A DNA stretch of 64,000 nucleotides from assembly GCA_037200385.1 (NCBI GenBank), contig JBBCGL010000001.1:186001-250000 (forward strand). Direction: 5' to 3'. Below are positions 1 through 64,000 of this stretch, one piece after another. Under the pieces are notes generated by a model. That model searched no databases and was not told the origin of the DNA. It saw only the letters and a list, made by a program, of their open reading frames with translations. How positions within the stretch are numbered: position 1 is the stretch's first letter; every line of letters begins with the position of its first letter. The translations under genes were made by a program, and so were the position numbers. The DNA comes from Rhizomicrobium sp. Its GTDB lineage: Bacteria; Pseudomonadota; Alphaproteobacteria; Micropepsales; Micropepsaceae.

Positions 1-1
1 C

Positions 2-1237
2 CCGCCCATCGCCGATATGCGGGCCGGTGTGAGTGCCGCGCCGCCGGCGGCGGCCGCCACGATGCCCTTCCTGTTCGACGACAACCGCGTCTTCGTGGAG
101 ATCGCGTTCATCCGCCCCGACGGCAGCCGGCGCGAGGCGCTCGCCTTCGTGAACATGGGCGCCGGCGCCTTCGTGCTCTCGAACAAGCTGTTCCGCGAGT
201 TGGCGCCTAAGCCGGGAACGCCGCTGCACATCGCTTTCGGCACGCTCGACATCGCGCTCGACGGCGCCGCGGTGCAGCCGGAGAGCATCGCCAACAGCCT
301 GACCATCGGCCTCGACCCCTTCGCCGGCCCGCCCGACATGGCGAAGGCCGCGCAAGGCGAGGGCGGGATGATGGCGGGCTTCGCGGCGCCGCTGCCGGTG
401 GAGGCCGAGATTCCGCCCGGCCTGCTGCAACATTTCGTCGTCACCTACGATTATGCGGCGCGCACCATGACCCTGGCGCCGCCCGGCGCGCCCGCGCCCG
501 AAGGCATTGCCGTGCCGTTGCGCATCGCGCCGCACAGCGGCGTCGCGGTGGTCGACGTGGTGAGCGACGGCACGCGGCATCCCTTCGTGCTCGACAATGG
601 CGGAAGCTGGGGCTTGGTGCGCGATGCGGGCGTGTGGACGAAGCCGCATCCCGATTGGCTGCGCGGCGTCGGCGGCATCGGTGAGGCGAACTATCTGATG
701 GACGGCCAGGACGCCGATGTGCCCGTGCTGGTGCTGCGCGACGTGCATGTCGGCCCGCTCACGCTCGCCCATGTCGGCGTGGCGCAGACTGCCGGCGACG
801 GCCTGCTCGCCGGCTGGATCTCCGGCCTGTTCTGGGACCGCATCTATGCGCCCAAGGCGGGCGAGCCGGTCGAGGGCGCCATCGGCGGCGACGTGCTGCG
901 GCATTTCAAGCTCAGCATCGATTACCCGCGCCGCATGAGCTACTGGCAAGAGCAGTCGCCGCTGGACGGTGGCGATCTCGACCAGGTGGGCATCGTGCTC
1001 GGCCGCCGGAACGGCGAGACCCGCATCGCCGCCGTCGCGCGCAAGGACGGAAGCGAAACCGTCACCGGCGTCCAGCCGGACGACAAGCTGCTGAAGATCG
1101 GCGACCTCGACACGGCGACCGCGACGCGTGGACAGCTGCTGGGTGCGCTCCACGGCAGGCCCGGCGAGAGCAAACGGCTGCTGCTGGAACGTGACGGCAA
1201 GCAGTTCACGGTCGATGTTTCGATTACCGCGTTCTAA
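2..1237 (+). CDS. Retropepsin-like aspartic protease with C-terminal PDZ domain (5' partial)
   Basis: The frame is open to the left edge, so the true start probably lies outside the window; the first internal ATG is at 17. Two aspartyl-protease-like half domains are visible, followed by a PDZ-like domain in about the last 85 residues (QPDDKLLKIGDL region). The second half site reads LDNGGSW, which keeps a catalytic-type Asp. The first reads VNMGAGAF, where the usual D-T/S-G triad has Asn instead of Asp. It is probably an exported or periplasmic protein, but the N-terminus is missing so a signal peptide cannot be judged. The substrate is unknown. With one Asp lost, it may be inactive as a protease or use an unusual dimer. 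Confidence 0.7.
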   Translation, partial: PPIADMRAGVSAAPPAAAATMPFLFDDNRVFVEIAFIRPDGSRREALAFVNMGAGAFVLSNKLFRELAPKPGTPLHIAFGTLDIALDGAAVQPESIANSLTIGLDPFAGPPDMAKAAQGEGGMMAGFAAPLPVEAEIPPGLLQHFVVTYDYAARTMTLAPPGAPAPEGIAVPLRIAPHSGVAVVDVVSDGTRHPFVLDNGGSWGLVRDAGVWTKPHPDWLRGVGGIGEANYLMDGQDADVPVLVLRDVHVGPLTLAHVGVAQTAGDGLLAGWISGLFWDRIYAPKAGEPVEGAIGGDVLRHFKLSIDYPRRMSYWQEQSPLDGGDLDQVGIVLGRRNGETRIAAVARKDGSETVTGVQPDDKLLKIGDLDTATATRGQLLGALHGRPGESKRLLLERDGKQFTVDVSITAF

Positions 1238-1294
1238 GACATCCAACGTCTCCCTTCTCCCCGCTCAAAGCCGGGGCGAGGGAATATGGAAAAG

Positions 1295-1328
1295 CAAAAA
1301 AGGCCGGAGCGCTTCCGCCCCGGCCTTT
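1295..1328 (-). terminator. Rho-independent terminator of the thiolase gene
   Basis: Read on the minus strand, an 8-bp stem AAGGCCGG/CCGGCCTT (1320-1327 with 1300-1307) is followed by a run of T (complement of 1295-1300). It lies about 28 bp past the thiolase stop codon. The plus-strand side has only a short TTT tail, so it may act weakly on the upstream protease gene as well. Confidence 0.75.
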
Positions 1329-1354
1329 CGCATTTCAATCGGCGACCGCCGTTC

Positions 1355-2530
1355 TCAGTTGAACACCTCGAACAGCCCCGCGCCGCCCTGGCCGCCGCCG
1401 ATGCACATCGTGACGACCGCGTATTTCGCGTTGCGGCGCCGGCCTTCCATCAGCACATGGCCCGTCAGCCGCGCGCCGGTCATCCCGAAGGGATGGCCGA
1501 TGGCGATCGAGCCGCCATTGACGTTGTACTTCGCCGGATCGATGTGCAGCTGGTCGCGCGAATACAGGCATTGCGACGCGAACGCCTCGTTCAGCTCCCA
1601 CAGGTCGATGTCGTCGACCTTGAGGCCGAAGCGCTCGAGCAGGCGCGGCACCGCGAACACCGGACCGATGCCCATCTCGTCGGGCTGACAGCCCGCGGCG
1701 GCCCAGCCCATGAAGCGGCCCATCGCCTGCAGGCCGCGCTTCTCCGCGTCCTTGGCTTCCATCAGCACGACCGCGGCCGCGCCGTCCGACAGCTGCGAGG
1801 CGTTGCCGGCGGTGATGAAATTGCCCGGACCCATGACCGGCTTGAGGCCCGCGAGGCCTTCCAGCGTGGTGTCGGGACGGTTGCACTCGTCCTTGTCGAC
1901 GACATAGTCGACGATCGTCTCTTCCTTCGTCTCCTTGTTGACGACCTTCATCTTGGTCTGCATCGGGACGATCTCGTCCTTGAACTTGCCGGCCTGCTGC
2001 GCCGCGGCCATGCGGCGCTGCGACTCCAGGGAGTACTCGTCCTGGTACTCGCGGCTGACGTTGTAGCGCTTGGCCACGATGTCGGCGGTGTCGATCATCG
2101 GCATGAAGATCGCGGGGTATTCCTCGACCAGCTTCTTGTCGACATTGTTGGGGCCGGCGCCGGGGTTGGGGATCGAGATCGACTCGACGCCGCCCGCCAC
2201 GATGCACTGGCTCTGGTCGCCGCGGATCGAGTTGGCCGCCATCGCGATGGACTGCAGGCCCGACGAGCAGAAGCGGTTGATCGAGACGCCCGCCGTGGTC
2301 ACCGGCAGGCCGGCGAGCAGCGCCGCCTGGCGGCCGATATTGCCCGCGCCATGGGCGCAGTTGCCCATGTAGGAATCCTCGACCAGATCCTTGTCGACGC
2401 CGGCGCGGTCGACCGCGTGCTTGATCGCATGCGCCGCCATCGACATGGTCGGGGTGATGTTGAACCCGCCGCGCGCCGATTTGGCGAGGCCGGTGCGGGC
2501 GTAGGAAACGATGACGGCTTCTCTGCTCAT
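1355..2530 (-). CDS. Acetyl-CoA C-acyltransferase (thiolase)
   Basis: A 391-residue thiolase that condenses or cleaves acyl-CoAs, either in beta-oxidation or as acetoacetyl-CoA synthase. The family's catalytic residues are all visible: nucleophilic Cys about residue 88 (NRFCSSG), His about 346 (GHPFGMTG) and Cys about 376 (CIGGGQG). Length is normal for the family. The start has a good ribosome site (GGGAAGAAA about 5 bases upstream) and the gene is followed by its own terminator, so it is probably monocistronic. The sequence alone does not separate a degradative FadA-like role from a biosynthetic PhaA-like one; the FCSSG and IGHPFG forms lean towards the beta-oxidation acyltransferase subgroup. 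Confidence 0.93.
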
Positions 2531-2650
2531 GGGTATTTCTTCCCTGGTGGATGGTTGTTGGCGCGGACATTAGAAGGCGGGAAACGGCCGGTCTAGGGGT
2601 GGCCTGAACAGGGGCTCCGCGCGTACATAGTGCCGCCGCATGGAGAACAT

Positions 2651-3460
2651 ATGGGTATCAGGAAGGCGATTTTCATCACGGGCGCGGCGTCGGGCATCGG
2701 GCTGGGAACCGCCCGGCGCTTCGCACGCGAAGGTTGGTTCGTCGGCCTCGCCGATATCAACCCGGGCGGGCTGAAGGCGGCGCTGGACGCCATCGGGCGC
2801 GAGAACGGCGCGACCTATCTGCTGGACGTGCGCGACCGCGCCGCCTGGGACGATGCCTTGTCGGTGTTCGTCGCCGCCTCGGGCGGCCGGCTCGACGTCC
2901 TGCTCAACAACGCCGGCGTCGCCGCCTATGGCTATATCGAGGAGCAGGCGGAGGACGAGGTCGCCCGCCAGCTCGACGTCAACATCAAGGGCGTGATCGC
3001 GGGCGCCCGCGCCGGCATCGCCCATCTGAAGAACACGCCGGGCAGCCAGCTGATCAACGTCTCGTCCTGCGCCTCGCTCTATGGCGCGCCCAAGCTGTCG
3101 GTCTATGCCGCGACGAAGTTCGCAGTGCGCGGCCTGTCCGAGTCGCTCGACATCGAGTTCTCGCGCTTCGGCGTCGGTGTGAAATGCATCATGCCGTGGT
3201 TCGTCGACACCCCGATCCTCGATGCCGGCACGAGCGGCAGCAACGAGAAGATGTCCGACGCTCTGCGCGCCGGCGGCATGCCGGTCTACACGGTGGAGGA
3301 ATGCGCCGGCGTGATCTACGACGCGGTGGCGTCGAAGGACCTCAAGCACATCGTCGGCGCCCGCGGCCGCCAGCTCGCCTGGCTGGCGCGCCTGTTCCCG
3401 AACCTCGTGCGCAAGCAGATGCTGGCGGCGGAACGCACCGGCAAGGCGCCGGGGCGCTGA
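2651..3460 (+). CDS. Short-chain dehydrogenase/reductase
   Basis: A 269-residue classical SDR. The N-terminal cofactor motif TGAASGIG, the NNAG motif and the YAATK active site (Tyr-x3-Lys) are intact, with Ser in the NVSS segment. The start at 2651 is chosen because GGAG lies just upstream and the protein then begins at the Rossmann strand (MGIRKAIF); the ATG 21 bases earlier would add a non-homologous tail. It is divergent from the thiolase with 120 bp between the starts. The substrate cannot be told from the sequence. Confidence 0.88.
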   Translation: MGIRKAIFITGAASGIGLGTARRFAREGWFVGLADINPGGLKAALDAIGRENGATYLLDVRDRAAWDDALSVFVAASGGRLDVLLNNAGVAAYGYIEEQAEDEVARQLDVNIKGVIAGARAGIAHLKNTPGSQLINVSSCASLYGAPKLSVYAATKFAVRGLSESLDIEFSRFGVGVKCIMPWFVDTPILDAGTSGSNEKMSDALRAGGMPVYTVEECAGVIYDAVASKDLKHIVGARGRQLAWLARLFPNLVRKQMLAAERTGKAPGR

Positions 3461-3473
3461 ACCTCCCGATGTC

Positions 3474-3493
3474 CTCTCCCGCGAGCGGGAGAG
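3474..3493. repeat. Short palindrome after the SDR gene
   Basis: CTCTCCC and GGGAGAG flank a six-base loop directly behind the SDR stop. There is no T-tract, so it resembles a bacterial interspersed palindrome more than a terminator. Confidence 0.45.
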
Positions 3494-3569
3494 GGACGCG
3501 AAAACTTGCGCTTAGCATGGCGCAGCGGAGCTCGAGTCTGTTGTGATCAGATGGAGTCACCAAAATCTT

Positions 3570-3693
3570 GTCATGGCCCGCGAATGCGGGCCACCCAGGT
3601 GACATCTGCTCCCGCCGTTGAAGTAAGGAGTGGCCGTTTACCGTTGATGTCGTGCAGAACCAAACTGGGTGGCCCGCATTCGCGGGCCATGAC
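3570..3693. repeat. MITE-like element, family A (29-bp perfect inverted ends)
   Basis: The 29 bases at 3570-3598 (beginning GTCATGGCCCGCG) occur as an exact inverted copy at 3665-3693, separated by 66 bp. Each arm is itself palindromic around GCCCGCGAATGCGGGC. The same arm occurs exactly at 10176-10204 and a solo variant at 36993-37020. It fills most of the roughly 300-bp gap between the SDR gene and glyA; no gene was seen in that gap. Confidence 0.8.
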
Positions 3694-3757
3694 ACCGGGT
3701 TGGGTTGCATCAACTTGAAAACAACGGACTCTAAGCGTCAGTTTTCGCCGGGCGAGG

Positions 3758-5026
3758 TTATCGGTGTTCAATCCCCGGCACCGGATGGCGCCGGCACATG
3801 GCGCGCACCGCCGCATGCGTCTTCGCCGTCGTCGCCGCATCGTCCGGCGCGCGCAGGGTTGCGACCATCCAGCCGGCGATCGCCCGCATCGCGTCGTCAT
3901 CCATGCCGCGCGTCGTGCAGGCGGGCGTGCCCAGCCTCACGCCGCTCGGCCGCAGCGGCGGACGCGGGTCGTCGGGGATCACCTGCTTGTTGGTCGTGAT
4001 GCCGACGCGGTCGAGCGCTTCTTCCGCCGCGCGGCCGTCCAGCCCGAAGCTCGCCACCGTGTCGATCACCAGAAGATGGTTGTCGGTGCCGTCCGTCACC
4101 AGCTTGACGCCCTGCGCCATCAGCGCCGCGGCCAGCGCCTTGGCATTGGCGAGGATCGCGCGCGCATAGTCGCCGAACGCGGGCTCGGCCGCCTTCTTGA
4201 AGGTGATCGCGGCGCCCGCGACATTGTTCATATGCGGCCCGCCTTGCAGGCCGGGAAACACCGCCGCGTCGATCCTCTTGGCATGCGCGGCCTTGCACAG
4301 GATCAGCCCGCCGCGCGGCCCGCGCAGCGATTTGTGCGTGGTGGTCGTGACGACGTCGAAGCCGGCATCGAACGGATTGCGCATCGCGCCCGCCGCGACC
4401 AGACCGCCGATATGCGAGATGTCCGCCATGGTGAGCGCCCCAACCTCGTCGGCGACCTGTTTGAACGCCGCATAGTCGTAGTCGCGGGGATAGGAGGAAT
4501 AGCCGCACAGCACCAGCCTGGGCCGCGTCTCCTTGGCCCGCCGCAGCAGCGCGTCGAAATCGATCGCGCCGCCCTGCGCCGTCTCGCTCTTGTAGCGCTC
4601 GAACCGGAACACCTTGCCCATGGCGGAGACCGGCGCCCCATGGGTGAGATGCCCGCCATGGCTCAGATCCATCGCCAGCACCGTGTCGCCGGGCTCGAGG
4701 AGGGCGAAATACGCCGCCTGGTTCATCGGCGAGCCCGAGAGCGGCTGCACATTGGCGTGTTCGGCGCGGAACAGGGCGCAGGCCCGGTCGCGCGCGAGGA
4801 TCTCGATCCGGTCGGTGAAGTCCTGGCCGCCGTAATAGCGCCGGCCCGGATAGCCTTCCGAATATTTGTTGGTCAGCACCGAGCCGAGCGCCGCGAGCAC
4901 TTCGGGATAGGTGTAGTTCTCCGACGGGATCATCTCGACGCCGTCGGCCTGGCGGCGTTCCTCGCCCGCGATGGCGTCGTCGATGTCGGGATCGAAGGCA
5001 TGAAGCAGTTGCCGGTGTGCGTCCAT
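3758..5026 (-). CDS. glyA: Serine hydroxymethyltransferase
   Basis: A 422-residue PLP enzyme interconverting serine and glycine with transfer of the one-carbon unit to tetrahydrofolate. The PLP lysine is in TTTTHKSLRG (about K232). The PSENYTYPEV, NKYSEGYPG and LSHGGHLTHG segments typical of the family are all present. Although the frame remains open far upstream, the ATG at 5026 is chosen because the family N-terminus begins there and GGAGAGGAAGA precedes it. SENYTY replaces the more common SENFTS, and the protein has some distance from standard GlyA, so it could be a second, divergent SHMT copy in this genome. No riboswitch was recognised upstream. Confidence 0.93.
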   Translation of the reverse strand: MDAHRQLLHAFDPDIDDAIAGEERRQADGVEMIPSENYTYPEVLAALGSVLTNKYSEGYPGRRYYGGQDFTDRIEILARDRACALFRAEHANVQPLSGSPMNQAAYFALLEPGDTVLAMDLSHGGHLTHGAPVSAMGKVFRFERYKSETAQGGAIDFDALLRRAKETRPRLVLCGYSSYPRDYDYAAFKQVADEVGALTMADISHIGGLVAAGAMRNPFDAGFDVVTTTTHKSLRGPRGGLILCKAAHAKRIDAAVFPGLQGGPHMNNVAGAAITFKKAAEPAFGDYARAILANAKALAAALMAQGVKLVTDGTDNHLLVIDTVASFGLDGRAAEEALDRVGITTNKQVIPDDPRPPLRPSGVRLGTPACTTRGMDDDAMRAIAGWMVATLRAPDDAATTAKTHAAVRAMCRRHPVPGIEHR

Positions 5027-5347
5027 GGGCGTCTTCCTCTCCGGAAGATGATCGGCGTCGCGACGTCGATTGCCCAGGCGAACGGCAGGTTGACGCCGCG
5101 CTCCCCGATGGTGCCCCATCTTCAATTCGCCAGTCGCGCGGCGCCGGAAGGCTAGCGCAAACGGGGCGCGGTGCGCTAGCCTGATGCCGGTTTTTGCCGA
5201 GGGAGGCGCCATGACCATCGCAACATTCCGCGCGACAGCGCGATGCGGGAGCGTGCGCGCCGCCCCCGTGGCCTGAACCGGCCTTCTCCGTCGCCGATTT
5301 TCAATCGCCGAAAACGCCCGCGCGATCCGCGCGGCGATGGAGACTTT
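5027..5347. other. Non-coding stretch between glyA and a GNAT gene
   Basis: About 320 bp holding the glyA ribosome site and a possible 21-codon leader frame (5211-5276). No tRNA, riboswitch or terminator with a T-tract was recognised. Confidence 0.5.
5211..5276 (+). CDS. Possible 21-residue leader peptide
   Basis: ATG at 5211 is preceded by a strong ribosome site (GAGGGAGGCGCC) and runs to TGA at 5274-5276, giving MTIATFRATARCGSVRAAPVA. It lies 71 bp upstream of the GNAT start on the same strand. It could be a leader peptide, the stump of a decayed gene, or chance. No family was recognised. Confidence 0.25.
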   Translation: MTIATFRATARCGSVRAAPVA

Positions 5348-6109
5348 ATGACCGAAGACGAACTGAACCGCCTGAACGCAAGATTGCTTGCCTATCTGCG
5401 CGCTGCCGCGGAACGGCGCCCCAGCGCACGCCGCGCCGGCCCCTTCCTCGCCACCTTCGACGACGATCCGAACGTCTATCTCAACTATGCGATCCCGGAC
5501 GACGGCATCGCGCCGGATGCGGCGCAGCTTGCCGACCTCGTCGCGCTGTTCGAAGCGCGGGGCCGCAAGCCGCGCCTCGAATACATCACGGGCGCGGCGC
5601 CGCAACTCGAATCGGCATTGCTCGCTTACGGCTTCCGGATCGAGAAGCGCGTGCCGGTGATGCTCTGTCGTCCCGGGATGCAGCAGCCCGCACCGCAGCC
5701 GGACGGCCTTCTGGTCTTCGCCGCCACCGCGGACGAAGATCTGGTCGGCGCCGAGCAGGCGCAGGCCGAAGCCTATGGCAGTCCGTCGCGCGGCCCGCGC
5801 GGCCTGAAGCGCACGCTGCGTCATGGCGGCGTGGTCGCCGCGGCGCGCGATGTCGCGAGCGGTGCGATCGTGGGCGGCGGCATCGCGACGCCGCCGCTGG
5901 ACGGCATCAGCGAGATCGCCGGCATCGGGATGCGGGAGGCGTTCCGCCGCCGCGGCGGCGCCGCCGCGCTCACGGCGCTGCTGGCGTACGAAGCCTTCGC
6001 CAGGGGCATCGCGCTGCTCTGGCTGACGCCGGAGGATGCGAGCGCCGAACGCATCTACGCCCGCGCCGGCTTCGCGGCGGTGTCGGAGGCGCTGCACATT
6101 TCGCTGTGA
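5348..6109 (+). CDS. GNAT family N-acetyltransferase
   Basis: A 253-residue protein with a C-terminal GNAT fold. The acetyl-CoA-binding region is the EIAGIGMREAFRRRGGAAAL segment (about residues 185-204), with the family's R/Q-x-x-G-x-G/A pattern in relaxed form, followed by the late strand AERIYARAGF. The N-terminal half is less conserved and probably binds the acceptor, which is unknown. The start at 5348 is chosen for the GGAG eight bases upstream; an in-frame upstream ATG would add an arginine-rich non-homologous extension. Confidence 0.8.
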   Translation: MTEDELNRLNARLLAYLRAAAERRPSARRAGPFLATFDDDPNVYLNYAIPDDGIAPDAAQLADLVALFEARGRKPRLEYITGAAPQLESALLAYGFRIEKRVPVMLCRPGMQQPAPQPDGLLVFAATADEDLVGAEQAQAEAYGSPSRGPRGLKRTLRHGGVVAAARDVASGAIVGGGIATPPLDGISEIAGIGMREAFRRRGGAAALTALLAYEAFARGIALLWLTPEDASAERIYARAGFAAVSEALHISL

Positions 6110-6166
6110 CGGCGAAGGGGGCGGAGGTCTCCATGCCTCCGCCCCCACCGCCGGCGAATTGTATGC

Positions 6167-6186
6167 ATGCTATCACGATGCTATCA
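6167..6186. promoter_or_regulatory. Tandem 9-bp direct repeat before the antitoxin remnant
   Basis: ATGCTATCA occurs at 6167-6175 and again at 6178-6186, an 11-bp period (one helical turn), just before the antitoxin-like start at 6193. This is the position expected of an antitoxin operator. That role is inferred. Confidence 0.4.
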
Positions 6187-6192
6187 TCGCGC

Positions 6193-6363
6193 ATGGCTCA
6201 GCTCTTGGTCCGCGATATTCCCGAGGAAGCGGTCGCCGCGCTTAAGCGGAATACGGCGGATTTCTGGGCCGAAGCCGACCGCCTGCGTAAGGAACTCGAA
6301 GATCAGGGACGTGTCTTCACCGATTCGACGGCGATCCTTCGCGAAGATCGCGATACGCGGTGA
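6193..6363 (+). CDS. FitA/VapB-like antitoxin, shortened and without its toxin
   Basis: 56 residues. The N-terminus (MAQLLVRDIPEEAVAALKR) matches the ribbon-helix-helix start of FitA-type antitoxins. The C-terminus (ADFWAEADRLRKEL ... DSTAILREDRDTR) matches the toxin-binding tail of the same family. The middle segment that normally joins them, with its HGRSxExE motif, is absent, as if about 25 codons were deleted in frame. No PIN-domain toxin follows: the next gene is on the other strand and starts its 3' end 2 bp away. It is probably a relic, though still open. An ATG at 6106 is in frame but would add a proline-rich stretch unlike the family. Confidence 0.6.
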   Translation: MAQLLVRDIPEEAVAALKRNTADFWAEADRLRKELEDQGRVFTDSTAILREDRDTR

Positions 6364-6364
6364 T

Positions 6365-6733
6365 TCAGCGGAATTCTGCAATCACTTCGATCTTGCCGAC
6401 GATGGCAGCATTGAAGGCGTCCAAATCCTCGGCCGGAATCCAGTATTCGAGGTGACTCCGACCGCCTGCCTCCTGCACGCTGTAGAGATCGAGAAACGCT
6501 TTCGCAACCGCGAACCGCGTGACGTAGCCGCTGCCTGAGGCCGGCACGTTCCAGTCGCGCGCGATCTTGATCGCATAGTCTTCGCTGAGCACGGGGTAGA
6601 AGATCGGCTGCTCGGGGAGCCGCGGCGGGAACGCCACCATTTCCGCGGCGCGAATGAGCGCCAGCTCATCCGGACCGACGGGCCGCCATAGCGTGACGGT
6701 GTCGTCTTGCCGCGTGCTATTCTGCGGCTGCAT
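6365..6733 (-). CDS. ADP-ribosylation/crystallin J1-type small protein
   Basis: A 122-residue cytoplasmic protein of a family that databases often label ADP-ribosylation/crystallin J1. Its motifs TVTLWRPVGPDEL, AFPPRLPEQPIFYPVL, DYAIKIARDW and GKIEVIAEF are typical. Despite the label, no catalytic motif of ADP-ribosyl hydrolases is evident and the function is unknown. It is the third gene of a compact minus-strand operon: its start overlaps the end of the DUF2283 gene by 17 bp. It ends 2 bp from the antitoxin relic on the other strand. Confidence 0.75.
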   Translation of the reverse strand: MQPQNSTRQDDTVTLWRPVGPDELALIRAAEMVAFPPRLPEQPIFYPVLSEDYAIKIARDWNVPASGSGYVTRFAVAKAFLDLYSVQEAGGRSHLEYWIPAEDLDAFNAAIVGKIEVIAEFR

Positions 6734-6926
6734 CTTCGGTCTTGAGAATCAGGCGTGCAATAAACGCCGCTTTGCCTGATGCGTGTTGGATATCATAGCC
6801 GACTGGACGGCCGTCTTCTCCCAGATCGAGCAGGATATCGGGCTCTATCTCGACGGTTCGCCGCGCTGGAAGCGTTCGCACTTCGACATAGAGGCTATCC
6901 GTGGCTTCATCGTAGCGCGTCTTCAT
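6717..6926 (-). CDS. DUF2283 protein (antitoxin-like)
   Basis: A 69-residue DUF2283 protein: KTRYDEATDSLYVEV, then IEPDILLDLGEDGRPVGYDIQHAS. Members are small and often encoded next to short toxin-like genes. Here ATGA overlaps the stop of the upstream 89-residue gene (6923-6926), so the two are translationally coupled. The start of the next gene lies inside its 3' end. The genetic arrangement argues for a toxin-antitoxin-like role; the sequence itself shows only the family. Confidence 0.75.
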   Translation of the reverse strand: MKTRYDEATDSLYVEVRTLPARRTVEIEPDILLDLGEDGRPVGYDIQHASGKAAFIARLILKTEDAAAE

Positions 6927-7192
6927 GGTACAAAATCTTCATCGGCGAAGGCGTTGTGCACCGTTTCACCATCGGACAATAGCACAACCCTAAGATAGCA
7001 TCCTAGGCTTTCGGCGAAGCCGTAGAGACGAATGCGACCGTCGGTCTGAACCAGCTTTCTCGTGGGCCGGGACAACACGCGCAGGATATCGATTGAATCC
7101 AGATAGGGCCGCCGCGGCAAGACATCGAATGCGAAATATCGCGTTCGCCAAAAGGGGGGAGGCGCAAGACGTTCCGGTTCTCGAACGCTCAT
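6923..7192 (-). CDS. Small toxin-like protein paired with DUF2283
   Basis: An 89-residue protein with RTRYFAFDVLPRRPYLD, a middle VLSRPTRKLVQTDGRIRLYGF and a C-terminal YLRVVLLSDGETVHNAFADEDF. This layout resembles the family of short proteins with RPY and ETVHNAF signatures commonly encoded directly before DUF2283 genes. GGGGA lies about 5 bases upstream of the ATG. It starts 27 bp after the stop of the dnaJ-like gene on the same strand, so it may also receive readthrough. The toxin role is inferred from the gene pairing, not from a recognised catalytic site. Confidence 0.65.
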   Translation of the reverse strand: MSVREPERLAPPPFWRTRYFAFDVLPRRPYLDSIDILRVLSRPTRKLVQTDGRIRLYGFAESLGCYLRVVLLSDGETVHNAFADEDFVP

Positions 7193-7219
7193 CGGATCCC
7201 CGTCGCTGCGAGAGCAAGC

Positions 7220-8158
7220 CTACTTCTTCGACCGCGGATCGTAATCCGCCTTCCACCCTTCGGCGAATTTGCGCAGCTCGGCGTCCGGGGGCTCCGGCAG
7301 GGTGACGACCAGCGTCACATAGAGGTCGCCCGCCGGGCCGCCGGCCGGCGCGACGCCTTTGCCCTTGAGCCGCAGCGTCTTGCCGCTGTTCGAACCGGGC
7401 GGCAGGTTCAGCTCGACCGTGCCGCCGCCGGGCGTCGCCACCGGCACCTTGCCGCCCAGCACCGCCTCCTTCAGCGTCACCGGCAGATCCATGCGGATGT
7501 CGTTGCCCTCGCGGGTCATCGCGGGATGCGGCGCGACCTTGAGGTCGATCAGGATGTCGCCCGGCGGCCCGCCATTGCGCCCCGCGCCGCCGCGGCCCTT
7601 CACGCGCACCTGCTGGCCGTCCTTCACGCCGACCGGGATCTTGACGTCGATCTGCTCGCCGTTCGGCATCATCACGCGGCGTGTGCCGCCCTTGATCGCC
7701 TCGTCGAAGGAGATCGTGGTCGCGACCGCGAAATCCTCGCCGCGCGCCGGCGCCCTTGCACGCCGGCCGCCGAACAGGTCGGAGAACAGGTCCTCGGCGC
7801 GGAAGCCTTCCGCCTGCTCGGCGCCCGGCGCGTTGTCCCAGGTGAAATGGAAATCGCCCGGCCCTTGGCCGGCCCGACCGCCGAACGGTCCGCCCTGGAA
7901 CCCGCCGCCGCCCTGGCGCGGATCGAAGCCGCGCGGATTGCCGGCCGCGTCGATCTCGCCGGCGTCGAATTTCGCGCGCTTCGCCTTGTCGCCCAGGACG
8001 TCATAGGCGCCCGAGATCTCCTGGAACTTCGCCTGGGCCTTCTTGTCGCCTGGATGGGTGTCGGGATGATGCTTCTTGGCGAGATTGCGGAAGGCCTTCT
8101 TGATCTCGGCCTCGCTCGCGGTCTTGGCCACGCCCAGGATGTCGTACGGATCGCGCAT
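7220..8158 (-). CDS. DnaJ C-terminal domain chaperone (CbpA-like)
   Basis: 312 residues. An N-terminal J domain (residues 1-66) has the HPD motif (KHHPDTH) that stimulates DnaK. A Gly/Phe-rich linker with FGGR repeats follows, then the two beta-rich substrate-binding domains (ATTISFDEAIKGG; LPVTLKEAVLGG). The four-Cys zinc finger of DnaJ itself is absent, so this is a class B J-protein of the CbpA type. It acts in the cytoplasm on protein folding, possibly at the nucleoid. A TATATT sequence on the minus strand near 8200 could be its -10 element. Confidence 0.9.
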   Translation of the reverse strand: MRDPYDILGVAKTASEAEIKKAFRNLAKKHHPDTHPGDKKAQAKFQEISGAYDVLGDKAKRAKFDAGEIDAAGNPRGFDPRQGGGGFQGGPFGGRAGQGPGDFHFTWDNAPGAEQAEGFRAEDLFSDLFGGRRARAPARGEDFAVATTISFDEAIKGGTRRVMMPNGEQIDVKIPVGVKDGQQVRVKGRGGAGRNGGPPGDILIDLKVAPHPAMTREGNDIRMDLPVTLKEAVLGGKVPVATPGGGTVELNLPPGSNSGKTLRLKGKGVAPAGGPAGDLYVTLVVTLPEPPDAELRKFAEGWKADYDPRSKK

Positions 8159-8223
8159 GCTGTCTCCTGCCCGGGCCGGAATCGGCGCGGGCCAGCGTCA
8201 ATATAGTGCGGCTCGGCCCAAGA

Positions 8224-8796
8224 TTAAGGGCTTGGTTTGGCGGGTACCGGCACGAGAGGCCCGCCCAGCTTCGCCAACCGGGCTTTCGCCTCCGGCACCC
8301 CGCGCGCCGCCGCGTCGGTATAAAGCGTCCGCGCGAAGCCGAGATTCTTCTCGACCAGCGTGCCGTCCTCATAGAACACGCCCAGCCTGTATTCCGCGAT
8401 CGGGTGATGCGCCGCCGCCGCCTGGGTCAGCCAGGGCAGGGCGGCCTTGGGATCGGGCTCGCCCGCCTCGCCGTTCAGCAGCATCTCCGCCAGGTCGTAT
8501 TGCGCGGTGGGCAGCCCTGCCTCGGCGGCGCGCGCCAGCACGTCCTCGGCGGCCTTGGGATCTTTCGGCGTGCCGAGCCCGCGGCGCAGCATCAGCCCTT
8601 CGTTGCGCATCGCCGCTACGTCCTCGCCGTCGATCGACTGGAAGGTCTTGAACGCCTCCTCATAGCGCCCGGCGTCATAGGCGGCGAGGCCCTTGTCGAA
8701 GATCGATTGCAGTTCCCCCGTGTCGTGCACGACGGCGCAGCCGGCGAGCACGAGGGAGAGACAGAGGCCGGCGAGGATCGGTGCGAAGCGGGTCAT
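8224..8796 (-). CDS. Sel1-repeat lipoprotein
   Basis: 190 residues with a lipoprotein signal ending in the lipobox LAGC (about residue 19), then two to four Sel1/TPR-like repeats (AAMRNEGLMLRRGLG, AQYDLAEMLLNGEAG, AEYRLGVFYEDGT). Sel1 repeats usually scaffold protein-protein contacts. Its first codon overlaps the stop of the upstream SGNH hydrolase gene (ATGA at 8793-8796), so the pair is translationally coupled and probably works at the same envelope site. Confidence 0.82.
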   Translation of the reverse strand: MTRFAPILAGLCLSLVLAGCAVVHDTGELQSIFDKGLAAYDAGRYEEAFKTFQSIDGEDVAAMRNEGLMLRRGLGTPKDPKAAEDVLARAAEAGLPTAQYDLAEMLLNGEAGEPDPKAALPWLTQAAAAHHPIAEYRLGVFYEDGTLVEKNLGFARTLYTDAAARGVPEAKARLAKLGGPLVPVPAKPSP

Positions 8797-10154
8797 CGTG
8801 GATACAGATCATCGGTCCAGCCGAGGCTTTTGGCCAGAGCCTGTCCGGTGCGGCGATAGCCGCGCATGGTCATATGCGTGAGATCGCCGCCGATCAGCAC
8901 CGGATCGCTGAAGGCCCAGCCATAGGAACCGCCGGGGCCGCCCATATAGTCCTGCCAGTCCCACGCCACGCAACCGAAGCGGGCACCGATCTCCGCCTGC
9001 GCCTGCGCGATCCGGCGGTGGATGCGGGCGAAGCGCAGATAGTCGGTCCCGGTCTCGCCGCGCCGCGCCAGCAGCACGCCGCGATCCGGCGGCCCGACCA
9101 GCAGGCAGGAGGCTCCCGGGAACACGCTGCGCAGATTGGTCAACGCCTTGTTCAGCAGCCCGGCGTATTTCGCGGCGTCGAAATTCGGATCGCTGCCCTC
9201 ATTGGTGCCGTATTCCAGCGCGACCGCGTCATAGCTCTCGCCATGCAAGGCATCGCCGATCGCCGCCGGATCGGCATTGGCCCAGCCGCGCACGGTGGAA
9301 GAGGGCAGGCCGAACACGTCGAAGGTCACCAGCGGCGGCGCGATGCGGTCGAGCAGGAAGCCTTCGAGCACCACCTGGCCCGCGCTCACCCGCAGCTTCA
9401 CCGTCGCGATCGGCGCATCGGCTTCGATCGTCGCCAGGGCGCTGCCATTGCCGCCCGGCAGGGCGAGCACCTCCTCCGGCCCGTCATTCACCGATACGGT
9501 TACGGCGGCATCGGCCAATGGCCGGTAGACGAGCTGCAGCCGCTTGAGATCGCTCTCGCCGTGCCCATCGCGGAAATCGAGCCACAGATAGCTTTCGGGT
9601 CCCGCCGCCGCGACGCGGTTGGTGAGCGCCGGTCCGGTCGCCAGCGGCGCCGGTGCGGTGAAGGCGAGCGCCGTCGACCAGCCGGTCCCGATGCAATAGG
9701 CATGCAGCGTCGGCAGCCGCACATTGGCGCGCCCCATGGTCGGCGGCAGGAAGCGCGTGCCGACCGTCTCGCCATGCGCCGCGATGGCGCCGCTGAGTTC
9801 CGCCATGAACGGCCCCGCCGCGATATGGCTGTCGCCCCAGACGGCGATGCGCCGGGCCCGCGGCTGCGTGCCGTCGCGCAGCGCGAACGCAGGCAGCTTC
9901 GCCAGGTCCAGCACCGGCGGTTCGCGCCGCGCCGGAATCGCCAGCGCACCGAGTTCCGCCTGCGTTGGCATGAGCGTGTTGGGCGGCGGCGCATGCGCCA
10001 GCGCCGGCGGTCGCACCGGCTGCGGCGGCGGCGCATTGGGGCAGGCGAGATCGGAGACATGCGACGCGGACACGAACGTCGCGGCCCGTGCCGCCGGCGC
10101 CGCGAACATCGCAACCGTCAGGCCGGCCAGCAGGACACGCCGAAGCGCACGCAC
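8793..10154 (-). CDS. Exported SGNH/GDSL hydrolase
   Basis: A protein of about 453 residues with an N-terminal signal peptide (LLAGLTVAMFAAPAARA) and a long C-terminal SGNH esterase domain: block I in VWGDSHIAAG, a YGTNEGSD segment corresponding to block III/oxyanion, and the DLTH motif as block V. The domain is split by a beta-rich insert. Such YGTNE-type enzymes include O-acetyl esterases for peptidoglycan or polysaccharide. No ATG fits the signal peptide, so GTG at 10154 is proposed; ATG at 10308 would force translation through a family A repeat. It lies between an acyltransferase fusion and a Sel1 lipoprotein and is coupled to the latter. Confidence 0.78.
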   Translation of the reverse strand: MRALRRVLLAGLTVAMFAAPAARAATFVSASHVSDLACPNAPPPQPVRPPALAHAPPPNTLMPTQAELGALAIPARREPPVLDLAKLPAFALRDGTQPRARRIAVWGDSHIAAGPFMAELSGAIAAHGETVGTRFLPPTMGRANVRLPTLHAYCIGTGWSTALAFTAPAPLATGPALTNRVAAAGPESYLWLDFRDGHGESDLKRLQLVYRPLADAAVTVSVNDGPEEVLALPGGNGSALATIEADAPIATVKLRVSAGQVVLEGFLLDRIAPPLVTFDVFGLPSSTVRGWANADPAAIGDALHGESYDAVALEYGTNEGSDPNFDAAKYAGLLNKALTNLRSVFPGASCLLVGPPDRGVLLARRGETGTDYLRFARIHRRIAQAQAEIGARFGCVAWDWQDYMGGPGGSYGWAFSDPVLIGGDLTHMTMRGYRRTGQALAKSLGWTDDLYPR

Positions 10155-10175
10155 GGCAAGGCGCCAGCCGCGCTT

Positions 10176-10302
10176 GTCATGGCCCGCGAATGCGGGCCAC
10201 CCAGGTGACGCCCCGCACTGCTTTGGGAGATTTCGCGCAGCCAATTTTTCAACACCAACAAACAGCAGCGGGATGGCCCGCTGACGCAGGCCGCGACACC
10301 GG
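10176..10302. repeat. MITE-like element, family A, second copy
   Basis: The left arm (10176-10204) is identical over 29 bases to the one at 3570. The right arm (about 10273-10302) is a degenerate inverted copy, and total length (127 bp) matches the first element (124 bp). It sits between the acyltransferase fusion and the SGNH hydrolase gene. Confidence 0.7.
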
Positions 10303-10330
10303 ATCATAGCGGGTCCAGGCCGTCCCCGCC

Positions 10331-12769
10331 TTAAATCCCTGCGAGCTCCAGCGGCAGGCCCTTGGCCTTGAGCAGCTTCAGATGCTTCGCCCGGACGCGC
10401 TTTCCATACACGCCGTCCCGCGGCAGGCCCAGCATCGCTTGCAGATCGCGGACGACGTCGCCGCGCTCGGAGAGATGGAAGCGCTGCGCCAGCACGCTCT
10501 GCGGCGTGAAGGTGGTGCGCGTCGCCATCGGCGGCTTGCCGACGATGCCGGTGCAGCGCCAGGCCGCATAGCCCGCCGCGGCCTGCCGCGTGCCGTCTGG
10601 GCGCGTCCAGCCCTGGGTCGAGATGCGGTTGGCGACCGCGATCTGCTGCGCCGGCGTCGCGCCGCCCGGCACCGGTGCGAACGCGGTCCCGCCCCAGGCC
10701 GCCCAGGCGCCGGCATCGATGCCCAGGCCGCCGCCATAGCGCCCGACATTCGTCCAGTTCGCGTTGGTCTCGCAGACCGCCATCTTCTGCCAGAAGACGT
10801 CCGGCGCCGCCGGTTGCGGATTGCGCACCAGGGTCGGCGACAGGTCGCCCGGTGCATAGGTATAGGGCGCGATCGGCCGCGCCGCCGCCGCTGCGCTCAG
10901 GTGCCCCGCGCGCAGGATCTCGGCGACATACATGCGCTGTCCGGCCGGCGTCAGATGCACGCCGTCGGAGACGAAGAAGTCCGGCTGGCCCTCCGACACG
11001 GCGCGCCAGTCGGCGATGGCGACATTGGGATAGCTCGCGGCGATCTCGTCGATCAGGTCGTTGTTGGCCTCCATCCAGCGCCGCGGCACATGGGTGTTGA
11101 CCAGGATGACGCGCTTGGCGCCGGCGAGCAGGCCCAGGATCTCGCGCAGCTGCGCCTCGGTGGCGTAGCCGTTGGTTCCCAGATGCACCAGCACCACCGG
11201 CGTCAGCGCATGCGCCTTCGCGAGAGTCTTGATCTGGCCGAGGATGCTCGCCGTCTGCCAGCCCATGGTCGCATAGACCTTGGCGCCCGGCAGCATCCGG
11301 ATGAGCAGTGGGCTCGATCCCAGCAGCACGGAGTCGCCCACCGCCGTCAGGTCCGCGCCGGTGAAGCCGCCCGGCGCCTGCGCCTGGGCGGGGATCGGCG
11401 GCAGGCTCGGTGCCGTGATAGGCTTGGCCGGCGCCGCGGCGGCGGCGGCCAGGCCGAGCGCGTCGCGCACATCCTGTGACGGCCCGACCCGCGACGGCGC
11501 CAGCAGCAGGATCGCCGCCACCGCCGCGAGCGTCGCGCCGCCCGCCAGCAGCGCCAGCCGCATCTGCCGCAGTGCCGCCGGGCGCAGCGACGAGGCCTGC
11601 AGGGCCCACCACATCCGCTCGATCGCGCCTTGGCGGATCGGCATTTCGAGATAGCGGTAGGACAGCGCCGCGATCCCCAGCGTCAGCCCCATGCGCAGCG
11701 CGAAGAGTTCCGTGCCGTCCAGCCGCACATCGAGGTCCGGCCGCGTCAGCATGAAGATCGGCCAGTGCCACAGATAGATCCCGTAGGAACGCTCGCCGAT
11801 CCAGCGCAGCACGCCGGTATCCAGCCAGCGCCCGAAGGGCGAGCCGCGCCGCGTCGCCGCCGCGATCAGCACGACGCTCACCCCGGCCGACAACAGGAAG
11901 CCCCAGGGATAAAGCCACGCCGTCTCCTCGCCGAGCCGCGTGAACAATGCGGTCATCGCGACCAGCGCCAGCAGGCCCAGCGCGAAGACGCCCTCGCCCT
12001 CCGCCGGATTGGCGCTCTGCGTCTGGCGTTCCGGCCGCCACAGCAGCCCCAGCACCGCGCCGATCAGCAGCGCGAAGCCATGCGTGTCGGTCCCGAAATA
12101 GAGCCGGCTCGGATCGCCCTGGTCGGGATAGCCCAGCCGCGCCGCCAGCACCGCCATCCACACCGCGCCCGCCGCCGCCAGCAGGCCGGCGCCCAGTGCC
12201 GCGCCCCTGCGACCGATCCGCGGCAGGGCGAAGTAGAGCAACGGCGCCCAGACGATGTAGAACTGCTCCTCGATCGCCAGCGACCACAGATGTTGCAGCA
12301 GCGGCGGCCGCCCCATCGCCTCGAAGTAAGAGGTCTGGGCCGCGATCATCTCCCAATTCGTCATGTAGAAGAGCGATGCGACCGTGTCCCAGCGCAGCCG
12401 GGGCAGGGCGTCGGGCGCAAGGACAAACGCCGCCAGCACCGCCGCCGCCGTCATCGCCCAGGAAGCCGGCAGCAACCGCTTGGCCCGCCGCGTATAGAAC
12501 CGCGCCAGCCCGATCCGGCCGCGCTTTTCGCTCTCCCCGGCCAGCAGGCCGGTGATCAGGAAGCCGGAGATCACGAAGAACAGGTCGACGCCGAGATAGC
12601 CGCCCCGCGCCCAGGCGACATCGGCGTGGAACAGGCAGACCGCGAGCACCGCGATCGCCCGCAACCCGTCCAGTCCGCTCAGCCGCGTCTGCGCCGGTGC
12701 CTGCACCGCGGCGGGCGCAAGCGTCCGCAGGCCGCCGCCGCCCGCGAACCTGTCGAATGCGTATTTCAT
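10331..12769 (-). CDS. Acyltransferase-SGNH-Rpf-like fusion protein
   Basis: An 812-residue membrane protein. Residues about 25-400 form an acyltransferase-3 domain with some ten membrane segments and the family's catalytic His in CLFHADVAW followed by GGYLGVDLFFVISGFLI. An SGNH domain follows, as in OatA-type O-acetyltransferases: GDS at about 477, HLGTN, and DGVHLTP near 603. Unusually, the C-terminus adds a resuscitation-promoting-factor-like lysozyme-fold module (about 660-740: CETNANW with a Glu at the catalytic position about 666, then YGGGLGID, GWTR, YAAWRC) and a peptidoglycan-binding-like tail (about 750-805). The SGNH and Rpf modules should face the periplasm. It may acylate and cleave or anchor to peptidoglycan; the combined function is inferred. 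Confidence 0.85.
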   Translation of the reverse strand: MKYAFDRFAGGGGLRTLAPAAVQAPAQTRLSGLDGLRAIAVLAVCLFHADVAWARGGYLGVDLFFVISGFLITGLLAGESEKRGRIGLARFYTRRAKRLLPASWAMTAAAVLAAFVLAPDALPRLRWDTVASLFYMTNWEMIAAQTSYFEAMGRPPLLQHLWSLAIEEQFYIVWAPLLYFALPRIGRRGAALGAGLLAAAGAVWMAVLAARLGYPDQGDPSRLYFGTDTHGFALLIGAVLGLLWRPERQTQSANPAEGEGVFALGLLALVAMTALFTRLGEETAWLYPWGFLLSAGVSVVLIAAATRRGSPFGRWLDTGVLRWIGERSYGIYLWHWPIFMLTRPDLDVRLDGTELFALRMGLTLGIAALSYRYLEMPIRQGAIERMWWALQASSLRPAALRQMRLALLAGGATLAAVAAILLLAPSRVGPSQDVRDALGLAAAAAAPAKPITAPSLPPIPAQAQAPGGFTGADLTAVGDSVLLGSSPLLIRMLPGAKVYATMGWQTASILGQIKTLAKAHALTPVVLVHLGTNGYATEAQLREILGLLAGAKRVILVNTHVPRRWMEANNDLIDEIAASYPNVAIADWRAVSEGQPDFFVSDGVHLTPAGQRMYVAEILRAGHLSAAAAARPIAPYTYAPGDLSPTLVRNPQPAAPDVFWQKMAVCETNANWTNVGRYGGGLGIDAGAWAAWGGTAFAPVPGGATPAQQIAVANRISTQGWTRPDGTRQAAAGYAAWRCTGIVGKPPMATRTTFTPQSVLAQRFHLSERGDVVRDLQAMLGLPRDGVYGKRVRAKHLKLLKAKGLPLELAGI

Positions 12770-12937
12770 GGAAGTCGTAGCCCCGGGCAGCTCGCCTGCC
12801 CGTCCGTACTCTTAGCGTCTTGTGCGGCCGATTGAAGGCATAGGACGCATACGGACGAAAATAATTATCGCAACGTATCGCGCCGGCCACAGGCGAGGGG
12901 ACTACCGCGACAAACCTCCCGGTGCTATCCCGCTTTC

Positions 12938-13561
12938 ATGAGCGACATCGGCGGACCCATCGACGACGGCGGCATTGCGGGCAAGGGCGATCCCTTCGCC
13001 CTGTTCGATGCCTGGATGGCCGAAGCCAGGAAGGCAGAGCCCAACAATCCCGACGCCATGTCGCTCGCGACGGTGGACGGCGAGGGCCGCCCGAACGTCC
13101 GGATGGTACTGCTGAAGGAGGCGAAGAACGGCAGCTTCGTCTTCTACACGAACTACGAGAGCGCCAAGGGCGTCGAGCTGGTCGGCCAGCCTCATGCAGC
13201 CCTCTGTTTCCATTGGAAGAGTCTGGGCAAGCAGGTCCGCATCCGCGGCGGCGTCGCCAAGACGGCCGCCGACGAATCCGACGCCTACTTCGCCACCCGC
13301 CCGAAGGACAGCCAGATCGGCTGCTGGGCCTCGGCCCAGTCGCGGCCGATGACCGGCCGCTGGGCCTTCGAGAAGGAGATCGCGCGCTACGCCGCGCAAT
13401 ATGCGCTGTCCAAGGTGCCGCGCCCGCCCGGATGGGGCGGCTTCCGCGTCACGCCCTTCGAGATCGAGTTCTGGCGCGACCGTCCCTTCCGCCTGCACGA
13501 CCGGCTGGTCTATCGCCGCGCCGGCGCAGCGCCCTGGACGACCGAGCGGCTCTTTCCCTGA
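12938..13561 (+). CDS. pdxH: Pyridoxamine 5'-phosphate oxidase
   Basis: A 207-residue FMN enzyme oxidising pyridoxine/pyridoxamine phosphate to pyridoxal phosphate. FMN-binding RMVLLKEA (with [10 protein letters not shown]) and the C-terminal [13 protein letters not shown] plus [10 protein letters not shown] substrate segment are typical and complete. Its stop overlaps the start of the following cation efflux gene by one base (TGATG), indicating translational coupling. No strong ribosome site precedes the ATG. Confidence 0.95.
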
Positions 13562-14493
13562 TGGCGGAGGACACCAAGGCCGCCGCCGAGGCGCGTGCCG
13601 CGGCCGACGGCGCCCTGATGCGCCGTGCCGCCTGGGCCTCGCTGGGCGTCTCGGCGCTGCTGACCGTGCTCAAGCTCGGCGCCTTCCTGGTCACCAATTC
13701 GGTGGCAGTGCTCGCTTCCTTCGCCGATTCGGCGATGGACCTCTTCACCTCGACCCTCAACCTCGTCGCAATCAAGAGCGCGCTGCAGCCCGCCGACCGC
13801 GAGCACCGTTTCGGCCACGGCAAGGCGGAGCCGCTGGCCGGCATGGCGCAGTTCGCCTTCATCGCGGGCTCGGCGGTGTTCCTGGTCATCCAGGGCGTCG
13901 ACCGCCTGCGGCATCCCGAGCCGATCGCCCAGCCGGGTCCGGCGCTGGCGGTGATGGCGGTCGCGATCACTGCCGGTTTCGGCCTGCTGGTCTATGAGCG
14001 CCGGGTGGTGGCGGCGACCGGCTCGGTCGCGGTGGGCGCCGACGCGGCACATTATATCGGCGACATGGCGAGCAATATCGGCGTGGTCGCCGCCATCGTG
14101 TTGACCCGCTGGCTGGGCTGGACCCTGGCCGATCCGCTGATCGCGCTGGGCGTCGCGGCGATGCTGGTGTGGACCGCCTATGGCGTGTTCCGCGCCAGCT
14201 ACGACCAGTTGATGGACCGCGAGTTGCCTGACACCGACCGGGCCCAGATCAAGGTGATCGTGATGGCGCATCCCGAGGTCATCGCGCTGCACGACTTGCG
14301 CACCCGCGCCGCCGGCCTCAACGCCTTCATCCAGCTCCATATCGAGCTCGATCCGAAGATGCTGCTGGTCCGCGCCCATGCGATCAGCGACGAGGTCGAG
14401 CACGAGCTTTGCGCCGCCTTCCCCCATGCCGAAGTGATCATCCATCAGGACCCCGCCGGCCTCGAAGACCCCGAAGCGCTCGCCGCGACGTAG
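13561..14493 (+). CDS. Cation diffusion facilitator (FieF-like)
   Basis: A 310-residue inner-membrane efflux protein for divalent metals (Zn, Fe or Cd). Six membrane segments are expected. The metal-site pairs are visible in FADSAMD (D-x3-D, helix 2) and AAHYIGDMASN (H-x3-D, helix 5). The C-terminal cytoplasmic domain (KVIVMAHPEV to EVIIHQDP) matches the ferredoxin-like regulatory fold of the family. The GHGKAEPLAG motif between helices 2 and 3 is typical. It is coupled to pdxH by a one-base overlap. Confidence 0.9.
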   Translation: MAEDTKAAAEARAAADGALMRRAAWASLGVSALLTVLKLGAFLVTNSVAVLASFADSAMDLFTSTLNLVAIKSALQPADREHRFGHGKAEPLAGMAQFAFIAGSAVFLVIQGVDRLRHPEPIAQPGPALAVMAVAITAGFGLLVYERRVVAATGSVAVGADAAHYIGDMASNIGVVAAIVLTRWLGWTLADPLIALGVAAMLVWTAYGVFRASYDQLMDRELPDTDRAQIKVIVMAHPEVIALHDLRTRAAGLNAFIQLHIELDPKMLLVRAHAISDEVEHELCAAFPHAEVIIHQDPAGLEDPEALAAT

Positions 14494-14499
14494 CTCTTC

Positions 14500-14560
14500 C
14501 ACCTCCCCAAAGGGGGAGGTCGAAAAACCGCAAAGCGATTTTTCGGGTGGGGCCGGCGCC
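14500..14560. repeat. Family D repeat (CACCTCCCC...GGGGGAGGTCGAAAAA)
   Basis: Palindromic CCTCCCC/GGGGGAGG followed by a second hairpin CGAAAAACCGCAAAGCGATTTTTCG-like and GGTGGGG. It is between the cation efflux gene and the SDR gene; nearly the same sequence recurs inside that SDR gene. Confidence 0.7.
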
Positions 14561-14607
14561 GCCGGAGAATCTCCTCCCGCGCAGCCAGACCTGCTACGCT
14601 CCCACCC

Positions 14608-15510
14608 ATGACCGCCACCCGTCTGCAATCCGCGCCCGCTCCGGCGCAACCCGAAGAACAGCGCACGTTGATCCTGACCGGCGCCAGCCGCGGCATCGGC
14701 CATGCCACGGTGAAGCGTTTCTCGAGCGCCGGCTGGCGCGTGATCACCTGCTCGCGCCACGCCTTCCCGGAGAGCTGCCCCTGGGCGGCGGGCCCGGAGG
14801 ATCACATCCAGGTCGATCTCGCCGATCCCGACGATACGGAACGCGCCATCGCCGAGATGAAGAGCCGCCTGACCGACGGCAAGCTCCACGCCCTGGTGAA
14901 CAACGCCGGCATCAGCCCGAAAGGGCCACTGGGGGAAGATGACGGCATGATTTCACCTCCCCCAACGGGGGAGGTCGAAAAATCGCGCAGCGATTTTTCG
15001 GGCTTGTCGCGCCGAAGCTCCGAAGGAGCGAAGGCGGATGGGGGCGCCGCCGCCCACGCGCGCCGCCTCAACACTCTGAACACCCCGCAGGCCGTCTGGC
15101 GCCAAGTCTTCGAGGTGAACCTCTTCTCGACGATCTGGCTGGCCCAGGGCCTGCGCGCCGAGCTCGCCGCCGCCCACGGCGCCATCGTCAACGTCACGTC
15201 GATCGCCGGCGGCCGGGTGCATCCCTTCGCCGGCGCCGCCTACGCCACCAGCAAGGCCGCGCTGGCTGCTCTGACCAGAGAGATGGCGGCCGATTTCGGC
15301 CCCTACAATGTCCGCGTGAACGCGATCGCCCCCGGCGAGATCGACACCGCGATCCTGAGCCCCGGCACCGACAAGATCGTGGAAACCATCCCGCTGCGCC
15401 GCCTCGGCCTGCCCGAGGAAGTCGCCAAGGCGATCTATTATCTGTGCACGGAACAATCCAGCTACGTGACGGGCGCCGAGCTCCACATCAATGGTGGGCA
15501 GCATGTGTGA
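14608..15510 (+). CDS. SDR oxidoreductase carrying an in-frame repeat insertion
   Basis: A 300-residue classical SDR: cofactor motif TGASRGIG, NNAG at about residue 98, and YATSK active site. Between ISPKGP and RLNTLNT, where relatives run straight on, the protein has an extra stretch of about 35-45 residues (roughly 110-150). The DNA there (about 14953-15055) is a copy of the family D intergenic repeat, read in frame without a stop. The core before and after is intact, so the protein may still fold with the insert as a surface loop near the active-site side. Substrate unknown. ATG at 14608 directly precedes the Rossmann strand region. Confidence 0.85.
   Translation: MTATRLQSAPAPAQPEEQRTLILTGASRGIGHATVKRFSSAGWRVITCSRHAFPESCPWAAGPEDHIQVDLADPDDTERAIAEMKSRLTDGKLHALVNNAGISPKGPLGEDDGMISPPPTGEVEKSRSDFSGLSRRSSEGAKADGGAAAHARRLNTLNTPQAVWRQVFEVNLFSTIWLAQGLRAELAAAHGAIVNVTSIAGGRVHPFAGAAYATSKAALAALTREMAADFGPYNVRVNAIAPGEIDTAILSPGTDKIVETIPLRRLGLPEEVAKAIYYLCTEQSSYVTGAELHINGGQHV
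14953..15055 (+). repeat. Family D repeat inside a coding sequence
   Basis: CACCTCCCCC...GGGGGAGGTCGAAAAATCGCGCAGCG and onward closely matches the intergenic copy at 14500-14560 in the same orientation. It ends in a CGAAGCTCCGAAGGAGCG hairpin and contributes no stop codon to the SDR frame. Confidence 0.75.
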
Positions 15511-15536
15511 GCCAGAGTCGATTTACCCAACCAATC

Positions 15537-15620
15537 GTCATGGCCGCCCTCGTGGCGGCCACCCATGATCGCCATTGCTGCATGGTGTTCATGGATCGCC
15601 GGGACAAGCCCGGCCATGAC
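15537..15620. repeat. Family B repeat
   Basis: 84 bp starting GTCATGGCCGCCCTCG and ending CCGGCCATGAC, built of nested palindromes. Close copies lie at 25305-25389 and, inverted, at 38460-38543. Confidence 0.75.
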
Positions 15621-15775
15621 GATAGTGTTTGATTCGATGAAATCCGAAACGGCTCAAATACGAAATCACGCTCTCTCGCCGTGACCCTGGCGAAACCCGC
15701 TGTATGCATCCTTGTCGTCATCGCCTGCTATATTGCCCTCTGCCGCCTGCGGATTCTGTGAAGGGGATCGCCGTC

Positions 15776-16876
15776 ATGCTCTCGCGTCTTGCGCCGCTCT
15801 GCGCCGCCGTCCTGCTGCTCGCCACCGCCGCCCAGGCCGCACCGCCTATCGCCGCTCCGCCCATCCGCCACGTCTTCGTCATCGTGCTCGAGAACGAGGA
15901 CTACGCCACGATCTTCGGGCCCGCGACGCCTGCGCCCTATCTCGGCCGCGACCTGCCGGCGCAGGGCGCGCTGCTCACCAACTACTACGCCACCGGCCAT
16001 GCCAGCCTCGGCAACTACCTCGCGATGATCAGCGGTCAGCCCGAGGCGCCGATGATCAACGCCGATTGCGCGGCCTATGTCGACTTCACCCTGAACGGCG
16101 CGCCCGCGCCCATCGACGCCGCCGGCATCGCCACCGGCAATGGCTGCATCTACCCGCCCGCGGTGAAGACGATCGCCGACCAGCTCGAGGCGGCGCATCT
16201 GACCTGGCACGGCTATATGGAGGACATGGGCAACGATCCGGCACGCGAGGTGTCCACCTGCGCCCATCCCGCGCCCGGCGGCAATGGCGTGCTGCACGCG
16301 ACGCCGACCGACTCCTATGCCTATCGCCACGACCCGTTCATCTATTTCCATTCCGTGGTCGACCGCACCGCTTCGTGCGACGCCAATGTCGTGCGGCTGG
16401 AGACCCTCTCCCACGATCTCAAGCGCGCCGCCACCACGCCGAACTTCGCCTTCATCGTGCCCAGCGTGTGCCATGACGGCCACGACAAGCCCAATTGCGC
16501 CGATGGAAGCCCGGGCGGGCTGCCCGCCGCCGACGCTTGGCTGAAGCTCTGGGTGCCGCGCATCCTCGCCTCGCCCGCGTTCCGGAAGGACGGCCTGCTG
16601 GTCGTCACCTTCGACGAGGCGGCGAGCGACGCCACCGCCTGCTGCAACGAGCCTTCCGGCCCGAACGTGAAGCAGCAGGGCTATTACGGCCCGGGCGGCG
16701 GGCGCATCGGCGCGGTGCTGCTCTCGCCGTTCGTCAAGCCGGGCACGGTGACGGACGCACCGATCAACCATTACGGCCTGCTGCGCGGCGTCGAGGACAT
16801 CTTCGGTCTGCCCTATCTGGGCTACGCCGCCGATCCCGCCGCCGGCAGCCTGTCAGGCGCGTTCGCGCGGCCTTAG
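15776..16876 (+). CDS. Exported phosphoesterase (acid phosphatase/phospholipase C family)
   Basis: 366 residues with a signal peptide (LSRLAPLCAAVLLLATAAQA) and an alkaline-phosphatase-like phosphoesterase domain: VFVIVLENEDYATIFG at the N-terminus, TGHASLGNYLAMISG with the likely nucleophile region, VPSVCHDGHD, and the metal-site FDEAASD. Several cysteines suggest disulfides in the periplasm. Start at 15776 is chosen because AAGGGG precedes it and the signal peptide begins there. The 3' end overlaps the convergent MFS gene by 24 bp. Confidence 0.82.
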   Translation: MLSRLAPLCAAVLLLATAAQAAPPIAAPPIRHVFVIVLENEDYATIFGPATPAPYLGRDLPAQGALLTNYYATGHASLGNYLAMISGQPEAPMINADCAAYVDFTLNGAPAPIDAAGIATGNGCIYPPAVKTIADQLEAAHLTWHGYMEDMGNDPAREVSTCAHPAPGGNGVLHATPTDSYAYRHDPFIYFHSVVDRTASCDANVVRLETLSHDLKRAATTPNFAFIVPSVCHDGHDKPNCADGSPGGLPAADAWLKLWVPRILASPAFRKDGLLVVTFDEAASDATACCNEPSGPNVKQQGYYGPGGGRIGAVLLSPFVKPGTVTDAPINHYGLLRGVEDIFGLPYLGYAADPAAGSLSGAFARP

Positions 16877-18070
16877 GTCCGGCAGGAACGCCGCGAGCAA
16901 TCCGATCAGCGGCAGGAAGGCGCAGACGTCGTAGACGAAGCCGATGCTGGTCCTGTCCGCCAGCGCGCCCAGCGCCGCGGCGCCCAATCCGCCCATCCCG
17001 AACGAGAGGCCGAAGAACAGCCCCGACACCATGCCGACGCGTCCGGGCAGCAGCTCCTGGCCATAGACCACGATGGCGGGAAAGGCGCTCGACAGCACCA
17101 GCCCCACGCCGACGCTGAACACGCCGGTCCAGAACAGGTTGGCGAAGGGCAGCGCCAGCGCGAAGGGCAGGGCGCCGAGGATCGAGAACCAGATGATGTA
17201 TTTGCGCCCGAAGCGGTCGCCCAGCGCGCCGCCGCCGATCGTCCCCACCGCCACCGCCGCCTGGAACAGGAAGAGGTGGAGCTGTGCGCTCGGCACGCTG
17301 ACATGGAATTTGTGGATCAGGTAGAAGGTGAAATAGCTCCCGATGCTCGCCATGTAGACGAATTTCGAGAAGATCAGCACCACCAGGATCGCCAGCGACG
17401 CCTTCACCCGCGCCGGCGTCAATGCCGCGGTGAGATGCAGATGGCCATGGCTCGGCGCCCGCGCCGTGCGGTTCCGGGCATACCACTGCCCAACCCGCCA
17501 CAGCACGGCGATCGCCAGCACCGCGGCGAGGGAGAACCACGCCACGCCGTCGCGCTGCCCGGGCACGATGGCGAAGGCGGCGAGCAGCGGCCCCAGCGCG
17601 GTGCCGATGCTGCCGCCGACCTGGAACATCGATTGCGCCAGGCCGCGCCGCGGCCCCGCCGCGAGATAGGCGACGCGCGAGCTTTCAGGATGGAAGGTCG
17701 ACGAGCCGATCCCGACCAGCGCCGCGGCGCAGAGCAGCAGGCCATAGCTCGGCGCGACCGCCAGCCCGATCAGCCCGAAGAAGGTGAACACCATCCCCGC
17801 CGGCAGCGCATAGGGTACGGCGCGGCGGTCGGTATAGAGCCCGACCAGCGGCTGCAGCAGCGAGGCGGTGACCTGGAACACCGCGGTGACGAGGCCGATA
17901 TGGGCGAAGTCGAGATCGAAGGTCGCTTTGAGGTTGGGATAGATCGCCTGCAGCAGCGACTGCATCATGTCGTTCAGCGCATGGCAGAAGCCGACGGCGA
18001 ACAGCACGGCAAAGACGGTGGAGTGGACCTGGAGCGGCGGCGCGGGGCGGGAGACGGCGGTATCGGTCAT
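16853..18070 (-). CDS. MFS transporter, fosmidomycin-resistance (Fsr) type
   Basis: A 405-residue, twelve-helix inner-membrane transporter. The N-terminal signature FCHALNDMMQSLLQAIYPNLK and the loop GLYTDRRAVPYALPAGM match the Fsr subfamily of drug exporters. GSSTFHPESSRVAYLA in helix 4 is also typical. The loop RNRTARAPSHGHLHLTAALTP separates the two six-helix halves. The in-frame extension upstream of ATG 18070 crosses a family D repeat and is rejected. The true substrate is unknown. Confidence 0.88.
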   Translation of the reverse strand: MTDTAVSRPAPPLQVHSTVFAVLFAVGFCHALNDMMQSLLQAIYPNLKATFDLDFAHIGLVTAVFQVTASLLQPLVGLYTDRRAVPYALPAGMVFTFFGLIGLAVAPSYGLLLCAAALVGIGSSTFHPESSRVAYLAAGPRRGLAQSMFQVGGSIGTALGPLLAAFAIVPGQRDGVAWFSLAAVLAIAVLWRVGQWYARNRTARAPSHGHLHLTAALTPARVKASLAILVVLIFSKFVYMASIGSYFTFYLIHKFHVSVPSAQLHLFLFQAAVAVGTIGGGALGDRFGRKYIIWFSILGALPFALALPFANLFWTGVFSVGVGLVLSSAFPAIVVYGQELLPGRVGMVSGLFFGLSFGMGGLGAAALGALADRTSIGFVYDVCAFLPLIGLLAAFLPDLRPRERA

Positions 18071-18142
18071 GGCGCCGCGAACTTGGCGGTGTGGGCCGCG
18101 CGGGGCAACCCGCATCGGCGCATGGGAGCTAGGCGCCGCTTT

Positions 18143-18288
18143 TGACCTCCCCCTCGCGGGGAGGTCGAAAATCGCGAAGCGATTTTCGGGTGGGGGATCT
18201 ATCCGGATGGAGCGGCCCCCACCCGACGTGCTCCCCCGGACCAAGTCCGGGGTGCGCGCGTCGACCTCCCCGCAAGGGGGAGGTGAAA
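18143..18288. repeat. Composite family D repeat
   Basis: Begins GACCTCCCCCTCGCGGGG with the CGAAAATCGCGAAGCGATTTTCG hairpin and ends with a second CCTCCCC/GGGGGAGG palindrome. It fills the gap between the MFS gene and a small hypothetical gene. Confidence 0.7.
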
Positions 18289-18294
18289 CGTGCC

Positions 18295-18525
18295 TTACTT
18301 GTCCCGCGCCTTGATCTCGTCCTCGACCATCTCCGCGATCGTATCCTTGCCGTCCGGGCTGTGCAGCCAGGCTTCCGCCTCCTGCATCGACTCGAACTGC
18401 TTGGGCGCGCGCAGCGGCTTGTTGCGGCCCTCGACCGGGATCAGCACCTCGAAGGTTCCAGCGAAGCGCGCATCCTTGGTTTCGGCGGCATAAGGCTTGG
18501 GCAGCTCGTATTTCTTCTTTTTCAT
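18295..18525 (-). CDS. Small hypothetical protein
   Basis: 76 residues, basic N-terminus (MKKKKYELPKPYAAETKD), then RFAGTFEVLIPVEG and a helical, acidic C-terminus (EAEAWLHSPDGKDTIAEMVEDEIK). No signal peptide or membrane segment. The ATG at 18525 is chosen over 18606 because the upstream part overlaps the preceding acetyltransferase gene. The family was not recognised. Confidence 0.6.
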   Translation of the reverse strand: MKKKKYELPKPYAAETKDARFAGTFEVLIPVEGRNKPLRAPKQFESMQEAEAWLHSPDGKDTIAEMVEDEIKARDK

Positions 18526-18566
18526 GGGGCGGCCTTCTGGTTCGGCAATATCGCGGGCGGCTTCTA

Positions 18567-19184
18567 TCAGCGCCCCGTGGAAATGCCAAACCAGCACGTG
18601 TCCCAAGGCGGCGGCAGCTGCTCGATCAGGTGGAACCCGTAGGCCTTGTAGAAGCGGACCGCCCGCGCGTTGCGCGGCCCCACCCCCAGATGCGCGGCCG
18701 TCGCGCCGGCCTGCGCCATCGCCGCCAGCCAGGTGTCGAGCAGCCGCTTACCCATCCCCATGCCCTGCAGGCGCGGCAGGCAGTTGATATGCAGATGCGC
18801 CGGATAGGGCTCGTTGATCCGGCGCGGCGTCCGCGCCGGGTGATGGATCAGATAGGCCATGCGCGCATCGCCATCCGCCGACGCCCCGTCCTCGCCCGGA
18901 TCGGCCAGCCCCGCGCGCAGCGCCGGCCACCAGCCACGCAGCTGGCGCTTCTCGAAGCCATGCGTGTCGCGGGTGCCGACGATATAGCCGCCGATGCCCA
19001 CATCGTCCTCGACGACAAAACAGCTCTCCGGCTCCAGCACGGCATAGGGCGCGGCATAGACCTGCCCGAGCAGTTTCGGATCGCGATACAGCGCGGTCGC
19101 GTCCTGTCCCGCATCGCCGGTCTGAAGGCAGATGCCGTAGAGCGCGTCGAGGTCGGATGGACGATAAGGACGGACGAGAGGCAT
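18567..19184 (-). CDS. GNAT family N-acetyltransferase
   Basis: A 205-residue GNAT enzyme. It begins MPLVRPYRPSDLDALYGICL; the CoA loop is LQGMGMGKRLLDTW (Q/R-x-x-G-x-G/A form), followed by LGVGPRNARAVRFYKAYGF, the late GNAT strand-helix. The segment HLHINCLP before the CoA loop is typical of a subgroup related to O-GlcNAcase-linked and mycothiol-like acetyltransferases. The substrate is unknown. It lies 41 bp upstream of the small hypothetical gene on the same strand. Confidence 0.83.
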   Translation of the reverse strand: MPLVRPYRPSDLDALYGICLQTGDAGQDATALYRDPKLLGQVYAAPYAVLEPESCFVVEDDVGIGGYIVGTRDTHGFEKRQLRGWWPALRAGLADPGEDGASADGDARMAYLIHHPARTPRRINEPYPAHLHINCLPRLQGMGMGKRLLDTWLAAMAQAGATAAHLGVGPRNARAVRFYKAYGFHLIEQLPPPWDTCWFGISTGR

Positions 19185-19735
19185 GTGCGATATCCTACCC
19201 TCTCCCCGAGGGAGGTCGAAGGCCGCGCGGCGGCTCCCAGGAGAGGTCCGGCACCGACGCCGGTCTCCGAATCGACGTCGTTCGCGCTCCCGCGATACCG
19301 CCGCCGCCGAAACCGGCGCATCCCGCGCGCGAGATGCTGCCGCTTTATCCCCGCCTGCGCGCCGCGCCTTATAATGGCGGGATGAGATGCATCCACCCGC
19401 GCACGCCCGCCGCAAAAGCGGCCTTTGATCGCTTCCCCCCGTGCTGCACGATTCGCGCGGCGGCGGTGGCCGCGTCGATTGCCGGGAGGATAAGGGGTCC
19501 CGCCGTCTTCGTTTTCGAAAGGTGGGCGGCGTTCCGTCCGGACGAATCTCTTGCCGAAACGGACGGTCGGAAACCGTGCCCGCTATCCCCCATGATTGTG
19601 CAGCCGCGCCAGACGCTTGTGTGGGATTCGGCGGAATTGAACCGCGATTTTGGAAATACCGAGACCGGATGCCGTCCGCCGCCCATGCTGATGGCAGCGA
19701 CGGCGGAGGCATGCCCAGTCGAAAAAGCACGAAAC
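19185..19735. other. 550-bp stretch without a recognised gene
   Basis: It begins with a partial family D palindrome (CTCTCCCCGAGGGAGGTCG, about 19200). The plus strand has TATAAT at 19370-19375 followed by six bases and an ATG (19381), but the frame that follows runs far into the antisense of the hemerythrin gene and has no family likeness. No tRNA was recognised. Confidence 0.4.
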
Positions 19736-20260
19736 TCAGGCCGGCACCTTCACCTTCTTCTTCGCCGCCTCGAACGCCCGGTTCATCGCGATCCGTTCGT
19801 CGGAGCCGAAATGCTTGCGCACGTCGCGCCACACATTGCTCTCCTCTTCCTCGACATGATGCTCGATCAGTTCCTTGAGCACCTTGGCGCCGGCGGTGAA
19901 TTCCGGCGAACTCGCCGGCTTGATCGTGCCGAGCTTCTTGAGCGCCATATCGGCATGGGCGTGCTCGAAATAGCCCTCATTGCCGTCGACCTTCGCCTCC
20001 TTGTCGCGCTTGGCGATGATCGCGTCATAGACGACCTTCTCCTCGGCGCGGACATGCGGCACCAGCGCCGCCTTGATCTGCTTGAGCAGCTTGGTGCGTT
20101 CCGGTGCCTTCTCGCTGTCGACCAGCTTGCCGAGCAGATCCTTCACCTCGTCATGCTCCTTCTTGAGCTTGTCGAGGATATCCATGTCGTCGGCGTCGGT
20201 GCGGCCGCGCGCATTCCTGGCTTGCTTCTTGTCGGAGGCGAAAACGTCGAGGAGGGCCAT
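19736..20260 (-). CDS. Hemerythrin HHE cation-binding protein
   Basis: A 174-residue, mostly helical cytoplasmic protein. Metal-ligand histidines fit the hemerythrin pattern: KKEHDEVKDLL, LVPHVRAEEKVVYD, HAHADMALKK and LIEHHVEEEESNVW. Such proteins bind a di-iron centre and are linked to oxygen or nitric oxide sensing and stress. The start at 20260 follows AAGGAA and begins MALLDVFASDKK; the frame extends further, but the upstream part contains a GGAAC-N17-CGTT promoter, which supports this start. Confidence 0.87.
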   Translation of the reverse strand: MALLDVFASDKKQARNARGRTDADDMDILDKLKKEHDEVKDLLGKLVDSEKAPERTKLLKQIKAALVPHVRAEEKVVYDAIIAKRDKEAKVDGNEGYFEHAHADMALKKLGTIKPASSPEFTAGAKVLKELIEHHVEEEESNVWRDVRKHFGSDERIAMNRAFEAAKKKVKVPA

Positions 20261-20288
20261 GTGCGTGTTCCTTGTGATACTTGCCCGG

Positions 20289-20314
20289 AACGCAACTGGC
20301 ACGCTTTCGGTTCC
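20289..20314 (-). promoter_or_regulatory. EcfG-type (general stress) promoter of the hemerythrin gene
   Basis: On the minus strand GGAAC (complement of 20310-20314) is followed after 17 bases by CGTT (complement of 20289-20292). This is the known consensus of the alphaproteobacterial stress sigma factor EcfG. It lies about 30 bp upstream of the ATG. Confidence 0.65.
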
Positions 20315-20440
20315 GGATCGGTCCGCCACCGTACGGCCATGCCGATGCTGCGCCGCCGCCGCGGCTGCCGATTCGTCGAAGCCGAGGCCGAACAGGGAGA
20401 GCGCCCGCCGGCGGTGCGCGCGTCGGACGCGAACCGGCCG

Positions 20441-21262
20441 TTATGCCGCGCGTTTCCTGCGCCCGATGCCGAGCTGTTCGCGCCACAGCTTCGCCGGCAC
20501 TTCCTCGACCGCGCCTTCCGCGAGATGGCCGAGATGGAACGGCCCGTACTGGATTCGGATCAGCCGCGCCACCTTGAGTCCGAGCCGCTCCATCAGGCGC
20601 TTCACCTCGCGGTTCTTGCCTTCCTTGAGCTGGACCGTCGCCCAGGAATACATGCCCTTGGAGCGTTCGAGATCCGCGATCACCGGACCGTATTTCACGC
20701 CGTCGATCGTGATGCCGGTCGCCAGCTTGTCGAGGTCGGCCTGCGTCACCTTGCCGAACAGCCGCGCCCGGTAGGCTCGCGTCCAGCCGCTCGCCGGCAG
20801 TTCCAGCCGCCGCGCCATGTCGCCGTCATTGGTCAGCAGCAGCAGCCCTTCCGAATTGAAGTCCAGCCGGCCGACCGAGACCACGCGCGGCAGGTGCCGC
20901 GGCAGGTTGATGAAGACGGTCGGCCGTCCCTGCGGGTCCTTGTGCGTGGTCACCAGGCCGCTCGGCTTGTGGTAGCGCCACAGCCGCGTCTGCTCCTTGG
21001 CGGCGATCGGCTTGCCGTCGACCGTGACGACATTGGCGTCCGTCACGTTGCGTGCCGGCGAGGTCAGCACCTCGCCGTCGACCGCTACCCGGCCTTCCGC
21101 GATCATCTTCTCCGCGTCGCGGCGCGAGGCGACGCCGGCCCGCGCCATCGCCTTGGCGACCCGCTCGCCCTTGGCGGCGCTGCCCCCGGCCTCCACGGCG
21201 AAGCTCTCGACCTTCTCCGCATCGGTCTTGGGCGACCACTTGCCCGTGCTAGTCTTGGCCAA
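20441..21262 (-). CDS. rluB: 23S rRNA pseudouridine synthase, RluB/RsuA family
   Basis: 273 residues. An S4 RNA-binding domain (ERVAKAMARAGVASRRDAEKMI) is followed by the RsuA-type catalytic domain; the catalytic Asp is in SVGRLDFNSEGLLLLTNDG. Later KGMYSWATVQLKEGKNREVKRLM is the usual family motif. The basic C-terminus is short compared with many alphaproteobacterial RluB proteins, which often carry long tails. It is divergent from tadA with only 14 bp between the starts, so the two share a promoter region. RluB rather than RluE/RluF is inferred from the overall layout. Confidence 0.88.
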   Translation of the reverse strand: MAKTSTGKWSPKTDAEKVESFAVEAGGSAAKGERVAKAMARAGVASRRDAEKMIAEGRVAVDGEVLTSPARNVTDANVVTVDGKPIAAKEQTRLWRYHKPSGLVTTHKDPQGRPTVFINLPRHLPRVVSVGRLDFNSEGLLLLTNDGDMARRLELPASGWTRAYRARLFGKVTQADLDKLATGITIDGVKYGPVIADLERSKGMYSWATVQLKEGKNREVKRLMERLGLKVARLIRIQYGPFHLGHLAEGAVEEVPAKLWREQLGIGRRKRAA

Positions 21263-21276
21263 AATCCGGTCCGATC

Positions 21277-21729
21277 ATGAATGACGACGAAGCCATAGCA
21301 CTCGCGCTCGGGGAAGCCCAAGCCGCCGCCGGACGGGGGGAAGTCCCGGTCGGCGCCGTGCTGCTGTCTCCCTCGGGCGAGGTCCTGGCCGCCCAGGGCA
21401 ACCGGATCGTCGAGCGGCGCGATCCCACCGCCCATGCCGAGATGCTCGCTTTGCGCGACGCCGCGGCGCGGCTCGGCAATGAGCGTCTGCTGGGCACCAC
21501 GCTTTATGTCTCGCTGGAGCCCTGCGCGATGTGCGCCGGCGCGATCAGCCTGGCGCGGGTGGCGCGGCTGGTCTTCGCGGCGGAGGATCCGAAGGGCGGC
21601 GCGGTGCTGCATGGTGCCAGATTCTTCGAACAGCCCACCTGCCACCACCGCCCGCTCGTCGCGCGAGCGGGAGACGCCGCGGCGGCCGGCACGGTGCTGA
21701 AGGATTTCTTCCGTACACGGAGGAAATAA
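21277..21729 (+). CDS. tadA: tRNA adenosine(34) deaminase
   Basis: A 150-residue zinc deaminase converting A34 of tRNA-Arg(ACG) to inosine. Zinc ligands and the catalytic Glu are in HAE (H53, E55) and PCAMC (C83, C86). Length is as expected. The fifth helix, LKDFFRTRRK, is intact. The ribosome site is weak, and the start lies 14 bp from that of rluB on the other strand. Confidence 0.94.
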   Translation: MNDDEAIALALGEAQAAAGRGEVPVGAVLLSPSGEVLAAQGNRIVERRDPTAHAEMLALRDAAARLGNERLLGTTLYVSLEPCAMCAGAISLARVARLVFAAEDPKGGAVLHGARFFEQPTCHHRPLVARAGDAAAAGTVLKDFFRTRRK

Positions 21730-21737
21730 GCATACCA

Positions 21738-21778
21738 TGTCATCCCCGGCTATCGCGGCGCTCGGCCGGGGATGACAA
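21738..21778. repeat. Family C repeat, short form
   Basis: TGTCATCCCCGGC ... GCCGGGGATGACA hairpin directly after tadA. It consists of the outer ends of the longer family C elements at 39663, 51957 and 56406. It may also serve as a transcription barrier between convergent genes. Confidence 0.65.
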
Positions 21779-21786
21779 GCGTGGAG

Positions 21787-22866
21787 CTAATTCACATCGC
21801 CGATCTCGATGTCGCTCGACCGCCCGGGCAACCTTACCACCAGCCCGTCATGTCCCACCCGCACCCCATCCGGCCGCACATCGCTCACCCCCTTCAGGAA
21901 GGCCCGCACCGCGATCGCATTGGGCAGGATCGGCAGCATATGGGTGAACAGCAGGAGCCTGGCATGCGCCAGGTTCGCGATCCGCGCGGCGTCCGGCGGC
22001 GCGGTGTGGTAGCCCGGGATGTCGTGCATGATCTTCGCGGGCCGCGGCCGTCCCGCCGCCAGCATCTCGTCATGCATGATCCCGACCAGCTCCGGCGCCA
22101 GTCCTTCATGCACCAGCACGTCGGTGTTCAACGCAGCGCGTGCGAGGTCCTCGTCGTAGATCGTGTCGCCGCTCACCGTGACGCTGCGGCCGACGAAATC
22201 GAAGCGGTAGCCATAGGCCGGATTGGCCGGTTCGTGCTTCACCCGCACCGCCGTCACCTTCAACCCGAGCGCCGCGAACACCGGCGCCGTCGTCGTGCCG
22301 GAAGGAATGACGATCGGCACGGCCGCCAGCAATGCGCCCTCGGGCGGCAGCATCGCCGCGCCGTGATGCTTGGTGCGATAGCCGTCGTCGATGGCATAGG
22401 CCTCGTTGAAGCCCGCCACGACACGCTCGATCCCCGGCGGACCATAGACCTTCAGCGGCGCCTTGCGCCCCGCGACCCAGGTCTGCAGCCTTATCTCGGC
22501 CAGCCCGCCGATATGGTCGGAATGCAGATGGGTGATGAGCACGCCCTCGATCTTGTCCAGCGGCACCTTCCAGAGCTGCAGGTTGCGCGCCGAATCCACG
22601 CCGGCATCGACGAGATACAGATGCGCTCCCGCCGCGATCAGCGTGCTCGGCCCCGCCCGGCTTGCATCGGGCAGCGGCGTGCCGGTGCCGACCAGAAGCA
22701 CCGAAAGCTCGTTCGTCTCCGCCAGCCTGGCGTCGCCGCCGGCCAGCGCGTGGCGCACCGCCTGGCGGAACACCCAGGTATCGACCGCGACGAACCGCAG
22801 CGCCACGACGGCGGCCAGCGCCAGGACGACGATGGCGCTCGCGCCGATCAGAAGGAAACGTCTCAT
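21787..22866 (-). CDS. Membrane-anchored MBL-fold metallohydrolase
   Basis: 359 residues. An N-terminal hydrophobic segment (LLIGASAIVVLALAAVVAL) acts as signal or anchor. The metallo-beta-lactamase fold follows with HLHSDH as the zinc motif, VSGDTIYDEDL for the bridging Asp, and FTHMLP near the end for the last His. The layout resembles ribonuclease Z-like or arylsulfatase-type MBL enzymes, but the membrane anchor suggests an envelope substrate. The start overlaps the stop of the upstream isomerase gene (ATGA). Confidence 0.83.
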   Translation of the reverse strand: MRRFLLIGASAIVVLALAAVVALRFVAVDTWVFRQAVRHALAGGDARLAETNELSVLLVGTGTPLPDASRAGPSTLIAAGAHLYLVDAGVDSARNLQLWKVPLDKIEGVLITHLHSDHIGGLAEIRLQTWVAGRKAPLKVYGPPGIERVVAGFNEAYAIDDGYRTKHHGAAMLPPEGALLAAVPIVIPSGTTTAPVFAALGLKVTAVRVKHEPANPAYGYRFDFVGRSVTVSGDTIYDEDLARAALNTDVLVHEGLAPELVGIMHDEMLAAGRPRPAKIMHDIPGYHTAPPDAARIANLAHARLLLFTHMLPILPNAIAVRAFLKGVSDVRPDGVRVGHDGLVVRLPGRSSDIEIGDVN

Positions 22867-23513
22867 CGCGGCTCCAATCCCTTCTGCTTGAGCCGCCACA
22901 GCAGCACGTCGAGCCGGTCCTGCCCGAAGAACGGCTCGCCCTCGAACGCCATGGTCGGCACGCCCCAATGACCGGCCGCCTGATGCGCCTGCTGGTTGGC
23001 GAGGATCATGCTTTCATATTTGTCCGGATCGGCCGCGATGGCTTTGTCGAGCGCGGCGAGATCGACGCCGGCCCGCGCCGCCGCGTCGGCGAGGTGCGAG
23101 CCCTTGTCCCAGCCGTCGACCGTGCCGGACCAGATCGTGTGGCTGACCTCTTTCAGGAAGGGCAGGCCGCGGCCGATCTCGGCGGCGGCACAGCCCAGCC
23201 GTGTCAGGCGATGGATATAGGGCTGGCCCGGCGTCGCGGCGCGGGTCTGCATGTCGACCACCACCGGGTCGGGCCGCGGCCAGCGATAGGGCAGGCCGAG
23301 CATCTCGGCCAGCCGCACCGTGTCGCGGACCAGATAGCCGATCCACAACGGATTGACCTGTGCGAAGAACGCGCCGGAGCGCACCGCCAGCGGATAGACC
23401 GGCCGGACGCGGACATCGAGGTCGTAGGTCGCCGCCATGTCGCAAAGCCGCGGCGTCGCGAGATAGGAATACGGACTGCGGAACGACCAGAACAGATCGA
23501 TGGACAGCGTCAC
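22863..23513 (-). CDS. DsbA-family 2-hydroxychromene-2-carboxylate isomerase-like protein
   Basis: A 216-residue thioredoxin-fold protein of the DsbA/kappa-GST group. The N-terminal WSFRSPYSYLA contains Ser where DsbA has the CxxC pair, as in HCCA isomerases and GSTK. C-terminal HWGVPTMAFEGEPFFGQDRLD is typical. It may isomerise aromatic ring-cleavage products with glutathione or act on a related substrate. It is the first gene of a two-gene operon with the MBL hydrolase. Confidence 0.83.
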   Translation of the reverse strand: MTLSIDLFWSFRSPYSYLATPRLCDMAATYDLDVRVRPVYPLAVRSGAFFAQVNPLWIGYLVRDTVRLAEMLGLPYRWPRPDPVVVDMQTRAATPGQPYIHRLTRLGCAAAEIGRGLPFLKEVSHTIWSGTVDGWDKGSHLADAAARAGVDLAALDKAIAADPDKYESMILANQQAHQAAGHWGVPTMAFEGEPFFGQDRLDVLLWRLKQKGLEPR

Positions 23514-23668
23514 GCGATAGGCCCTCGTTGACGGCGCCGGGAACCTGCACTACTCATAACCGGAATTCAAGTTCGCATTATTTGTGCGGCTCCGCGACAG
23601 TGCCCAGAAAGCGAAGTATGAGACCCACGACTCCATTCCGCATCTCTTGAGCCGCTGAAAGGCTGACC

Positions 23669-25252
23669 ATGGGCCGCAAGATCCTTTTCATCACCACCGA
23701 TCAGCAGCGTTGGGATTCGCTCGGCTGCACCGGCAACAGATTCGCCCGTACCCCGAACATCGACGCGCTTGCGGCGCAAGGCATCAACTATGGCCGCGCC
23801 TACAACCAGAACACCGTCTGCATGCCGGCGCGGTCCTCGATGCTCACCGGGCAATATGTCCGCACCCATGGCGTCTTCGCCAATGGCGTGCCGCTGCCCG
23901 AGGACGCGCCGAGCTTCGCGCAGTACCTGAAGGACAAGGCCGGCTACAAGACCGCGCTGATCGGCAAGGCGCATTTCGAGCCGGCCTTCGATCCGCAGAT
24001 GAAATTCCTCGAGAACCGCCGCCAGCGCGACAATGATTTCGGCCCCTGGCGCGGCTTCGACTACGCGATCCACGCCATGCATACCGCCAGCTTCGCCGGT
24101 CGCCCCGTCGGCCATTACGGCCGCTGGCTCAGAGCGCAGAGCAGAGAGGTGTTCGACGCCTGGCCGCCGCTGCTCAACGCCACGCCGGGCGGCGACACCG
24201 GTGCGCCGGAAACGTCGAACCACCAGATTCCGCGCGGCTTCTATCACACCGACTGGCTCGCCGGCCTCGCACTCGACTGGCTGGACACGCTCGATGGCGA
24301 CGACGACTGGATGCTGTGGCTGAGCTTCCCCGACCCGCACCACCCTTGGGACCCGCCGGCGGCGGAGAACCACCGCTGCGACTGGCGCGACCTGCCGCTG
24401 CCCGCCGGCCATCCCGGCTCGCCGGACGAAATCCGCAAAGTGCTGGCGCGCAAGCCGGCGCACTGGCTCGAGTATTATGAGGGCCGCTTCATCAACGCCG
24501 AAGGCGGGCCGCAGAATTTCCGCCCGCAGCAGCTCTCCGACGACAACATCCGCGAGATCAACGCCAAGGTCCATGTGATGAACGAGCTGATCGACGACGC
24601 GGTCGGCGCGGTGATGGCCAAGATCGCGGCGCGCGGCTGGAACGACGACACCGACGTGATCTTCACCACTGACCATGGCGAGCTGCAGGGCGATTTCGGC
24701 CTCGTCTACAAAGGCCCGTTCCATACCGATGCGCTGATGCGTCTGCCATTCCTCTGGCGCCCGGCGCCCAACGCCAAGGTGACTCCCGCGAAAGTGGAGC
24801 AGCCGGTCGAGCAGGTCGACATCGCGCCCACCCTCTGCGCCATCGCCGGCATCGACGCGGCGCCCTGGATGCAGGGCAGGGCGCTGCCGACGGCCGAAGA
24901 CGGCTCGCGGCAGCGCGCGATCTGCGAATGGGACAGCCAGTTCCCCGGCTACGGCATGCATTTGCGCTCGATCGTGCGCGACGGCTATTCGCTGACGCGC
25001 TACGAGCCCTCGACCGCAGGCCAGCCCAACGGCCTGGAGACGCATTTCCCCGCCTATGCCGGCTTCGCGACGCATATCCGCTATGACGGCACGGAGGGCG
25101 AGCTCTACGACCTCGAGAACGACCCGCACCAGTTCGAGAATCTGTGGAACGAATCCAAATGGCAGGGCGTGAAGTCCGATTTGATCGCCGACCTCTACGA
25201 CAATCTGCCGGCGGAGCGCACGCCGAAGCTGGAAGTGATGGGCCCGGCGTGA
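23669..25252 (+). CDS. Sulfatase / phosphonate monoester hydrolase family
   Basis: A 527-residue enzyme of the alkaline phosphatase superfamily without signal peptide. CMPARSSMLTG has the C-x-P-x-R signature in which Cys (about C51) becomes formylglycine. The N-terminal metal site is FITTDQQRWDSLG, and the C-terminal one is FTTDHGEL. The late DLENDPHQFENL motif is typical of arylsulfatases and phosphonate monoester hydrolases. A partner formylglycine-generating enzyme is not in the window. AAAGG precedes the ATG. Confidence 0.88.
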   Translation: MGRKILFITTDQQRWDSLGCTGNRFARTPNIDALAAQGINYGRAYNQNTVCMPARSSMLTGQYVRTHGVFANGVPLPEDAPSFAQYLKDKAGYKTALIGKAHFEPAFDPQMKFLENRRQRDNDFGPWRGFDYAIHAMHTASFAGRPVGHYGRWLRAQSREVFDAWPPLLNATPGGDTGAPETSNHQIPRGFYHTDWLAGLALDWLDTLDGDDDWMLWLSFPDPHHPWDPPAAENHRCDWRDLPLPAGHPGSPDEIRKVLARKPAHWLEYYEGRFINAEGGPQNFRPQQLSDDNIREINAKVHVMNELIDDAVGAVMAKIAARGWNDDTDVIFTTDHGELQGDFGLVYKGPFHTDALMRLPFLWRPAPNAKVTPAKVEQPVEQVDIAPTLCAIAGIDAAPWMQGRALPTAEDGSRQRAICEWDSQFPGYGMHLRSIVRDGYSLTRYEPSTAGQPNGLETHFPAYAGFATHIRYDGTEGELYDLENDPHQFENLWNESKWQGVKSDLIADLYDNLPAERTPKLEVMGPA

Positions 25253-25304
25253 TCTGATCGGGTGTCGCAAGATGGAAGACGGTTTTGGATGCGTCATCCC
25301 AATC

Positions 25305-25389
25305 GTCATGGCCGCCCTCGTGGCGGCCACCCATGATCGCGAATGCATCATGGGTGTTCATGGGTCGCCGGCACAGGGCCGGCGGTGAC
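25305..25389. repeat. Family B repeat
   Basis: 85 bp almost identical at its start to the copy at 15537 (GTCATGGCCGCCCTCG...) and in the same orientation. It lies between the sulfatase and the first glutathione transferase gene. Confidence 0.75.
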
Positions 25390-25439
25390 GGGCTTCGATA
25401 GACGTTGATAAAACGCAAACAAGCATTGGGAGAAACACG

Positions 25440-26108
25440 ATGTCCTTGATCCTTTACGGCAGCAACGTTTCGCCCTTCGTGCGCAAGGTGCGCGTCGTGC
25501 TCGCCGAGAAGCAGGTCGCGTACACGCTGGAGCCGGTCAATCCGTTCGTCCCGTCGCCGGACTTCCTCGCGATCAGTCCGCTGAAGCGCATCCCGGTGCT
25601 GCGCGACACCGATGTGGCGGAGCCGAACACGCTGCCGGATTCCTCGATCATCTGCGACTATCTCGAGCACAAATTCCCCGCCCCGCCGCTCTATCCCGCC
25701 GATCCCTTCACGCGCGCCAAGGCCTTGTGGTACGAGGAGTTCGCCGATTCCGCCGTCGCGGTCTGCGTCGGCTCCGGCCTGTTCTTCGAGCGCATCGTCA
25801 AGCGCATGATGCGGGCCCAGACCGACGAAGCGGTCTGCCAGAAGACCCTCACCGAAAAGTTGCCGCCGCTGTTCGATCACCTGGAACGCGAAGTGGGCGA
25901 CAAGCAATTCCTCGCCGGCGGCATGTTCTCCATCGCCGACGTCGCGGTCGGAACCATGATCGTCAACTTCCGGCATGCCGGGGAGACGATCGACGTGGGG
26001 CGCTGGCCGAAGCTCGCGGCCTATGCCGCCCGCATCCATGCCCGACCGTCGTTCAAAATGCTGATCGACGAGGAAACCCCGCTCATCAACCGCTTCCGCG
26101 CCGCCTGA
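25440..26108 (+). CDS. Glutathione S-transferase family protein
   Basis: 222 residues: N-terminal thioredoxin-like domain ([20 protein letters not shown] with a Ser at the glutathione-activating place; [14 protein letters not shown] for the gamma-glutamyl contact) and an all-helical C-terminal domain ([17 protein letters not shown], the GST N-capping motif). GGGAG precedes the ATG. A second, distant GST follows on the same strand after 124 bp. Confidence 0.87.
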
Positions 26109-26232
26109 TGCCGCTTCTCATCGGCCCGGGATGCCCGTCTCGCCAACCCGTCGGGGTCCGTTCCGCTCGCACCTCCGGGCGACGCGGTGGGCCTCGAAGG
26201 ATGACCATGCAAACTCAAGCAAGGAGTGCATC

Positions 26233-26925
26233 GTGATCGATCTCTACACCGCCGCCACGCCGAATGGCTGGAAAGCCTCCGTCACGCTGGAGGAATGCGA
26301 GCTGCCTTACGAAGTCCACGCCATCGAGATGAGCAAGGGCCAGCAGAAGGAGCCCTGGTTCCTCAAGATCAATCCCAATGGCCGCATCCCGGCCATTGTC
26401 GACCGCGAGTTCGACAACTTCCCGATCTTCGAATCCGGCGCGTTGATGATCTATTGCGCGGAGAAGAGCGGCCGACTCCTGCCCACCGACCTCAAGGGCC
26501 GCAGCCGCGTCATCCAGTGGCTGATGTTCCAGATGGGCGGCATCGGCCCGATGATGGGCCAGGCGAACGTCTTCGGCCGCTACTGGCACGAGGTCTACCA
26601 GCCCGCCATCGACCGCTACCGCAACGAATCGCGCCGCCTGTTCGAGGTGCTCAACACGCAGCTCAAGGACAATGAGTGGCTGGCCGGCGACTTCTCCATC
26701 GCCGATATCGCGAATTTCTGCTGGGTGCGGACCTATTTCTGGTCGGGCGTGAACGTCGAAGGCCTCGATCCCCTGATGAACTGGCTGGAGCGCATCAACG
26801 CCCGTCCGCTGACCCAGGCCGGCCTCAAGATCCCGATCGACCGCTCGAAGCTGATGAGCGAGGACGCCGCCAGCGAAGGCGCCAGGAAGATGGTGGAGAG
26901 CGCCAGGACGATCGTGCAGCGCTAG
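26233..26925 (+). CDS. Glutathione S-transferase, YfcG/Nu-class-like
   Basis: 230 residues. GTG at 26233 is chosen: AAGGAG lies six bases upstream and the protein then begins [21 protein letters not shown], the N-terminus of YfcG-type disulfide reductases with Thr/Asn at the active site. [13 protein letters not shown] and [13 protein letters not shown] are the glutathione-binding segments. The helical domain has [14 protein letters not shown]. The last codon is TAG at 26923-26925, and an IS630-type element begins inside this stop: its TA target supplies the first two bases and the element's own first G completes TAG, so the protein is unchanged. Confidence 0.87.
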
Positions 26926-28100
26926 TGTCCTGATCGAGAAGTTTCTGAGATCATGTCTGAGTGATTCGGAGGGCATGATGGATGGGCAAGCCTGCACCCG
27001 CGATTGAGTTGAGCGCGCCGGAACGGCGAGAGCTTGAGGGATTGGCGCGGCGGCGCAAGACGGGACAGGGACTGGCGCGTCGTGCGCAAATTGTCCTGAT
27101 GGCGGCGGACGGAGTTGAGAACCAAGTCATCGCGGAGCGGCTTGGGGCGAGCCAGAACACGGTGGGATCGTGGCGTCGGCGCTATGCGGCCAAGCGCCTG
27201 GAGGGGCTTTACGACGAGCCGCGTCCGGGCGCACCGCGCCAGATCGGTGACGACGAGATTGCCGAGACGATCCGTCTGACGCTGGAGGCGGCACCGGCGA
27301 ACGCGACCCATTGGAGCTTGCGCTCGATGGCGCGGGCGGTTGGTCATGCGCCCTCGACGATCCACCGCATCTGGCAGGCCTTCGGTCTTCAGCCGCACCG
27401 CAGCGAGACCTTCAAGCTCTCCGGCGACCCGCTGTTTGTGGAGAAGGTTCGCGACATCGTCGGCCTTTATCTCGCTCCGCCGGAGCGGGCGCTGGTTCTG
27501 TGCGTCGACGAGAAGAGCCAAATCCAGGCGCTGGATCGCACGCAACCCTTGCTGCCGATGCGGCCCGGACAAGCCGAGCGGCGCAGTCACGACTATACCC
27601 GCCACGGAACCTTGTCGCTGTTCGCGGCCCTCGATACGGCAAGCGGAACGGTGATCGGCAAATGCTTCGCGCGCCATCGCGGCAGCGAGTTCTTGAAGTT
27701 CCTGCGCGAGATCGAGGCCAATGTCCCGGACGATCTCGACATCCACCTGGTGATGGACAACTACGCCACGCACAAGACGCCGGCGATCCGCCGCTGGCTG
27801 GCCAAGCGTGTGCGCTGGCATGTCCACTTCACGCCCACTTCCGCCTCTTGGATCAATCAGGTCGAACGCTTCTTCGCCGATCTGAGCGAACGCAAAATCC
27901 GCCGTGGCGCCCACCGCTCGACGCGCCAGCTCGAAGCCGCGATCCGCGACTACATCAAATGCGTCAACGACGACCCAAAGCCCTTCCGGTGGACAAAGAC
28001 CGCAGACGACATCCTGGCCTCCATCAAGCGCTTCTGTCTCGCAACCCTGAAGATCGCCAACTACCAAGCCAAAAACGCTAGAACTTCTGAATCAGGACAC
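26925..28100 (+). mobile_element. IS630-family insertion sequence, complete
   Basis: 1176 bp. The ends GTGTCCTGAT..AGAAGTT (26925-26943) and its inverted copy (28082-28100) match at 17 of 19 positions. The element is flanked by TA at 26923-26924 and 28101-28102, the target duplication of the family. One intact DDE transposase lies inside. The site is the stop codon of the GST gene. Confidence 0.9.
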
Positions 28101-28103
28101 TAG
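26982..28103 (+). CDS. IS630 family transposase
   Basis: A 373-residue transposase: an N-terminal helix-turn-helix ([18 protein letters not shown]), a second winged region, then the DDE/D catalytic domain with [15 protein letters not shown] and [12 protein letters not shown]. It appears full length and intact. The reading frame runs through the right inverted repeat, and its stop TAG (28101-28103) is made of the duplicated TA plus the first host base G. The stop is therefore created by the insertion. Confidence 0.93.
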
Positions 28104-28149
28104 AGTCCGTTGCTTTCAAGCCGACGCATGGGCCGGCACCGTCACGCCG

Positions 28150-28668
28150 TCACGGTCGGGCCGCCCACACCAGCCCGCGCCACGATCCGCGGGGGCCCCG
28201 CAGTTCGAAATCGCGTGCCGCGTCGCGCCTCAGGCCGAGCCGCGTCATCACCGCCTGCGACCGCGCATTGTCGGGTGCGGTATAGGCGAGCACCTCCGCC
28301 AGCCCGAGGCGTTCGAAACCGTCCGCCAGCGCGGCGCGGGCCGCTTCGCTGGCATAGCCATGGCCCCAGGCGGATCGCACCAGGCGCCAACCGATCTCGA
28401 AATGCGGCCCCAGCGGATGATCCGCGGCGGACGGCAGGATGCCGGCATAGCCCGCGAAGCCGCCGTCCGGCGTCTCGATCAGCCAGCGGCCGACGCCGTG
28501 CATTTGCCACGCTGCCGCATAACGGTCGAACTTGGCGTCGCTTTCGTCCGTTCCGATCGGTCCGCCCAGATCCCGCATGACCTCGGCGTCCGTGTTCATC
28601 GCGGCGAACGCCGGGCGGTCGGCGTCCCGCCAGCGCCGCAAGCGAAGCCGGGATGTCTGCAGCGTCAT
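28150..28668 (-). CDS. GNAT acetyltransferase, RimJ/RimL type
   Basis: A 172-residue protein beginning TLQTSRLRLRRWRDAD, the typical start of RimJ/RimL-like acetyltransferases. The CoA-binding region is WRLVRSAWGHGYASEAARA, followed by YTAPDNARSQAVMTRLGL. The substrate could be a ribosomal protein N-terminus or a small molecule. Its start overlaps the stop of the DUF1275 gene (ATGA), placing it last in a three-gene overlapping series with TerC. Confidence 0.85.
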   Translation of the reverse strand: MTLQTSRLRLRRWRDADRPAFAAMNTDAEVMRDLGGPIGTDESDAKFDRYAAAWQMHGVGRWLIETPDGGFAGYAGILPSAADHPLGPHFEIGWRLVRSAWGHGYASEAARAALADGFERLGLAEVLAYTAPDNARSQAVMTRLGLRRDAARDFELRGPRGSWRGLVWAARP

Positions 28669-29309
28669 GACGGCGCCTCCTGCGGCAAGAGCGCCGCCGT
28701 CACGGCCAGGATCGCCGCCGCGGCTGTCGCGATCCACAGGCCACCGCTCCCCAGATAGTGCTGCGCCGTTGCCCCCAGCACCGTTCCGGCCAGCAGGCCG
28801 AGCCAGAGCAGGAAATAGGGCAGCCAGTCCAGGCGCGGCCCGCCCAGCAGCGCGGCGGTCACGCGCTGGCCGAGCTTGACCAGCGTGCCGGTCATATAGG
28901 TGAGCCCGATCTGCACTTCGCCGTCGCGCTCGAACACCGCGTTCTCCGCGCCCATCGCCAGCGCCAGCACGAACGCCGCCGACCAGCGCAGCTCGCCGGC
29001 GCCGAGCAGCGCCGCGGCGGCCAGGAGAAGCGTGACGAGGCCCAGCACGGCCGGCCGCCGCCGCGCGCCTGCGAAATGCCCGCACAGCGAACCGGCAATC
29101 ACGCCCAGCACGAAGGCGCCGATCAGCATGGCGGCGATCGGCGCGGCGGCGGTGTGTTCCGCGAGGCCCACGCCCAGCCGCGTGGTGTTGCCGCTCATGA
29201 ACGAGACGAAGAAGCCGCCCAGCATGATGAAGGCCGTGGCGTCGACATAGCCGGCCAGCGTCGACAGGGCGATGGCCAGGCGCCGGGCGTCGCGGTCGTG
29301 GCGGATCAC
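28665..29309 (-). CDS. DUF1275 (YoaK-type) membrane protein
   Basis: A 214-residue inner-membrane protein with six or seven helices. The family signature is visible: STLAGYVDATAFIMLGGFFVSFMSGNTTRLG near the start and GLTYMTGTLVKLGQ later. The function is not known; these proteins are thought to be small transporters. It overlaps both neighbours by four bases (TerC upstream, GNAT downstream). Confidence 0.85.
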   Translation of the reverse strand: MIRHDRDARRLAIALSTLAGYVDATAFIMLGGFFVSFMSGNTTRLGVGLAEHTAAAPIAAMLIGAFVLGVIAGSLCGHFAGARRRPAVLGLVTLLLAAAALLGAGELRWSAAFVLALAMGAENAVFERDGEVQIGLTYMTGTLVKLGQRVTAALLGGPRLDWLPYFLLWLGLLAGTVLGATAQHYLGSGGLWIATAAAAILAVTAALLPQEAPS

Positions 29310-30070
29310 GGCTCGACGCGCCGCCGCGGGTCGCTCTCCCCCGTCCGCTTCTTGCGTCCGCGGCTATGCGCCACGAACTGGTTGAGCATCTCGACAAGGC
29401 CCGAGAACGCCACCGCGAAGTAGAGATAGCCGCGCGGGATATGGAAATGCGCCGCGTCGGCGATCAGCGCCGTGCCGATCAGCAGCAGGAAGCTCAGCGC
29501 CAGCATCTTCACCGTCGGATGGCGCTCGACGAATTCGCCCACCGATTTCGACGCCACCAGCATCACCAGCATCGCGAAGACCACTGCGGCGATCATCACC
29601 GAAAGATGCTCCGCCATGCCGACGGCGGTCACGACCGAATCGATCGAGAACACGATGTCGAACAACGCGATCTGGATCACCGCCGCGAACAGGCTGGAGG
29701 TCCTGCCGCGCGCCGTCTCGTCATAGTCCTCCGTCATCTCGTGGATCTCGCGCGTGCTCTTGGTCAGCAGGAACAGGCCGCCGCCGGCGAACACCAGGTC
29801 CTTCCATGAAAAGCCGACGCCCCAGAGCGTGACCGCGGGCTGCGACAGCGAGATGATCCAGGCGATGGAGGAGAGGAACGCGATGCGCAACCCGAGCGCC
29901 AGGATCAGCCCGATGCGCCGCGCCAGGGGCCGCTGCTCCGGCCGTACCCGGTTCGCCACCAGCGCCAGGAAGATGATGTTGTCGATCCCGAGCACGATCT
30001 CGAGCACCGCCAGCGTCAGCAATGCGATCCAGCCGTCCACCGTGAAGAAAGGCGCAAGCGCGGACATCAT
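29306..30070 (-). CDS. TerC family integral membrane protein
   Basis: 254 residues with about seven membrane helices. The TerC signature VLEIVLGIDNIIFLALV with its acidic residues lies in helix 1, and FDIVFSIDSVVTAVGM in a later helix repeats the pattern. The family is tied to manganese export during membrane insertion of secreted proteins, and in some bacteria to tellurite resistance. The start may be either of two adjacent ATGs (30070 or 30067). Confidence 0.9.
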   Translation of the reverse strand: MMSALAPFFTVDGWIALLTLAVLEIVLGIDNIIFLALVANRVRPEQRPLARRIGLILALGLRIAFLSSIAWIISLSQPAVTLWGVGFSWKDLVFAGGGLFLLTKSTREIHEMTEDYDETARGRTSSLFAAVIQIALFDIVFSIDSVVTAVGMAEHLSVMIAAVVFAMLVMLVASKSVGEFVERHPTVKMLALSFLLLIGTALIADAAHFHIPRGYLYFAVAFSGLVEMLNQFVAHSRGRKKRTGESDPRRRVEP

Positions 30071-30088
30071 GGGAGCTTTTTCCGGGCG

Positions 30089-30712
30089 TCAGAACCAGGC
30101 GGGGATAAGGGCAGGGAATAGATACAGCAAAGTCTCCCGCGCCGCGACCAGACCGATGCCGCCGCCGATGAAGACGTCGGAGAGGAAATGCGCCGTCAGC
30201 AGCGCCCGCGTCAGGCTCAGCCACAGCGCGACGGCGAACCAGAGGACCGCCAGGTGCGGCGCGATGCAACTCGCGATGGTCGCGACACAGAAGATGGTCA
30301 GCGAATGGCCCGAGGGAAAGGAGTTGAAATCGAGCTTGAACTGGAACCACACGAAGCCGAACAGCCCCATCTCCATGTCGTCGCGCGGCCGCCGTCGTCC
30401 GACCACCAGCTTCATGCCATGCAGGATCGCGCTGCCCACGCCCAGGCAGGCGATGAAGGCCAGCGCGTATTGCGCCGCCGCGCGCAGCGCCGTCCACGCC
30501 AGCCCATAGGCGAGGGCGATCTGCGTCAGCGCCAGGACGACCGCCGCCACGACCAGCCAATGCGCCGCCTTGGCCAGATGCGTGGTGGCTTCCAGGAAAT
30601 CCACGAAGCGCTTGCTGCCATAGTCGTAGAGCGCATGCGCCGCCCGCCGGTCGAAGGGCAGGCACGCGGCGCCGAGGACAATGAGGAATACGCCCGCCCA
30701 GAGCAGAACCAT
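30089..30712 (-). CDS. PAP2-family membrane phosphatase
   Basis: A 207-residue, five- to six-helix phosphatase. The three motifs are visible: [11 protein letters not shown] (motif 1), [10 protein letters not shown] (motif 2) and [11 protein letters not shown] (motif 3), with the catalytic His in motifs 2 and 3. It may dephosphorylate undecaprenyl pyrophosphate, phosphatidic acid or lipid A in the periplasm. The ATG at 30712 begins the first helix. It lies just upstream of terC on the same strand. Confidence 0.87.
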
Positions 30713-30850
30713 GGCCGCTGCTTGCCGCGACGGGGCGGCGCTGTCAATTCCGTCCCCATTTCGGCGCGGGAACGGCGCCATCTCGGCTGGCAGGCGCCCC
30801 GGCCGCGCGCTACAGTCCCGCCCACTCGCTATCGACCTTGGAGGAACAAA

Positions 30851-32092
<1,242 letters not shown>

Positions 32093-32115
32093 GGCGCTCG
32101 ACCTGACGACGTGCG

Positions 32116-32150
32116 AAGGGGCGGTCGCGGGGCCGCCCCTTTTTTCTTTT
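32116..32150 (+). terminator. Strong rho-independent terminator of the acyl-CoA dehydrogenase gene
   Basis: An AAGGGGCGG/CCGCCCCTT stem with an eight-base loop is followed by TTTTTTCTTTT. It lies about 25 bp past the stop codon. Confidence 0.9.
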
Positions 32151-32175
32151 CACCTCCCCATGCTGGGGAGGAATG

Positions 32176-33720
32176 TTACGCCGCCACCCGCGCAGAGGCC
32201 GTCAGCGCGAACGTCACGCTGACCTGCGTCCCCGCGCCTTCGGTGCTCCGGATCGTCAGCGCCCCGCCATGCTTCTCGGCCAGCGCGCGCACCAGCGCCA
32301 GGCCGAGTCCCGTGCCGGTCTTGGCCTGCATCGGGTCGCGGCAGACCTGCTCGAAGGGCCGGCCCAGCCTGGCGATCTCGCTTTCCGGGATGCCGATGCC
32401 GGTGTCGGTGACGCAGATCCATACGAAGCCGTCCCGTTCGCCCGCCGCGATCCGCACCTGGCCGCCTTGCGGCGTGAACTTGATTGCATTGCTCAGCAGG
32501 TTGATCACGATCTGCTTGACCGCCCGGCGGTCGGCGACGAATCCCGAGATTGCGCTGCCGGCCTCGATGCCGAGCGCGACTCCGGCGGCGAAGGCCCGCT
32601 CCTCGAGCAGCCGCACGACGTCCCGGATCGTCCCTTCGAGGTCGACCCGTTCCATGTTGAGCTCGAACTTGCCGGCTTCGATCTTCGCCATGTCCAGCAT
32701 GTCGGTGATCAGGTCGAGCAGCAGCTGCCCCGAATCGTAGATCAGCAGCGCATAGTCGTCGTAGCGCGCATTGCCCAGCGGCCCGAACGTCGCCATCCGC
32801 ATCAAATCGGCGAAGCCGATGATCGCGTTCAGCGGCGTGCGCAACTCGTGGCTCATATTGGCGAGGAATTCCGACTTCGCCCTGTTCGCCGTCTCGGCGC
32901 GCTCGCGGGCCGCCTTCGCCTCGATCTCCTTCTCGCGCCGCGCCGTGATGTCGCGCGAGACGCTGATCACGTTGCGCGGCTCGCCTGTCGCCGGGTCGAA
33001 CACGGTCCGCAAGGTCGTTTCGAGCCAGACATAATGCCCGTCGCGGTGCAGGATGCGCCAGGTCGCGACCACGATGTCGCCGTCGAGCGGGCGGCAGCTC
33101 ATCTTGCTCGCTTCGTCCGTGTCGTCGGGATGGACGAAGCGTTTGTAGCCGCCGTCTTCTATGTCCGCCATGATGCGGCCGGTCAGGCGCTCCAGCGCGT
33201 TCGAGCAGAACAGCATCTTCGCATCGGTCGAATACAGGATGATGATGTCGCCGGACTCCTCGGTCATCAGGCGGTACATCGCCTTTGCCTTCTCCCGCGC
33301 TTCCTCGGCCCGCACCTGCTCGGTGACGTCGTGGCAGACGCCCAGCAGCACCGCGGTACGGCCGTCCTCGCCGCGCTCGACCTCGCCCTGGGTGTCGATG
33401 ATCTGCGCCTTGCGCCAGGGTTCGCGCGCATGGGTACGGTAGGAGAAGGGCGATCCCGTCTTGATCGCCGTCCTGACGGCCTGCTCGATGGTCTGGCGGT
33501 CGTCCGGCGACATGCGCGAGAACAGGAACTCCATGTCCGGCGCCTGCTTGGCGGGGTCTTCCTCCAGCAGGCGGTACATGCCGGGCGACCAGTAATAGTT
33601 GTTGGTGGTCAGCTCGTAGCGCCAATAGCCGATATTCGCGGCGCGTTCGGCCAGGTCCAGATGCGTGCGGGCGCGCTTGCGCCACGCCTCAAACTTCGCC
33701 CGCGTTTCCTCGTCGAACAT
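32176..33720 (-). CDS. PAS-domain sensor histidine kinase (soluble)
   Basis: 514 residues without membrane segments. Two PAS domains (about 30-150 and 155-275, each ending in a GVCHDVTEQ/SVSRDITAR type PAC motif) lead into a coiled helix, then HisKA with FLANMSHELRTPLN (phospho-His about 291) and HATPase_c with NLLSNAIKFTPQGG (N box), DTGIGIPE (G1) and TGTGLGLALV (G2). No receiver or response regulator is nearby. A perfect CtrA-type box lies about 90 bp upstream, which suggests cell-cycle control. ATG 33720 is chosen over 33792 because the upstream part contains non-homologous sequence. Confidence 0.88.
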   Translation of the reverse strand: MFDEETRAKFEAWRKRARTHLDLAERAANIGYWRYELTTNNYYWSPGMYRLLEEDPAKQAPDMEFLFSRMSPDDRQTIEQAVRTAIKTGSPFSYRTHAREPWRKAQIIDTQGEVERGEDGRTAVLLGVCHDVTEQVRAEEAREKAKAMYRLMTEESGDIIILYSTDAKMLFCSNALERLTGRIMADIEDGGYKRFVHPDDTDEASKMSCRPLDGDIVVATWRILHRDGHYVWLETTLRTVFDPATGEPRNVISVSRDITARREKEIEAKAARERAETANRAKSEFLANMSHELRTPLNAIIGFADLMRMATFGPLGNARYDDYALLIYDSGQLLLDLITDMLDMAKIEAGKFELNMERVDLEGTIRDVVRLLEERAFAAGVALGIEAGSAISGFVADRRAVKQIVINLLSNAIKFTPQGGQVRIAAGERDGFVWICVTDTGIGIPESEIARLGRPFEQVCRDPMQAKTGTGLGLALVRALAEKHGGALTIRSTEGAGTQVSVTFALTASARVAA

Positions 33721-33809
33721 CGATGCCCCAGCCGGCGGCACGGACCGCCCATGGGCGATCCTACGCAGCCGAGCGTTAAGCAACGCTTGCACGCGCCAAG
33801 GTTGCGTTC

Positions 33810-33826
33810 GTTAAACGGCGCTTAAC
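33810..33826. promoter_or_regulatory. CtrA-type binding site
   Basis: GTTAA at 33810-33814 and TTAAC at 33822-33826 are separated by 7 bases, an exact match to the palindromic CtrA consensus TTAA-N7-TTAAC. A further GTTAAG half-site lies at 33775-33780. It is upstream of the histidine kinase and just behind the APH-type kinase gene. Confidence 0.65.
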
Positions 33827-33860
33827 GTCATTGGGAGGGTCGGGGTCGAACCGCAGGGCG

Positions 33861-34949
33861 TCAGCCCACCGCACCGGCGCGCTGGGCATACGTCCAGGCC
33901 CGTTCGGCCAGCGGCCGCACCGCGGCGGCGTTCTGTGCCGCGTTGGCATTGGCCGCCGTGCCGTCGCGCACCCGCCCGACGATGCCCTGCAGGATGCCGG
34001 CGAGGCGGAAGAAATTATACGCCGCATAATAGTCCATGTTCGGCGTCGTGGTCCGCCCGGTGCGCTCGCAATACATCTTCACATATTGCTCCAGCGTCGG
34101 GATGCCGAGCGCCGCGAAATCCGCGCCCATCACCGAACCGGAACTGGTGCCGCGCCCTTCCTGCTGCCACTGCATCAGGTGATAGGTGAAGTCCGCCAGC
34201 GGATCGCCGATCGTCGACAGCTCCCAGTCGATCACCGCCAGCACCTTCGGCTCGGTCGGATGCAGGATCATGTTGTCGAGCCGGTAGTCGCCATGCACCA
34301 CCGACGGGCGGCCTTCCTCCGGCAGGTGTTTGGGCAGCCAGTCGATGAGCTTGTCCATCTCCGCGATCGTCTCGGTCTGCGACATCTGGTACTGCTTGGT
34401 CCAGCGCGAGATCTGCCGCGCGACATAGGCGGTCGGCTTGCCGAAATCCTCCAGCCCGATCTTCACGTAATCGAGGTTGTGCAGCCGCGCGAGCGTCTCG
34501 TTCATCGCGTCGTAGGTCGCCCAGCGCTGTTTCTTGTCCATGTCGGGCAGCACGCCTTCCCACAAGACGCGCCCCTCGACGCAGTCCATGACATAGAACA
34601 TCGTGCCCGTGATGCTCTCGTCCTCGCACAGCAGGTAGGGCTTGGCGACCGGGAAACCGGTGGGATAGAGCGCCGAGATCACCTTGAACTCGCGGTCGAC
34701 GGCATGCGCGCTGGGCAGCAGCTTGCCCGGCGGCTTGCGGCGCATCACATATTTGCGGTTCGGCGTGACGAGCTGATAGGTCGGGTTCGACTGTCCGCCC
34801 TTGAACTGGCGCACCTCCAGCGGCGTCTGGAAGCCTTCGATGCGGTCGGCGAGATAGGCCTCGAGCTTCTTGACGTCGAATGCGTGCGCAGCGCCCACCT
34901 CCTTGGTGCCCGAATAGGTCTCCTGCCGGCTGGCGCCCGCGTCGCTCAT
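33861..34949 (-). CDS. APH-type phosphotransferase family protein (ACAD10/11 kinase-like)
   Basis: A 362-residue kinase-fold protein. N-terminal QFKGGQSNPTYQL forms the glycine-rich ATP loop. The Brenner-type catalytic loop is VVHGDYRLDNMI, and VIDWELSTIGDP holds the metal Asp. These match the phosphotransferase group related to the N-terminal domain of ACAD10/ACAD11, which phosphorylate 4-hydroxyacyl-CoA. An acyl-CoA dehydrogenase is two genes away. ATG 34949 is preferred to 34955 because GGGAG is then at proper spacing. Confidence 0.85.
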   Translation of the reverse strand: MSDAGASRQETYSGTKEVGAAHAFDVKKLEAYLADRIEGFQTPLEVRQFKGGQSNPTYQLVTPNRKYVMRRKPPGKLLPSAHAVDREFKVISALYPTGFPVAKPYLLCEDESITGTMFYVMDCVEGRVLWEGVLPDMDKKQRWATYDAMNETLARLHNLDYVKIGLEDFGKPTAYVARQISRWTKQYQMSQTETIAEMDKLIDWLPKHLPEEGRPSVVHGDYRLDNMILHPTEPKVLAVIDWELSTIGDPLADFTYHLMQWQQEGRGTSSGSVMGADFAALGIPTLEQYVKMYCERTGRTTTPNMDYYAAYNFFRLAGILQGIVGRVRDGTAANANAAQNAAAVRPLAERAWTYAQRAGAVG

Positions 34950-35017
34950 CGCCATACTCCCGTTTCGAATTTCTTGTTGGGGCGCATATTCTATCCCTTG
35001 GCCGCGCCTCGCAAGGC

Positions 35018-35626
35018 TCAAAGGAGCGGCGCCAGGGCTGCGACAACGTCGGCGTTGGACCGCACATGCACCGCCCGCACACCTGCCGCCCGCGCCCCTT
35101 CGACGTTGGCGAGCGCGTCGTCGAAGAACAGGATGCGCCCCGGCGCCACGCCCATCTCCTGCGCGACATGCTCGAACGCCGCGACGTCCGGCTTGCGAAG
35201 TCCGATGGTCGAGGACACGAACACCCGGCGGAACGGCCTCAGCGTATCGGCATATTCCGCGGCCCAGAAAGTCTCATGCGCGGGATTGGTATTGGAGAAG
35301 ACGTAAGACGGGTAGCGCGCACAGATCGCCGCGATCCAATCCGGCACGCCGGGGATGACCCCGCCGAAGATCGCATTCCAGCCGTCGAGGAACTGCGCGT
35401 CGGAAATGTCGATGCCGAGCGAGCCGCGCAGCGCCTGAAAGTACGCCGCATCGCTGATCGCGCCGCGCTCATGCTGCCGATAGGCCTCATCGGGCGTGTA
35501 GCGCCCGGCCAGCAGCGCGGCATCGCGGCCGGCATGCTGGGCCCAGCGTCGCGTGACGCGCGCGAAGTCGACATCGACGATGACATTGCCCAGGTCGAAC
35601 AGCAGGGCCTCGACGGGTTCGCTCAT
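35018..35626 (-). CDS. HAD-family hydrolase
   Basis: A 202-residue HAD phosphatase. Motif [14 protein letters not shown] has Asn in place of the second Asp of DxD, as in YihX-type sugar phosphatases; motif II Ser/Thr lies in VFSNTNP, and the Lys motif III in GLRKPD, with FFDDALANV as motif IV. The start overlaps the purD stop (ATGA at 35623-35626), so it is translated in step with purD. It is followed 68 bp later by the APH-type kinase gene. Confidence 0.87.
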
Positions 35627-36891
35627 CGCGCCAGCGCCCGCCAACCGATATCGCGCCGCGAAAAACAGCCGTCCCAGTGGATCATATCCACCGCCGCATA
35701 AGCCCGCGCCTGCGCCTCGGCGACGTCCTTGCCGGTTGCCGTCACGCTGAGCACCCGTCCGCCCGCCGCGACGATCCTGCCGTCGCGCCATTCGGTCCCC
35801 GCATGGAAGATCTGCACGCCGGGCAGCCGCGCCGCCTCATCGAGCCCCGTGATGACCTGGCCTTTCTCGTAAGCGCCCGGATAGCCCTTCGACGCCATCG
35901 CCACCGTCAGCGCGACCTCGTCGCTCCAGCGCAGGTCGACCTCGCGCAGCATCCCGTCCCGCATCGCGAGCAATACGGTCAGAAGATCGCTCTTCAACCG
36001 CGGCATGAGCACCTGGGTTTCCGGATCGCCGAAGCGGCAATTGTATTCGACCAGCCTGGGGCCGTCCGCGGTGATCATCAGCCCCAGATAGAGCACGCCC
36101 TGATAGGAAAGCCCCTTGGCCCGCATCGCCGCGACGGTCGGCCTGATGAAGCGCTCCATCGCGACGGCCTCGAGCGCCGGCGTCAGCACCGGCGCGGGCG
36201 AATAGGCGCCCATCCCGCCGGTGTTCGGTCCCTTGTCGCCGTCGAACACCTGCTTGTGGTCCTGCGCGCCCGCCAGCGGGATCACCGTCTCGCCGTCGCT
36301 GAGCGCGAAGAACGATGCTTCCTCGCCCGCCATGAATTCCTCGACCACGACCGCCGCGCCGCTTGCGCCGAGGCCGCCCTCGAACATGAAGTCGATGGCC
36401 TTGTGCGCGGCATCGCACGTCTGCGCGACGATCACGCCCTTGCCGGCCGCCCACCCATCCGCCTTGATCACCACCGGCAGGCCCAGCGTGTCGGCAAACG
36501 CCTTCGCGCCCGCCGGCTCGGCGAAGCGCTTATACGCCGCCGTCGGGATGCCATATTCGGCGCAAAGGTCCTTCACGAAGCCCTTGGAGCCCTCGAGAAC
36601 GGCCGCAGCCTTGCTCGGCCCCGAAGCCCGGATACCCGCCGCCTCGAACGCGTCCCACAGCCCGCCGACCAGCGGCTGATCGGCCGCGATCATGGCGAAG
36701 TCGATTCCCTTCTCGCGCGCGAAGGCGACCAGGCGGTCGAAATCCATCACCGGAATCGGCACGCATTCCGCGACCGCTTCGATTCCCGCGTTCCCCGGCG
36801 CGCAATAGAGCTTGGTCAGCAGCGGCGAGGCGCTCAGCGCCCAGGCCAGCGCATGTTCCCGGCCACCGGAACCGACGAGAAGGACTTTCAT
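35623..36891 (-). CDS. purD: Phosphoribosylamine-glycine ligase
   Basis: A 422-residue ATP-grasp enzyme joining glycine to phosphoribosylamine in purine synthesis. [15 protein letters not shown] is the N-terminal signature. The ATP-grasp domain has [28 protein letters not shown] and [13 protein letters not shown], all intact. Length is normal. It is divergent from xseA with 142 bp between the starts, a neighbourhood common in alphaproteobacteria. Confidence 0.96.
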
Positions 36892-36992
36892 ATTTCGCCT
36901 AGTTAGATGTCCCGGCTGATTGTAAGTTGATAGAGTGACGGCGCCTATGAAAAACCGCGCCGACGATTCGCTCGCACTATTGGAAAAAGGCT

Positions 36993-37020
36993 GTCATGGC
37001 CCGCGTTTGCGGGCCATGAC
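36993..37020. repeat. Solo palindrome, family A
   Basis: GTCATGGCCCGC and GCGGGCCATGAC (12-bp perfect arms) flank a GTTT loop, 13 bases upstream of the xseA ATG. It equals one arm of the family A elements. It could form an RNA hairpin just before the xseA ribosome site. Confidence 0.65.
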
Positions 37021-37033
37021 AAGCGAGGGTTGA

Positions 37034-38452
37034 ATGTCCGAACCCGCCGCCCGCGCCACGCCCAATCTCCCAGAATTCTCGGTCACCGAGATCTCCTCGG
37101 CGCTCAAGCGCACCGTGGAGGACGCGTTCGGCTTCGTCCGCGTGCGCGGCGAGATCAGCAACCTCAAATTCCACTCCTCCGGCCACATCTATTTCGACCT
37201 GAAGGACGAAAAGGCCTGCCTCAACGCGGTCGTCTGGCGCACCGGCGCCGGGCGCCTGCGCCAGAAGCCGCAGGCCGGACTGGAGGTCGTCTGCACCGGC
37301 AAGATATCGACCTATGCCGGCTCGTCGCGCTACCAGATCATCGTCGAGCAGGTCGAGCTCGCGGGCGCCGGCGCCCTCATGGCCATGCTGGAGGAGCGCA
37401 AGAAGAAGCTTGCCGCCGAAGGCCTGTTCGACGCCGCGCACAAGAAGAAGCTGCCCTTCCTGCCCGAGGTGATCGGCGTCGTCACCTCGCCGACCGGCGC
37501 GGTGATCCGCGACATCATGCACCGGCTCGAGGCTCGCTTCCCGCGCCGGGTGTTGCTCTGGCCCGTCGCGGTGCAGGGCGAGCGCGCCGCGGCCGAGGTC
37601 GCCGCCGCGATCCGCGGCCTCAACGCCATCGGCCCCGGCCACGCCTTGCCGCGTCCCGACCTGATCATCGTGGCGCGGGGCGGCGGCTCCATCGAGGATC
37701 TCATGGCGTTCAACGACGAGGCCGTGGTGCGCGCCGCGTTCGAGAGCGTCATTCCGCTGATCTCCGCCGTCGGCCACGAGACCGACACGACGCTGATCGA
37801 CTTCGCGTCGGATGTCCGTGCCCCCACGCCGACGGCCGCTGCCGAGCTCGCGGTTCCGGTGCGTGCCGAGCTGCTGGGCCAGAACCTCGATTTCGCGCGC
37901 CGCCTGCTGCGCGTGTTCAGCAAGGCGATGGACGACCGCCGCCGCCATCTGGGCCAGCTCGCGCGCGTGCTGCCGCGCGCCGACGCGCTGTTCGCCCAGC
38001 CGCGCCAGCGTCTCGATTTTGCCGGCGAGAATCTCGGCAAGGCGCTGCGCACCAATCTGCAGGTCCATGATCGGCGGCTGACCAAGGCCGGCGCCGCACT
38101 GCGTCCCACCGATCTGCGGCGCAACCTGAAGCGCGAGGGGGAACGGGCCGAGCTGTTGGGCAAGCGCCTCGCCCGCGCAGGGCGCGCAAGGCTGACCGAG
38201 CTCGCCAAGCACCTCGACTCGCTCGGCCGCGTGCTCGAGGGCACCTCCTACCGCTCGGCTCTGGAGCGCGGCTTCGCGCTGGTCCGCGGCGAAGACGGCA
38301 AGGTCCGCCGCCGCGCCGCGCAGGTGACGGAGGGCGAGAGCCTCACGCTCACCTTCGCCGACGGCGAAGTGCCCGCGACAGCCTCCGGCACCGCCCCGCA
38401 AAAGCCGAAATCGAGAGGCAAGCCGGGTGGCGGGCAGGGAAGCTTGTTCTAA
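37034..38452 (+). CDS. xseA: Exodeoxyribonuclease VII large subunit
   Basis: 472 residues. The N-terminal OB fold (VRVRGEISNLKFHSSGHIYFDLKD), the catalytic core with VIGVVTSPTGAVIRDI, LIIVARGGGSIEDLMAFNDE and AVGHETDTTLIDFASD, then a long helical coiled region and a basic C-terminus. It degrades single-stranded DNA with the small subunit XseB, which is not in this window. GAGGG precedes the ATG. Confidence 0.95.
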   Translation: MSEPAARATPNLPEFSVTEISSALKRTVEDAFGFVRVRGEISNLKFHSSGHIYFDLKDEKACLNAVVWRTGAGRLRQKPQAGLEVVCTGKISTYAGSSRYQIIVEQVELAGAGALMAMLEERKKKLAAEGLFDAAHKKKLPFLPEVIGVVTSPTGAVIRDIMHRLEARFPRRVLLWPVAVQGERAAAEVAAAIRGLNAIGPGHALPRPDLIIVARGGGSIEDLMAFNDEAVVRAAFESVIPLISAVGHETDTTLIDFASDVRAPTPTAAAELAVPVRAELLGQNLDFARRLLRVFSKAMDDRRRHLGQLARVLPRADALFAQPRQRLDFAGENLGKALRTNLQVHDRRLTKAGAALRPTDLRRNLKREGERAELLGKRLARAGRARLTELAKHLDSLGRVLEGTSYRSALERGFALVRGEDGKVRRRAAQVTEGESLTLTFADGEVPATASGTAPQKPKSRGKPGGGQGSLF

Positions 38453-38459
38453 ACACACC

Positions 38460-38543
38460 GTCATCGCCGGGCTCGTCCCGGCGACCCATGAACACCCATC
38501 CCGCAGGGAGTTCATGGATGGCCGCCACGAGGGCGACCATGAT
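38460..38543. repeat. Family B repeat, inverted
   Basis: Inverse orientation relative to the copies at 15537 and 25305: it starts GTCATCGCCGGGCTCG and ends with GCGACCATGAT. It lies between xseA and the DUF2093 gene. Confidence 0.7.
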
Positions 38544-38591
38544 GGATGAAGAATGTTCAATTCTGAAGCTGAACCGGTTTAAACTGGACCC

Positions 38592-38819
38592 ATGAACCGC
38601 ATGGACCGCGATTTCCGCCCCCAGGGCCAAGCCGAGCTCGAATATCTCGACGGGGAGTTCCGCGTCGTGAAGCCGGGCTCTTTCATCCCCTGCGCCGTGA
38701 CGGGCGTCCACATCCCACTCGAATCCTTGCGCTATTGGAGCGTCGATCTGCAGGAGGCTTATGCCAACCCGGTCGTGGCGCTGAAGCGCATGCAGGACGC
38801 CGGGAAGACGCCCAAGTGA
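38592..38819 (+). CDS. DUF2093 protein
   Basis: A 75-residue protein of a family seen almost only in alphaproteobacteria, often beside lpxK. YLDGEFRVVKPGSFIPCAVTG and the core IPLESLRYWSVDLQEAYA are typical. A single Cys is present. The function is unknown. Its stop overlaps the GTG start of the M23 peptidase gene (GTGA), which suggests coupled translation and an envelope link. Confidence 0.87.
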   Translation: MNRMDRDFRPQGQAELEYLDGEFRVVKPGSFIPCAVTGVHIPLESLRYWSVDLQEAYANPVVALKRMQDAGKTPK

Positions 38820-39655
38820 TATCGCGCCGCGCCGCGCTGGCGACCGGCCTTGCCGCCGCCGCGCTGGCTCCCGGCCTTGCCCGCGGCGCCGGACAACGCC
38901 TGACGCTCACCGGCTCCCTGGCGCAGGGCGGCCTCATCGTCGGCCGCGCCGAGCCCGGCTGCCGCGTCACGCTCGACGGCACGCCGCTGCATGTTTCGCC
39001 GGAAGGCGTCTTCGGTTTCGGCCTGCCATGGGACAAGACCGTGCCGGTCCGTCTCGCCGCGCAATTCGCCGACGGCCCGCCCGTCGTCCGCGACGTCACG
39101 CCGATCGCGCGACAGTACGACATCCAGCGCGTCAACGGCCTGCCGCAGAACACCGTGACGCCGCCGCCCGAGGTCCTGGAGCGCATCAAGGCAGAGCACG
39201 CCCGCCTCGCCGAGGCCCGCAAGACCGACAGCGAGCATCTCTGGTTCGCAGATCCCTTCGACTGGCCGGCGCCCGGCATCATGAGCGGCGTGTTCGGCAG
39301 CCAGCGCATCGACAACGGCACGCCGATGGCGCCGCATATGGGTGTCGACATGGCCAATGTCGCAGGCACGCCGATCCACGCGCCCACCGACGCGGTGGTG
39401 CTGCTGACCGACGATTTCTATCTCGAGGGCGGCTTCACGCTGCTCGATCACGGCCATGGCGTGACGACGCACTACATGCACCAGTCGAAACGGCTGGTGA
39501 CGGAAGGCGACCTGCTGAGGCGCGGCGACGTGATCGGCAAGATCGGCAAGACCGGCCGCGCCACCGGCCCGCACCTGCACTGGGGCATGAACTGGTTCGC
39601 GCTGCGCCTGGATCCGTCGCTCTCGACGAAGACGCCGGCGCCGCCGAAGGCCTAA
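38816..39655 (+). CDS. Tat-exported M23 family metallopeptidase
   Basis: 279 residues from a GTG start that overlaps the DUF2093 stop. The N-terminus MISRRAALATGLAAAALAPGLARGA has twin arginines and fits a Tat signal. The C-terminal M23 domain has HMGVDMANVAGTPIHAP (first metal His/Asp), TTHYMHQS and GPHLHWGMNW (catalytic HxH). The middle contains a beta domain and a helix. It probably cleaves peptidoglycan cross-links or anchors in the periplasm. The GTG start is inferred; a longer frame from 38735 would lie wholly within DUF2093. Confidence 0.85.
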   Translation: MISRRAALATGLAAAALAPGLARGAGQRLTLTGSLAQGGLIVGRAEPGCRVTLDGTPLHVSPEGVFGFGLPWDKTVPVRLAAQFADGPPVVRDVTPIARQYDIQRVNGLPQNTVTPPPEVLERIKAEHARLAEARKTDSEHLWFADPFDWPAPGIMSGVFGSQRIDNGTPMAPHMGVDMANVAGTPIHAPTDAVVLLTDDFYLEGGFTLLDHGHGVTTHYMHQSKRLVTEGDLLRRGDVIGKIGKTGRATGPHLHWGMNWFALRLDPSLSTKTPAPPKA

Positions 39656-39662
39656 ATCACGC

Positions 39663-39797
39663 TGTCATCCCCGGCTGAGCGCGAGCGTCAGCGAGTGCGA
39701 AGGGAAGGGGACCCAGGCGGGAAATGCCGTCACGGTGTTTCCCGCCTGGGTCCCCTTCTCCTCACGCCGCTTCGCGGCGTTCGGCCGGGGATGACAA
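39663..39797. repeat. Family C repeat, long form
   Basis: TGTCATCCCCGGCTGAGCG ... GGGAAGGGGACCCAGGC ... GCCTGGGTCCCCTTC ... GGCCGGGGATGACA: nested inverted repeats over 135 bp. It lies between the convergent M23 peptidase and lpxL genes. Confidence 0.8.
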
Positions 39798-39805
39798 GCG
39801 GTTCC

Positions 39806-40780
39806 CTAAACCGCCTCGTCCTTCAGCGCCGCCAGCCCGTATTTCCCGCCCACCTGGTCCTGCTCGCGCGCCGTCGGCCAGCGGCGGTGGATCCACAGCC
39901 ATTGCGAGGGCCGGTAGCGCACCATCGTCTCGACCGCGTCGTTGATCAGGCAGGTCAGCGCGTGCACATCGCGGTCCTGGTCGCCGGTCGGCGCGTACTG
40001 GATCGGCGGATGCACCGTCATGCGGAAGCGCGAGCCCGGCAGCCGCTCGTTCGACGCCGGCAAGAGCACCGCGCCGAGCTTGAGCGCCAGCATCGCGGGC
40101 GCCGGCGTCGTCATCGCCTCGCGACCGAAGAACGGCGCCGCGATGCCCTCATTGGTCTTCTGGTCGGTGAGCAGGAAGATCGCCTTGCCCCGCCGCAGCA
40201 GGGTGAAGATCTTCCGCGTGCCCGCCGGTCCCTTGGCGATCTGGTCGGCCGGGCCGTTCGCGATGCGCTGGCTGACCAGCCAGCGGTCGATGATCGGATT
40301 GTTCGGCGGCCGGTAGACCTCGCCGCCGTCGAAGCCCGCTTGCCGCGCGACGAACGGCATCATCTCCCAATTGGCGAAATGGCCGGAGAAGAACATCACG
40401 CCCTTGCCCTGCGCCATGGCGTCCTGGGCGGCGGCGAGATTGACGACCTCGAGACGCGGATTCGCGCCGTGCATCGAGAATTTTCTCAGATGCGCGTATT
40501 CCGAGACCGTGCGGCCGAGGTTGTCGCACATCTCCAGCATGATCGCTTCGATCTCGTCGGCCGATTTTTCCGGGAAGGCCGCGCGCAGGTTCTCGCGCGC
40601 CCGCTTCATGATCCCGCGGATGCGGTAGAAGACGTTGCGCCCGATCCAGCCGCCGACGGCGGAGGATACGGCCAGGCCGAGCAGCCGGCACAGTCCGATG
40701 AACGAGAAAAACGCCGCCGCTTCCGCGCCATAGCGCAGCCGGAGCGCGAGCGGAATCTGGGCCGTGGGTTTGGCGGTCAT
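39806..40780 (-). CDS. lpxL: Lipid A biosynthesis acyltransferase (LpxL/HtrB-like)
   Basis: A 324-residue inner-membrane enzyme adding a secondary acyl chain to Kdo2-lipid IV-A. Hydrophobic N-terminal helix (FFSFIGLCRLLGLAV), H-x4-E catalytic motif in FSGHFANWEMMP, GPAGTRKIFTLLRRGKAIFLLTDQK and WLWIHRRW near the end are the family marks. The start overlaps the lpxK stop (ATGA at 40777-40780). It is last in the msbA-waaA-lpxK-lpxL series. It could be LpxM-like; the choice of LpxL is from general likeness. Confidence 0.88.
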   Translation of the reverse strand: MTAKPTAQIPLALRLRYGAEAAAFFSFIGLCRLLGLAVSSAVGGWIGRNVFYRIRGIMKRARENLRAAFPEKSADEIEAIMLEMCDNLGRTVSEYAHLRKFSMHGANPRLEVVNLAAAQDAMAQGKGVMFFSGHFANWEMMPFVARQAGFDGGEVYRPPNNPIIDRWLVSQRIANGPADQIAKGPAGTRKIFTLLRRGKAIFLLTDQKTNEGIAAPFFGREAMTTPAPAMLALKLGAVLLPASNERLPGSRFRMTVHPPIQYAPTGDQDRDVHALTCLINDAVETMVRYRPSQWLWIHRRWPTAREQDQVGGKYGLAALKDEAV

Positions 40781-41766
40781 GCTGACTTCGGCGGTAGCGC
40801 GCGCACGCCCAGCCTGTCAAGCAAGCCGTCCAGCGCCGCCCGCTCGGCGAACTCGGCATGGACTGGGAGGGCGACGATACCCTCGCGCTCCGCCGGCGTC
40901 AGCCGCACATAATCTTTCTCGGTCGTCACCAGGAGCGCCTCTTTCGCGCGCGCCCGCGCTTTCAGCCGCGCGATCTCCGACTGGGTGTAAACATGGTGGT
41001 CGCCGAACGCCGCATGGTCGGCGATCTCGATACCCTGCGCGCCGAGCGCCAGGAAGAATTTCTCCGGCCGTCCGATGCCCGCGAAGGCGACGACCCGCGT
41101 CCCGCGCCGCACGATCGTCTCGTCCTGGACCAGCGCCGAATGGAGGACCGGGCCCGCGAAGCCGCCCAGCGGCGGCGTGACCCCGCCGCTCACGATCACC
41201 GCATCGGCGCGGGCCAGGCCTTGGCCGACCGGCTCGCGCAAAGGTCCCGCGGGCAGCACGCGGCCATTGCCGAATCCCGCTTCCGCGTCGACCACGATCA
41301 GCGACAGATCCTTGTGCAGTCTGAAGTTCTGGTACCCGTCGTCCATGATGATGACGTCGAAGCCGTGCTCGTCCGCCAGCTTCGCGCCCGCGGCCCGGTC
41401 GGCCGACACGATCACCGGCGCCACCGCGCTCAGCAGCAGCGGCTCGTCGCCGACATGCGTGGCGCGGTCGTCGGGTGCGACGAACGCGCTGCCGCGCACC
41501 TTGCCGCCATAGCCGCGGGTGAGGAACACCGGCCGCGCCCCGCGCGCGATCAGCGCCCGGGCGAGCGCGATGCAGACCGGTGTCTTGCCCGTGCCGCCGA
41601 CCGTGAGGTTGCCGACACACAGGACCTTCGCCGCCGCCTGGTACATCGGCGTATGCCCGGCGCGATAGCGCACCGTGAATCCGTAGAGCCAGCCGAACGG
41701 CGTCAGCAGCGCGACCAGCAGCCGCGACAGCCAGTCCGTGCCGGTCCAGAACTCAGGCGGATGCAT
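40777..41766 (-). CDS. lpxK: Tetraacyldisaccharide 4'-kinase
   Basis: 329 residues. The Walker A-type loop GNLTVGGTGKTP (about 52-63) follows an N-terminal membrane-binding helix. GYGGKVRG, HVGDEPLLL and IIMDDGYQNFRLHKDL are typical, and TTEKDYVRL lies near the end. It phosphorylates the 4' position of lipid A disaccharide at the inner membrane. Its first 14 bases overlap the end of waaA, and its last 4 overlap lpxL. Confidence 0.95.
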   Translation of the reverse strand: MHPPEFWTGTDWLSRLLVALLTPFGWLYGFTVRYRAGHTPMYQAAAKVLCVGNLTVGGTGKTPVCIALARALIARGARPVFLTRGYGGKVRGSAFVAPDDRATHVGDEPLLLSAVAPVIVSADRAAGAKLADEHGFDVIIMDDGYQNFRLHKDLSLIVVDAEAGFGNGRVLPAGPLREPVGQGLARADAVIVSGGVTPPLGGFAGPVLHSALVQDETIVRRGTRVVAFAGIGRPEKFFLALGAQGIEIADHAAFGDHHVYTQSEIARLKARARAKEALLVTTEKDYVRLTPAEREGIVALPVHAEFAERAALDGLLDRLGVRALPPKSA

Positions 41767-43030
41767 GGGACCCCAGGAAGCTGTCGACCACCACGATGGT
41801 CTTCTCCACCGCGCCGCCCAGCGACGCCGCGCCGCGCGCCGCCGCCTCGCCCAGCGCCGCCGCCTGCACCGGATCGTCGAACAGCCGGCTCGCCAGCGCC
41901 GCGATCTCGGTGCTCGAACGCACCAGGCCCAGCCCTTGCGCCGCGAACACCGCCGCATAGGCCGAGACCGAGTTGAAGGTATGCGGTCCCGCCAGCACGG
42001 CGCAGCCCAGGCGCGCCGGCTCCAGCGGATTGTGGCCGCCCGCGGGTACCAGCGTGCCGCCGACGAAGCAGAACGGCACGAGGCGATAGAACAGGCCCAG
42101 CTCGCCCAGCGTGTCGGCGATATAGACCGCGGTATCCGCCTCGATCGCGCCGCCGGCGCTGCGCAGCGCCGCTTTGCGCGTGTCGCACAGCATCGCGATG
42201 TTGGCGCCGCGCGCCGGATGGCGCGGCACGATGATGGTGAGCAGGTCGGGATGCGTCCGGCGCAGCGCGTCATGCACCGGCAGGATCGTCTCGTCCTCGC
42301 CCGGATGGGTCTGCGCCGCCAGCAGCACGGGCCGCGCCCCGATCGCCGTCTTCAGCGCGCCGAGCTTGGCGGCGTCATGGGGCAGGGGCGGCGCGTCTTC
42401 CTTCAGGCTGCCGACCACGCGCACATCCGGCGCCGCAAGCTCGCGGAAGCGGCCGGCGATCTCGTCGTCCTGCGCCAGGATCACGTCGAACGCCGACAGC
42501 AGCGTCTCGATGGTCCTGCGCGCCCAGCGCCAGCCCTCGGACGAGCGCTGCGACATCCGCGCATTCACGAGCGCCAACTTCACGCCCCGCGCGCGCGCGC
42601 CGAGGATCAGGTTGGGCCAAAGGTCGGAATCGACGAACAGCCCGGCATCGGGCTTCCAGTGATCGAGAAACCGCGCCGTCGCGCGGGGCGTGTCGATCGG
42701 CACGAATTGATGCACCGCCCCGGGCGGCAGGCGCTCCGCCATCAGTTCCGCGGAGGTCACCGTGCCGCTGGTCATCAGCACGCCGACGCCCTTGGCGGCC
42801 AGCGCCTCGATCAGCGGCAGCGCCGCAAGGCACTCGCCATTGCTCGCGCCGTGCACCCAGACGAGCTTGCCTGCCGGCCGCGGCGCGCCGGCATGGCCCA
42901 GCCGTTCGGCGGCGCGGTCGCGATGCTCCTTGCCCTGCCGCCGGCGCCGCCGCAGCAGGAGCGGCGCCAATGGCGCCAGGAGCCGCGTGGCGGCGCGATA
43001 GGCGAGGATGCCGGACGGCGTGCGCGCCAT
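41753..43030 (-). CDS. waaA: 3-deoxy-D-manno-octulosonic acid transferase
   Basis: A 425-residue glycosyltransferase that adds Kdo to lipid IV-A. N-terminal YRAATRLLAPLAP membrane helix, WVHGASNGECLAALPLI with the catalytic Glu, FVDSDLWPNLI, and NARMSQRSSEGW and GGHNPLEPARLG in the C-terminal nucleotide-sugar domain. The usual E(S/T)ELWPN reads DSDLWPN here. The start at 43030 lies two bases from the msbA stop; the frame open further upstream is an antisense-like shadow of msbA. Confidence 0.94.
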   Translation of the reverse strand: MARTPSGILAYRAATRLLAPLAPLLLRRRRRQGKEHRDRAAERLGHAGAPRPAGKLVWVHGASNGECLAALPLIEALAAKGVGVLMTSGTVTSAELMAERLPPGAVHQFVPIDTPRATARFLDHWKPDAGLFVDSDLWPNLILGARARGVKLALVNARMSQRSSEGWRWARRTIETLLSAFDVILAQDDEIAGRFRELAAPDVRVVGSLKEDAPPLPHDAAKLGALKTAIGARPVLLAAQTHPGEDETILPVHDALRRTHPDLLTIIVPRHPARGANIAMLCDTRKAALRSAGGAIEADTAVYIADTLGELGLFYRLVPFCFVGGTLVPAGGHNPLEPARLGCAVLAGPHTFNSVSAYAAVFAAQGLGLVRSSTEIAALASRLFDDPVQAAALGEAAARGAASLGGAVEKTIVVVDSFLGSHASA

Positions 43031-43032
43031 GC

Positions 43033-44844
<1,812 letters not shown>

Positions 44845-44927
44845 GGGGAAGCTCTAGCACACCCCTCGCGCGGGGCGCGAGGCGGCGGCCGGACGCGGCG
44901 GCCGCTCAATGCGGGCCATGACGCCGG

Positions 44928-45161
44928 TCAATGTCCATCCGGCTCCATCAGCCTATGCACATGCACCACGAAATACCGCATCTGCGCGTTGTCGACCGTC
45001 GCCTGCGCCTTGCCGCGCCAGGCCTTCACCGCCTCGGCATAGCTCGGATACATCCCCACCAGGTCGAGCTTGGAGACGTCCTTGAACTCCATGCTGTCCG
45101 TCGCGGTCAGCTCGCCGCCGAACACCAGGTGCAGCAATTGCTTGGGCGTATGGTCGGTCAT
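44928..45161 (-). CDS. DUF4170 protein
   Basis: A 77-residue cytoplasmic protein: LLHLVFGGELTATDSMEFKD, LVGMYPSYAEAVKAWRGKAQ, then VDNAQMRYFVVHVHRLMEP. This is the DUF4170 family, found in alphaproteobacteria beside lipid A genes. AGGAGCGAGC ends right before the ATG. It lies 8 bp after the cysQ-like gene and before msbA. The function is unknown. Confidence 0.87.
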   Translation of the reverse strand: MTDHTPKQLLHLVFGGELTATDSMEFKDVSKLDLVGMYPSYAEAVKAWRGKAQATVDNAQMRYFVVHVHRLMEPDGH

Positions 45162-45169
45162 GCTCGCTC

Positions 45170-45988
45170 CTATCCGCGCGGCAGGGTCAGGTGGCTCACC
45201 CGCTCCAGCAGCCGCGCCTGCAAGATCGGCCCCGCCGCCACCAGCGACGGCTTGAGCGTGCTCTCGAGATTATAGCCGAAGCGCGCGCCTTTATGGGTGG
45301 TCAGAATGCCGCCCGCCTCGCTCAGGATGATCTCGGCCGCCGCGACGTCCCAGTCGCGCTTGGACGACAGCGCGATCATCGCGTCGAACTGGCCGGACGC
45401 GACCAGCGCGAGTCGGTAGGCGATCGAGCCGCGGGTCTCGATCTCCATCGGTGGCCAGGGCCGGTTGGGCGGCTCGGTCCACGCCTTGTGCTCCAGCATC
45501 GCCTTGTCCGCCAGCATGCGGCAGCCTTCGACCTGCTCGCGCGCGCTGACATGGATCGGCGCCCCGTTGAGGAAGGCGCCGGCGCCCAGCCGCGCCGTGA
45601 AGCACTCGCCGGTGATCGGGTTGTACACCGCGCCCGCGACCGGCCGGCCTTCCGTCACCACGCCGGCACAGATCGTGAAATGCGGCCGGCCCTTCATGAA
45701 GGCGACGGTGCCGTCGATCGGATCGACCACGAACACCGAGCGCGCCGTGAGCCGCGCCGCGTCGTCCTCGGTCTCCTCCGACAGCCAGCCGAAATCGGGG
45801 CGCGCGGCGCACAGCGTCTCGCGCAGGTATTTGTCGACCGCGAGGTCCGCCTCGGTGACGGGATTGCCCTTGCTCTTGTCCCAGCGCTTGTAGGAGCCGC
45901 CGAAATAGTTGCGCGCGATCTTGCCGCCTTCGCGCACGGCGGTCTCCAGCAGCGCCAGCAGGTCGGCCGGATCGTCAGGCCCCGGCAA
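45170..45988 (-). CDS. cysQ: Inositol monophosphatase family / 3'(2'),5'-bisphosphate nucleotidase
   Basis: A 272-residue metal-dependent phosphatase. LSEETEDD and VVDPIDGTVAFMKG are the two metal motifs, and KRDWDVAAAEIILSEAGG is the last. TEADLAVDKYLRETL precedes them. It could remove a phosphate from PAP of sulfate assimilation or act on an inositol or sugar phosphate of envelope synthesis; the latter fits the neighbours. Its first 14 bases overlap the end of pmbA. Confidence 0.85.
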   Translation of the reverse strand: MPGPDDPADLLALLETAVREGGKIARNYFGGSYKRWDKSKGNPVTEADLAVDKYLRETLCAARPDFGWLSEETEDDAARLTARSVFVVDPIDGTVAFMKGRPHFTICAGVVTEGRPVAGAVYNPITGECFTARLGAGAFLNGAPIHVSAREQVEGCRMLADKAMLEHKAWTEPPNRPWPPMEIETRGSIAYRLALVASGQFDAMIALSSKRDWDVAAAEIILSEAGGILTTHKGARFGYNLESTLKPSLVAAGPILQARLLERVSHLTLPRG

Positions 45989-47315
45989 CGGTCATGCCTT
46001 CGATACGTATCGTCGGCGCGTTCGTGCCGTGCTTGAACGCGAGGTCGTTGGCGGGCGTCAGTTGGCGGAACATGTCTTTCAGGTTTCCCGCAATGGTGAT
46101 CTCCGACACCGGAAACGCGATTTGGCCGTTCTCGATCCAGAAGCCTGCGGCACCGCGGCTGTAATCGCCGGTGACCCCGTTCACGCCCATGCCGATCGTC
46201 TCGGTGACGTAGATGCCTTCCTTGATGTCGGCCATCAGCTGCTGCGGCGTCAGCGTGCCCGCTTCCATGTAGAGATTGGTGGACGAGGGCGCCGGCGGGC
46301 CGCCCGTGCCGCGCGCCGCGTGGCCGGTGGTCTCGAGCCCGAGCTGCCTGGCGCTGGCGCAGTCCAGCAGCCAGGTCTGCAGCACGCCGTTCTCGATCAA
46401 TGCCCAGCGCCGGTTCGCCACGCCCTCGCCGTCGAACGGCTTGGAACGCAGGCCGCGCACGCGATGCGGATCGTCGATGATGTTGATCGCCGGGCCGAAC
46501 ACCTGTTGCCCCATCCGGTCCTTGAGGAAGCTCACGCCGCGCGCGATGGAGGAGCCCGAGATCGCGCTCACGAAATGTCCGACCAGCCCGCCCGAGACGC
46601 GCGGATCGTAGATGATCGGCACCGCCTGCGACTTCACCTTGCGCGGATTGAGGCGCTTCACCGCCCGCTCGCCCGCGCTGCGTCCGATCGTTTCCGCACT
46701 TTTCAGGTCGCTGGCATGCCGCGCATTGTCGTGGTCATAGTCGCGCTCCATCCCGGTGCCTTCGCCGGCCACGACCGAGACGCCGATCGCGCTCGCGGTT
46801 CCGGCATAGCCGCCGAAGAAGCCTTCGCTGGTCGCCAGCGCGATCGCGGTGCGGCTGAAATTCGCGCTGCCGCCCTCGGAGTTCGTCACGCCCGGCACCG
46901 CCATCGCCGCGCCTTCGGCTGCCCGCGCCCATTCGACGAGGGTCTCGGCCGCAGGCTCGTTGCGGTCCTCGATGTCGAGTTCGGGAAAGCTCTTGGCCAG
47001 CCTGTCGCGCGGTGCCAGGCCGGCGAACTTGTCCTCCGGTGCAAGCTTGGCCATCGCGACCGCGCGGCCGGGCAGTTGCGCCAGCGAATCCTTGGAGAAA
47101 TCGGTCGAAGAGACGAACGCGACGCGCTGGCCGACGAACACGCGCAGCCCTATGTCGTGGCTTTCCGCCCGCTCGACATCCTCGAGCCGGTCGAGCCGGT
47201 AGGAGACGGCGGCCGCGACGTTCTCGACGAACAGCGCATCGGCCGCGTCCGCGCCGGCCGCCTTGGCGCCGCGGATCAGGCTGTCGAGCATTTCCTGGGC
47301 ATTGGCGCGCGTCAT
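45975..47315 (-). CDS. pmbA: PmbA/TldE metalloprotease-like subunit
   Basis: A 446-residue protein of the TldD/TldE family. The HExxH zinc motif of TldD is absent, identifying the inactive TldE/PmbA partner. ESHDIGLRVFVGQRVAFVSS, NSEGGSANFSR, and late NLYMEAGTL, MGVNGVTGDYSRGAAGFWIENG are typical. TldD/E trim the leader of modified peptides and degrade unfolded peptides; a tldD gene is not in the window. ATG at 47315 is chosen because homologous sequence begins at MTRANAQE. Confidence 0.92.
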   Translation of the reverse strand: MTRANAQEMLDSLIRGAKAAGADAADALFVENVAAAVSYRLDRLEDVERAESHDIGLRVFVGQRVAFVSSTDFSKDSLAQLPGRAVAMAKLAPEDKFAGLAPRDRLAKSFPELDIEDRNEPAAETLVEWARAAEGAAMAVPGVTNSEGGSANFSRTAIALATSEGFFGGYAGTASAIGVSVVAGEGTGMERDYDHDNARHASDLKSAETIGRSAGERAVKRLNPRKVKSQAVPIIYDPRVSGGLVGHFVSAISGSSIARGVSFLKDRMGQQVFGPAINIIDDPHRVRGLRSKPFDGEGVANRRWALIENGVLQTWLLDCASARQLGLETTGHAARGTGGPPAPSSTNLYMEAGTLTPQQLMADIKEGIYVTETIGMGVNGVTGDYSRGAAGFWIENGQIAFPVSEITIAGNLKDMFRQLTPANDLAFKHGTNAPTIRIEGMTVAGA

Positions 47316-47384
47316 GGTCACTCCGGCTGGGGCCGGGCCATACATAGAGCGCCCGCCCGACCGGTCAAGCGCCTTGGGCGGAAC

Positions 47385-48404
47385 TCAGTGCGCCGCATCC
47401 GCCGGCGGCGCGTCGCGGTCGCCCGCCGCCGAGATGTAGAGCATCTTTTCCTTGTAGGCGATGTAGACGTGAAGCTGCTTGAGCTGCCGCATGCCGAGAA
47501 TGAGCTGGTAATCATTGTCGCCGCCATGGGTGCGCCAATACCAGCTCTCCTCGACGCCCATCTTGCTGTAGCGCACATTCGGCAGGATCTCGATCACCGG
47601 GTTGGAGATCGTCAGGCCCTCGATCTCCAGCGACTGGAAGCGGTGCGCATAGGCGCCCGCGACCGGCTCGCCGTTGACGACCGCCTTCGCGCCGCCCTCG
47701 TCGAGATCGAAGATCCGCTTGGCGATGTCCCCGTTCATCGTGGTCGTGTCGGCCCCGGTGTCGAGCAGCGCCTTGATCTTGTGCCCGTCGAGCGTCATCG
47801 GCAGCACGATGTCGTGATTGTCGTCGAACCGGAACGGGATCGCCGAGAAATTCGCCGGATGCCAGTAGATCACCCGGCCTTCGCAATGATCCTGCGAGAC
47901 CAGGCGGAATTTCTTCGCCCCGAAATCCAGGTCGACGTCGTAGACGGCCATGAAGTCCGAGCCGAACAGCCCCGCCACGTCGGCATCGGCGCCCGCCTGG
48001 CCGGTGGTCGGCGGACCGTCATGATCGCCGCCCGGCGTCGGCATGATGAAGAGCTTCACTTTCTCGGTCTTGAGCCGGCCCATGGTCAGCAGCGGCACCA
48101 CCGCTTCGTATTCCGAGACATTGCCCAGGATGTCCCGGATTCCCATCGCGCTATGGACGCGCTGCAGCCCGAGTTCGGCGACGGTGTCGGCATCCAGCGA
48201 ACTGATATAGGCGCCGGTGTCGACCACCAGCCGTTTCGGCTTGTCCGCGATCCCCACCGGAATGGTCATCCGGCCATAGCCGTCGGGGATCATGTCCGTC
48301 ACGGTGATGAGCTTCAGCGGCCCGCAGCTCTCCTCGGCGCGCGCCGGCGAACACAGCGTCAGGCCCACCGCCAGCGCAGCGGCGCAAATCCGCGACATCG
48401 TCAT
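47385..48404 (-). CDS. Exported double-domain retropepsin-like aspartic protease
   Basis: 339 residues with a signal peptide (SRICAAALAVGLTLCSPARA). Two aspartyl protease half sites are intact: LVVDTGAYISSLDAD in the first domain and ALLDTGADTTTMNGD in the second, each with the D-T-G triad. Unlike true retropepsins, which dimerise, both halves are in one chain. YKEKMLYISAA ends the protein. Probably periplasmic; the substrate is unknown. The start may be 48404 or the next ATG, 48398. Confidence 0.78.
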   Translation of the reverse strand: MTMSRICAAALAVGLTLCSPARAEESCGPLKLITVTDMIPDGYGRMTIPVGIADKPKRLVVDTGAYISSLDADTVAELGLQRVHSAMGIRDILGNVSEYEAVVPLLTMGRLKTEKVKLFIMPTPGGDHDGPPTTGQAGADADVAGLFGSDFMAVYDVDLDFGAKKFRLVSQDHCEGRVIYWHPANFSAIPFRFDDNHDIVLPMTLDGHKIKALLDTGADTTTMNGDIAKRIFDLDEGGAKAVVNGEPVAGAYAHRFQSLEIEGLTISNPVIEILPNVRYSKMGVEESWYWRTHGGDNDYQLILGMRQLKQLHVYIAYKEKMLYISAAGDRDAPPADAAH

Positions 48405-48472
48405 GCAAGACCCCCAGGCGTCCCTGAAGAAAGTATAGCCGAGAATATGCCGCGTGTTTATTGGCCGGGGAC

Positions 48473-50002
48473 TTAAACTTTCCACACCGGCCTGCCGCCG
48501 CCGGGAAGGCCCAGCTTCGGCCATTTCTCGCTCACGGTGCGGATCACCTCATCCGTCATGCGGATCTCGCGGCCCCATTCGCGGCTGGTCTCCGGCGGCA
48601 GCTTGTCCGTCGCGTCGAGCCCGATCTTCGATCCCAGCCCGCTCTGCGGCGACGCGAAGTCCAGATAGTCGATGGGCGTGTGCGCGATCACCGTGATGTC
48701 GCGCGCCGGATCCATCTTGGTCGACACCGCCCACATCACGTCCTTCCAGTCGCGCGCGTCGATGTCGTGGTCCACCACGATCACCCATTTCGTGTACATG
48801 AACTGCCGCAGGTAAGACCACACCGCGAGCATCACGCGCTTGGCGTGGCCGGGATAGGCTTTCTTCATCGAGACCACGGCGATGCGATAGGAACAGCCCT
48901 CGGGCGGCAGCCAGAAATCCACGATCTCGGGAAACTGCTGCTTGAGCAGCGGCACGAACACCTCGTTCAGCGCCTCGCCCAGCACACTGGGCTCGTCCGG
49001 CGGCCGTCCGGTGTAGGTCGACAGATAGATCGGATCGCGCCGCATGGTGATCGCGGTCGCGGTGAACACCGGGAAGGGCTCGACCGAATTGTAGTACCCG
49101 GTGTGATCGCCATAAGGCCCTTCGTCGCGATAATCGGTGAGCGACACCTCGCCCTCGATCACGATCTCCGCCTCGGCCGGCACTTTCAAAGGCTGCGACA
49201 CGCAGTCGACCAGCTCGACGCGCTGGCCGCGCACGAGGCCCGCGAACTGATATTCCGACAAGGTCTCGGGCACCGGCGTCACCGCAGCCAGGATCGTTCC
49301 CGGATCGGCCCCCAGCACCACCGCCGCGGGCAGCGGCTTGGCGGTCTGCGCCGCCCAGCGCTGGTGATGCTGCGCCCCGCCCCGGTGCTTGAGCCAGCGC
49401 ATGATCGTCTGGTTCCGGTTCAGCACCTGCATCCGATAGATGCCGAGATTGAAATTGTCCTCGCGCGAATCCGACGGCCCCTTGGTCACCACCAGCGGCC
49501 AGGTGATCAGCGGCGCCGGCTCGCCCGGCCAGCAGGTCTGCACCGGCAGCCGCGACAGGTCGATCTGATCGCCGCGCAGCACCACCTCCTGCACCGGCGC
49601 CCGCGACACGCCCTTGGGCTTCATCGCGAGGATCGTCTTGGCCAGCGGCAGAAGCTCGAACGCCTCGCCGAAGCTGCGCGGCGGCTGCGGCTGGCGCAAC
49701 TGGGCCATCACCTCGCCGACCTCGCGCAGCTCGCGCGCCGTGGTGCGTTCCTTGCCGTCCATCGTCACGCCCATCGCGACGCGCCTGACGGTCCCGAACA
49801 GGTTGACCAGCACGGGGATGCCGCTCGGCGTTCCGTCCGCCTTGAGCGGACGTTCAAAGAGCACGGCCGGTCCGCCCGTCGCGATCAGCCGCGTCTGGAT
49901 CTCGGTCATCTCCAGCACGGTGGAGACCGGCTCGCGCACCCGCACCAGTTCGCCGGCGGCTTCGAGCTTGGCCATGAAATCGCGGAGCGAGCGGTAGGGC
50001 AT
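48473..50002 (-). CDS. ubiD: UbiD family decarboxylase
   Basis: A 509-residue 3-polyprenyl-4-hydroxybenzoate decarboxylase using prenylated FMN made by UbiX (not seen here). Segments [35 protein letters not shown] and [20 protein letters not shown] are conserved in the family, with catalytic acids in the E-x-x-x-R region ([20 protein letters not shown]). It serves ubiquinone synthesis, as does ubiA further on. Confidence 0.94.
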
Positions 50003-50361
50003 GGCGGTTTCTAGCCCGAACCCCGGCAGGCGTCACCTTTGTGGTGATTATCTTTCAACTTGGAGCGGTTTCGGGTCGGGTTGAAGCATCGGAGCGGCGC
50101 GTCGTCCTTCGAGGCTCTTCGGCCGGAGTCGCACCTCAGGATGACGCGACTGATTCGGTAGGCCCGTCACCCTGAGGTGCTCCGCGAAGCGGAGCCTCGA
50201 AGGGGCCGGTAGCGACAGCGTACCGGCGGGCCGCTTGGACGGCGATCGTTCAAGCCACTGGGGCGCTGGTCACGCGCCGCCGTCTTGCGCCGCGCCCAAG
50301 AGCCGCTAGGCTCGCAATCGCAAAATCGTGGCCGTCATCCGGCCCAAATGGGGGTTCGTTC
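50003..50361. other. Non-coding stretch before the APC permease
   Basis: About 360 bp containing one family E palindromic repeat (50101-50207). No other gene or RNA was recognised. Confidence 0.5.
50101..50207. repeat. Family E repeat (CCTCAGGATGA type)
   Basis: TCCTTCGAGGCTC ... GCACCTCAGGATGACG and its inverted partner CGTCACCCTGAGGTGC ... GAGCCTCGAAGG form a 107-bp hairpin. Similar palindromes are widespread in alphaproteobacterial intergenic DNA. Confidence 0.7.
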
Positions 50362-51945
50362 ATGCTCTTTGGCCGCGTAAAGCCGCTCTCGGCGATCCTG
50401 GCGACCGCCGAGAAGAAGGCGCTGCACCGTTCGCTGGGCGCCTTCCAGCTCACCATGCTGGGCATCGGCGCGGTGATCGGCACCGGCATCTTCGTGCTCA
50501 CCGCGGAGGCGGCGCAGAAGGCCGGCCCCGGCATGATGCTCTCCTTCGTCATCGCGGGCTTCGTCTGCGCCGTGGCGGCTTTGTGCTATTCCGAACTCGC
50601 CTCGATGGTGCCGGTCGCCGGCTCGGCCTACACTTATACCTACGCCGTCACGGGCGAGCTGCTGGCCTGGATGGTCGGCTGGGCCCTGATCCTCGAATAT
50701 GCGGTGGGCGCCAGCGCCGTCGCGGTCGGCTGGTCGAACCATGCGGTGGGCCTGCTGCACGGCCTGGGGATAGACATCCCGCCGGCGCTCGCCAACGGCG
50801 ACGCGCTGATCGCCAAGATCGAGCTTGCGATGGGCTTTGCCTCGACGCCCGATCTCGTCACCGCCACCCAGGTCGGCGGCTATTTCAACCTGCCGGCGGT
50901 GATCGTCTCCGTGCTGGTCACGCTCCTCCTGATCGTCGGCACGACCGAGAGCGCCCGCGTCAACGCGGTGCTGGTCGCGATCAAGATCGCAGCCCTGACC
51001 GCCTTCATCGCCCTGACCCTCCCGGTGCTGCACAGCACCAACTTCACGCCCTTCATGCCCACCGGCCCGACCGGCGTGCTCGGCGCCGCGGCGTCGATCT
51101 TCTTCGCCTATGTCGGCTTCGACGCGGTCTCGACTGCGGCAGAGGAGACCAAGAACCCGCAGCGCAACGTGCCCATCGGCCTGATCGCCAGCCTCGCGAT
51201 CTGCACGATCTTCTATCTCCTGGTCGCGGCCGGCGCGATCGGTGCGATGGGCGCCCAGCCCGTCGCCGCGGCCGCCGGCGGCGTGCTCTCGCCGGGCTCG
51301 GCCGAGATGGCCGGCCGCTGCGCCTCGATCGTCGCGGGCGGCGCCACCCAGCCGCTGGTCTGCTCCAAGGAAGCGCTGGTCCATGTCCTCGACACCATCG
51401 GCTGGCCGGGCGTCGGCAAGCTGGTCGGCCTCGCCGCGGTGCTGGCGCTGCCCTCGGTCGTGCTGATGATGATGTTCGGCCAGACCCGCGTCTTCTTCGT
51501 GATGGCGCGCGACGGCCTGCTGCCCAAGGCCCTGGCCTCGGTGCATCCGCGCTTCAAGACCCCGCATGTCGTCACCGCGGTGACCGGCGTGGTGGTGACC
51601 GTCGCGGCCGCGATCCTGCCGGTCGGCAAGCTCGCGGACTATTCCAACTCCGGCACGCTCTTCGCCTTCATGATGGTGGCGATCTCGGTGATGGTGCTCA
51701 GGGCCCGCGACCCGGAGCGCAAGCGTCCCTTCCGCACGCCGCTGATCTGGCTGATCGGACCGCTCGCCATCGTCGGCTGCATCGGGCTCTATTTCTCGCT
51801 GCCGCTGATCGCGATCCTGGTGCTGCCGGTCTGGGGCTTCATCGGGCTGCTGGTCTATTTCGGCTACAGCCGTTCGCGCAGCCATGTCGGCCTCGGCATC
51901 CTCGACGGCCCCGAGCCGGAGACCCGGCCGATATTGAAGGACTGA
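50362..51945 (+). CDS. APC family amino acid permease
   Basis: A 527-residue membrane transporter with twelve or more helices. The N-terminal LGIGAVIGTGIFVLTAEAA is the APC substrate motif; FFAYVGFDAVSTAAEETKNPQRNVP is the matching family motif. A cysteine-containing periplasmic loop (AGRCASIVAGGATQPLVCS) between helices is unusual in length. It resembles the cationic amino acid transporter (CAT/YfnA) group. The substrate is not certain. Confidence 0.9.
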   Translation: MLFGRVKPLSAILATAEKKALHRSLGAFQLTMLGIGAVIGTGIFVLTAEAAQKAGPGMMLSFVIAGFVCAVAALCYSELASMVPVAGSAYTYTYAVTGELLAWMVGWALILEYAVGASAVAVGWSNHAVGLLHGLGIDIPPALANGDALIAKIELAMGFASTPDLVTATQVGGYFNLPAVIVSVLVTLLLIVGTTESARVNAVLVAIKIAALTAFIALTLPVLHSTNFTPFMPTGPTGVLGAAASIFFAYVGFDAVSTAAEETKNPQRNVPIGLIASLAICTIFYLLVAAGAIGAMGAQPVAAAAGGVLSPGSAEMAGRCASIVAGGATQPLVCSKEALVHVLDTIGWPGVGKLVGLAAVLALPSVVLMMMFGQTRVFFVMARDGLLPKALASVHPRFKTPHVVTAVTGVVVTVAAAILPVGKLADYSNSGTLFAFMMVAISVMVLRARDPERKRPFRTPLIWLIGPLAIVGCIGLYFSLPLIAILVLPVWGFIGLLVYFGYSRSRSHVGLGILDGPEPETRPILKD

Positions 51946-51956
51946 ACGGCACCACT

Positions 51957-52086
51957 TGTCATCCCCGGCGAGCGCGAGCGACAGCGAGCGCGAGGGAAGG
52001 GGACCCAGGCAGGAAATACCGTCATGGTGTTTGCCGCCTGGGTCCCCTTCCCTCGACGCACTCCGTGCGTCTCGCCGGGGATGACG
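51957..52086. repeat. Family C repeat, long form
   Basis: TGTCATCCCCGGCGAGCG ... GGGAAGGGGACCCAGGC ... GCCTGGGTCCCCTTCCC ... GCCGGGGATGAC. It lies between the convergent APC permease and FUSC genes. Confidence 0.8.
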
Positions 52087-52166
52087 GCAGTGTTTGTGCA
52101 CCAAGCGCGCGCCAGCACGCCGAACAGGTCTTACGCGGAGGATCGTGCTCCTCCGCGTGAAAAACC

Positions 52167-53315
52167 TCAGTTCTCCGGAATTGCCGCCCCCGCACCCGCC
52201 GTCTGCCGTGCCGCCCTCGGCGGCCCCGCGATCGCGCCCGCGCATCCCGCCAGCTCGTTGAGATCGTCGCGCAGGGTCTGCAGCAGGAAGGGCAGGGCTT
52301 CGAGATGTGCCGCCGGATCGCCCGGCAGTTTCTCGAGCCGCGCGATCGCCGCGTTCACGCTGGTATCCAGCTCCGTTCCCGCGCCGGCCGGCACACCCTC
52401 CGCCAGCAGATGCTGGATCGCGCCGAGCCGCGCCCGCGCATCGCGCAGGAAGGGCCGCAGCGCCTCGATCGCTCCTTCCGGCAGCGGTGCGCTGCCCAGG
52501 GCGCGGTGGATGAACACGATGGCGCCATGCGTCCGCGACAGCGCGGCGGCGAACTGGTTCGGCAGCGTCTCCGACAGGTCGCGCTCGGCGCGCTTGGCCT
52601 TGATCTGCCGCGCCGCGATGGTCAGCTCGCGCATCTCGCGCCGCGTCTTGGCGTTCAGCCGCTTGAATGTGTCGGCGGCCGCCGCGTCGCCCGGCTTCAT
52701 CCCGAGCGACAGCAAATTCGCCAGCGGCATCATCAGCGCCGCCGCGTCCTTGCGCAGGCCCTTCATCGCATTCGACGGCAGGACCACATAGGAGACGAAC
52801 AGCGCCACCAGCGTCCCCATGCCGACATCCAGCACGCGCAAGCCCGCCACGCCCAGCCCGAACCATCCCGTCTTGCCGCTCGCCGTCGCCGACAGCACGA
52901 TCATCGCCGCCATCGGCGCGGCGCGGAACGCGGAGTTGTCCGCCGAAAGGAATGCCATCGGCGCCATGGCGAGGAACAGCAGCGCCCAGTCGGGAATGCC
53001 GAAATGGTGCAGGAAACTCGCGCCGAGCCCGACCGCGGCGCCCGCCAGCGTGCCGACCAGCCGATCCGTCGCCGAGCCGCCCGCCCCCTTGGCCCCGCCG
53101 CGCGCGACGATGACCGCCGACATCACCGGCCAATAGGTCTCCGGCAGATGCTGCAGCGTCGCGAGCAGGTAAGCGAGCGTCGCCGACAGCCCGACGCGGC
53201 CGCCGATCAGCAGCGCGTCCTGGTGCTGCGCGTACAGCGCGCGTGCGCGATGGGCGAGGGAGAGCAAGCGCGTTTTCACGGCGCGATTATCGCGCGGCGT
53301 TCCGGTTTCGTCCAC
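52167..53315 (-). CDS. FUSC family membrane protein
   Basis: A 382-residue protein with about five or six helices in its first 180 residues (RVGLSATLAYLLATLQHLPETYWPVMSAVIVARG; RLVGTLAGAAVGLG) and a cytoplasmic helical C-terminal half with a basic segment. This matches the fusaric-acid-resistance/aromatic-acid exporter type (FUSC/ArAE). No partner membrane-fusion protein is adjacent. The start may be at the GTG codon 13 residues in, since no clear ribosome site was found for the ATG. Confidence 0.8.
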   Translation of the reverse strand: MDETGTPRDNRAVKTRLLSLAHRARALYAQHQDALLIGGRVGLSATLAYLLATLQHLPETYWPVMSAVIVARGGAKGAGGSATDRLVGTLAGAAVGLGASFLHHFGIPDWALLFLAMAPMAFLSADNSAFRAAPMAAMIVLSATASGKTGWFGLGVAGLRVLDVGMGTLVALFVSYVVLPSNAMKGLRKDAAALMMPLANLLSLGMKPGDAAAADTFKRLNAKTRREMRELTIAARQIKAKRAERDLSETLPNQFAAALSRTHGAIVFIHRALGSAPLPEGAIEALRPFLRDARARLGAIQHLLAEGVPAGAGTELDTSVNAAIARLEKLPGDPAAHLEALPFLLQTLRDDLNELAGCAGAIAGPPRAARQTAGAGAAIPEN

Positions 53316-53360
53316 GCCGAATTTCGGTCGTGTCTCAGGTCGAACCTGGCAGGCCGTGCC

Positions 53361-53882
53361 CTAGCTGCACTTTGCCAAAATCGCATCCACGACGCGTTCG
53401 ATCGGCTCGGTGGCATCGATGGCAATTCCGTTCTTCGGAATATCCTCTTCCGTCGCGTGCAGTCGCCGGATCAGCGCCTGTTCGCTCGGCTTTCCCCCGA
53501 ACTCGTCTTCCGGCCTGGCGGCAAGCCGCCGGTTCAACGTGTCGAGATCGACGCCGAGAACGAACACAAGGTCGAACGAATCGATGAAGTGGCGGGAATT
53601 CCTCGCGCCGCCGCAGAAGAAGGTGCTGGCGTGGCCGCGATCGGCGAGCAGCGATTTGGCCTTGTCGACATTCCAGATCCAGTGCTCGTGCGCCCAGGCG
53701 ACGCGGTCCGCGACGCTCTCGGGAGCAGGCCCCGCCAGCGCTTCACCCGTCTCGGGATCGCCGCGATAGGCCAATTCCCGGTCGCCATGGACCACGTGAT
53801 AGCCGCGCCGCTGCAGTTCTTCGGCCACCGTGGTCTTGCCGGTGCCGGAAACGCCTTCGATCAGATAGTTTCGGATGCCCAT
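53361..53882 (-). CDS. P-loop nucleoside-kinase-like protein
   Basis: A 173-residue AAA/kinase protein. Walker A is GVSGTGKTTVAEEL at the N-terminus, with LVFVLGVDLDTLNRRLAAR in the lid region. ERVVDAILAKC is the C-terminal helix. It resembles shikimate/gluconate/nucleoside kinase-like small ATPases; the substrate is unknown. It is downstream of the citrate synthase gene (120 bp) on the same strand. Confidence 0.75.
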   Translation of the reverse strand: MGIRNYLIEGVSGTGKTTVAEELQRRGYHVVHGDRELAYRGDPETGEALAGPAPESVADRVAWAHEHWIWNVDKAKSLLADRGHASTFFCGGARNSRHFIDSFDLVFVLGVDLDTLNRRLAARPEDEFGGKPSEQALIRRLHATEEDIPKNGIAIDATEPIERVVDAILAKCS

Positions 53883-54002
53883 CCCACCGGCCCATCGCGG
53901 CCCCAGCCGGCACCATGTATAGCGCCGAAGCCCGCGCGCCGCATAGGCGGCTTCCGTGGAGCAATTTTGTCGTCCGCCATCCCGCGTTTTCGCGCCGTCC
54001 GA

Positions 54003-55094
54003 TCACCCCGGCATCTCCCCGATATACGCCGAGCTCGGCCGCAGCAGGCGGCCCCGCCGCTGCTGCTCGCGGGCATGTGCCGTCCACCCCGCCGCCCGCG
54101 CCGTCGCGAAGATCGGCGTGAAAGCCTGCCGCGGGATCTGCAGCGCGTCCAGCAGGATCGCGGTGAAGAACTCCACATTGGTGTCGAGCGGATGATCCGG
54201 CTTCTTCTTCCGCAGCGCCGCGCGCGCATAGGCTTCGACCTCGGCCGCGAAGGGCAGGTCGACGGCGTTGCCCGCGAGCTTCGCCATCGCGCTCTTCAGC
54301 ACGTCGGCGCGTGGATCGCGCACCTTGTAGACGCGGTGGCCGAAGCCCATCAGCCGCTCGCCGCGCGCCAGGGCGCCGTCGATCCAGGGCGCGATGCGCT
54401 CGCTTGTGCCGATGGCGTCGAGCATCTCCAGCACCGGCTCGGGTGCGCCGCCATGCAGCGGCCCCGTCAGGGCGCAGTAGCCGCCCGTCACCGCACAGAA
54501 CAGGTCGGCCTGCGTCGAGGCGATGACCCGCGCCGTGAAGGTCGAGGCGTTCATCCCGTGATCGCTCACCGTGACGAAATAGGCGTCGAGCGCCGCCGCC
54601 TCCGCCGCGCTGGGCGCCCGGCCATGCAGCATGGAGAGGGTGTCGGCCGCATGGCCGAGCTTGGCGTTCGGGATATGCGGTGCCTTGCCTTTGCTCCGCT
54701 GCACCAGCGCGCCGACGATCACGGGCAGGGCGCCCACGATGGTGGCGTCATGGGTGAGGCCGTGCTCGGCGCGCAGCGTCGCCACCGCGGCGCGGAACCC
54801 GTCGACGATCGACAGCCCTTCGCTCGCGGCCAGGAATTGTGCGACATGGCCGAACGCGCGCACCCGCGCTTCGCCCAGCGCCGCGCGGACCTCCGCCTCG
54901 CTGATCGGCGTGGTGGTCGCCGCGGTCCACAGCCGCGCCGTGACGCCCTCGAAGCTCGTCTTGGCCGCGAGGTCCGCGACCCGCTCGCCCGCGATGATCA
55001 GCTCGCCCTTCTGCCCGTCCACATGGCTCAGCGCCGTCTCCGCCGCCGCCACCCCGTCCAGCCCGATGGGGGATTTGCTGCTCTGCACCGTCAT
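54003..55094 (-). CDS. Citrate synthase / 2-methylcitrate synthase-like
   Basis: A 363-residue short-type citrate synthase. SDHGMNASTFTARV, GPLHGGAPEPVLEML and GFGHRVYKVRDPRADVL carry the catalytic His residues. The usual NVDF aspartate reads NVEFFTA (Asp to Glu), as in some relatives of the methylcitrate/CitA group. ATG at 55094 follows GGAAG. Divergent from a second citrate synthase with an N-terminal DNA-binding domain; 67 bp separate the two starts. Confidence 0.86.
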   Translation of the reverse strand: MTVQSSKSPIGLDGVAAAETALSHVDGQKGELIIAGERVADLAAKTSFEGVTARLWTAATTTPISEAEVRAALGEARVRAFGHVAQFLAASEGLSIVDGFRAAVATLRAEHGLTHDATIVGALPVIVGALVQRSKGKAPHIPNAKLGHAADTLSMLHGRAPSAAEAAALDAYFVTVSDHGMNASTFTARVIASTQADLFCAVTGGYCALTGPLHGGAPEPVLEMLDAIGTSERIAPWIDGALARGERLMGFGHRVYKVRDPRADVLKSAMAKLAGNAVDLPFAAEVEAYARAALRKKKPDHPLDTNVEFFTAILLDALQIPRQAFTPIFATARAAGWTAHAREQQRRGRLLRPSSAYIGEMPG

Positions 55095-55141
55095 GTCCGT
55101 CTTCCTTGTTGCGTTGCACAAAAGATCGGGCGGCTAGACGT

Positions 55142-55170
55142 ATTGATCAATCTTGATTAGCATGATCAAT
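55142..55170. promoter_or_regulatory. Tandem TGATCA palindromes between the citrate synthase genes
   Basis: ATTGATCAAT (55142-55151, a perfect palindrome) and ATGATCAAT (55162-55170) have their TGATCA centres 19 bp apart, with TTGATTA between. The second overlaps or abuts the start of the DNA-binding citrate synthase. The site is a candidate operator for that protein; this is inference. Confidence 0.5.
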
Positions 55171-56382
55171 ATGAATAATTCTGACGACACCCTCTATCTT
55201 TCCGCCCGCGACGCCGCCACCGAGCTCGCGGTCTCGCCGGCCACGCTCTACGCCTATGTGAGCCGGGGCCTGATCCGCTCCGAGCCTGGCGACACGCCAC
55301 GCAGCCGCCGCTACCGCGCCGAGGACGTCCGCGGCCTCAAGAACCGCCGCGCCCCGCTGGTCGAGACCCAGGGCCTTAGATCCGCCGACCTGCCGGTGAT
55401 GGACTCGGCGGTCTCGACCATCACCGAAGAGGGCCCGATCTATCGCGGCGTCCGCGCTGTCACGCTGGCCGAGAGCGCGACCTTCGAGCAATGCGCCAGC
55501 CTGCTGTGGGATTCCAAATCGTCCGATCCCTTCGCGAAATCGAACCTGCCGGTGATCTCGCCCGCGATGCGCGCGATCCTGGCGGCGACGCGGGGCGCGG
55601 CGCCGATCGACCGCGCGGTGGCGGTGCTCAGCCAGGCCGCCGAAGCCGACCCGCGCGCCTACAATGCCGTCGCCGAAGGCCGCGCCGCCACCGGCGCCCG
55701 CATCCTGCGCCTCACCGTCGCCGCGATGATCGAGGCCGAACCCTCCGCCGAGCTGCTGCACCGGCAGATCGCGCGCGCCTGGGCGCCGCAGCACAACCAT
55801 GCCGAAGACCTGATCCGCCGGGCGCTGGTGCTGCTGGCCGATCACGAGCTCAATGCGTCGACCTTCACGGTGCGCTGCGCCGCCTCGACCGGCATCAGCC
55901 TCTACGATTCCATCATCGCCGGCCTCGTCGCCCTGAAAGGTCCGCGCCATGGCGGTGTCGGGCCGCAGGCCTCCAAGCTGCTCGACATGCTGGTCGAGGG
56001 CGATGTCGCCGCCATCGTGCGCGAGCGCGTCGCGCTGGGCGAGCGGTTCCCCGGCTTCGGCCACATGATCTACCGCGAGCAGGATCCGCGCGCGACCTCG
56101 CTGTTCGGCGCCCTGGTCAAGACCGGCATCGACAAGCGCTTCGCGGTCGAGATCCCGCAGGCCGTGAAGGACGCGACCGGCGCCTTCGCCAATTGCGATT
56201 ACGCCCTGGCGGTGATGCGCCGCGTGCTCGGCATGCCGGCGGGCAGCGAGACCACGCTCTTCGCGATGGCGCGCGTCGCGGGCTGGATCGCACATGCCAG
56301 CGAGCAGCTCGAAAGCAGGAAGCTGATCCGGCCCAGAGCCCGCTACACGGGGCCGGCGCCGACGCCGTTGCGGAAGCGTTGA
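55162..56382 (+). CDS. Citrate synthase with N-terminal DNA-binding domain
   Basis: A 406-residue protein. Residues about 8-60 form a MerR/excisionase-like winged helix (YLSARDAATELAVSPATLYAYVSRGLIRSEPGD ... RRYRAEDV), and the rest is a citrate synthase fold with ADHELNASTFTVR, GPRHGGVG and GFGHMIYREQDPRA; the Asp lies in ANCDYALAVM. The HR pair of GFGHR is changed to HM. It may sense citrate-synthase substrates and regulate the divergent gene. No clear ribosome site precedes ATG 55162 or ATG 55171, and either may be the start. Confidence 0.85.
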   Translation: MINMNNSDDTLYLSARDAATELAVSPATLYAYVSRGLIRSEPGDTPRSRRYRAEDVRGLKNRRAPLVETQGLRSADLPVMDSAVSTITEEGPIYRGVRAVTLAESATFEQCASLLWDSKSSDPFAKSNLPVISPAMRAILAATRGAAPIDRAVAVLSQAAEADPRAYNAVAEGRAATGARILRLTVAAMIEAEPSAELLHRQIARAWAPQHNHAEDLIRRALVLLADHELNASTFTVRCAASTGISLYDSIIAGLVALKGPRHGGVGPQASKLLDMLVEGDVAAIVRERVALGERFPGFGHMIYREQDPRATSLFGALVKTGIDKRFAVEIPQAVKDATGAFANCDYALAVMRRVLGMPAGSETTLFAMARVAGWIAHASEQLESRKLIRPRARYTGPAPTPLRKR

Positions 56383-56405
56383 TCTGGTGCCGCAACCAAC
56401 TCCGC

Positions 56406-56538
56406 TGTCATCCCCGGCTGAGCGCGAGCGTAGCGAGCGCGAAGGGAAGGGGACCCAGGCGTTGATGACCGGACGGTATTGACTACCTGGGTCCCCTTCC
56501 CCTCGCGATGCTACGCATCGCTCGGCCGGGGATGACAG
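56406..56538. repeat. Family C repeat, long form
   Basis: TGTCATCCCCGGCTGAGCG ... GGGAAGGGGACCCAGGC ... CTGGGTCCCCTTCCCC ... GGCCGGGGATGACA. It lies between the convergent HTH-citrate synthase and DUF4279-like genes. Confidence 0.8.
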
Positions 56539-56545
56539 CGGGGCT

Positions 56546-56881
56546 CTATTCGAACACCAACCCAATCATCAGTCCACGGAACATCTCCGCGACCGTTGCA
56601 TCCGCCGCTCCGCCGCCGCTCACCGCGATCTCCACCCGGCCGCCGCCCGCGCGGATCGCGTCGACGAAGAACCGGTAGTGCGCGAACCGCGCCGCGATAT
56701 CGCGCAGCCCCGCGTCGACGCCGCCGTCCGCCGTCTCGTTGCCGGCGAGCTGCGTCTGCCAATAACTCTCGCGCTGATCCCCGTCCGCGGCCCAAGACGT
56801 CGTCGGCGGCAGGCCGAGCGCCTCGGTGATCGTCCTGGGATCGACCGAGGGATGAAAGACGCGCAGCGTGAATGCCGTCAT
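56546..56881 (-). CDS. DUF4279-like small protein
   Basis: A 111-residue protein: FTLRVFHPSVDPRTITEALGL near the start, GDQRESYWQTQL in the middle, RFAHYRFFVDAIRAGGGRVEIAVSG near the end. This layout resembles DUF4279 proteins. Its start overlaps the stop of the upstream methyltransferase by four bases (ATGA), so it is the last gene of the oxygenase-methyltransferase cluster. The function is unknown. Confidence 0.65.
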   Translation of the reverse strand: MTAFTLRVFHPSVDPRTITEALGLPPTTSWAADGDQRESYWQTQLAGNETADGGVDAGLRDIAARFAHYRFFVDAIRAGGGRVEIAVSGGGAADATVAEMFRGLMIGLVFE

Positions 56882-57522
56882 GCCAGCAGCCGGTACACGC
56901 TGGTCTCGCGGATTTCGCGGTCTTCGAGGTCGCGCGTCGTCTGCACCCGATAGGTCTGAAGCTTCTCGACGCCGCCCTTGGGGAAATAGCTGCGTCCCGG
57001 ATCGCCCAGATAGACGCTCGCGCCGTGATGCGCCTGGTCCGCCAGCCACGCCATCAGCCGTTCCGCCAGCGGCCGCTCGTAGCACATGTCGCCGACCAGG
57101 ATGACGCGCCAGTTGCCGTCCGAGCCGATCAGGTCGCTGGTGGTCGCGCCCAGGATCGCGCTGTTGGCGATGGCGTTGAGCTTGATCGCCGCATAGGCGA
57201 AGGGATCGACATCGGCCGCCATCACGCGCTCGGCGCCCGCCTTCGCCGCCGCGATCGCGATCAGTCCCGAGCCTGCGCCGAAGTCGAGCACGTCCTTGCC
57301 GCGCACCAGCACGGGATGGTCGAGCACGTGCCGCGCCAGCGCCTGGCCGCCGGCCCAGGCGAAGGCCCAATAGGGCGGCGGCACGCCCTGCGCCTGCAAT
57401 TCTTCCTCCGTCAGCCGCCACAGCGGCACGACCTCGGTCGCCAGATGCAGCTTGATCTCGGGCACCAGCGGCGGCGCCATCAGCACGGTGTTGGCTTCGA
57501 TGAAGGCGGTGGGCTCGGTCAA
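56878..57522 (-). CDS. METTL20-like class I methyltransferase (copy 2)
   Basis: A 214-residue SAM methyltransferase. Motif I is [15 protein letters not shown], the acidic loop [11 protein letters not shown], and VGDMCYER replaces the ND/N-x-P substrate loop. [13 protein letters not shown] segment is near the end. This set resembles the METTL20/ETFB lysine methyltransferase and nicotinamide N-methylase group, which in some alphaproteobacteria modify ETF-beta and ribosomal protein L7/L12. The upstream gene is a clear paralogue overlapping it by four bases. Confidence 0.8.
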
Positions 57523-58157
57523 ACGGCTCTCGTGAAGCGGTAGACATGGGTCTCGCGGAAGGGAAAATCCTCTTCGACGTGCACGGTGTGGCCGTCATAG
57601 CACGCGATCCGCTCGAAGCCAGACTTCGGCGTGTAGCCGCGGCCCGGATCGCCGAGCAGGATCGTCGCGCCCGCGCGCCCCTGCGCCTCCAGCCATGGCA
57701 GAACCCGTCCCATCATGGCGCCCTCATAGCAGACATCGCCGCAAAGGATCACATCCCAGCGTCCGTCGCCTGTGAGCACATCCTCGCAACACATGTCGAC
57801 CGCGACGCCGTTGGCCGCCGCATTGAGCGCGATGGCCGCCGCGGCAAGCGGATCGATGTCGGCCGCCAGCACGGACTTCGCGCCCGCTTTCATCGCGGCG
57901 ATCGCGTTCAGCCCCGACCCGGCGCCGAAATCGAGCACCGTCTTGCCGCGGACGCAGTCCGGATGATCGAGCGTATAGCGTGCCAACCCCTGTCCGCCGG
58001 ACCACGCGAAAGCCCAATAGGGCCGCAGCGTGTGCCGCTCGCCGAGCGCGGCGATCAGCGGCGCCATGGCACCGGCCAGGTGGAGCCTGATCTCGGGCAC
58101 CAGCGGCGCGGTGCCGAGCCGCGTATGGGCGCCGATAAAGGCCGTGGCATCGATCAC
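57519..58157 (-). CDS. METTL20-like class I methyltransferase (copy 1)
   Basis: A 212-residue paralogue of the next gene: [62 protein letters not shown] and [12 protein letters not shown]. The two proteins align from end to end, so they arose by tandem duplication. It overlaps the upstream oxygenase gene by four bases. The substrate is probably a protein lysine, judged only by the family. Confidence 0.8.
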
Positions 58158-58789
58158 GCACTGTCCTCCCCCGATGCGGAAAGATACCAGCCACTGAACA
58201 CGGTGCGCGGCCCGCCCGCGTTGACCGGCGTCACGCGGTGTTCCAGCGCTGGGCTCACGCGGAACACCAGCGCCGATCCCGGCTGGCGATGCGTGTGCCG
58301 GAACAGGATCTCGCCGGTGTCGCGGCGCCGCATCTCGAAAACGCCGCCCTCATAGGGCGCATCGCCGAGGTTGATCGTCACCGCCAGCATGCGCGCGGAC
58401 GCGCCGATGTCGTCGTGCCAGTCGAGCGCTTGCCCTCCGCCGCCTTCGAAGCGCGCGACGGCGCCGGTGACGGCGCCCAGCGGCGAGACACCGGTGATCC
58501 GCGTCAGCCAATCGCGCAGGGCCTGACGCCGCAGCAGGTGACGGAGCAGGTTGCCCAGGCGGGTCGGCCGCTCGCGCAGGCGTGGTCCGACACCGTCCAC
58601 CGCGCAGGCCACAAAGCGCGCCGCGCCGATTGCGGGCGCCAGCGTTTGCAAGACGTCCGGCTGGATCAGATCGGGCAGCTCCAGCACGTGTCGCCGTGCA
58701 AACTGCGCCGCGAGCGCCGCGTCGCTCTGCGGGTCGCCGGCGATCACGGTGTCATGCGAGGTCAGGCAAATGCGCGGCGAAGAACGCAT
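58154..58789 (-). CDS. 2OG-Fe(II) oxygenase, prolyl-4-hydroxylase type (copy C)
   Basis: A 211-residue dioxygenase. The metal triad is complete: LDWHDDIG gives H125 and D127, and LEHRVTPV gives H184. [12 protein letters not shown] contributes the 2-oxoglutarate Arg (about 194). Paralogous to the genes at 58831 and 59413. It overlaps methyltransferase copy 1 by four bases. The substrate may be a protein, a lipid or a small molecule. The frame stays open upstream into copy B, but ATG 58789 is where family likeness starts. Confidence 0.83.
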
Positions 58790-58830
58790 GTCGCCGGCGC
58801 GGCCCGCAAGGCCGGGCTCGGCCGGCGCGC

Positions 58831-59274
58831 TCACGTCCGCGGGCCCAGATACCAGCCGCCGAACACGGGGCGCGGCCCGCCCGCCGTCACCGGCGTCACG
58901 CGGCGCATGATCTGCTTGCTGATGGGGAAAATAACCCAGGAGAAGGGCCGCGCGTGATGGAAGCGGAACGTCACCGCGCCCTCGCGTGTGGGCTTCAGCT
59001 CGAACAGGCCGTCTTCGAACGCCTCGTGGCTGAGGCCGACCGTGAAGCCCAGCAGGCGCGGGTCGTCGTTCACGTCGTTGTGCCCGTCCAGGCGCTGTTC
59101 GGTATTGGCCGTGAAGCGCGCGGTTGCGCCCCGCACTTTGACCAGCGGGCCTGTGCCGGTGATCTTTGCGATCCAGCTGCGCACCGCTTCGCGATTCAGG
59201 ATCCCACGCACGATAATGGCGGCGCGCATCGGCGCCTCGAACAGGTTGGCGGAAAAAAGCAGGCGCGGCCGCAT
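58831..59274 (-). CDS. Shortened 2OG-Fe(II) oxygenase, probably inactive (copy B)
   Basis: 147 residues. The first nine (MRPRLLFSA) align with the N-terminus of copy A (MPPRIRISA); then about 58 residues are missing relative to it, after which the two run together. LDGHNDVND gives H65 and D67. At the distance where paralogues have the second metal His (59 residues later) it has Arg (IMRRVTPV, R124), and the usual Trp before the first His is Gly. It is therefore likely to be catalytically dead, though the frame is open. Confidence 0.75.
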   Translation of the reverse strand: MRPRLLFSANLFEAPMRAAIIVRGILNREAVRSWIAKITGTGPLVKVRGATARFTANTEQRLDGHNDVNDDPRLLGFTVGLSHEAFEDGLFELKPTREGAVTFRFHHARPFSWVIFPISKQIMRRVTPVTAGGPRPVFGGWYLGPRT

Positions 59275-59277
59275 GAG

Positions 59278-59337
59278 TCAGGCCGCCTGGGCTGCGGCCG
59301 CCGGCTCCGGCACGATGGTGGGATCGAAGCACTTCAT
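59278..59337 (-). pseudogene. 19-codon relic of the fatty-acid desaturase gene
   Basis: The frame MKCFDPTIVPEPAAAAQAA starts like the desaturase at 60058-61008 (MNRFDPTTV) and ends like it (KPEPAAPLAA), with everything between lost. The DNA upstream over about 55 bp, including TATAAT, also matches. It stands in front of shortened oxygenase copy B in the same way that the full desaturase stands in front of copy A. Confidence 0.65.
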
Positions 59338-59343
59338 CGCGCG

Positions 59344-59372
59344 ATTATAGGACGATCCGGCCCGTTATGAAG
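59344..59372 (-). promoter_or_regulatory. Promoter (duplicated), leaderless start
   Basis: On the minus strand CTTCAT (complement of 59367-59372), a 17-base spacer and TATAAT (complement of 59344-59349), then six bases and ATG. Transcription would begin at or next to the A of the ATG at 59337. It matches the desaturase promoter at 61015-61043. Confidence 0.6.
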
Positions 59373-59412
59373 GCTCAAGTTCCGCTACGGCGAAAGAAGG
59401 GCTTCGCCGCGA

Positions 59413-60054
59413 TCACCGCGCCGGCTTTGTCGCTCTTGCGATCCGCTCCGACAGGAACCAGCCGCCGAACACGGTCCGGGGCCCGCCGGCCGTCACCGGC
59501 GTCACGCGATGCATCAGCCGCTCGTCGATCCGGAACACCAGCGCGGTGCCCCATTGTGCATGCTCGTATTGCAGCAGCAACGCTTCGGAGCCGTGCCGTT
59601 TCATCTCGAACCGCCCGCCGTCATAAGGCACGGTGCCGAGATTGACCGTCACGCCCAACCGGCGCCGCGCGTCGCGCACGTCGTTGTGCCAGTCGAGCTG
59701 CTGCCCGCCGCCCGCCTGGAATTGCGCCGTCGCGCCCCATACCGCCGCGAGCGGCGTCACGCCGGTGACCCGCTCGAGCCAGTTGCGCAAGGCCGGTCGG
59801 TTGAGCAGCCAGCACAGGAGCGGGCCGGAGCGCGCGGGCGTCTCGCGCAGGCGGCTTCCCTCGATCGCGATGTCGTCGGGGACGAACCGCACCTCGTGCC
59901 ACAGCCTTGCGAACATCGCCTGGACGTCCGGCGCGAAGAGGTCGCGCAGCTCGATCGCATTATGCGCCGCGAATTGCGCGGCCATGTCGGCGTCGAAGGC
60001 GGCGTCGCTCTCGATGGTCGTCTCGGCGGCGGAAATGCGGATGCGCGGCGGCAC
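59413..60054 (-). CDS. 2OG-Fe(II) oxygenase, prolyl-4-hydroxylase type (copy A)
   Basis: A 213-residue dioxygenase with complete metal triad H123/D125 (LDWHNDVRD) and H182 (LMHRVTPV), and the Arg in GGPRTVFGGWF. It starts with GTG only three bases after the desaturase stop, so the two are co-translated. The partner gene is a membrane lipid desaturase, which points to a lipid-linked role; that is inference. Confidence 0.83.
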   Translation of the reverse strand: MPPRIRISAAETTIESDAAFDADMAAQFAAHNAIELRDLFAPDVQAMFARLWHEVRFVPDDIAIEGSRLRETPARSGPLLCWLLNRPALRNWLERVTGVTPLAAVWGATAQFQAGGGQQLDWHNDVRDARRRLGVTVNLGTVPYDGGRFEMKRHGSEALLLQYEHAQWGTALVFRIDERLMHRVTPVTAGGPRTVFGGWFLSERIARATKPAR

Positions 60055-60057
60055 GCC

Positions 60058-61008
60058 TCAGGCTGCCAGCGGGGCCGCAGGCTCCGGCTTCGAGGTGGCC
60101 AGCTTCAGCATGGCGACATAGCCGGGCTGGATCTCCATCTTCGGGCCGAGGCCCTTGGCCAGCAGCAGGCGGTGCAGTTTCGGCAGGTTGTAGCAGGGCA
60201 CGTAGAACAGCAGGTGATGGTCGACGTGATAGTTCACCCAGTAAGGCGCCAGCAGGGCGCGTACCGGCCAGGACGCATAGGTCGTGCGCGCATTGCGGAA
60301 CACGTCGTCGTTGTCCGGCACCATGGCGTGCTCGGCGATGTTGCGGATGCGGGTGATCGCCATCTGCCAGGTGAGGTTGGGCAGCAGCCAGAACATCAGG
60401 AAATAATGCGGCTTGCCGAAGGCCGTCATCAGCCCGAGCAGGATGAGCTGCACCAGGTATTGCGGTCCGACCCGCTTCCAGAAGACCCGGGCGCGCTGGC
60501 CCAGCGTCATGCCGGGCTCGCCTAGCGAGCGCAGGAGCTGCGCCTTGCGCTGCTTGAAGCCCGTCTGACCTGTGAGATCGCGGACCATCTTGCGGCGGAA
60601 GCTGTCGCGCGTGATCGGAAACTTGGCCGAAAGTCCGAGATCGGGATCGTCCGCCTGCTGCGTGCGGCGGTGATGCACCAGGTGGTAATGCCGATAGCCG
60701 ATCATCTCGCCCATGGTCGGATAGGCGCAGAGCCATTGCCCCACCCATTCGTTCAGCCGGCGCGTCCGCATCAGCACGCCATGCGCCGCGTCATGCATCA
60801 GGATGGCGAGGCCGAGCTGCCGGCTGCCGATCACGACCACCGCGGCGAGGAAGGTCAGCGGATTGGGCCACAGCGCATAGATCGCCATCGCCGCCCCGAT
60901 CACGACCCAGGCATGCAGGACGCAGAGCATGCCGGTGACATCCGAGCGCGCCCGCACGCTCGCCATCTCTTCAGGGCTGAGGACGGTTGTGGGATCGAAG
61001 CGGTTCAT
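60058..61008 (-). CDS. Membrane fatty-acid desaturase/hydroxylase
   Basis: 316 residues, two pairs of membrane helices and the three His boxes of the di-iron desaturase family: HDAAHG, HYHLVHHRRTQ and HVDHHLLF. The N-terminus is MNRFDPTTVLSPEEM. TATAAT ends seven bases before the ATG, so the mRNA is probably leaderless; the frame is open further up but crosses this promoter. Followed after three bases by 2OG oxygenase copy A. Fatty acyl chains or a carotenoid-like lipid are likely substrates. Confidence 0.85.
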   Translation of the reverse strand: MNRFDPTTVLSPEEMASVRARSDVTGMLCVLHAWVVIGAAMAIYALWPNPLTFLAAVVVIGSRQLGLAILMHDAAHGVLMRTRRLNEWVGQWLCAYPTMGEMIGYRHYHLVHHRRTQQADDPDLGLSAKFPITRDSFRRKMVRDLTGQTGFKQRKAQLLRSLGEPGMTLGQRARVFWKRVGPQYLVQLILLGLMTAFGKPHYFLMFWLLPNLTWQMAITRIRNIAEHAMVPDNDDVFRNARTTYASWPVRALLAPYWVNYHVDHHLLFYVPCYNLPKLHRLLLAKGLGPKMEIQPGYVAMLKLATSKPEPAAPLAA

Positions 61009-61014
61009 CCCCTG

Positions 61015-61043
61015 ATTATAGGACGATCCCGCCTGTAATGAAG
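61015..61043 (-). promoter_or_regulatory. Desaturase promoter, leaderless start
   Basis: CTTCAT (complement of 61038-61043), a 17-base spacer, TATAAT (complement of 61015-61020), six bases, ATG at 61008. The block 60986-61064 is duplicated at 59315-59392. Confidence 0.65.
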
Positions 61044-61066
61044 GCCTTAGTTCCGCCTCGGCGGCG

Positions 61067-62008
61067 TCACCAGATCCAGCTGGACAGCACAAAGGCCGCC
61101 GCGATCAGCGCGCCGGTGTCGCGGTTGGCGCGGAACAGCTTGAGGCAGGCGGCCGGGTCGCCGATCTTGAGCCGATGGACCTGCCACAGCAGGTGCACCC
61201 CCGCGGCGAGCATCACGAAGGCGAACGGCCAGCCGGCATGGGCGGTGAACCCGGCCGCCAGCACCAGCGCGAAGGCGGCGGCATAGAAGCCCAGCACCCA
61301 CTCCCGCGCCCGCGCCCCGAACAGCAGCGCGGTCGATTTCACGCCGATCAGCGCGTCGTCTTCCTTGTCCTGCAGCGCATAGATCGTGTCGTAGCCCAGC
61401 GTCCAGAACACCAGCCCGGCATAGAGCATCGCATCCGCCGTCTCGAGCGTTCCGGTCTGCGCCGCGAAGCCGAGCAGGGCGCCCCAGTTGAAGGTAAGCC
61501 CGAGCCAGGCCTGCGGCCACCAGGTGACGCGCTTCATGAAGGGGTAGGCCGCGACCAGCAGCAGCGACGCCGCGCCGACCGCTATCGCAAAGTGGTTGAG
61601 CTGGAGCAGGATCGCGAAGCCGGCGGCGAGCTGCGCCCCGAGGAACAGCCATGCCTGGCGCAGCGTCACTGCGCCGGACGGAATCGGCCGCCCCCGCGTC
61701 CGTGCCACCTGCGCATCGATGTCGCGGTCTACGATGTCGTTATAGGTGCAGCCCGCGCCGCGCATCACCAGCGCGCCGATGCCGAACAGCACCAGCAGAT
61801 AAAGATCGTGCCAGGACGAGAACGGCCGCTCGCTCGCGATGGCGCCCAGCACCAGCCCGAAAACGCAGGGCCAGAACAGAAGCCAGCCCGGATGCGGCCG
61901 GTCCAGCCGCATCAGCCGAAGGAAGGGCCGCAGCCGCGGCGGTGCGCCGTCGACCCAGGTCCGCGCGACGGCGTCGGCCGGTTTGAGGCTGGCGGTTGTT
62001 TCGCTCAT
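61067..62008 (-). CDS. ubiA: 4-hydroxybenzoate polyprenyltransferase
   Basis: A 313-residue inner-membrane prenyltransferase of ubiquinone synthesis. Both Asp-rich motifs are seen: YNDIVDRDID and YALQDKEDD. Eight or nine membrane helices. ATG 62008 is chosen; a GTG nine bases earlier is also possible. Divergent from rsmE with 26 bp between the starts. It lies 58 bp upstream of the desaturase gene on the same strand, but a separate promoter lies in that gap. Confidence 0.95.
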   Translation of the reverse strand: MSETTASLKPADAVARTWVDGAPPRLRPFLRLMRLDRPHPGWLLFWPCVFGLVLGAIASERPFSSWHDLYLLVLFGIGALVMRGAGCTYNDIVDRDIDAQVARTRGRPIPSGAVTLRQAWLFLGAQLAAGFAILLQLNHFAIAVGAASLLLVAAYPFMKRVTWWPQAWLGLTFNWGALLGFAAQTGTLETADAMLYAGLVFWTLGYDTIYALQDKEDDALIGVKSTALLFGARAREWVLGFYAAAFALVLAAGFTAHAGWPFAFVMLAAGVHLLWQVHRLKIGDPAACLKLFRANRDTGALIAAAFVLSSWIW

Positions 62009-62034
62009 GGCCGCCACACTACAAGTATTCCGGC

Positions 62035-62847
62035 ATGAGCGAAAACGATCTCACCTATCCCGGCGGCAAGTTGCGTCTCCATGTCGAGGCTGCGCTGGGC
62101 GAAGGGCTGCGCGTCATGCCCGATGCGGGGCAGGCGCATTACCTGCTGCATGTCATGCGGGCCAAGGCCGGCGACCGCGTCAATCTGTTCAACGGCCGCG
62201 ACGGCGAATGGCTCGCCCGCATCGCCGAGGCTTCCAAGCGCGCCTGCGTGCTGGAATGCGAGCGGCGTGTCGCGCCGCAGGTCGCGGTTCCCGATCTTTG
62301 GCTCTGCTTCGCGCCGATCAAGAAGACCCCGGCCGACTATGTCGTGCAGAAGGCTACCGAGCTCGGCGTCCGCGTTCTGCAGCCGGTCTTCACCCGTCGC
62401 ACCATCGTCACCCGCGTGAATCTCGACCGCATGCGCGCCAATGCCGTCGAGGCGGCCGAGCAGTCCGGGCGTCTGAGCGTCCCCGACTGCCGCGAGCCGC
62501 TCACCGTCGACAAGCTGCTCGCGCGTTGGCCCCGCGACCGCCGCCTGTTCTTCTGCGACGAGGGTGGTGACGCGCTCTCCATCGCCGAGGCCGTCCGCAA
62601 TCCGCCACCGTTGATGGAAGAGGGCGGCGAGCTCATGGTCAGCGCAAGCGCGGCGCGGGAGGTCTTGCATGAGCCCGCCGCCATCTTCACCGGCCCCGAA
62701 GGCGGCTTCGACGCGGCCGAGCGCGAAATGCTTCGTGCATTCCCGTTTGTCACCCCCGTGACGCTCGGCCCCCGCATCCTGCGCGCCGACACAGCGGCAT
62801 TGGCTGCACTGACGATCTGGCAATCAATCCAAGGCGATTGGCACTAG
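62035..62847 (+). CDS. rsmE: 16S rRNA (uracil(1498)-N3)-methyltransferase
   Basis: A 270-residue SPOUT methyltransferase. An N-terminal PUA-like domain (HYLLHVMRAKAGDRVNLFNGRDGEW) is followed by the knotted domain with KKTPADYVVQKATELGV, AAEQSGR, FTGPEGGFDAAE and LGPRILRADTAALAAL. ATG 62035 is taken because homology begins at MSENDLTYPG. Confidence 0.94.
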   Translation: MSENDLTYPGGKLRLHVEAALGEGLRVMPDAGQAHYLLHVMRAKAGDRVNLFNGRDGEWLARIAEASKRACVLECERRVAPQVAVPDLWLCFAPIKKTPADYVVQKATELGVRVLQPVFTRRTIVTRVNLDRMRANAVEAAEQSGRLSVPDCREPLTVDKLLARWPRDRRLFFCDEGGDALSIAEAVRNPPPLMEEGGELMVSASAAREVLHEPAAIFTGPEGGFDAAEREMLRAFPFVTPVTLGPRILRADTAALAALTIWQSIQGDWH

Positions 62848-62864
62848 CGATTTTGCCGATGTAC

Positions 62865-62967
62865 TGTCATCCCGGCCAGGCGGTGCGTAAGCATCGCGCA
62901 GAGCCGGGACCCATCGTGCCGTCGGCTCCATGGGTCCCGGCTCTCGCTGCGCTCGGCCGGCATCAGA
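62865..62967. repeat. Divergent family C-like repeat
   Basis: TGTCATCCCGGCC ... GAGCCGGGACCCAT ... ATGGGTCCCGGCTC ... GGCCGGCATCA: nested inverted repeats similar in plan to family C but different in the inner part. It lies between rsmE and the ArsR gene. Confidence 0.65.
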
Positions 62968-62990
62968 CGGAAGATAAGTGGTCCTGAGGG

Positions 62991-63071
62991 CTACCGCGCG
63001 AGCTTGCCCAGATCCACGCCGTACAGCGCCACCCCGTCGCGCAGCACACCGTCGCTCGCCAATGAGCTCAC
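62991..63071 (-). pseudogene. 26-codon frame coupled to the ArsR gene
   Basis: GTG at 63071 overlaps the ArsR stop (GTGA) and runs to TAG at 62991-62993, with a segment GVALYGVDLGKLAR at its end. It might be the stump of a gene once downstream of arsR, such as an SRPBCC protein, or chance. No family was recognised. Confidence 0.25.
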
Positions 63072-63367
63072 GATTTCATCGGCTCCGCTTCCAGCGCACC
63101 GGGTTTCGTCGTCCAGAACTTGCGCAGGTCGTTCACCCAGTCCGCCACTTGGCCCACCCCCTCCGGATCGAGTTCGTAGAATCGCTTCTGCGCCTCCGCC
63201 CGGACCTTCACGAGCCGGGCGTCGCGCAATGTCTTCAGATGCTGCGAGACCGCCGGTTTGGTCATGGCGAAGCGGCTGGCGATGTCGCCGGACGACAATG
63301 CGCCCTGCGCCAGCATGGTGAGGATGCGCTGGCGAGTCGGATCGGCGAGGGCGGTCAGCGTTTGCAC
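63068..63367 (-). CDS. ArsR-family transcriptional regulator
   Basis: A 99-residue winged-helix repressor: LADPTRQRILTMLAQGALSSGDIASRFAMTKPAVSQHLKTLRDARLV is the complete HTH region. No CxC metal site is visible, so it belongs to the non-metal ArsR group that usually controls an adjoining SRPBCC or similar gene, which is missing here. The start is GTG at 63367. TACAAT about ten bases upstream could be its -10, giving a very short leader. Confidence 0.88.
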   Translation of the reverse strand: MQTLTALADPTRQRILTMLAQGALSSGDIASRFAMTKPAVSQHLKTLRDARLVKVRAEAQKRFYELDPEGVGQVADWVNDLRKFWTTKPGALEAEPMKS

Positions 63368-63399
63368 GCCGCTAATATTGTACCTAATGCTTAATTAAG

Positions 63400-63999
63400 T
63401 CACGGCGAAATTATGGAGAGGGCCGGACTTTGCTTCGCCCCGGGCGACGCGGACGCCGGTTGGGGGACGGATGCCGTGGCGATGGTTCTGCCGCCGGTGG
63501 TCAGCCGCGCCAGCAGCGCCGCGTTGCGCGTCTGCAAATCGGCCAGGAACTCGGCCGGCCTGCGCACATAGGCGTTGTCGCCGCCGACCGAGAGGCCGAC
63601 CGCCGCTGCGACCTCTTTGACGAAGATCACGCAATTGTGGGTGTCGAGGTCGTAAGAAGGCTGGGGTGCGTCGCGCCAGCGCGCGACCACGGCCAGCACT
63701 GCCGCATACTGCCTGTCCGTCAGGGGAAAGGAAAAGTAGGGCGTGTCCTGCGCCACATAACTGTCTTCGGCACCGACGACGACGCCGTCCACCTTGCCCC
63801 ACAGGACGGACGGGCCCACCACCGGCGGGGTGAATCCGAAATTCGCCTTGACCGGCAGATGCCCGATCTCCGTCGTGCCGTTCAGCGTCACATAGGCATG
63901 GGGAAACTCGATCCAGAAACCCTTGTTGCCAAGCTTGTGGGCATAGAAGGAAATCGTGACCGCAGCCGCCGCGGGCCCCACGAACGCGAAAAAAGTGAA
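63400..63999 (-). CDS. Exported protein with papain-like motif (5' partial)
   Basis: About 200 residues; the frame is open to the right edge. FTFFAFVGPAAAA at the edge looks like the end of a signal peptide. Motifs are FPHAYVTLNG, YFSFPLTDRQYAAVL and YDLDTHNCVIFVKEVAAAVGL. A His before an N-C pair is the order seen in permuted papain/NlpC-type folds, so a cell-wall amidase or acyltransferase is possible; this is a weak inference. The C-terminus is Ala/Pro/Ser-rich and probably disordered. Confidence 0.6.
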   Translation of the reverse strand, partial: FTFFAFVGPAAAAVTISFYAHKLGNKGFWIEFPHAYVTLNGTTEIGHLPVKANFGFTPPVVGPSVLWGKVDGVVVGAEDSYVAQDTPYFSFPLTDRQYAAVLAVVARWRDAPQPSYDLDTHNCVIFVKEVAAAVGLSVGGDNAYVRRPAEFLADLQTRNAALLARLTTGGRTIATASVPQPASASPGAKQSPALSIISP

Positions 64000-64000
64000 C

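Follow-up and report, generated by a model that had tools for sequence, protein, structure and literature searches.

The window, a 64,000-nucleotide stretch of the Rhizomicrobium sp. contig JBBCGL010000001.1, carried a gene for an 812-residue protein on its minus strand. The protein was composed of an acyltransferase-3 (AT3) membrane domain, an OatA-type SGNH domain, an Rpf-like module, and a C-terminal tail, and its gene was followed by that of an Ape1-like SGNH esterase (Table 1). The first-pass annotation had described a fusion of acyltransferase, SGNH, and Rpf parts without giving a strand, and the fusion was confirmed as a single stop-free frame in a genome assembled as one contig of 5,008,785 bases. 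Two full-length orthologs from the same genus (G101 and G022), encoded on JADHVO010000007.1 and JAFEEQ010000019.1, both from metagenome assemblies, were 59–60% identical to the window protein and had the same flanks. The protein domains, with the exception of the tail, each belong to known families, and their combination appears to be new. Searches of an open-access library gave no description of the fusion, which is weak evidence of novelty. A promoter scan found none, and a terminator scan gave 3 hits against 2.8 expected by chance.

Table 1. Features of the locus, in positions of the window.
Feature	Positions	Strand	Evidence
Fusion gene, AT3 / OatA-type SGNH / Rpf-like module / tail, 812 aa	10331..12769	-	ORF, Pfam, orthologs in G022 and G101
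AT3 membrane domain, residues ~29–384	11618..12685	-	PF01757, 120.2 bits; 61–67% identity across three members
OatA-type SGNH domain, residues ~470–622	10904..11362	-	Matches to 6vjp and 6wn9; blocks invariant in three members
Rpf-like (Transglycosylas) module, residues ~655–740	10550..10807	-	PF06737; RpfB, RpfC, RpfE; Cys666 and Cys739
GAG codon of Glu667, at the position of RpfB Glu292	10769..10771	-	GAA in G101, GCG (Ala) in G022
C-terminal tail, residues ~752–812	10334..10516	-	Peptidoglycan-binding likeness by motif only; 61–64.5% conserved in three members
Ape1-like SGNH esterase gene, 453 aa, GTG start inferred from orthologs	8793..10154	-	PDB match, PF13472
Sel1-repeat gene, left edge of insertion	8224..8796	-	PF08238, 64.1 bits; nearest upstream neighbour of pdxH in 25/30 loci
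DnaJ-type chaperone gene, conserved neighbour	7220..8158	-	PF00226, PF01556
pdxH, right edge of insertion, divergent	12938..13561	+	PF01243, PF10590; in 66/69 genomes of the genus

The Acyl_transf_3 match of the membrane domain extended over residues 31–369. The best NCBIfam match of this part was the equivalog SucT, which at 87.2 bits lay far under its cutoff of 1275. A simple hydropathy scan gave seven membrane segments in the protein, against an expectation of 11 for AT3-SGNH proteins, and located a hydrophobic segment at residues 405–423, ahead of the SGNH domain.

The SGNH domain matched the PDB entry 6wn9, presumably S. aureus OatA and the same protein as 6vjp, with an E-value of 2.6e-18. 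Its match to 6vjp itself had an E-value of 8.9e-18, so the earlier description of the protein as OatA-like was right, and stronger than it had been stated. The entry 6VJP is named as S. aureus OatA in a passage of PMC9487903. A profile of the three members matched 6vjp at 9.3e-21 and S. pneumoniae OatA (5ufy) at 4.1e-7, and an ortholog without the Rpf module, from another genus of the same family (G460), matched 6vjp at 1.9e-17. The Pfam match of the window protein to Lipase_GDSL_2 (22.2 bits) was under the cutoff of 32.9. Residues Ser480, Gly503 (presumed block II), Asn533, Asp602, and His605, which form the presumed SGNH catalytic blocks, were invariant in the three members.

A comparison with nine further AT3-SGNH proteins from the order, hand-picked from 22 with extracted frames, gave the PF19040 SGNH domain in all nine (109–195 bits). 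PF19040 had no match in the window protein, G022, or G101 at E<=10, nor in G460 at E<=0.01, and the one PF19040-type AT3-SGNH protein tried against the PDB had no match at E<=1. Among the matches listed from an order-wide search with the whole protein, SGNH-domain matches came, besides the window, only from G101, G022, and G460. The remaining listed matches covered the acyltransferase part, some of them extending to residue 441, with the exception of a 28% match to residues 680–761 in a frame with five stops. A search of the class sample with the SGNH part gave matches in 3 of 385 genomes: the window genome, G101, and a third in which the match was weak and held a stop. The transferase was therefore classed by homology as OatA-type, with an AT3 domain and an OatA-type SGNH domain, and the membrane enzyme probably acetylates the cell wall. 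It resembled OatA of S. aureus and S. pneumoniae in this architecture and in the presumed catalytic blocks, whereas it differed in being alphaproteobacterial, in carrying the Rpf module and the tail, and in being paired with an Ape1-like gene. The AT3 domain was also shared with OafA/OafB-type AT3-SGNH proteins, but the window protein lacked the PF19040 match, in which OafA and OafB are presumed to share.

The partner gene encoded a protein with a PF13472 match of 33.5 bits, just over the cutoff of 32.9. Residues 190–444 were aligned with residues 135–368 of 4k3u (1.1e-10), which has the same sequence as 4k40, 4k7j, and 4k9s; 4K7J is named NmApe in an excerpt of PMC6174289. The Ser block was outside the NmApe-aligned stretch and was present by motif (GDSH at 107). 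The GDSH, YGTN, and DLTH blocks were retained in all four partner orthologs, and the partner gene was found in every one of the four genomes with the transferase. The two genes were separated by 15 bases in G022, 9 bases in G101, and 176 bases in the window if the GTG at 10154 is the start. Within this window gap (10154..10331) there was a short stretch resembling a stem-loop (10283..10266), which may belong to a small insert.

The two genes look like an O-acetylation/de-O-acetylation pair, in which the partner probably strips the acetyl groups that the transferase would add. The arrangement was similar to that of the PatA/PatB/Ape1 cluster of Neisseria and other bacteria, where an O-acetyltransferase gene also adjoins an Ape1-like esterase gene. 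In contrast to that cluster, a single AT3-SGNH chain stood here in place of the MBOAT protein PatA and PatB. The one-contig genome of the window had no match to MBOAT (PF03062, the PatA family), for which 3 of 14 control genomes were positive.

The Rpf-like module was matched by the Transglycosylas family PF06737 with 45.2 bits at residues 655–721, above the cutoff of 27, and the corresponding scores of G022 (43.1 bits) and G101 (55.4 bits) were also over the cutoff. These scores were lower than most of those of eight viral relatives (51.4–111.2 bits). The PHROGs "transglycosylase" family matched with 32.9 bits, and the NCBIfam equivalog RpfC, at 25.7 bits, was far under its cutoff of 200. When the C-terminal 167 residues were compared with the PDB by phmmer, RpfB was matched at 5.5e-7, and RpfC and RpfE were matched as well. 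The first-pass annotation, which had proposed an HMM search of this module, was upheld by these significant Rpf matches in both Pfam and the PDB.

The five best Foldseek matches of the module model were RpfB chains, with E-values of 0.04–0.16. The structure models, built from three sequences as input, were poor (mean pLDDT of 52.8 for the module and 41.5 for the whole protein), and the argument for the fold thus rests on sequence. Residues Cys666 and Cys739, at the positions expected for the Rpf disulfide, were invariant in the three members and may form this bond. By these comparisons, the module is assigned as a true Rpf-family member in a Gram-negative bacterium. It was similar to the actinobacterial RpfB, RpfC, and RpfE in family membership, in the Cys pair, and in the catalytic-position Glu of the window copy, whereas it was unlike them in its fusion to a membrane acyltransferase, in the replaced equivalents of Thr315 and Gln310, and in a longer Trp–Cys spacing. 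The Trp of the QGW motif was separated from the second Cys by 18 residues in the window module and by 14 in the viral protein L089, against 6 in RpfB, where the second Cys is Cys355 according to part of PMC11978375.

The cleft of the module was compared with those of nine Rpf domains, RpfB and the eight viral Rpf-like proteins, using RpfB numbering and residue roles taken from a portion of PMC11978375. The catalytic-position Glu was present in the window copy and G101, as in 9/9 domains of the comparison set, and was replaced by Ala in G022, a metagenome assembly. In the window copy it was residue 667, directly following the first Cys of the module; the presence of the Glu had been recognised correctly, but the number given earlier, 666, is that of the adjacent Cys. 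The equivalent of Thr315, which was Thr in 9/9 comparison domains, was replaced in all three members by Ala (window), Asn, and Ser (G101), the Ser of G101 being a mild change. The equivalent of Gln310 was likewise retained in none of the three members (Gly in the window copy), against 8/9 comparison domains. The equivalents of Trp297 and Trp316 were present in the window copy. At Tyr305, Asp312, and Gln347 the window copy also had the RpfB residue, but these positions varied across the comparison set and were little informative.

The module was, by mean, the least conserved domain, with identities of 44.7–58.8% among members (mean 53) against a mean of 61 for the SGNH domain; in the pair of the window and G022 the order was reversed, with 58.8% for the module and 55.6% for the SGNH domain. 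In GC content the module was 0.7 to 4.3 points richer than the remainder of the gene, a difference of no diagnostic value.

The tail had been described as peptidoglycan-binding-like, for which the support found here was weak. In the window copy, PG_binding_1 was matched with 12.0 bits at residues 771–794, under the cutoff of 23. There was no PG_binding_1 match in the tails of G022 and G101 at E<=10, and a profile of the three tails had no match in the PDB at E<=10.

In order to place the gene pair, 30 pdxH loci were fetched out of the 66 genomes with pdxH. The nearest tested gene upstream of pdxH, always divergent, was the acyltransferase in 3 loci, sel1 in 25, and dnaJ in 2, and sel1 and pdxH were separated by ~800 bases in two loci. 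Therefore, the pair lay between sel1 and pdxH in the three carriers. In G460 the same pair was found in different surroundings (L045, 4253..7838), with a transferase whose membrane and SGNH domains shared 64% and 50% identity, respectively, and which ended in a Pro/Ala-rich stretch without the Rpf module. The module has thus either been added to a pre-existing transferase–esterase pair or been lost from one, and the G460 pair constitutes a natural control without it. In a tree of PdxH, DnaJ, and Sel1 from 13 hand-chosen genomes, not all of which had all three genes, the three carriers grouped with G028, G029, and G049, apart from the other seven, with a support of 100 and inner supports of 36, 41, 72, and 99. 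G028, G029, and G049 were without the pair beside pdxH.

Across the order, the module profile detected the fusion in 3 of 96 genomes, always at one shared locus, and it is consequently no assembly accident. A fourth match, in G046, was dropped as it contained stop codons in frame. Within the genus, 3 of 69 genomes had a PF06737 score above the Pfam cutoff; a sample of 385 genomes from the class had 2, both from the window genus, and a sample of 398 from the phylum had 1, the window genome itself. These three samples overlap. The rarity of Rpf in this lineage, in keeping with the first-pass annotation, was borne out by these counts, which cover genus, order, class, and phylum samples. Weak PF06737 matches of 20.9–23.8 bits against the cutoff of 27, in G100, contig 8 of G101, G206, G252, G265, G372, and G797, were excluded from the Rpf counts. 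A contig scan with very specific fusion patterns returned only the two metagenome assemblies of the G101 and G022 proteins. Rpf was described as confined to actinobacteria in a section of a 2005 paper (PMC1084345), and a 2024 review (PMC11356341), in the part concerned, ascribed Rpf to actinomycetes, with YeaZ-type analogues named for Gram-negatives. The locus is real, rare, and more coherent than first described.

The reading favoured here, with moderate confidence, is that the protein is an OatA-kind peptidoglycan O-acetyltransferase whose Rpf module grips the glycan, with cutting not its conserved role and with an Ape1-like eraser encoded beside it. The membrane domain would pass acetyl groups over the inner membrane to Ser480 of a periplasmic SGNH domain, which would place them on the glycan strands. 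The Rpf-fold module and the tail would grip the strand and keep the transferase on its substrate. The module of the window copy may still cut strands. The Ape1-like esterase would take the acetyl groups off, and the pair would thereby set where wall-cutting enzymes can act. We infer the localisation, the binding role, and the acetylation cycle, and peptidoglycan is proposed as the substrate from homology alone.

The loss of the key Glu in G022 suggests that the module may act in wall binding instead of cleavage. The first-pass annotation had offered two roles, one protein that modifies and cuts peptidoglycan or a module that finds its target; the Glu of the window copy and G101 is consistent with the former, but the Ala of G022 and the cleft changes in all three members lean toward the latter. 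A glycan-gripping role with optional cutting is accordingly favoured on the basis of three members, which is a leaning and not a proof, since the argument for erosion of the cleft depends on these few sequences. As a counterpoint, residue Glu667, both Cys residues, and the Trp297 and Trp316 equivalents of the window copy would fit a working enzyme.

The rather unlikely alternative that best survives is a bifunctional enzyme, in which the Rpf module works as a lytic transglycosylase, one protein both acetylates and cuts, and the Ape1-like protein deacetylates ahead of the cut. The Glu and the Cys pair of the window copy and G101 agree with it, as does the physical and functional partnership of LtgA and Ape1 in Neisseria reported in part of PMC7083599. 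However, the Glu was Ala in G022 and the Thr315 and Gln310 equivalents were changed in 3/3 members. Furthermore, O-acetylation of MurNAc at C6 is stated in an excerpt of PMC1199599 to block lytic transglycosylases, so that a tethered transferase and cutter would oppose each other unless the esterase intervened.

It is distinctly improbable that a different surface glycan is the substrate of the acyltransferase, with the second SGNH protein trimming that glycan and the Rpf module serving as a wall anchor. The Gram-negative AT3-SGNH proteins OafA, OafB, and PglI do act on lipopolysaccharide or pilin glycans, according to passages of PMC9558356 and PMC9487903. Among NCBIfam models, the AT3 part scored best, although far under the cutoff, with SucT and not with an OatA model, which is also a counterpoint to peptidoglycan as the substrate. 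Against this, the SGNH domain was OatA-type and not of the PF19040 kind, the partner was Ape1-like, and the module came from a peptidoglycan-acting family. An assembly or annotation artefact, to which only the rarity of the fusion (3/96 genomes of the order) would point, can be practically discounted, as it was already refuted by three separate copies, the stop-free window frame and those of two more assemblies alike over their full length and in their flanks.

With the transferase and its gripping module as the preferred reading, the locus probably encodes a hybrid peptidoglycan O-acetylation system with an Rpf-derived module in a Gram-negative bacterium. A passage of a review places OatA in Gram-positives and PatA/PatB in Gram-negatives (PMC9487903), and Rpf was held to be actinobacterial in the available section of PMC1084345; one protein would thus break two rules. 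We tentatively propose, as a possibility that we hold short of expectation, a third Gram-negative route of peptidoglycan O-acetylation. It would rely on a transferase of the OatA type that carries its own Rpf-derived domain for reading or cutting unacetylated strands, its gene inserted together with that of an Ape1-type eraser in a genome where no PatA-like protein was detected, and the module would be an Rpf in transition from an enzyme to a wall-reading domain. Natural versions with the Glu (window and G101), without the Glu (G022), and without the module (G460) exist, and the reuse of a wall-lytic fold to direct wall modification is therefore directly testable.

The source of the module was searched for by tblastn (1e-2) in plasmids and phages, with no match. 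In the eight viral Rpf frames, one of which runs off its contig, Pfam detected no acyltransferase or SGNH domain at E<=0.01. The Rpf-like domains of these viral contigs (L088–L095) were over the Pfam cutoff in 8/8 cases, and several of them adjoined NlpC/P60, LysM, or M23 domains. The viral protein L090 also had Gly at the Gln310 position.
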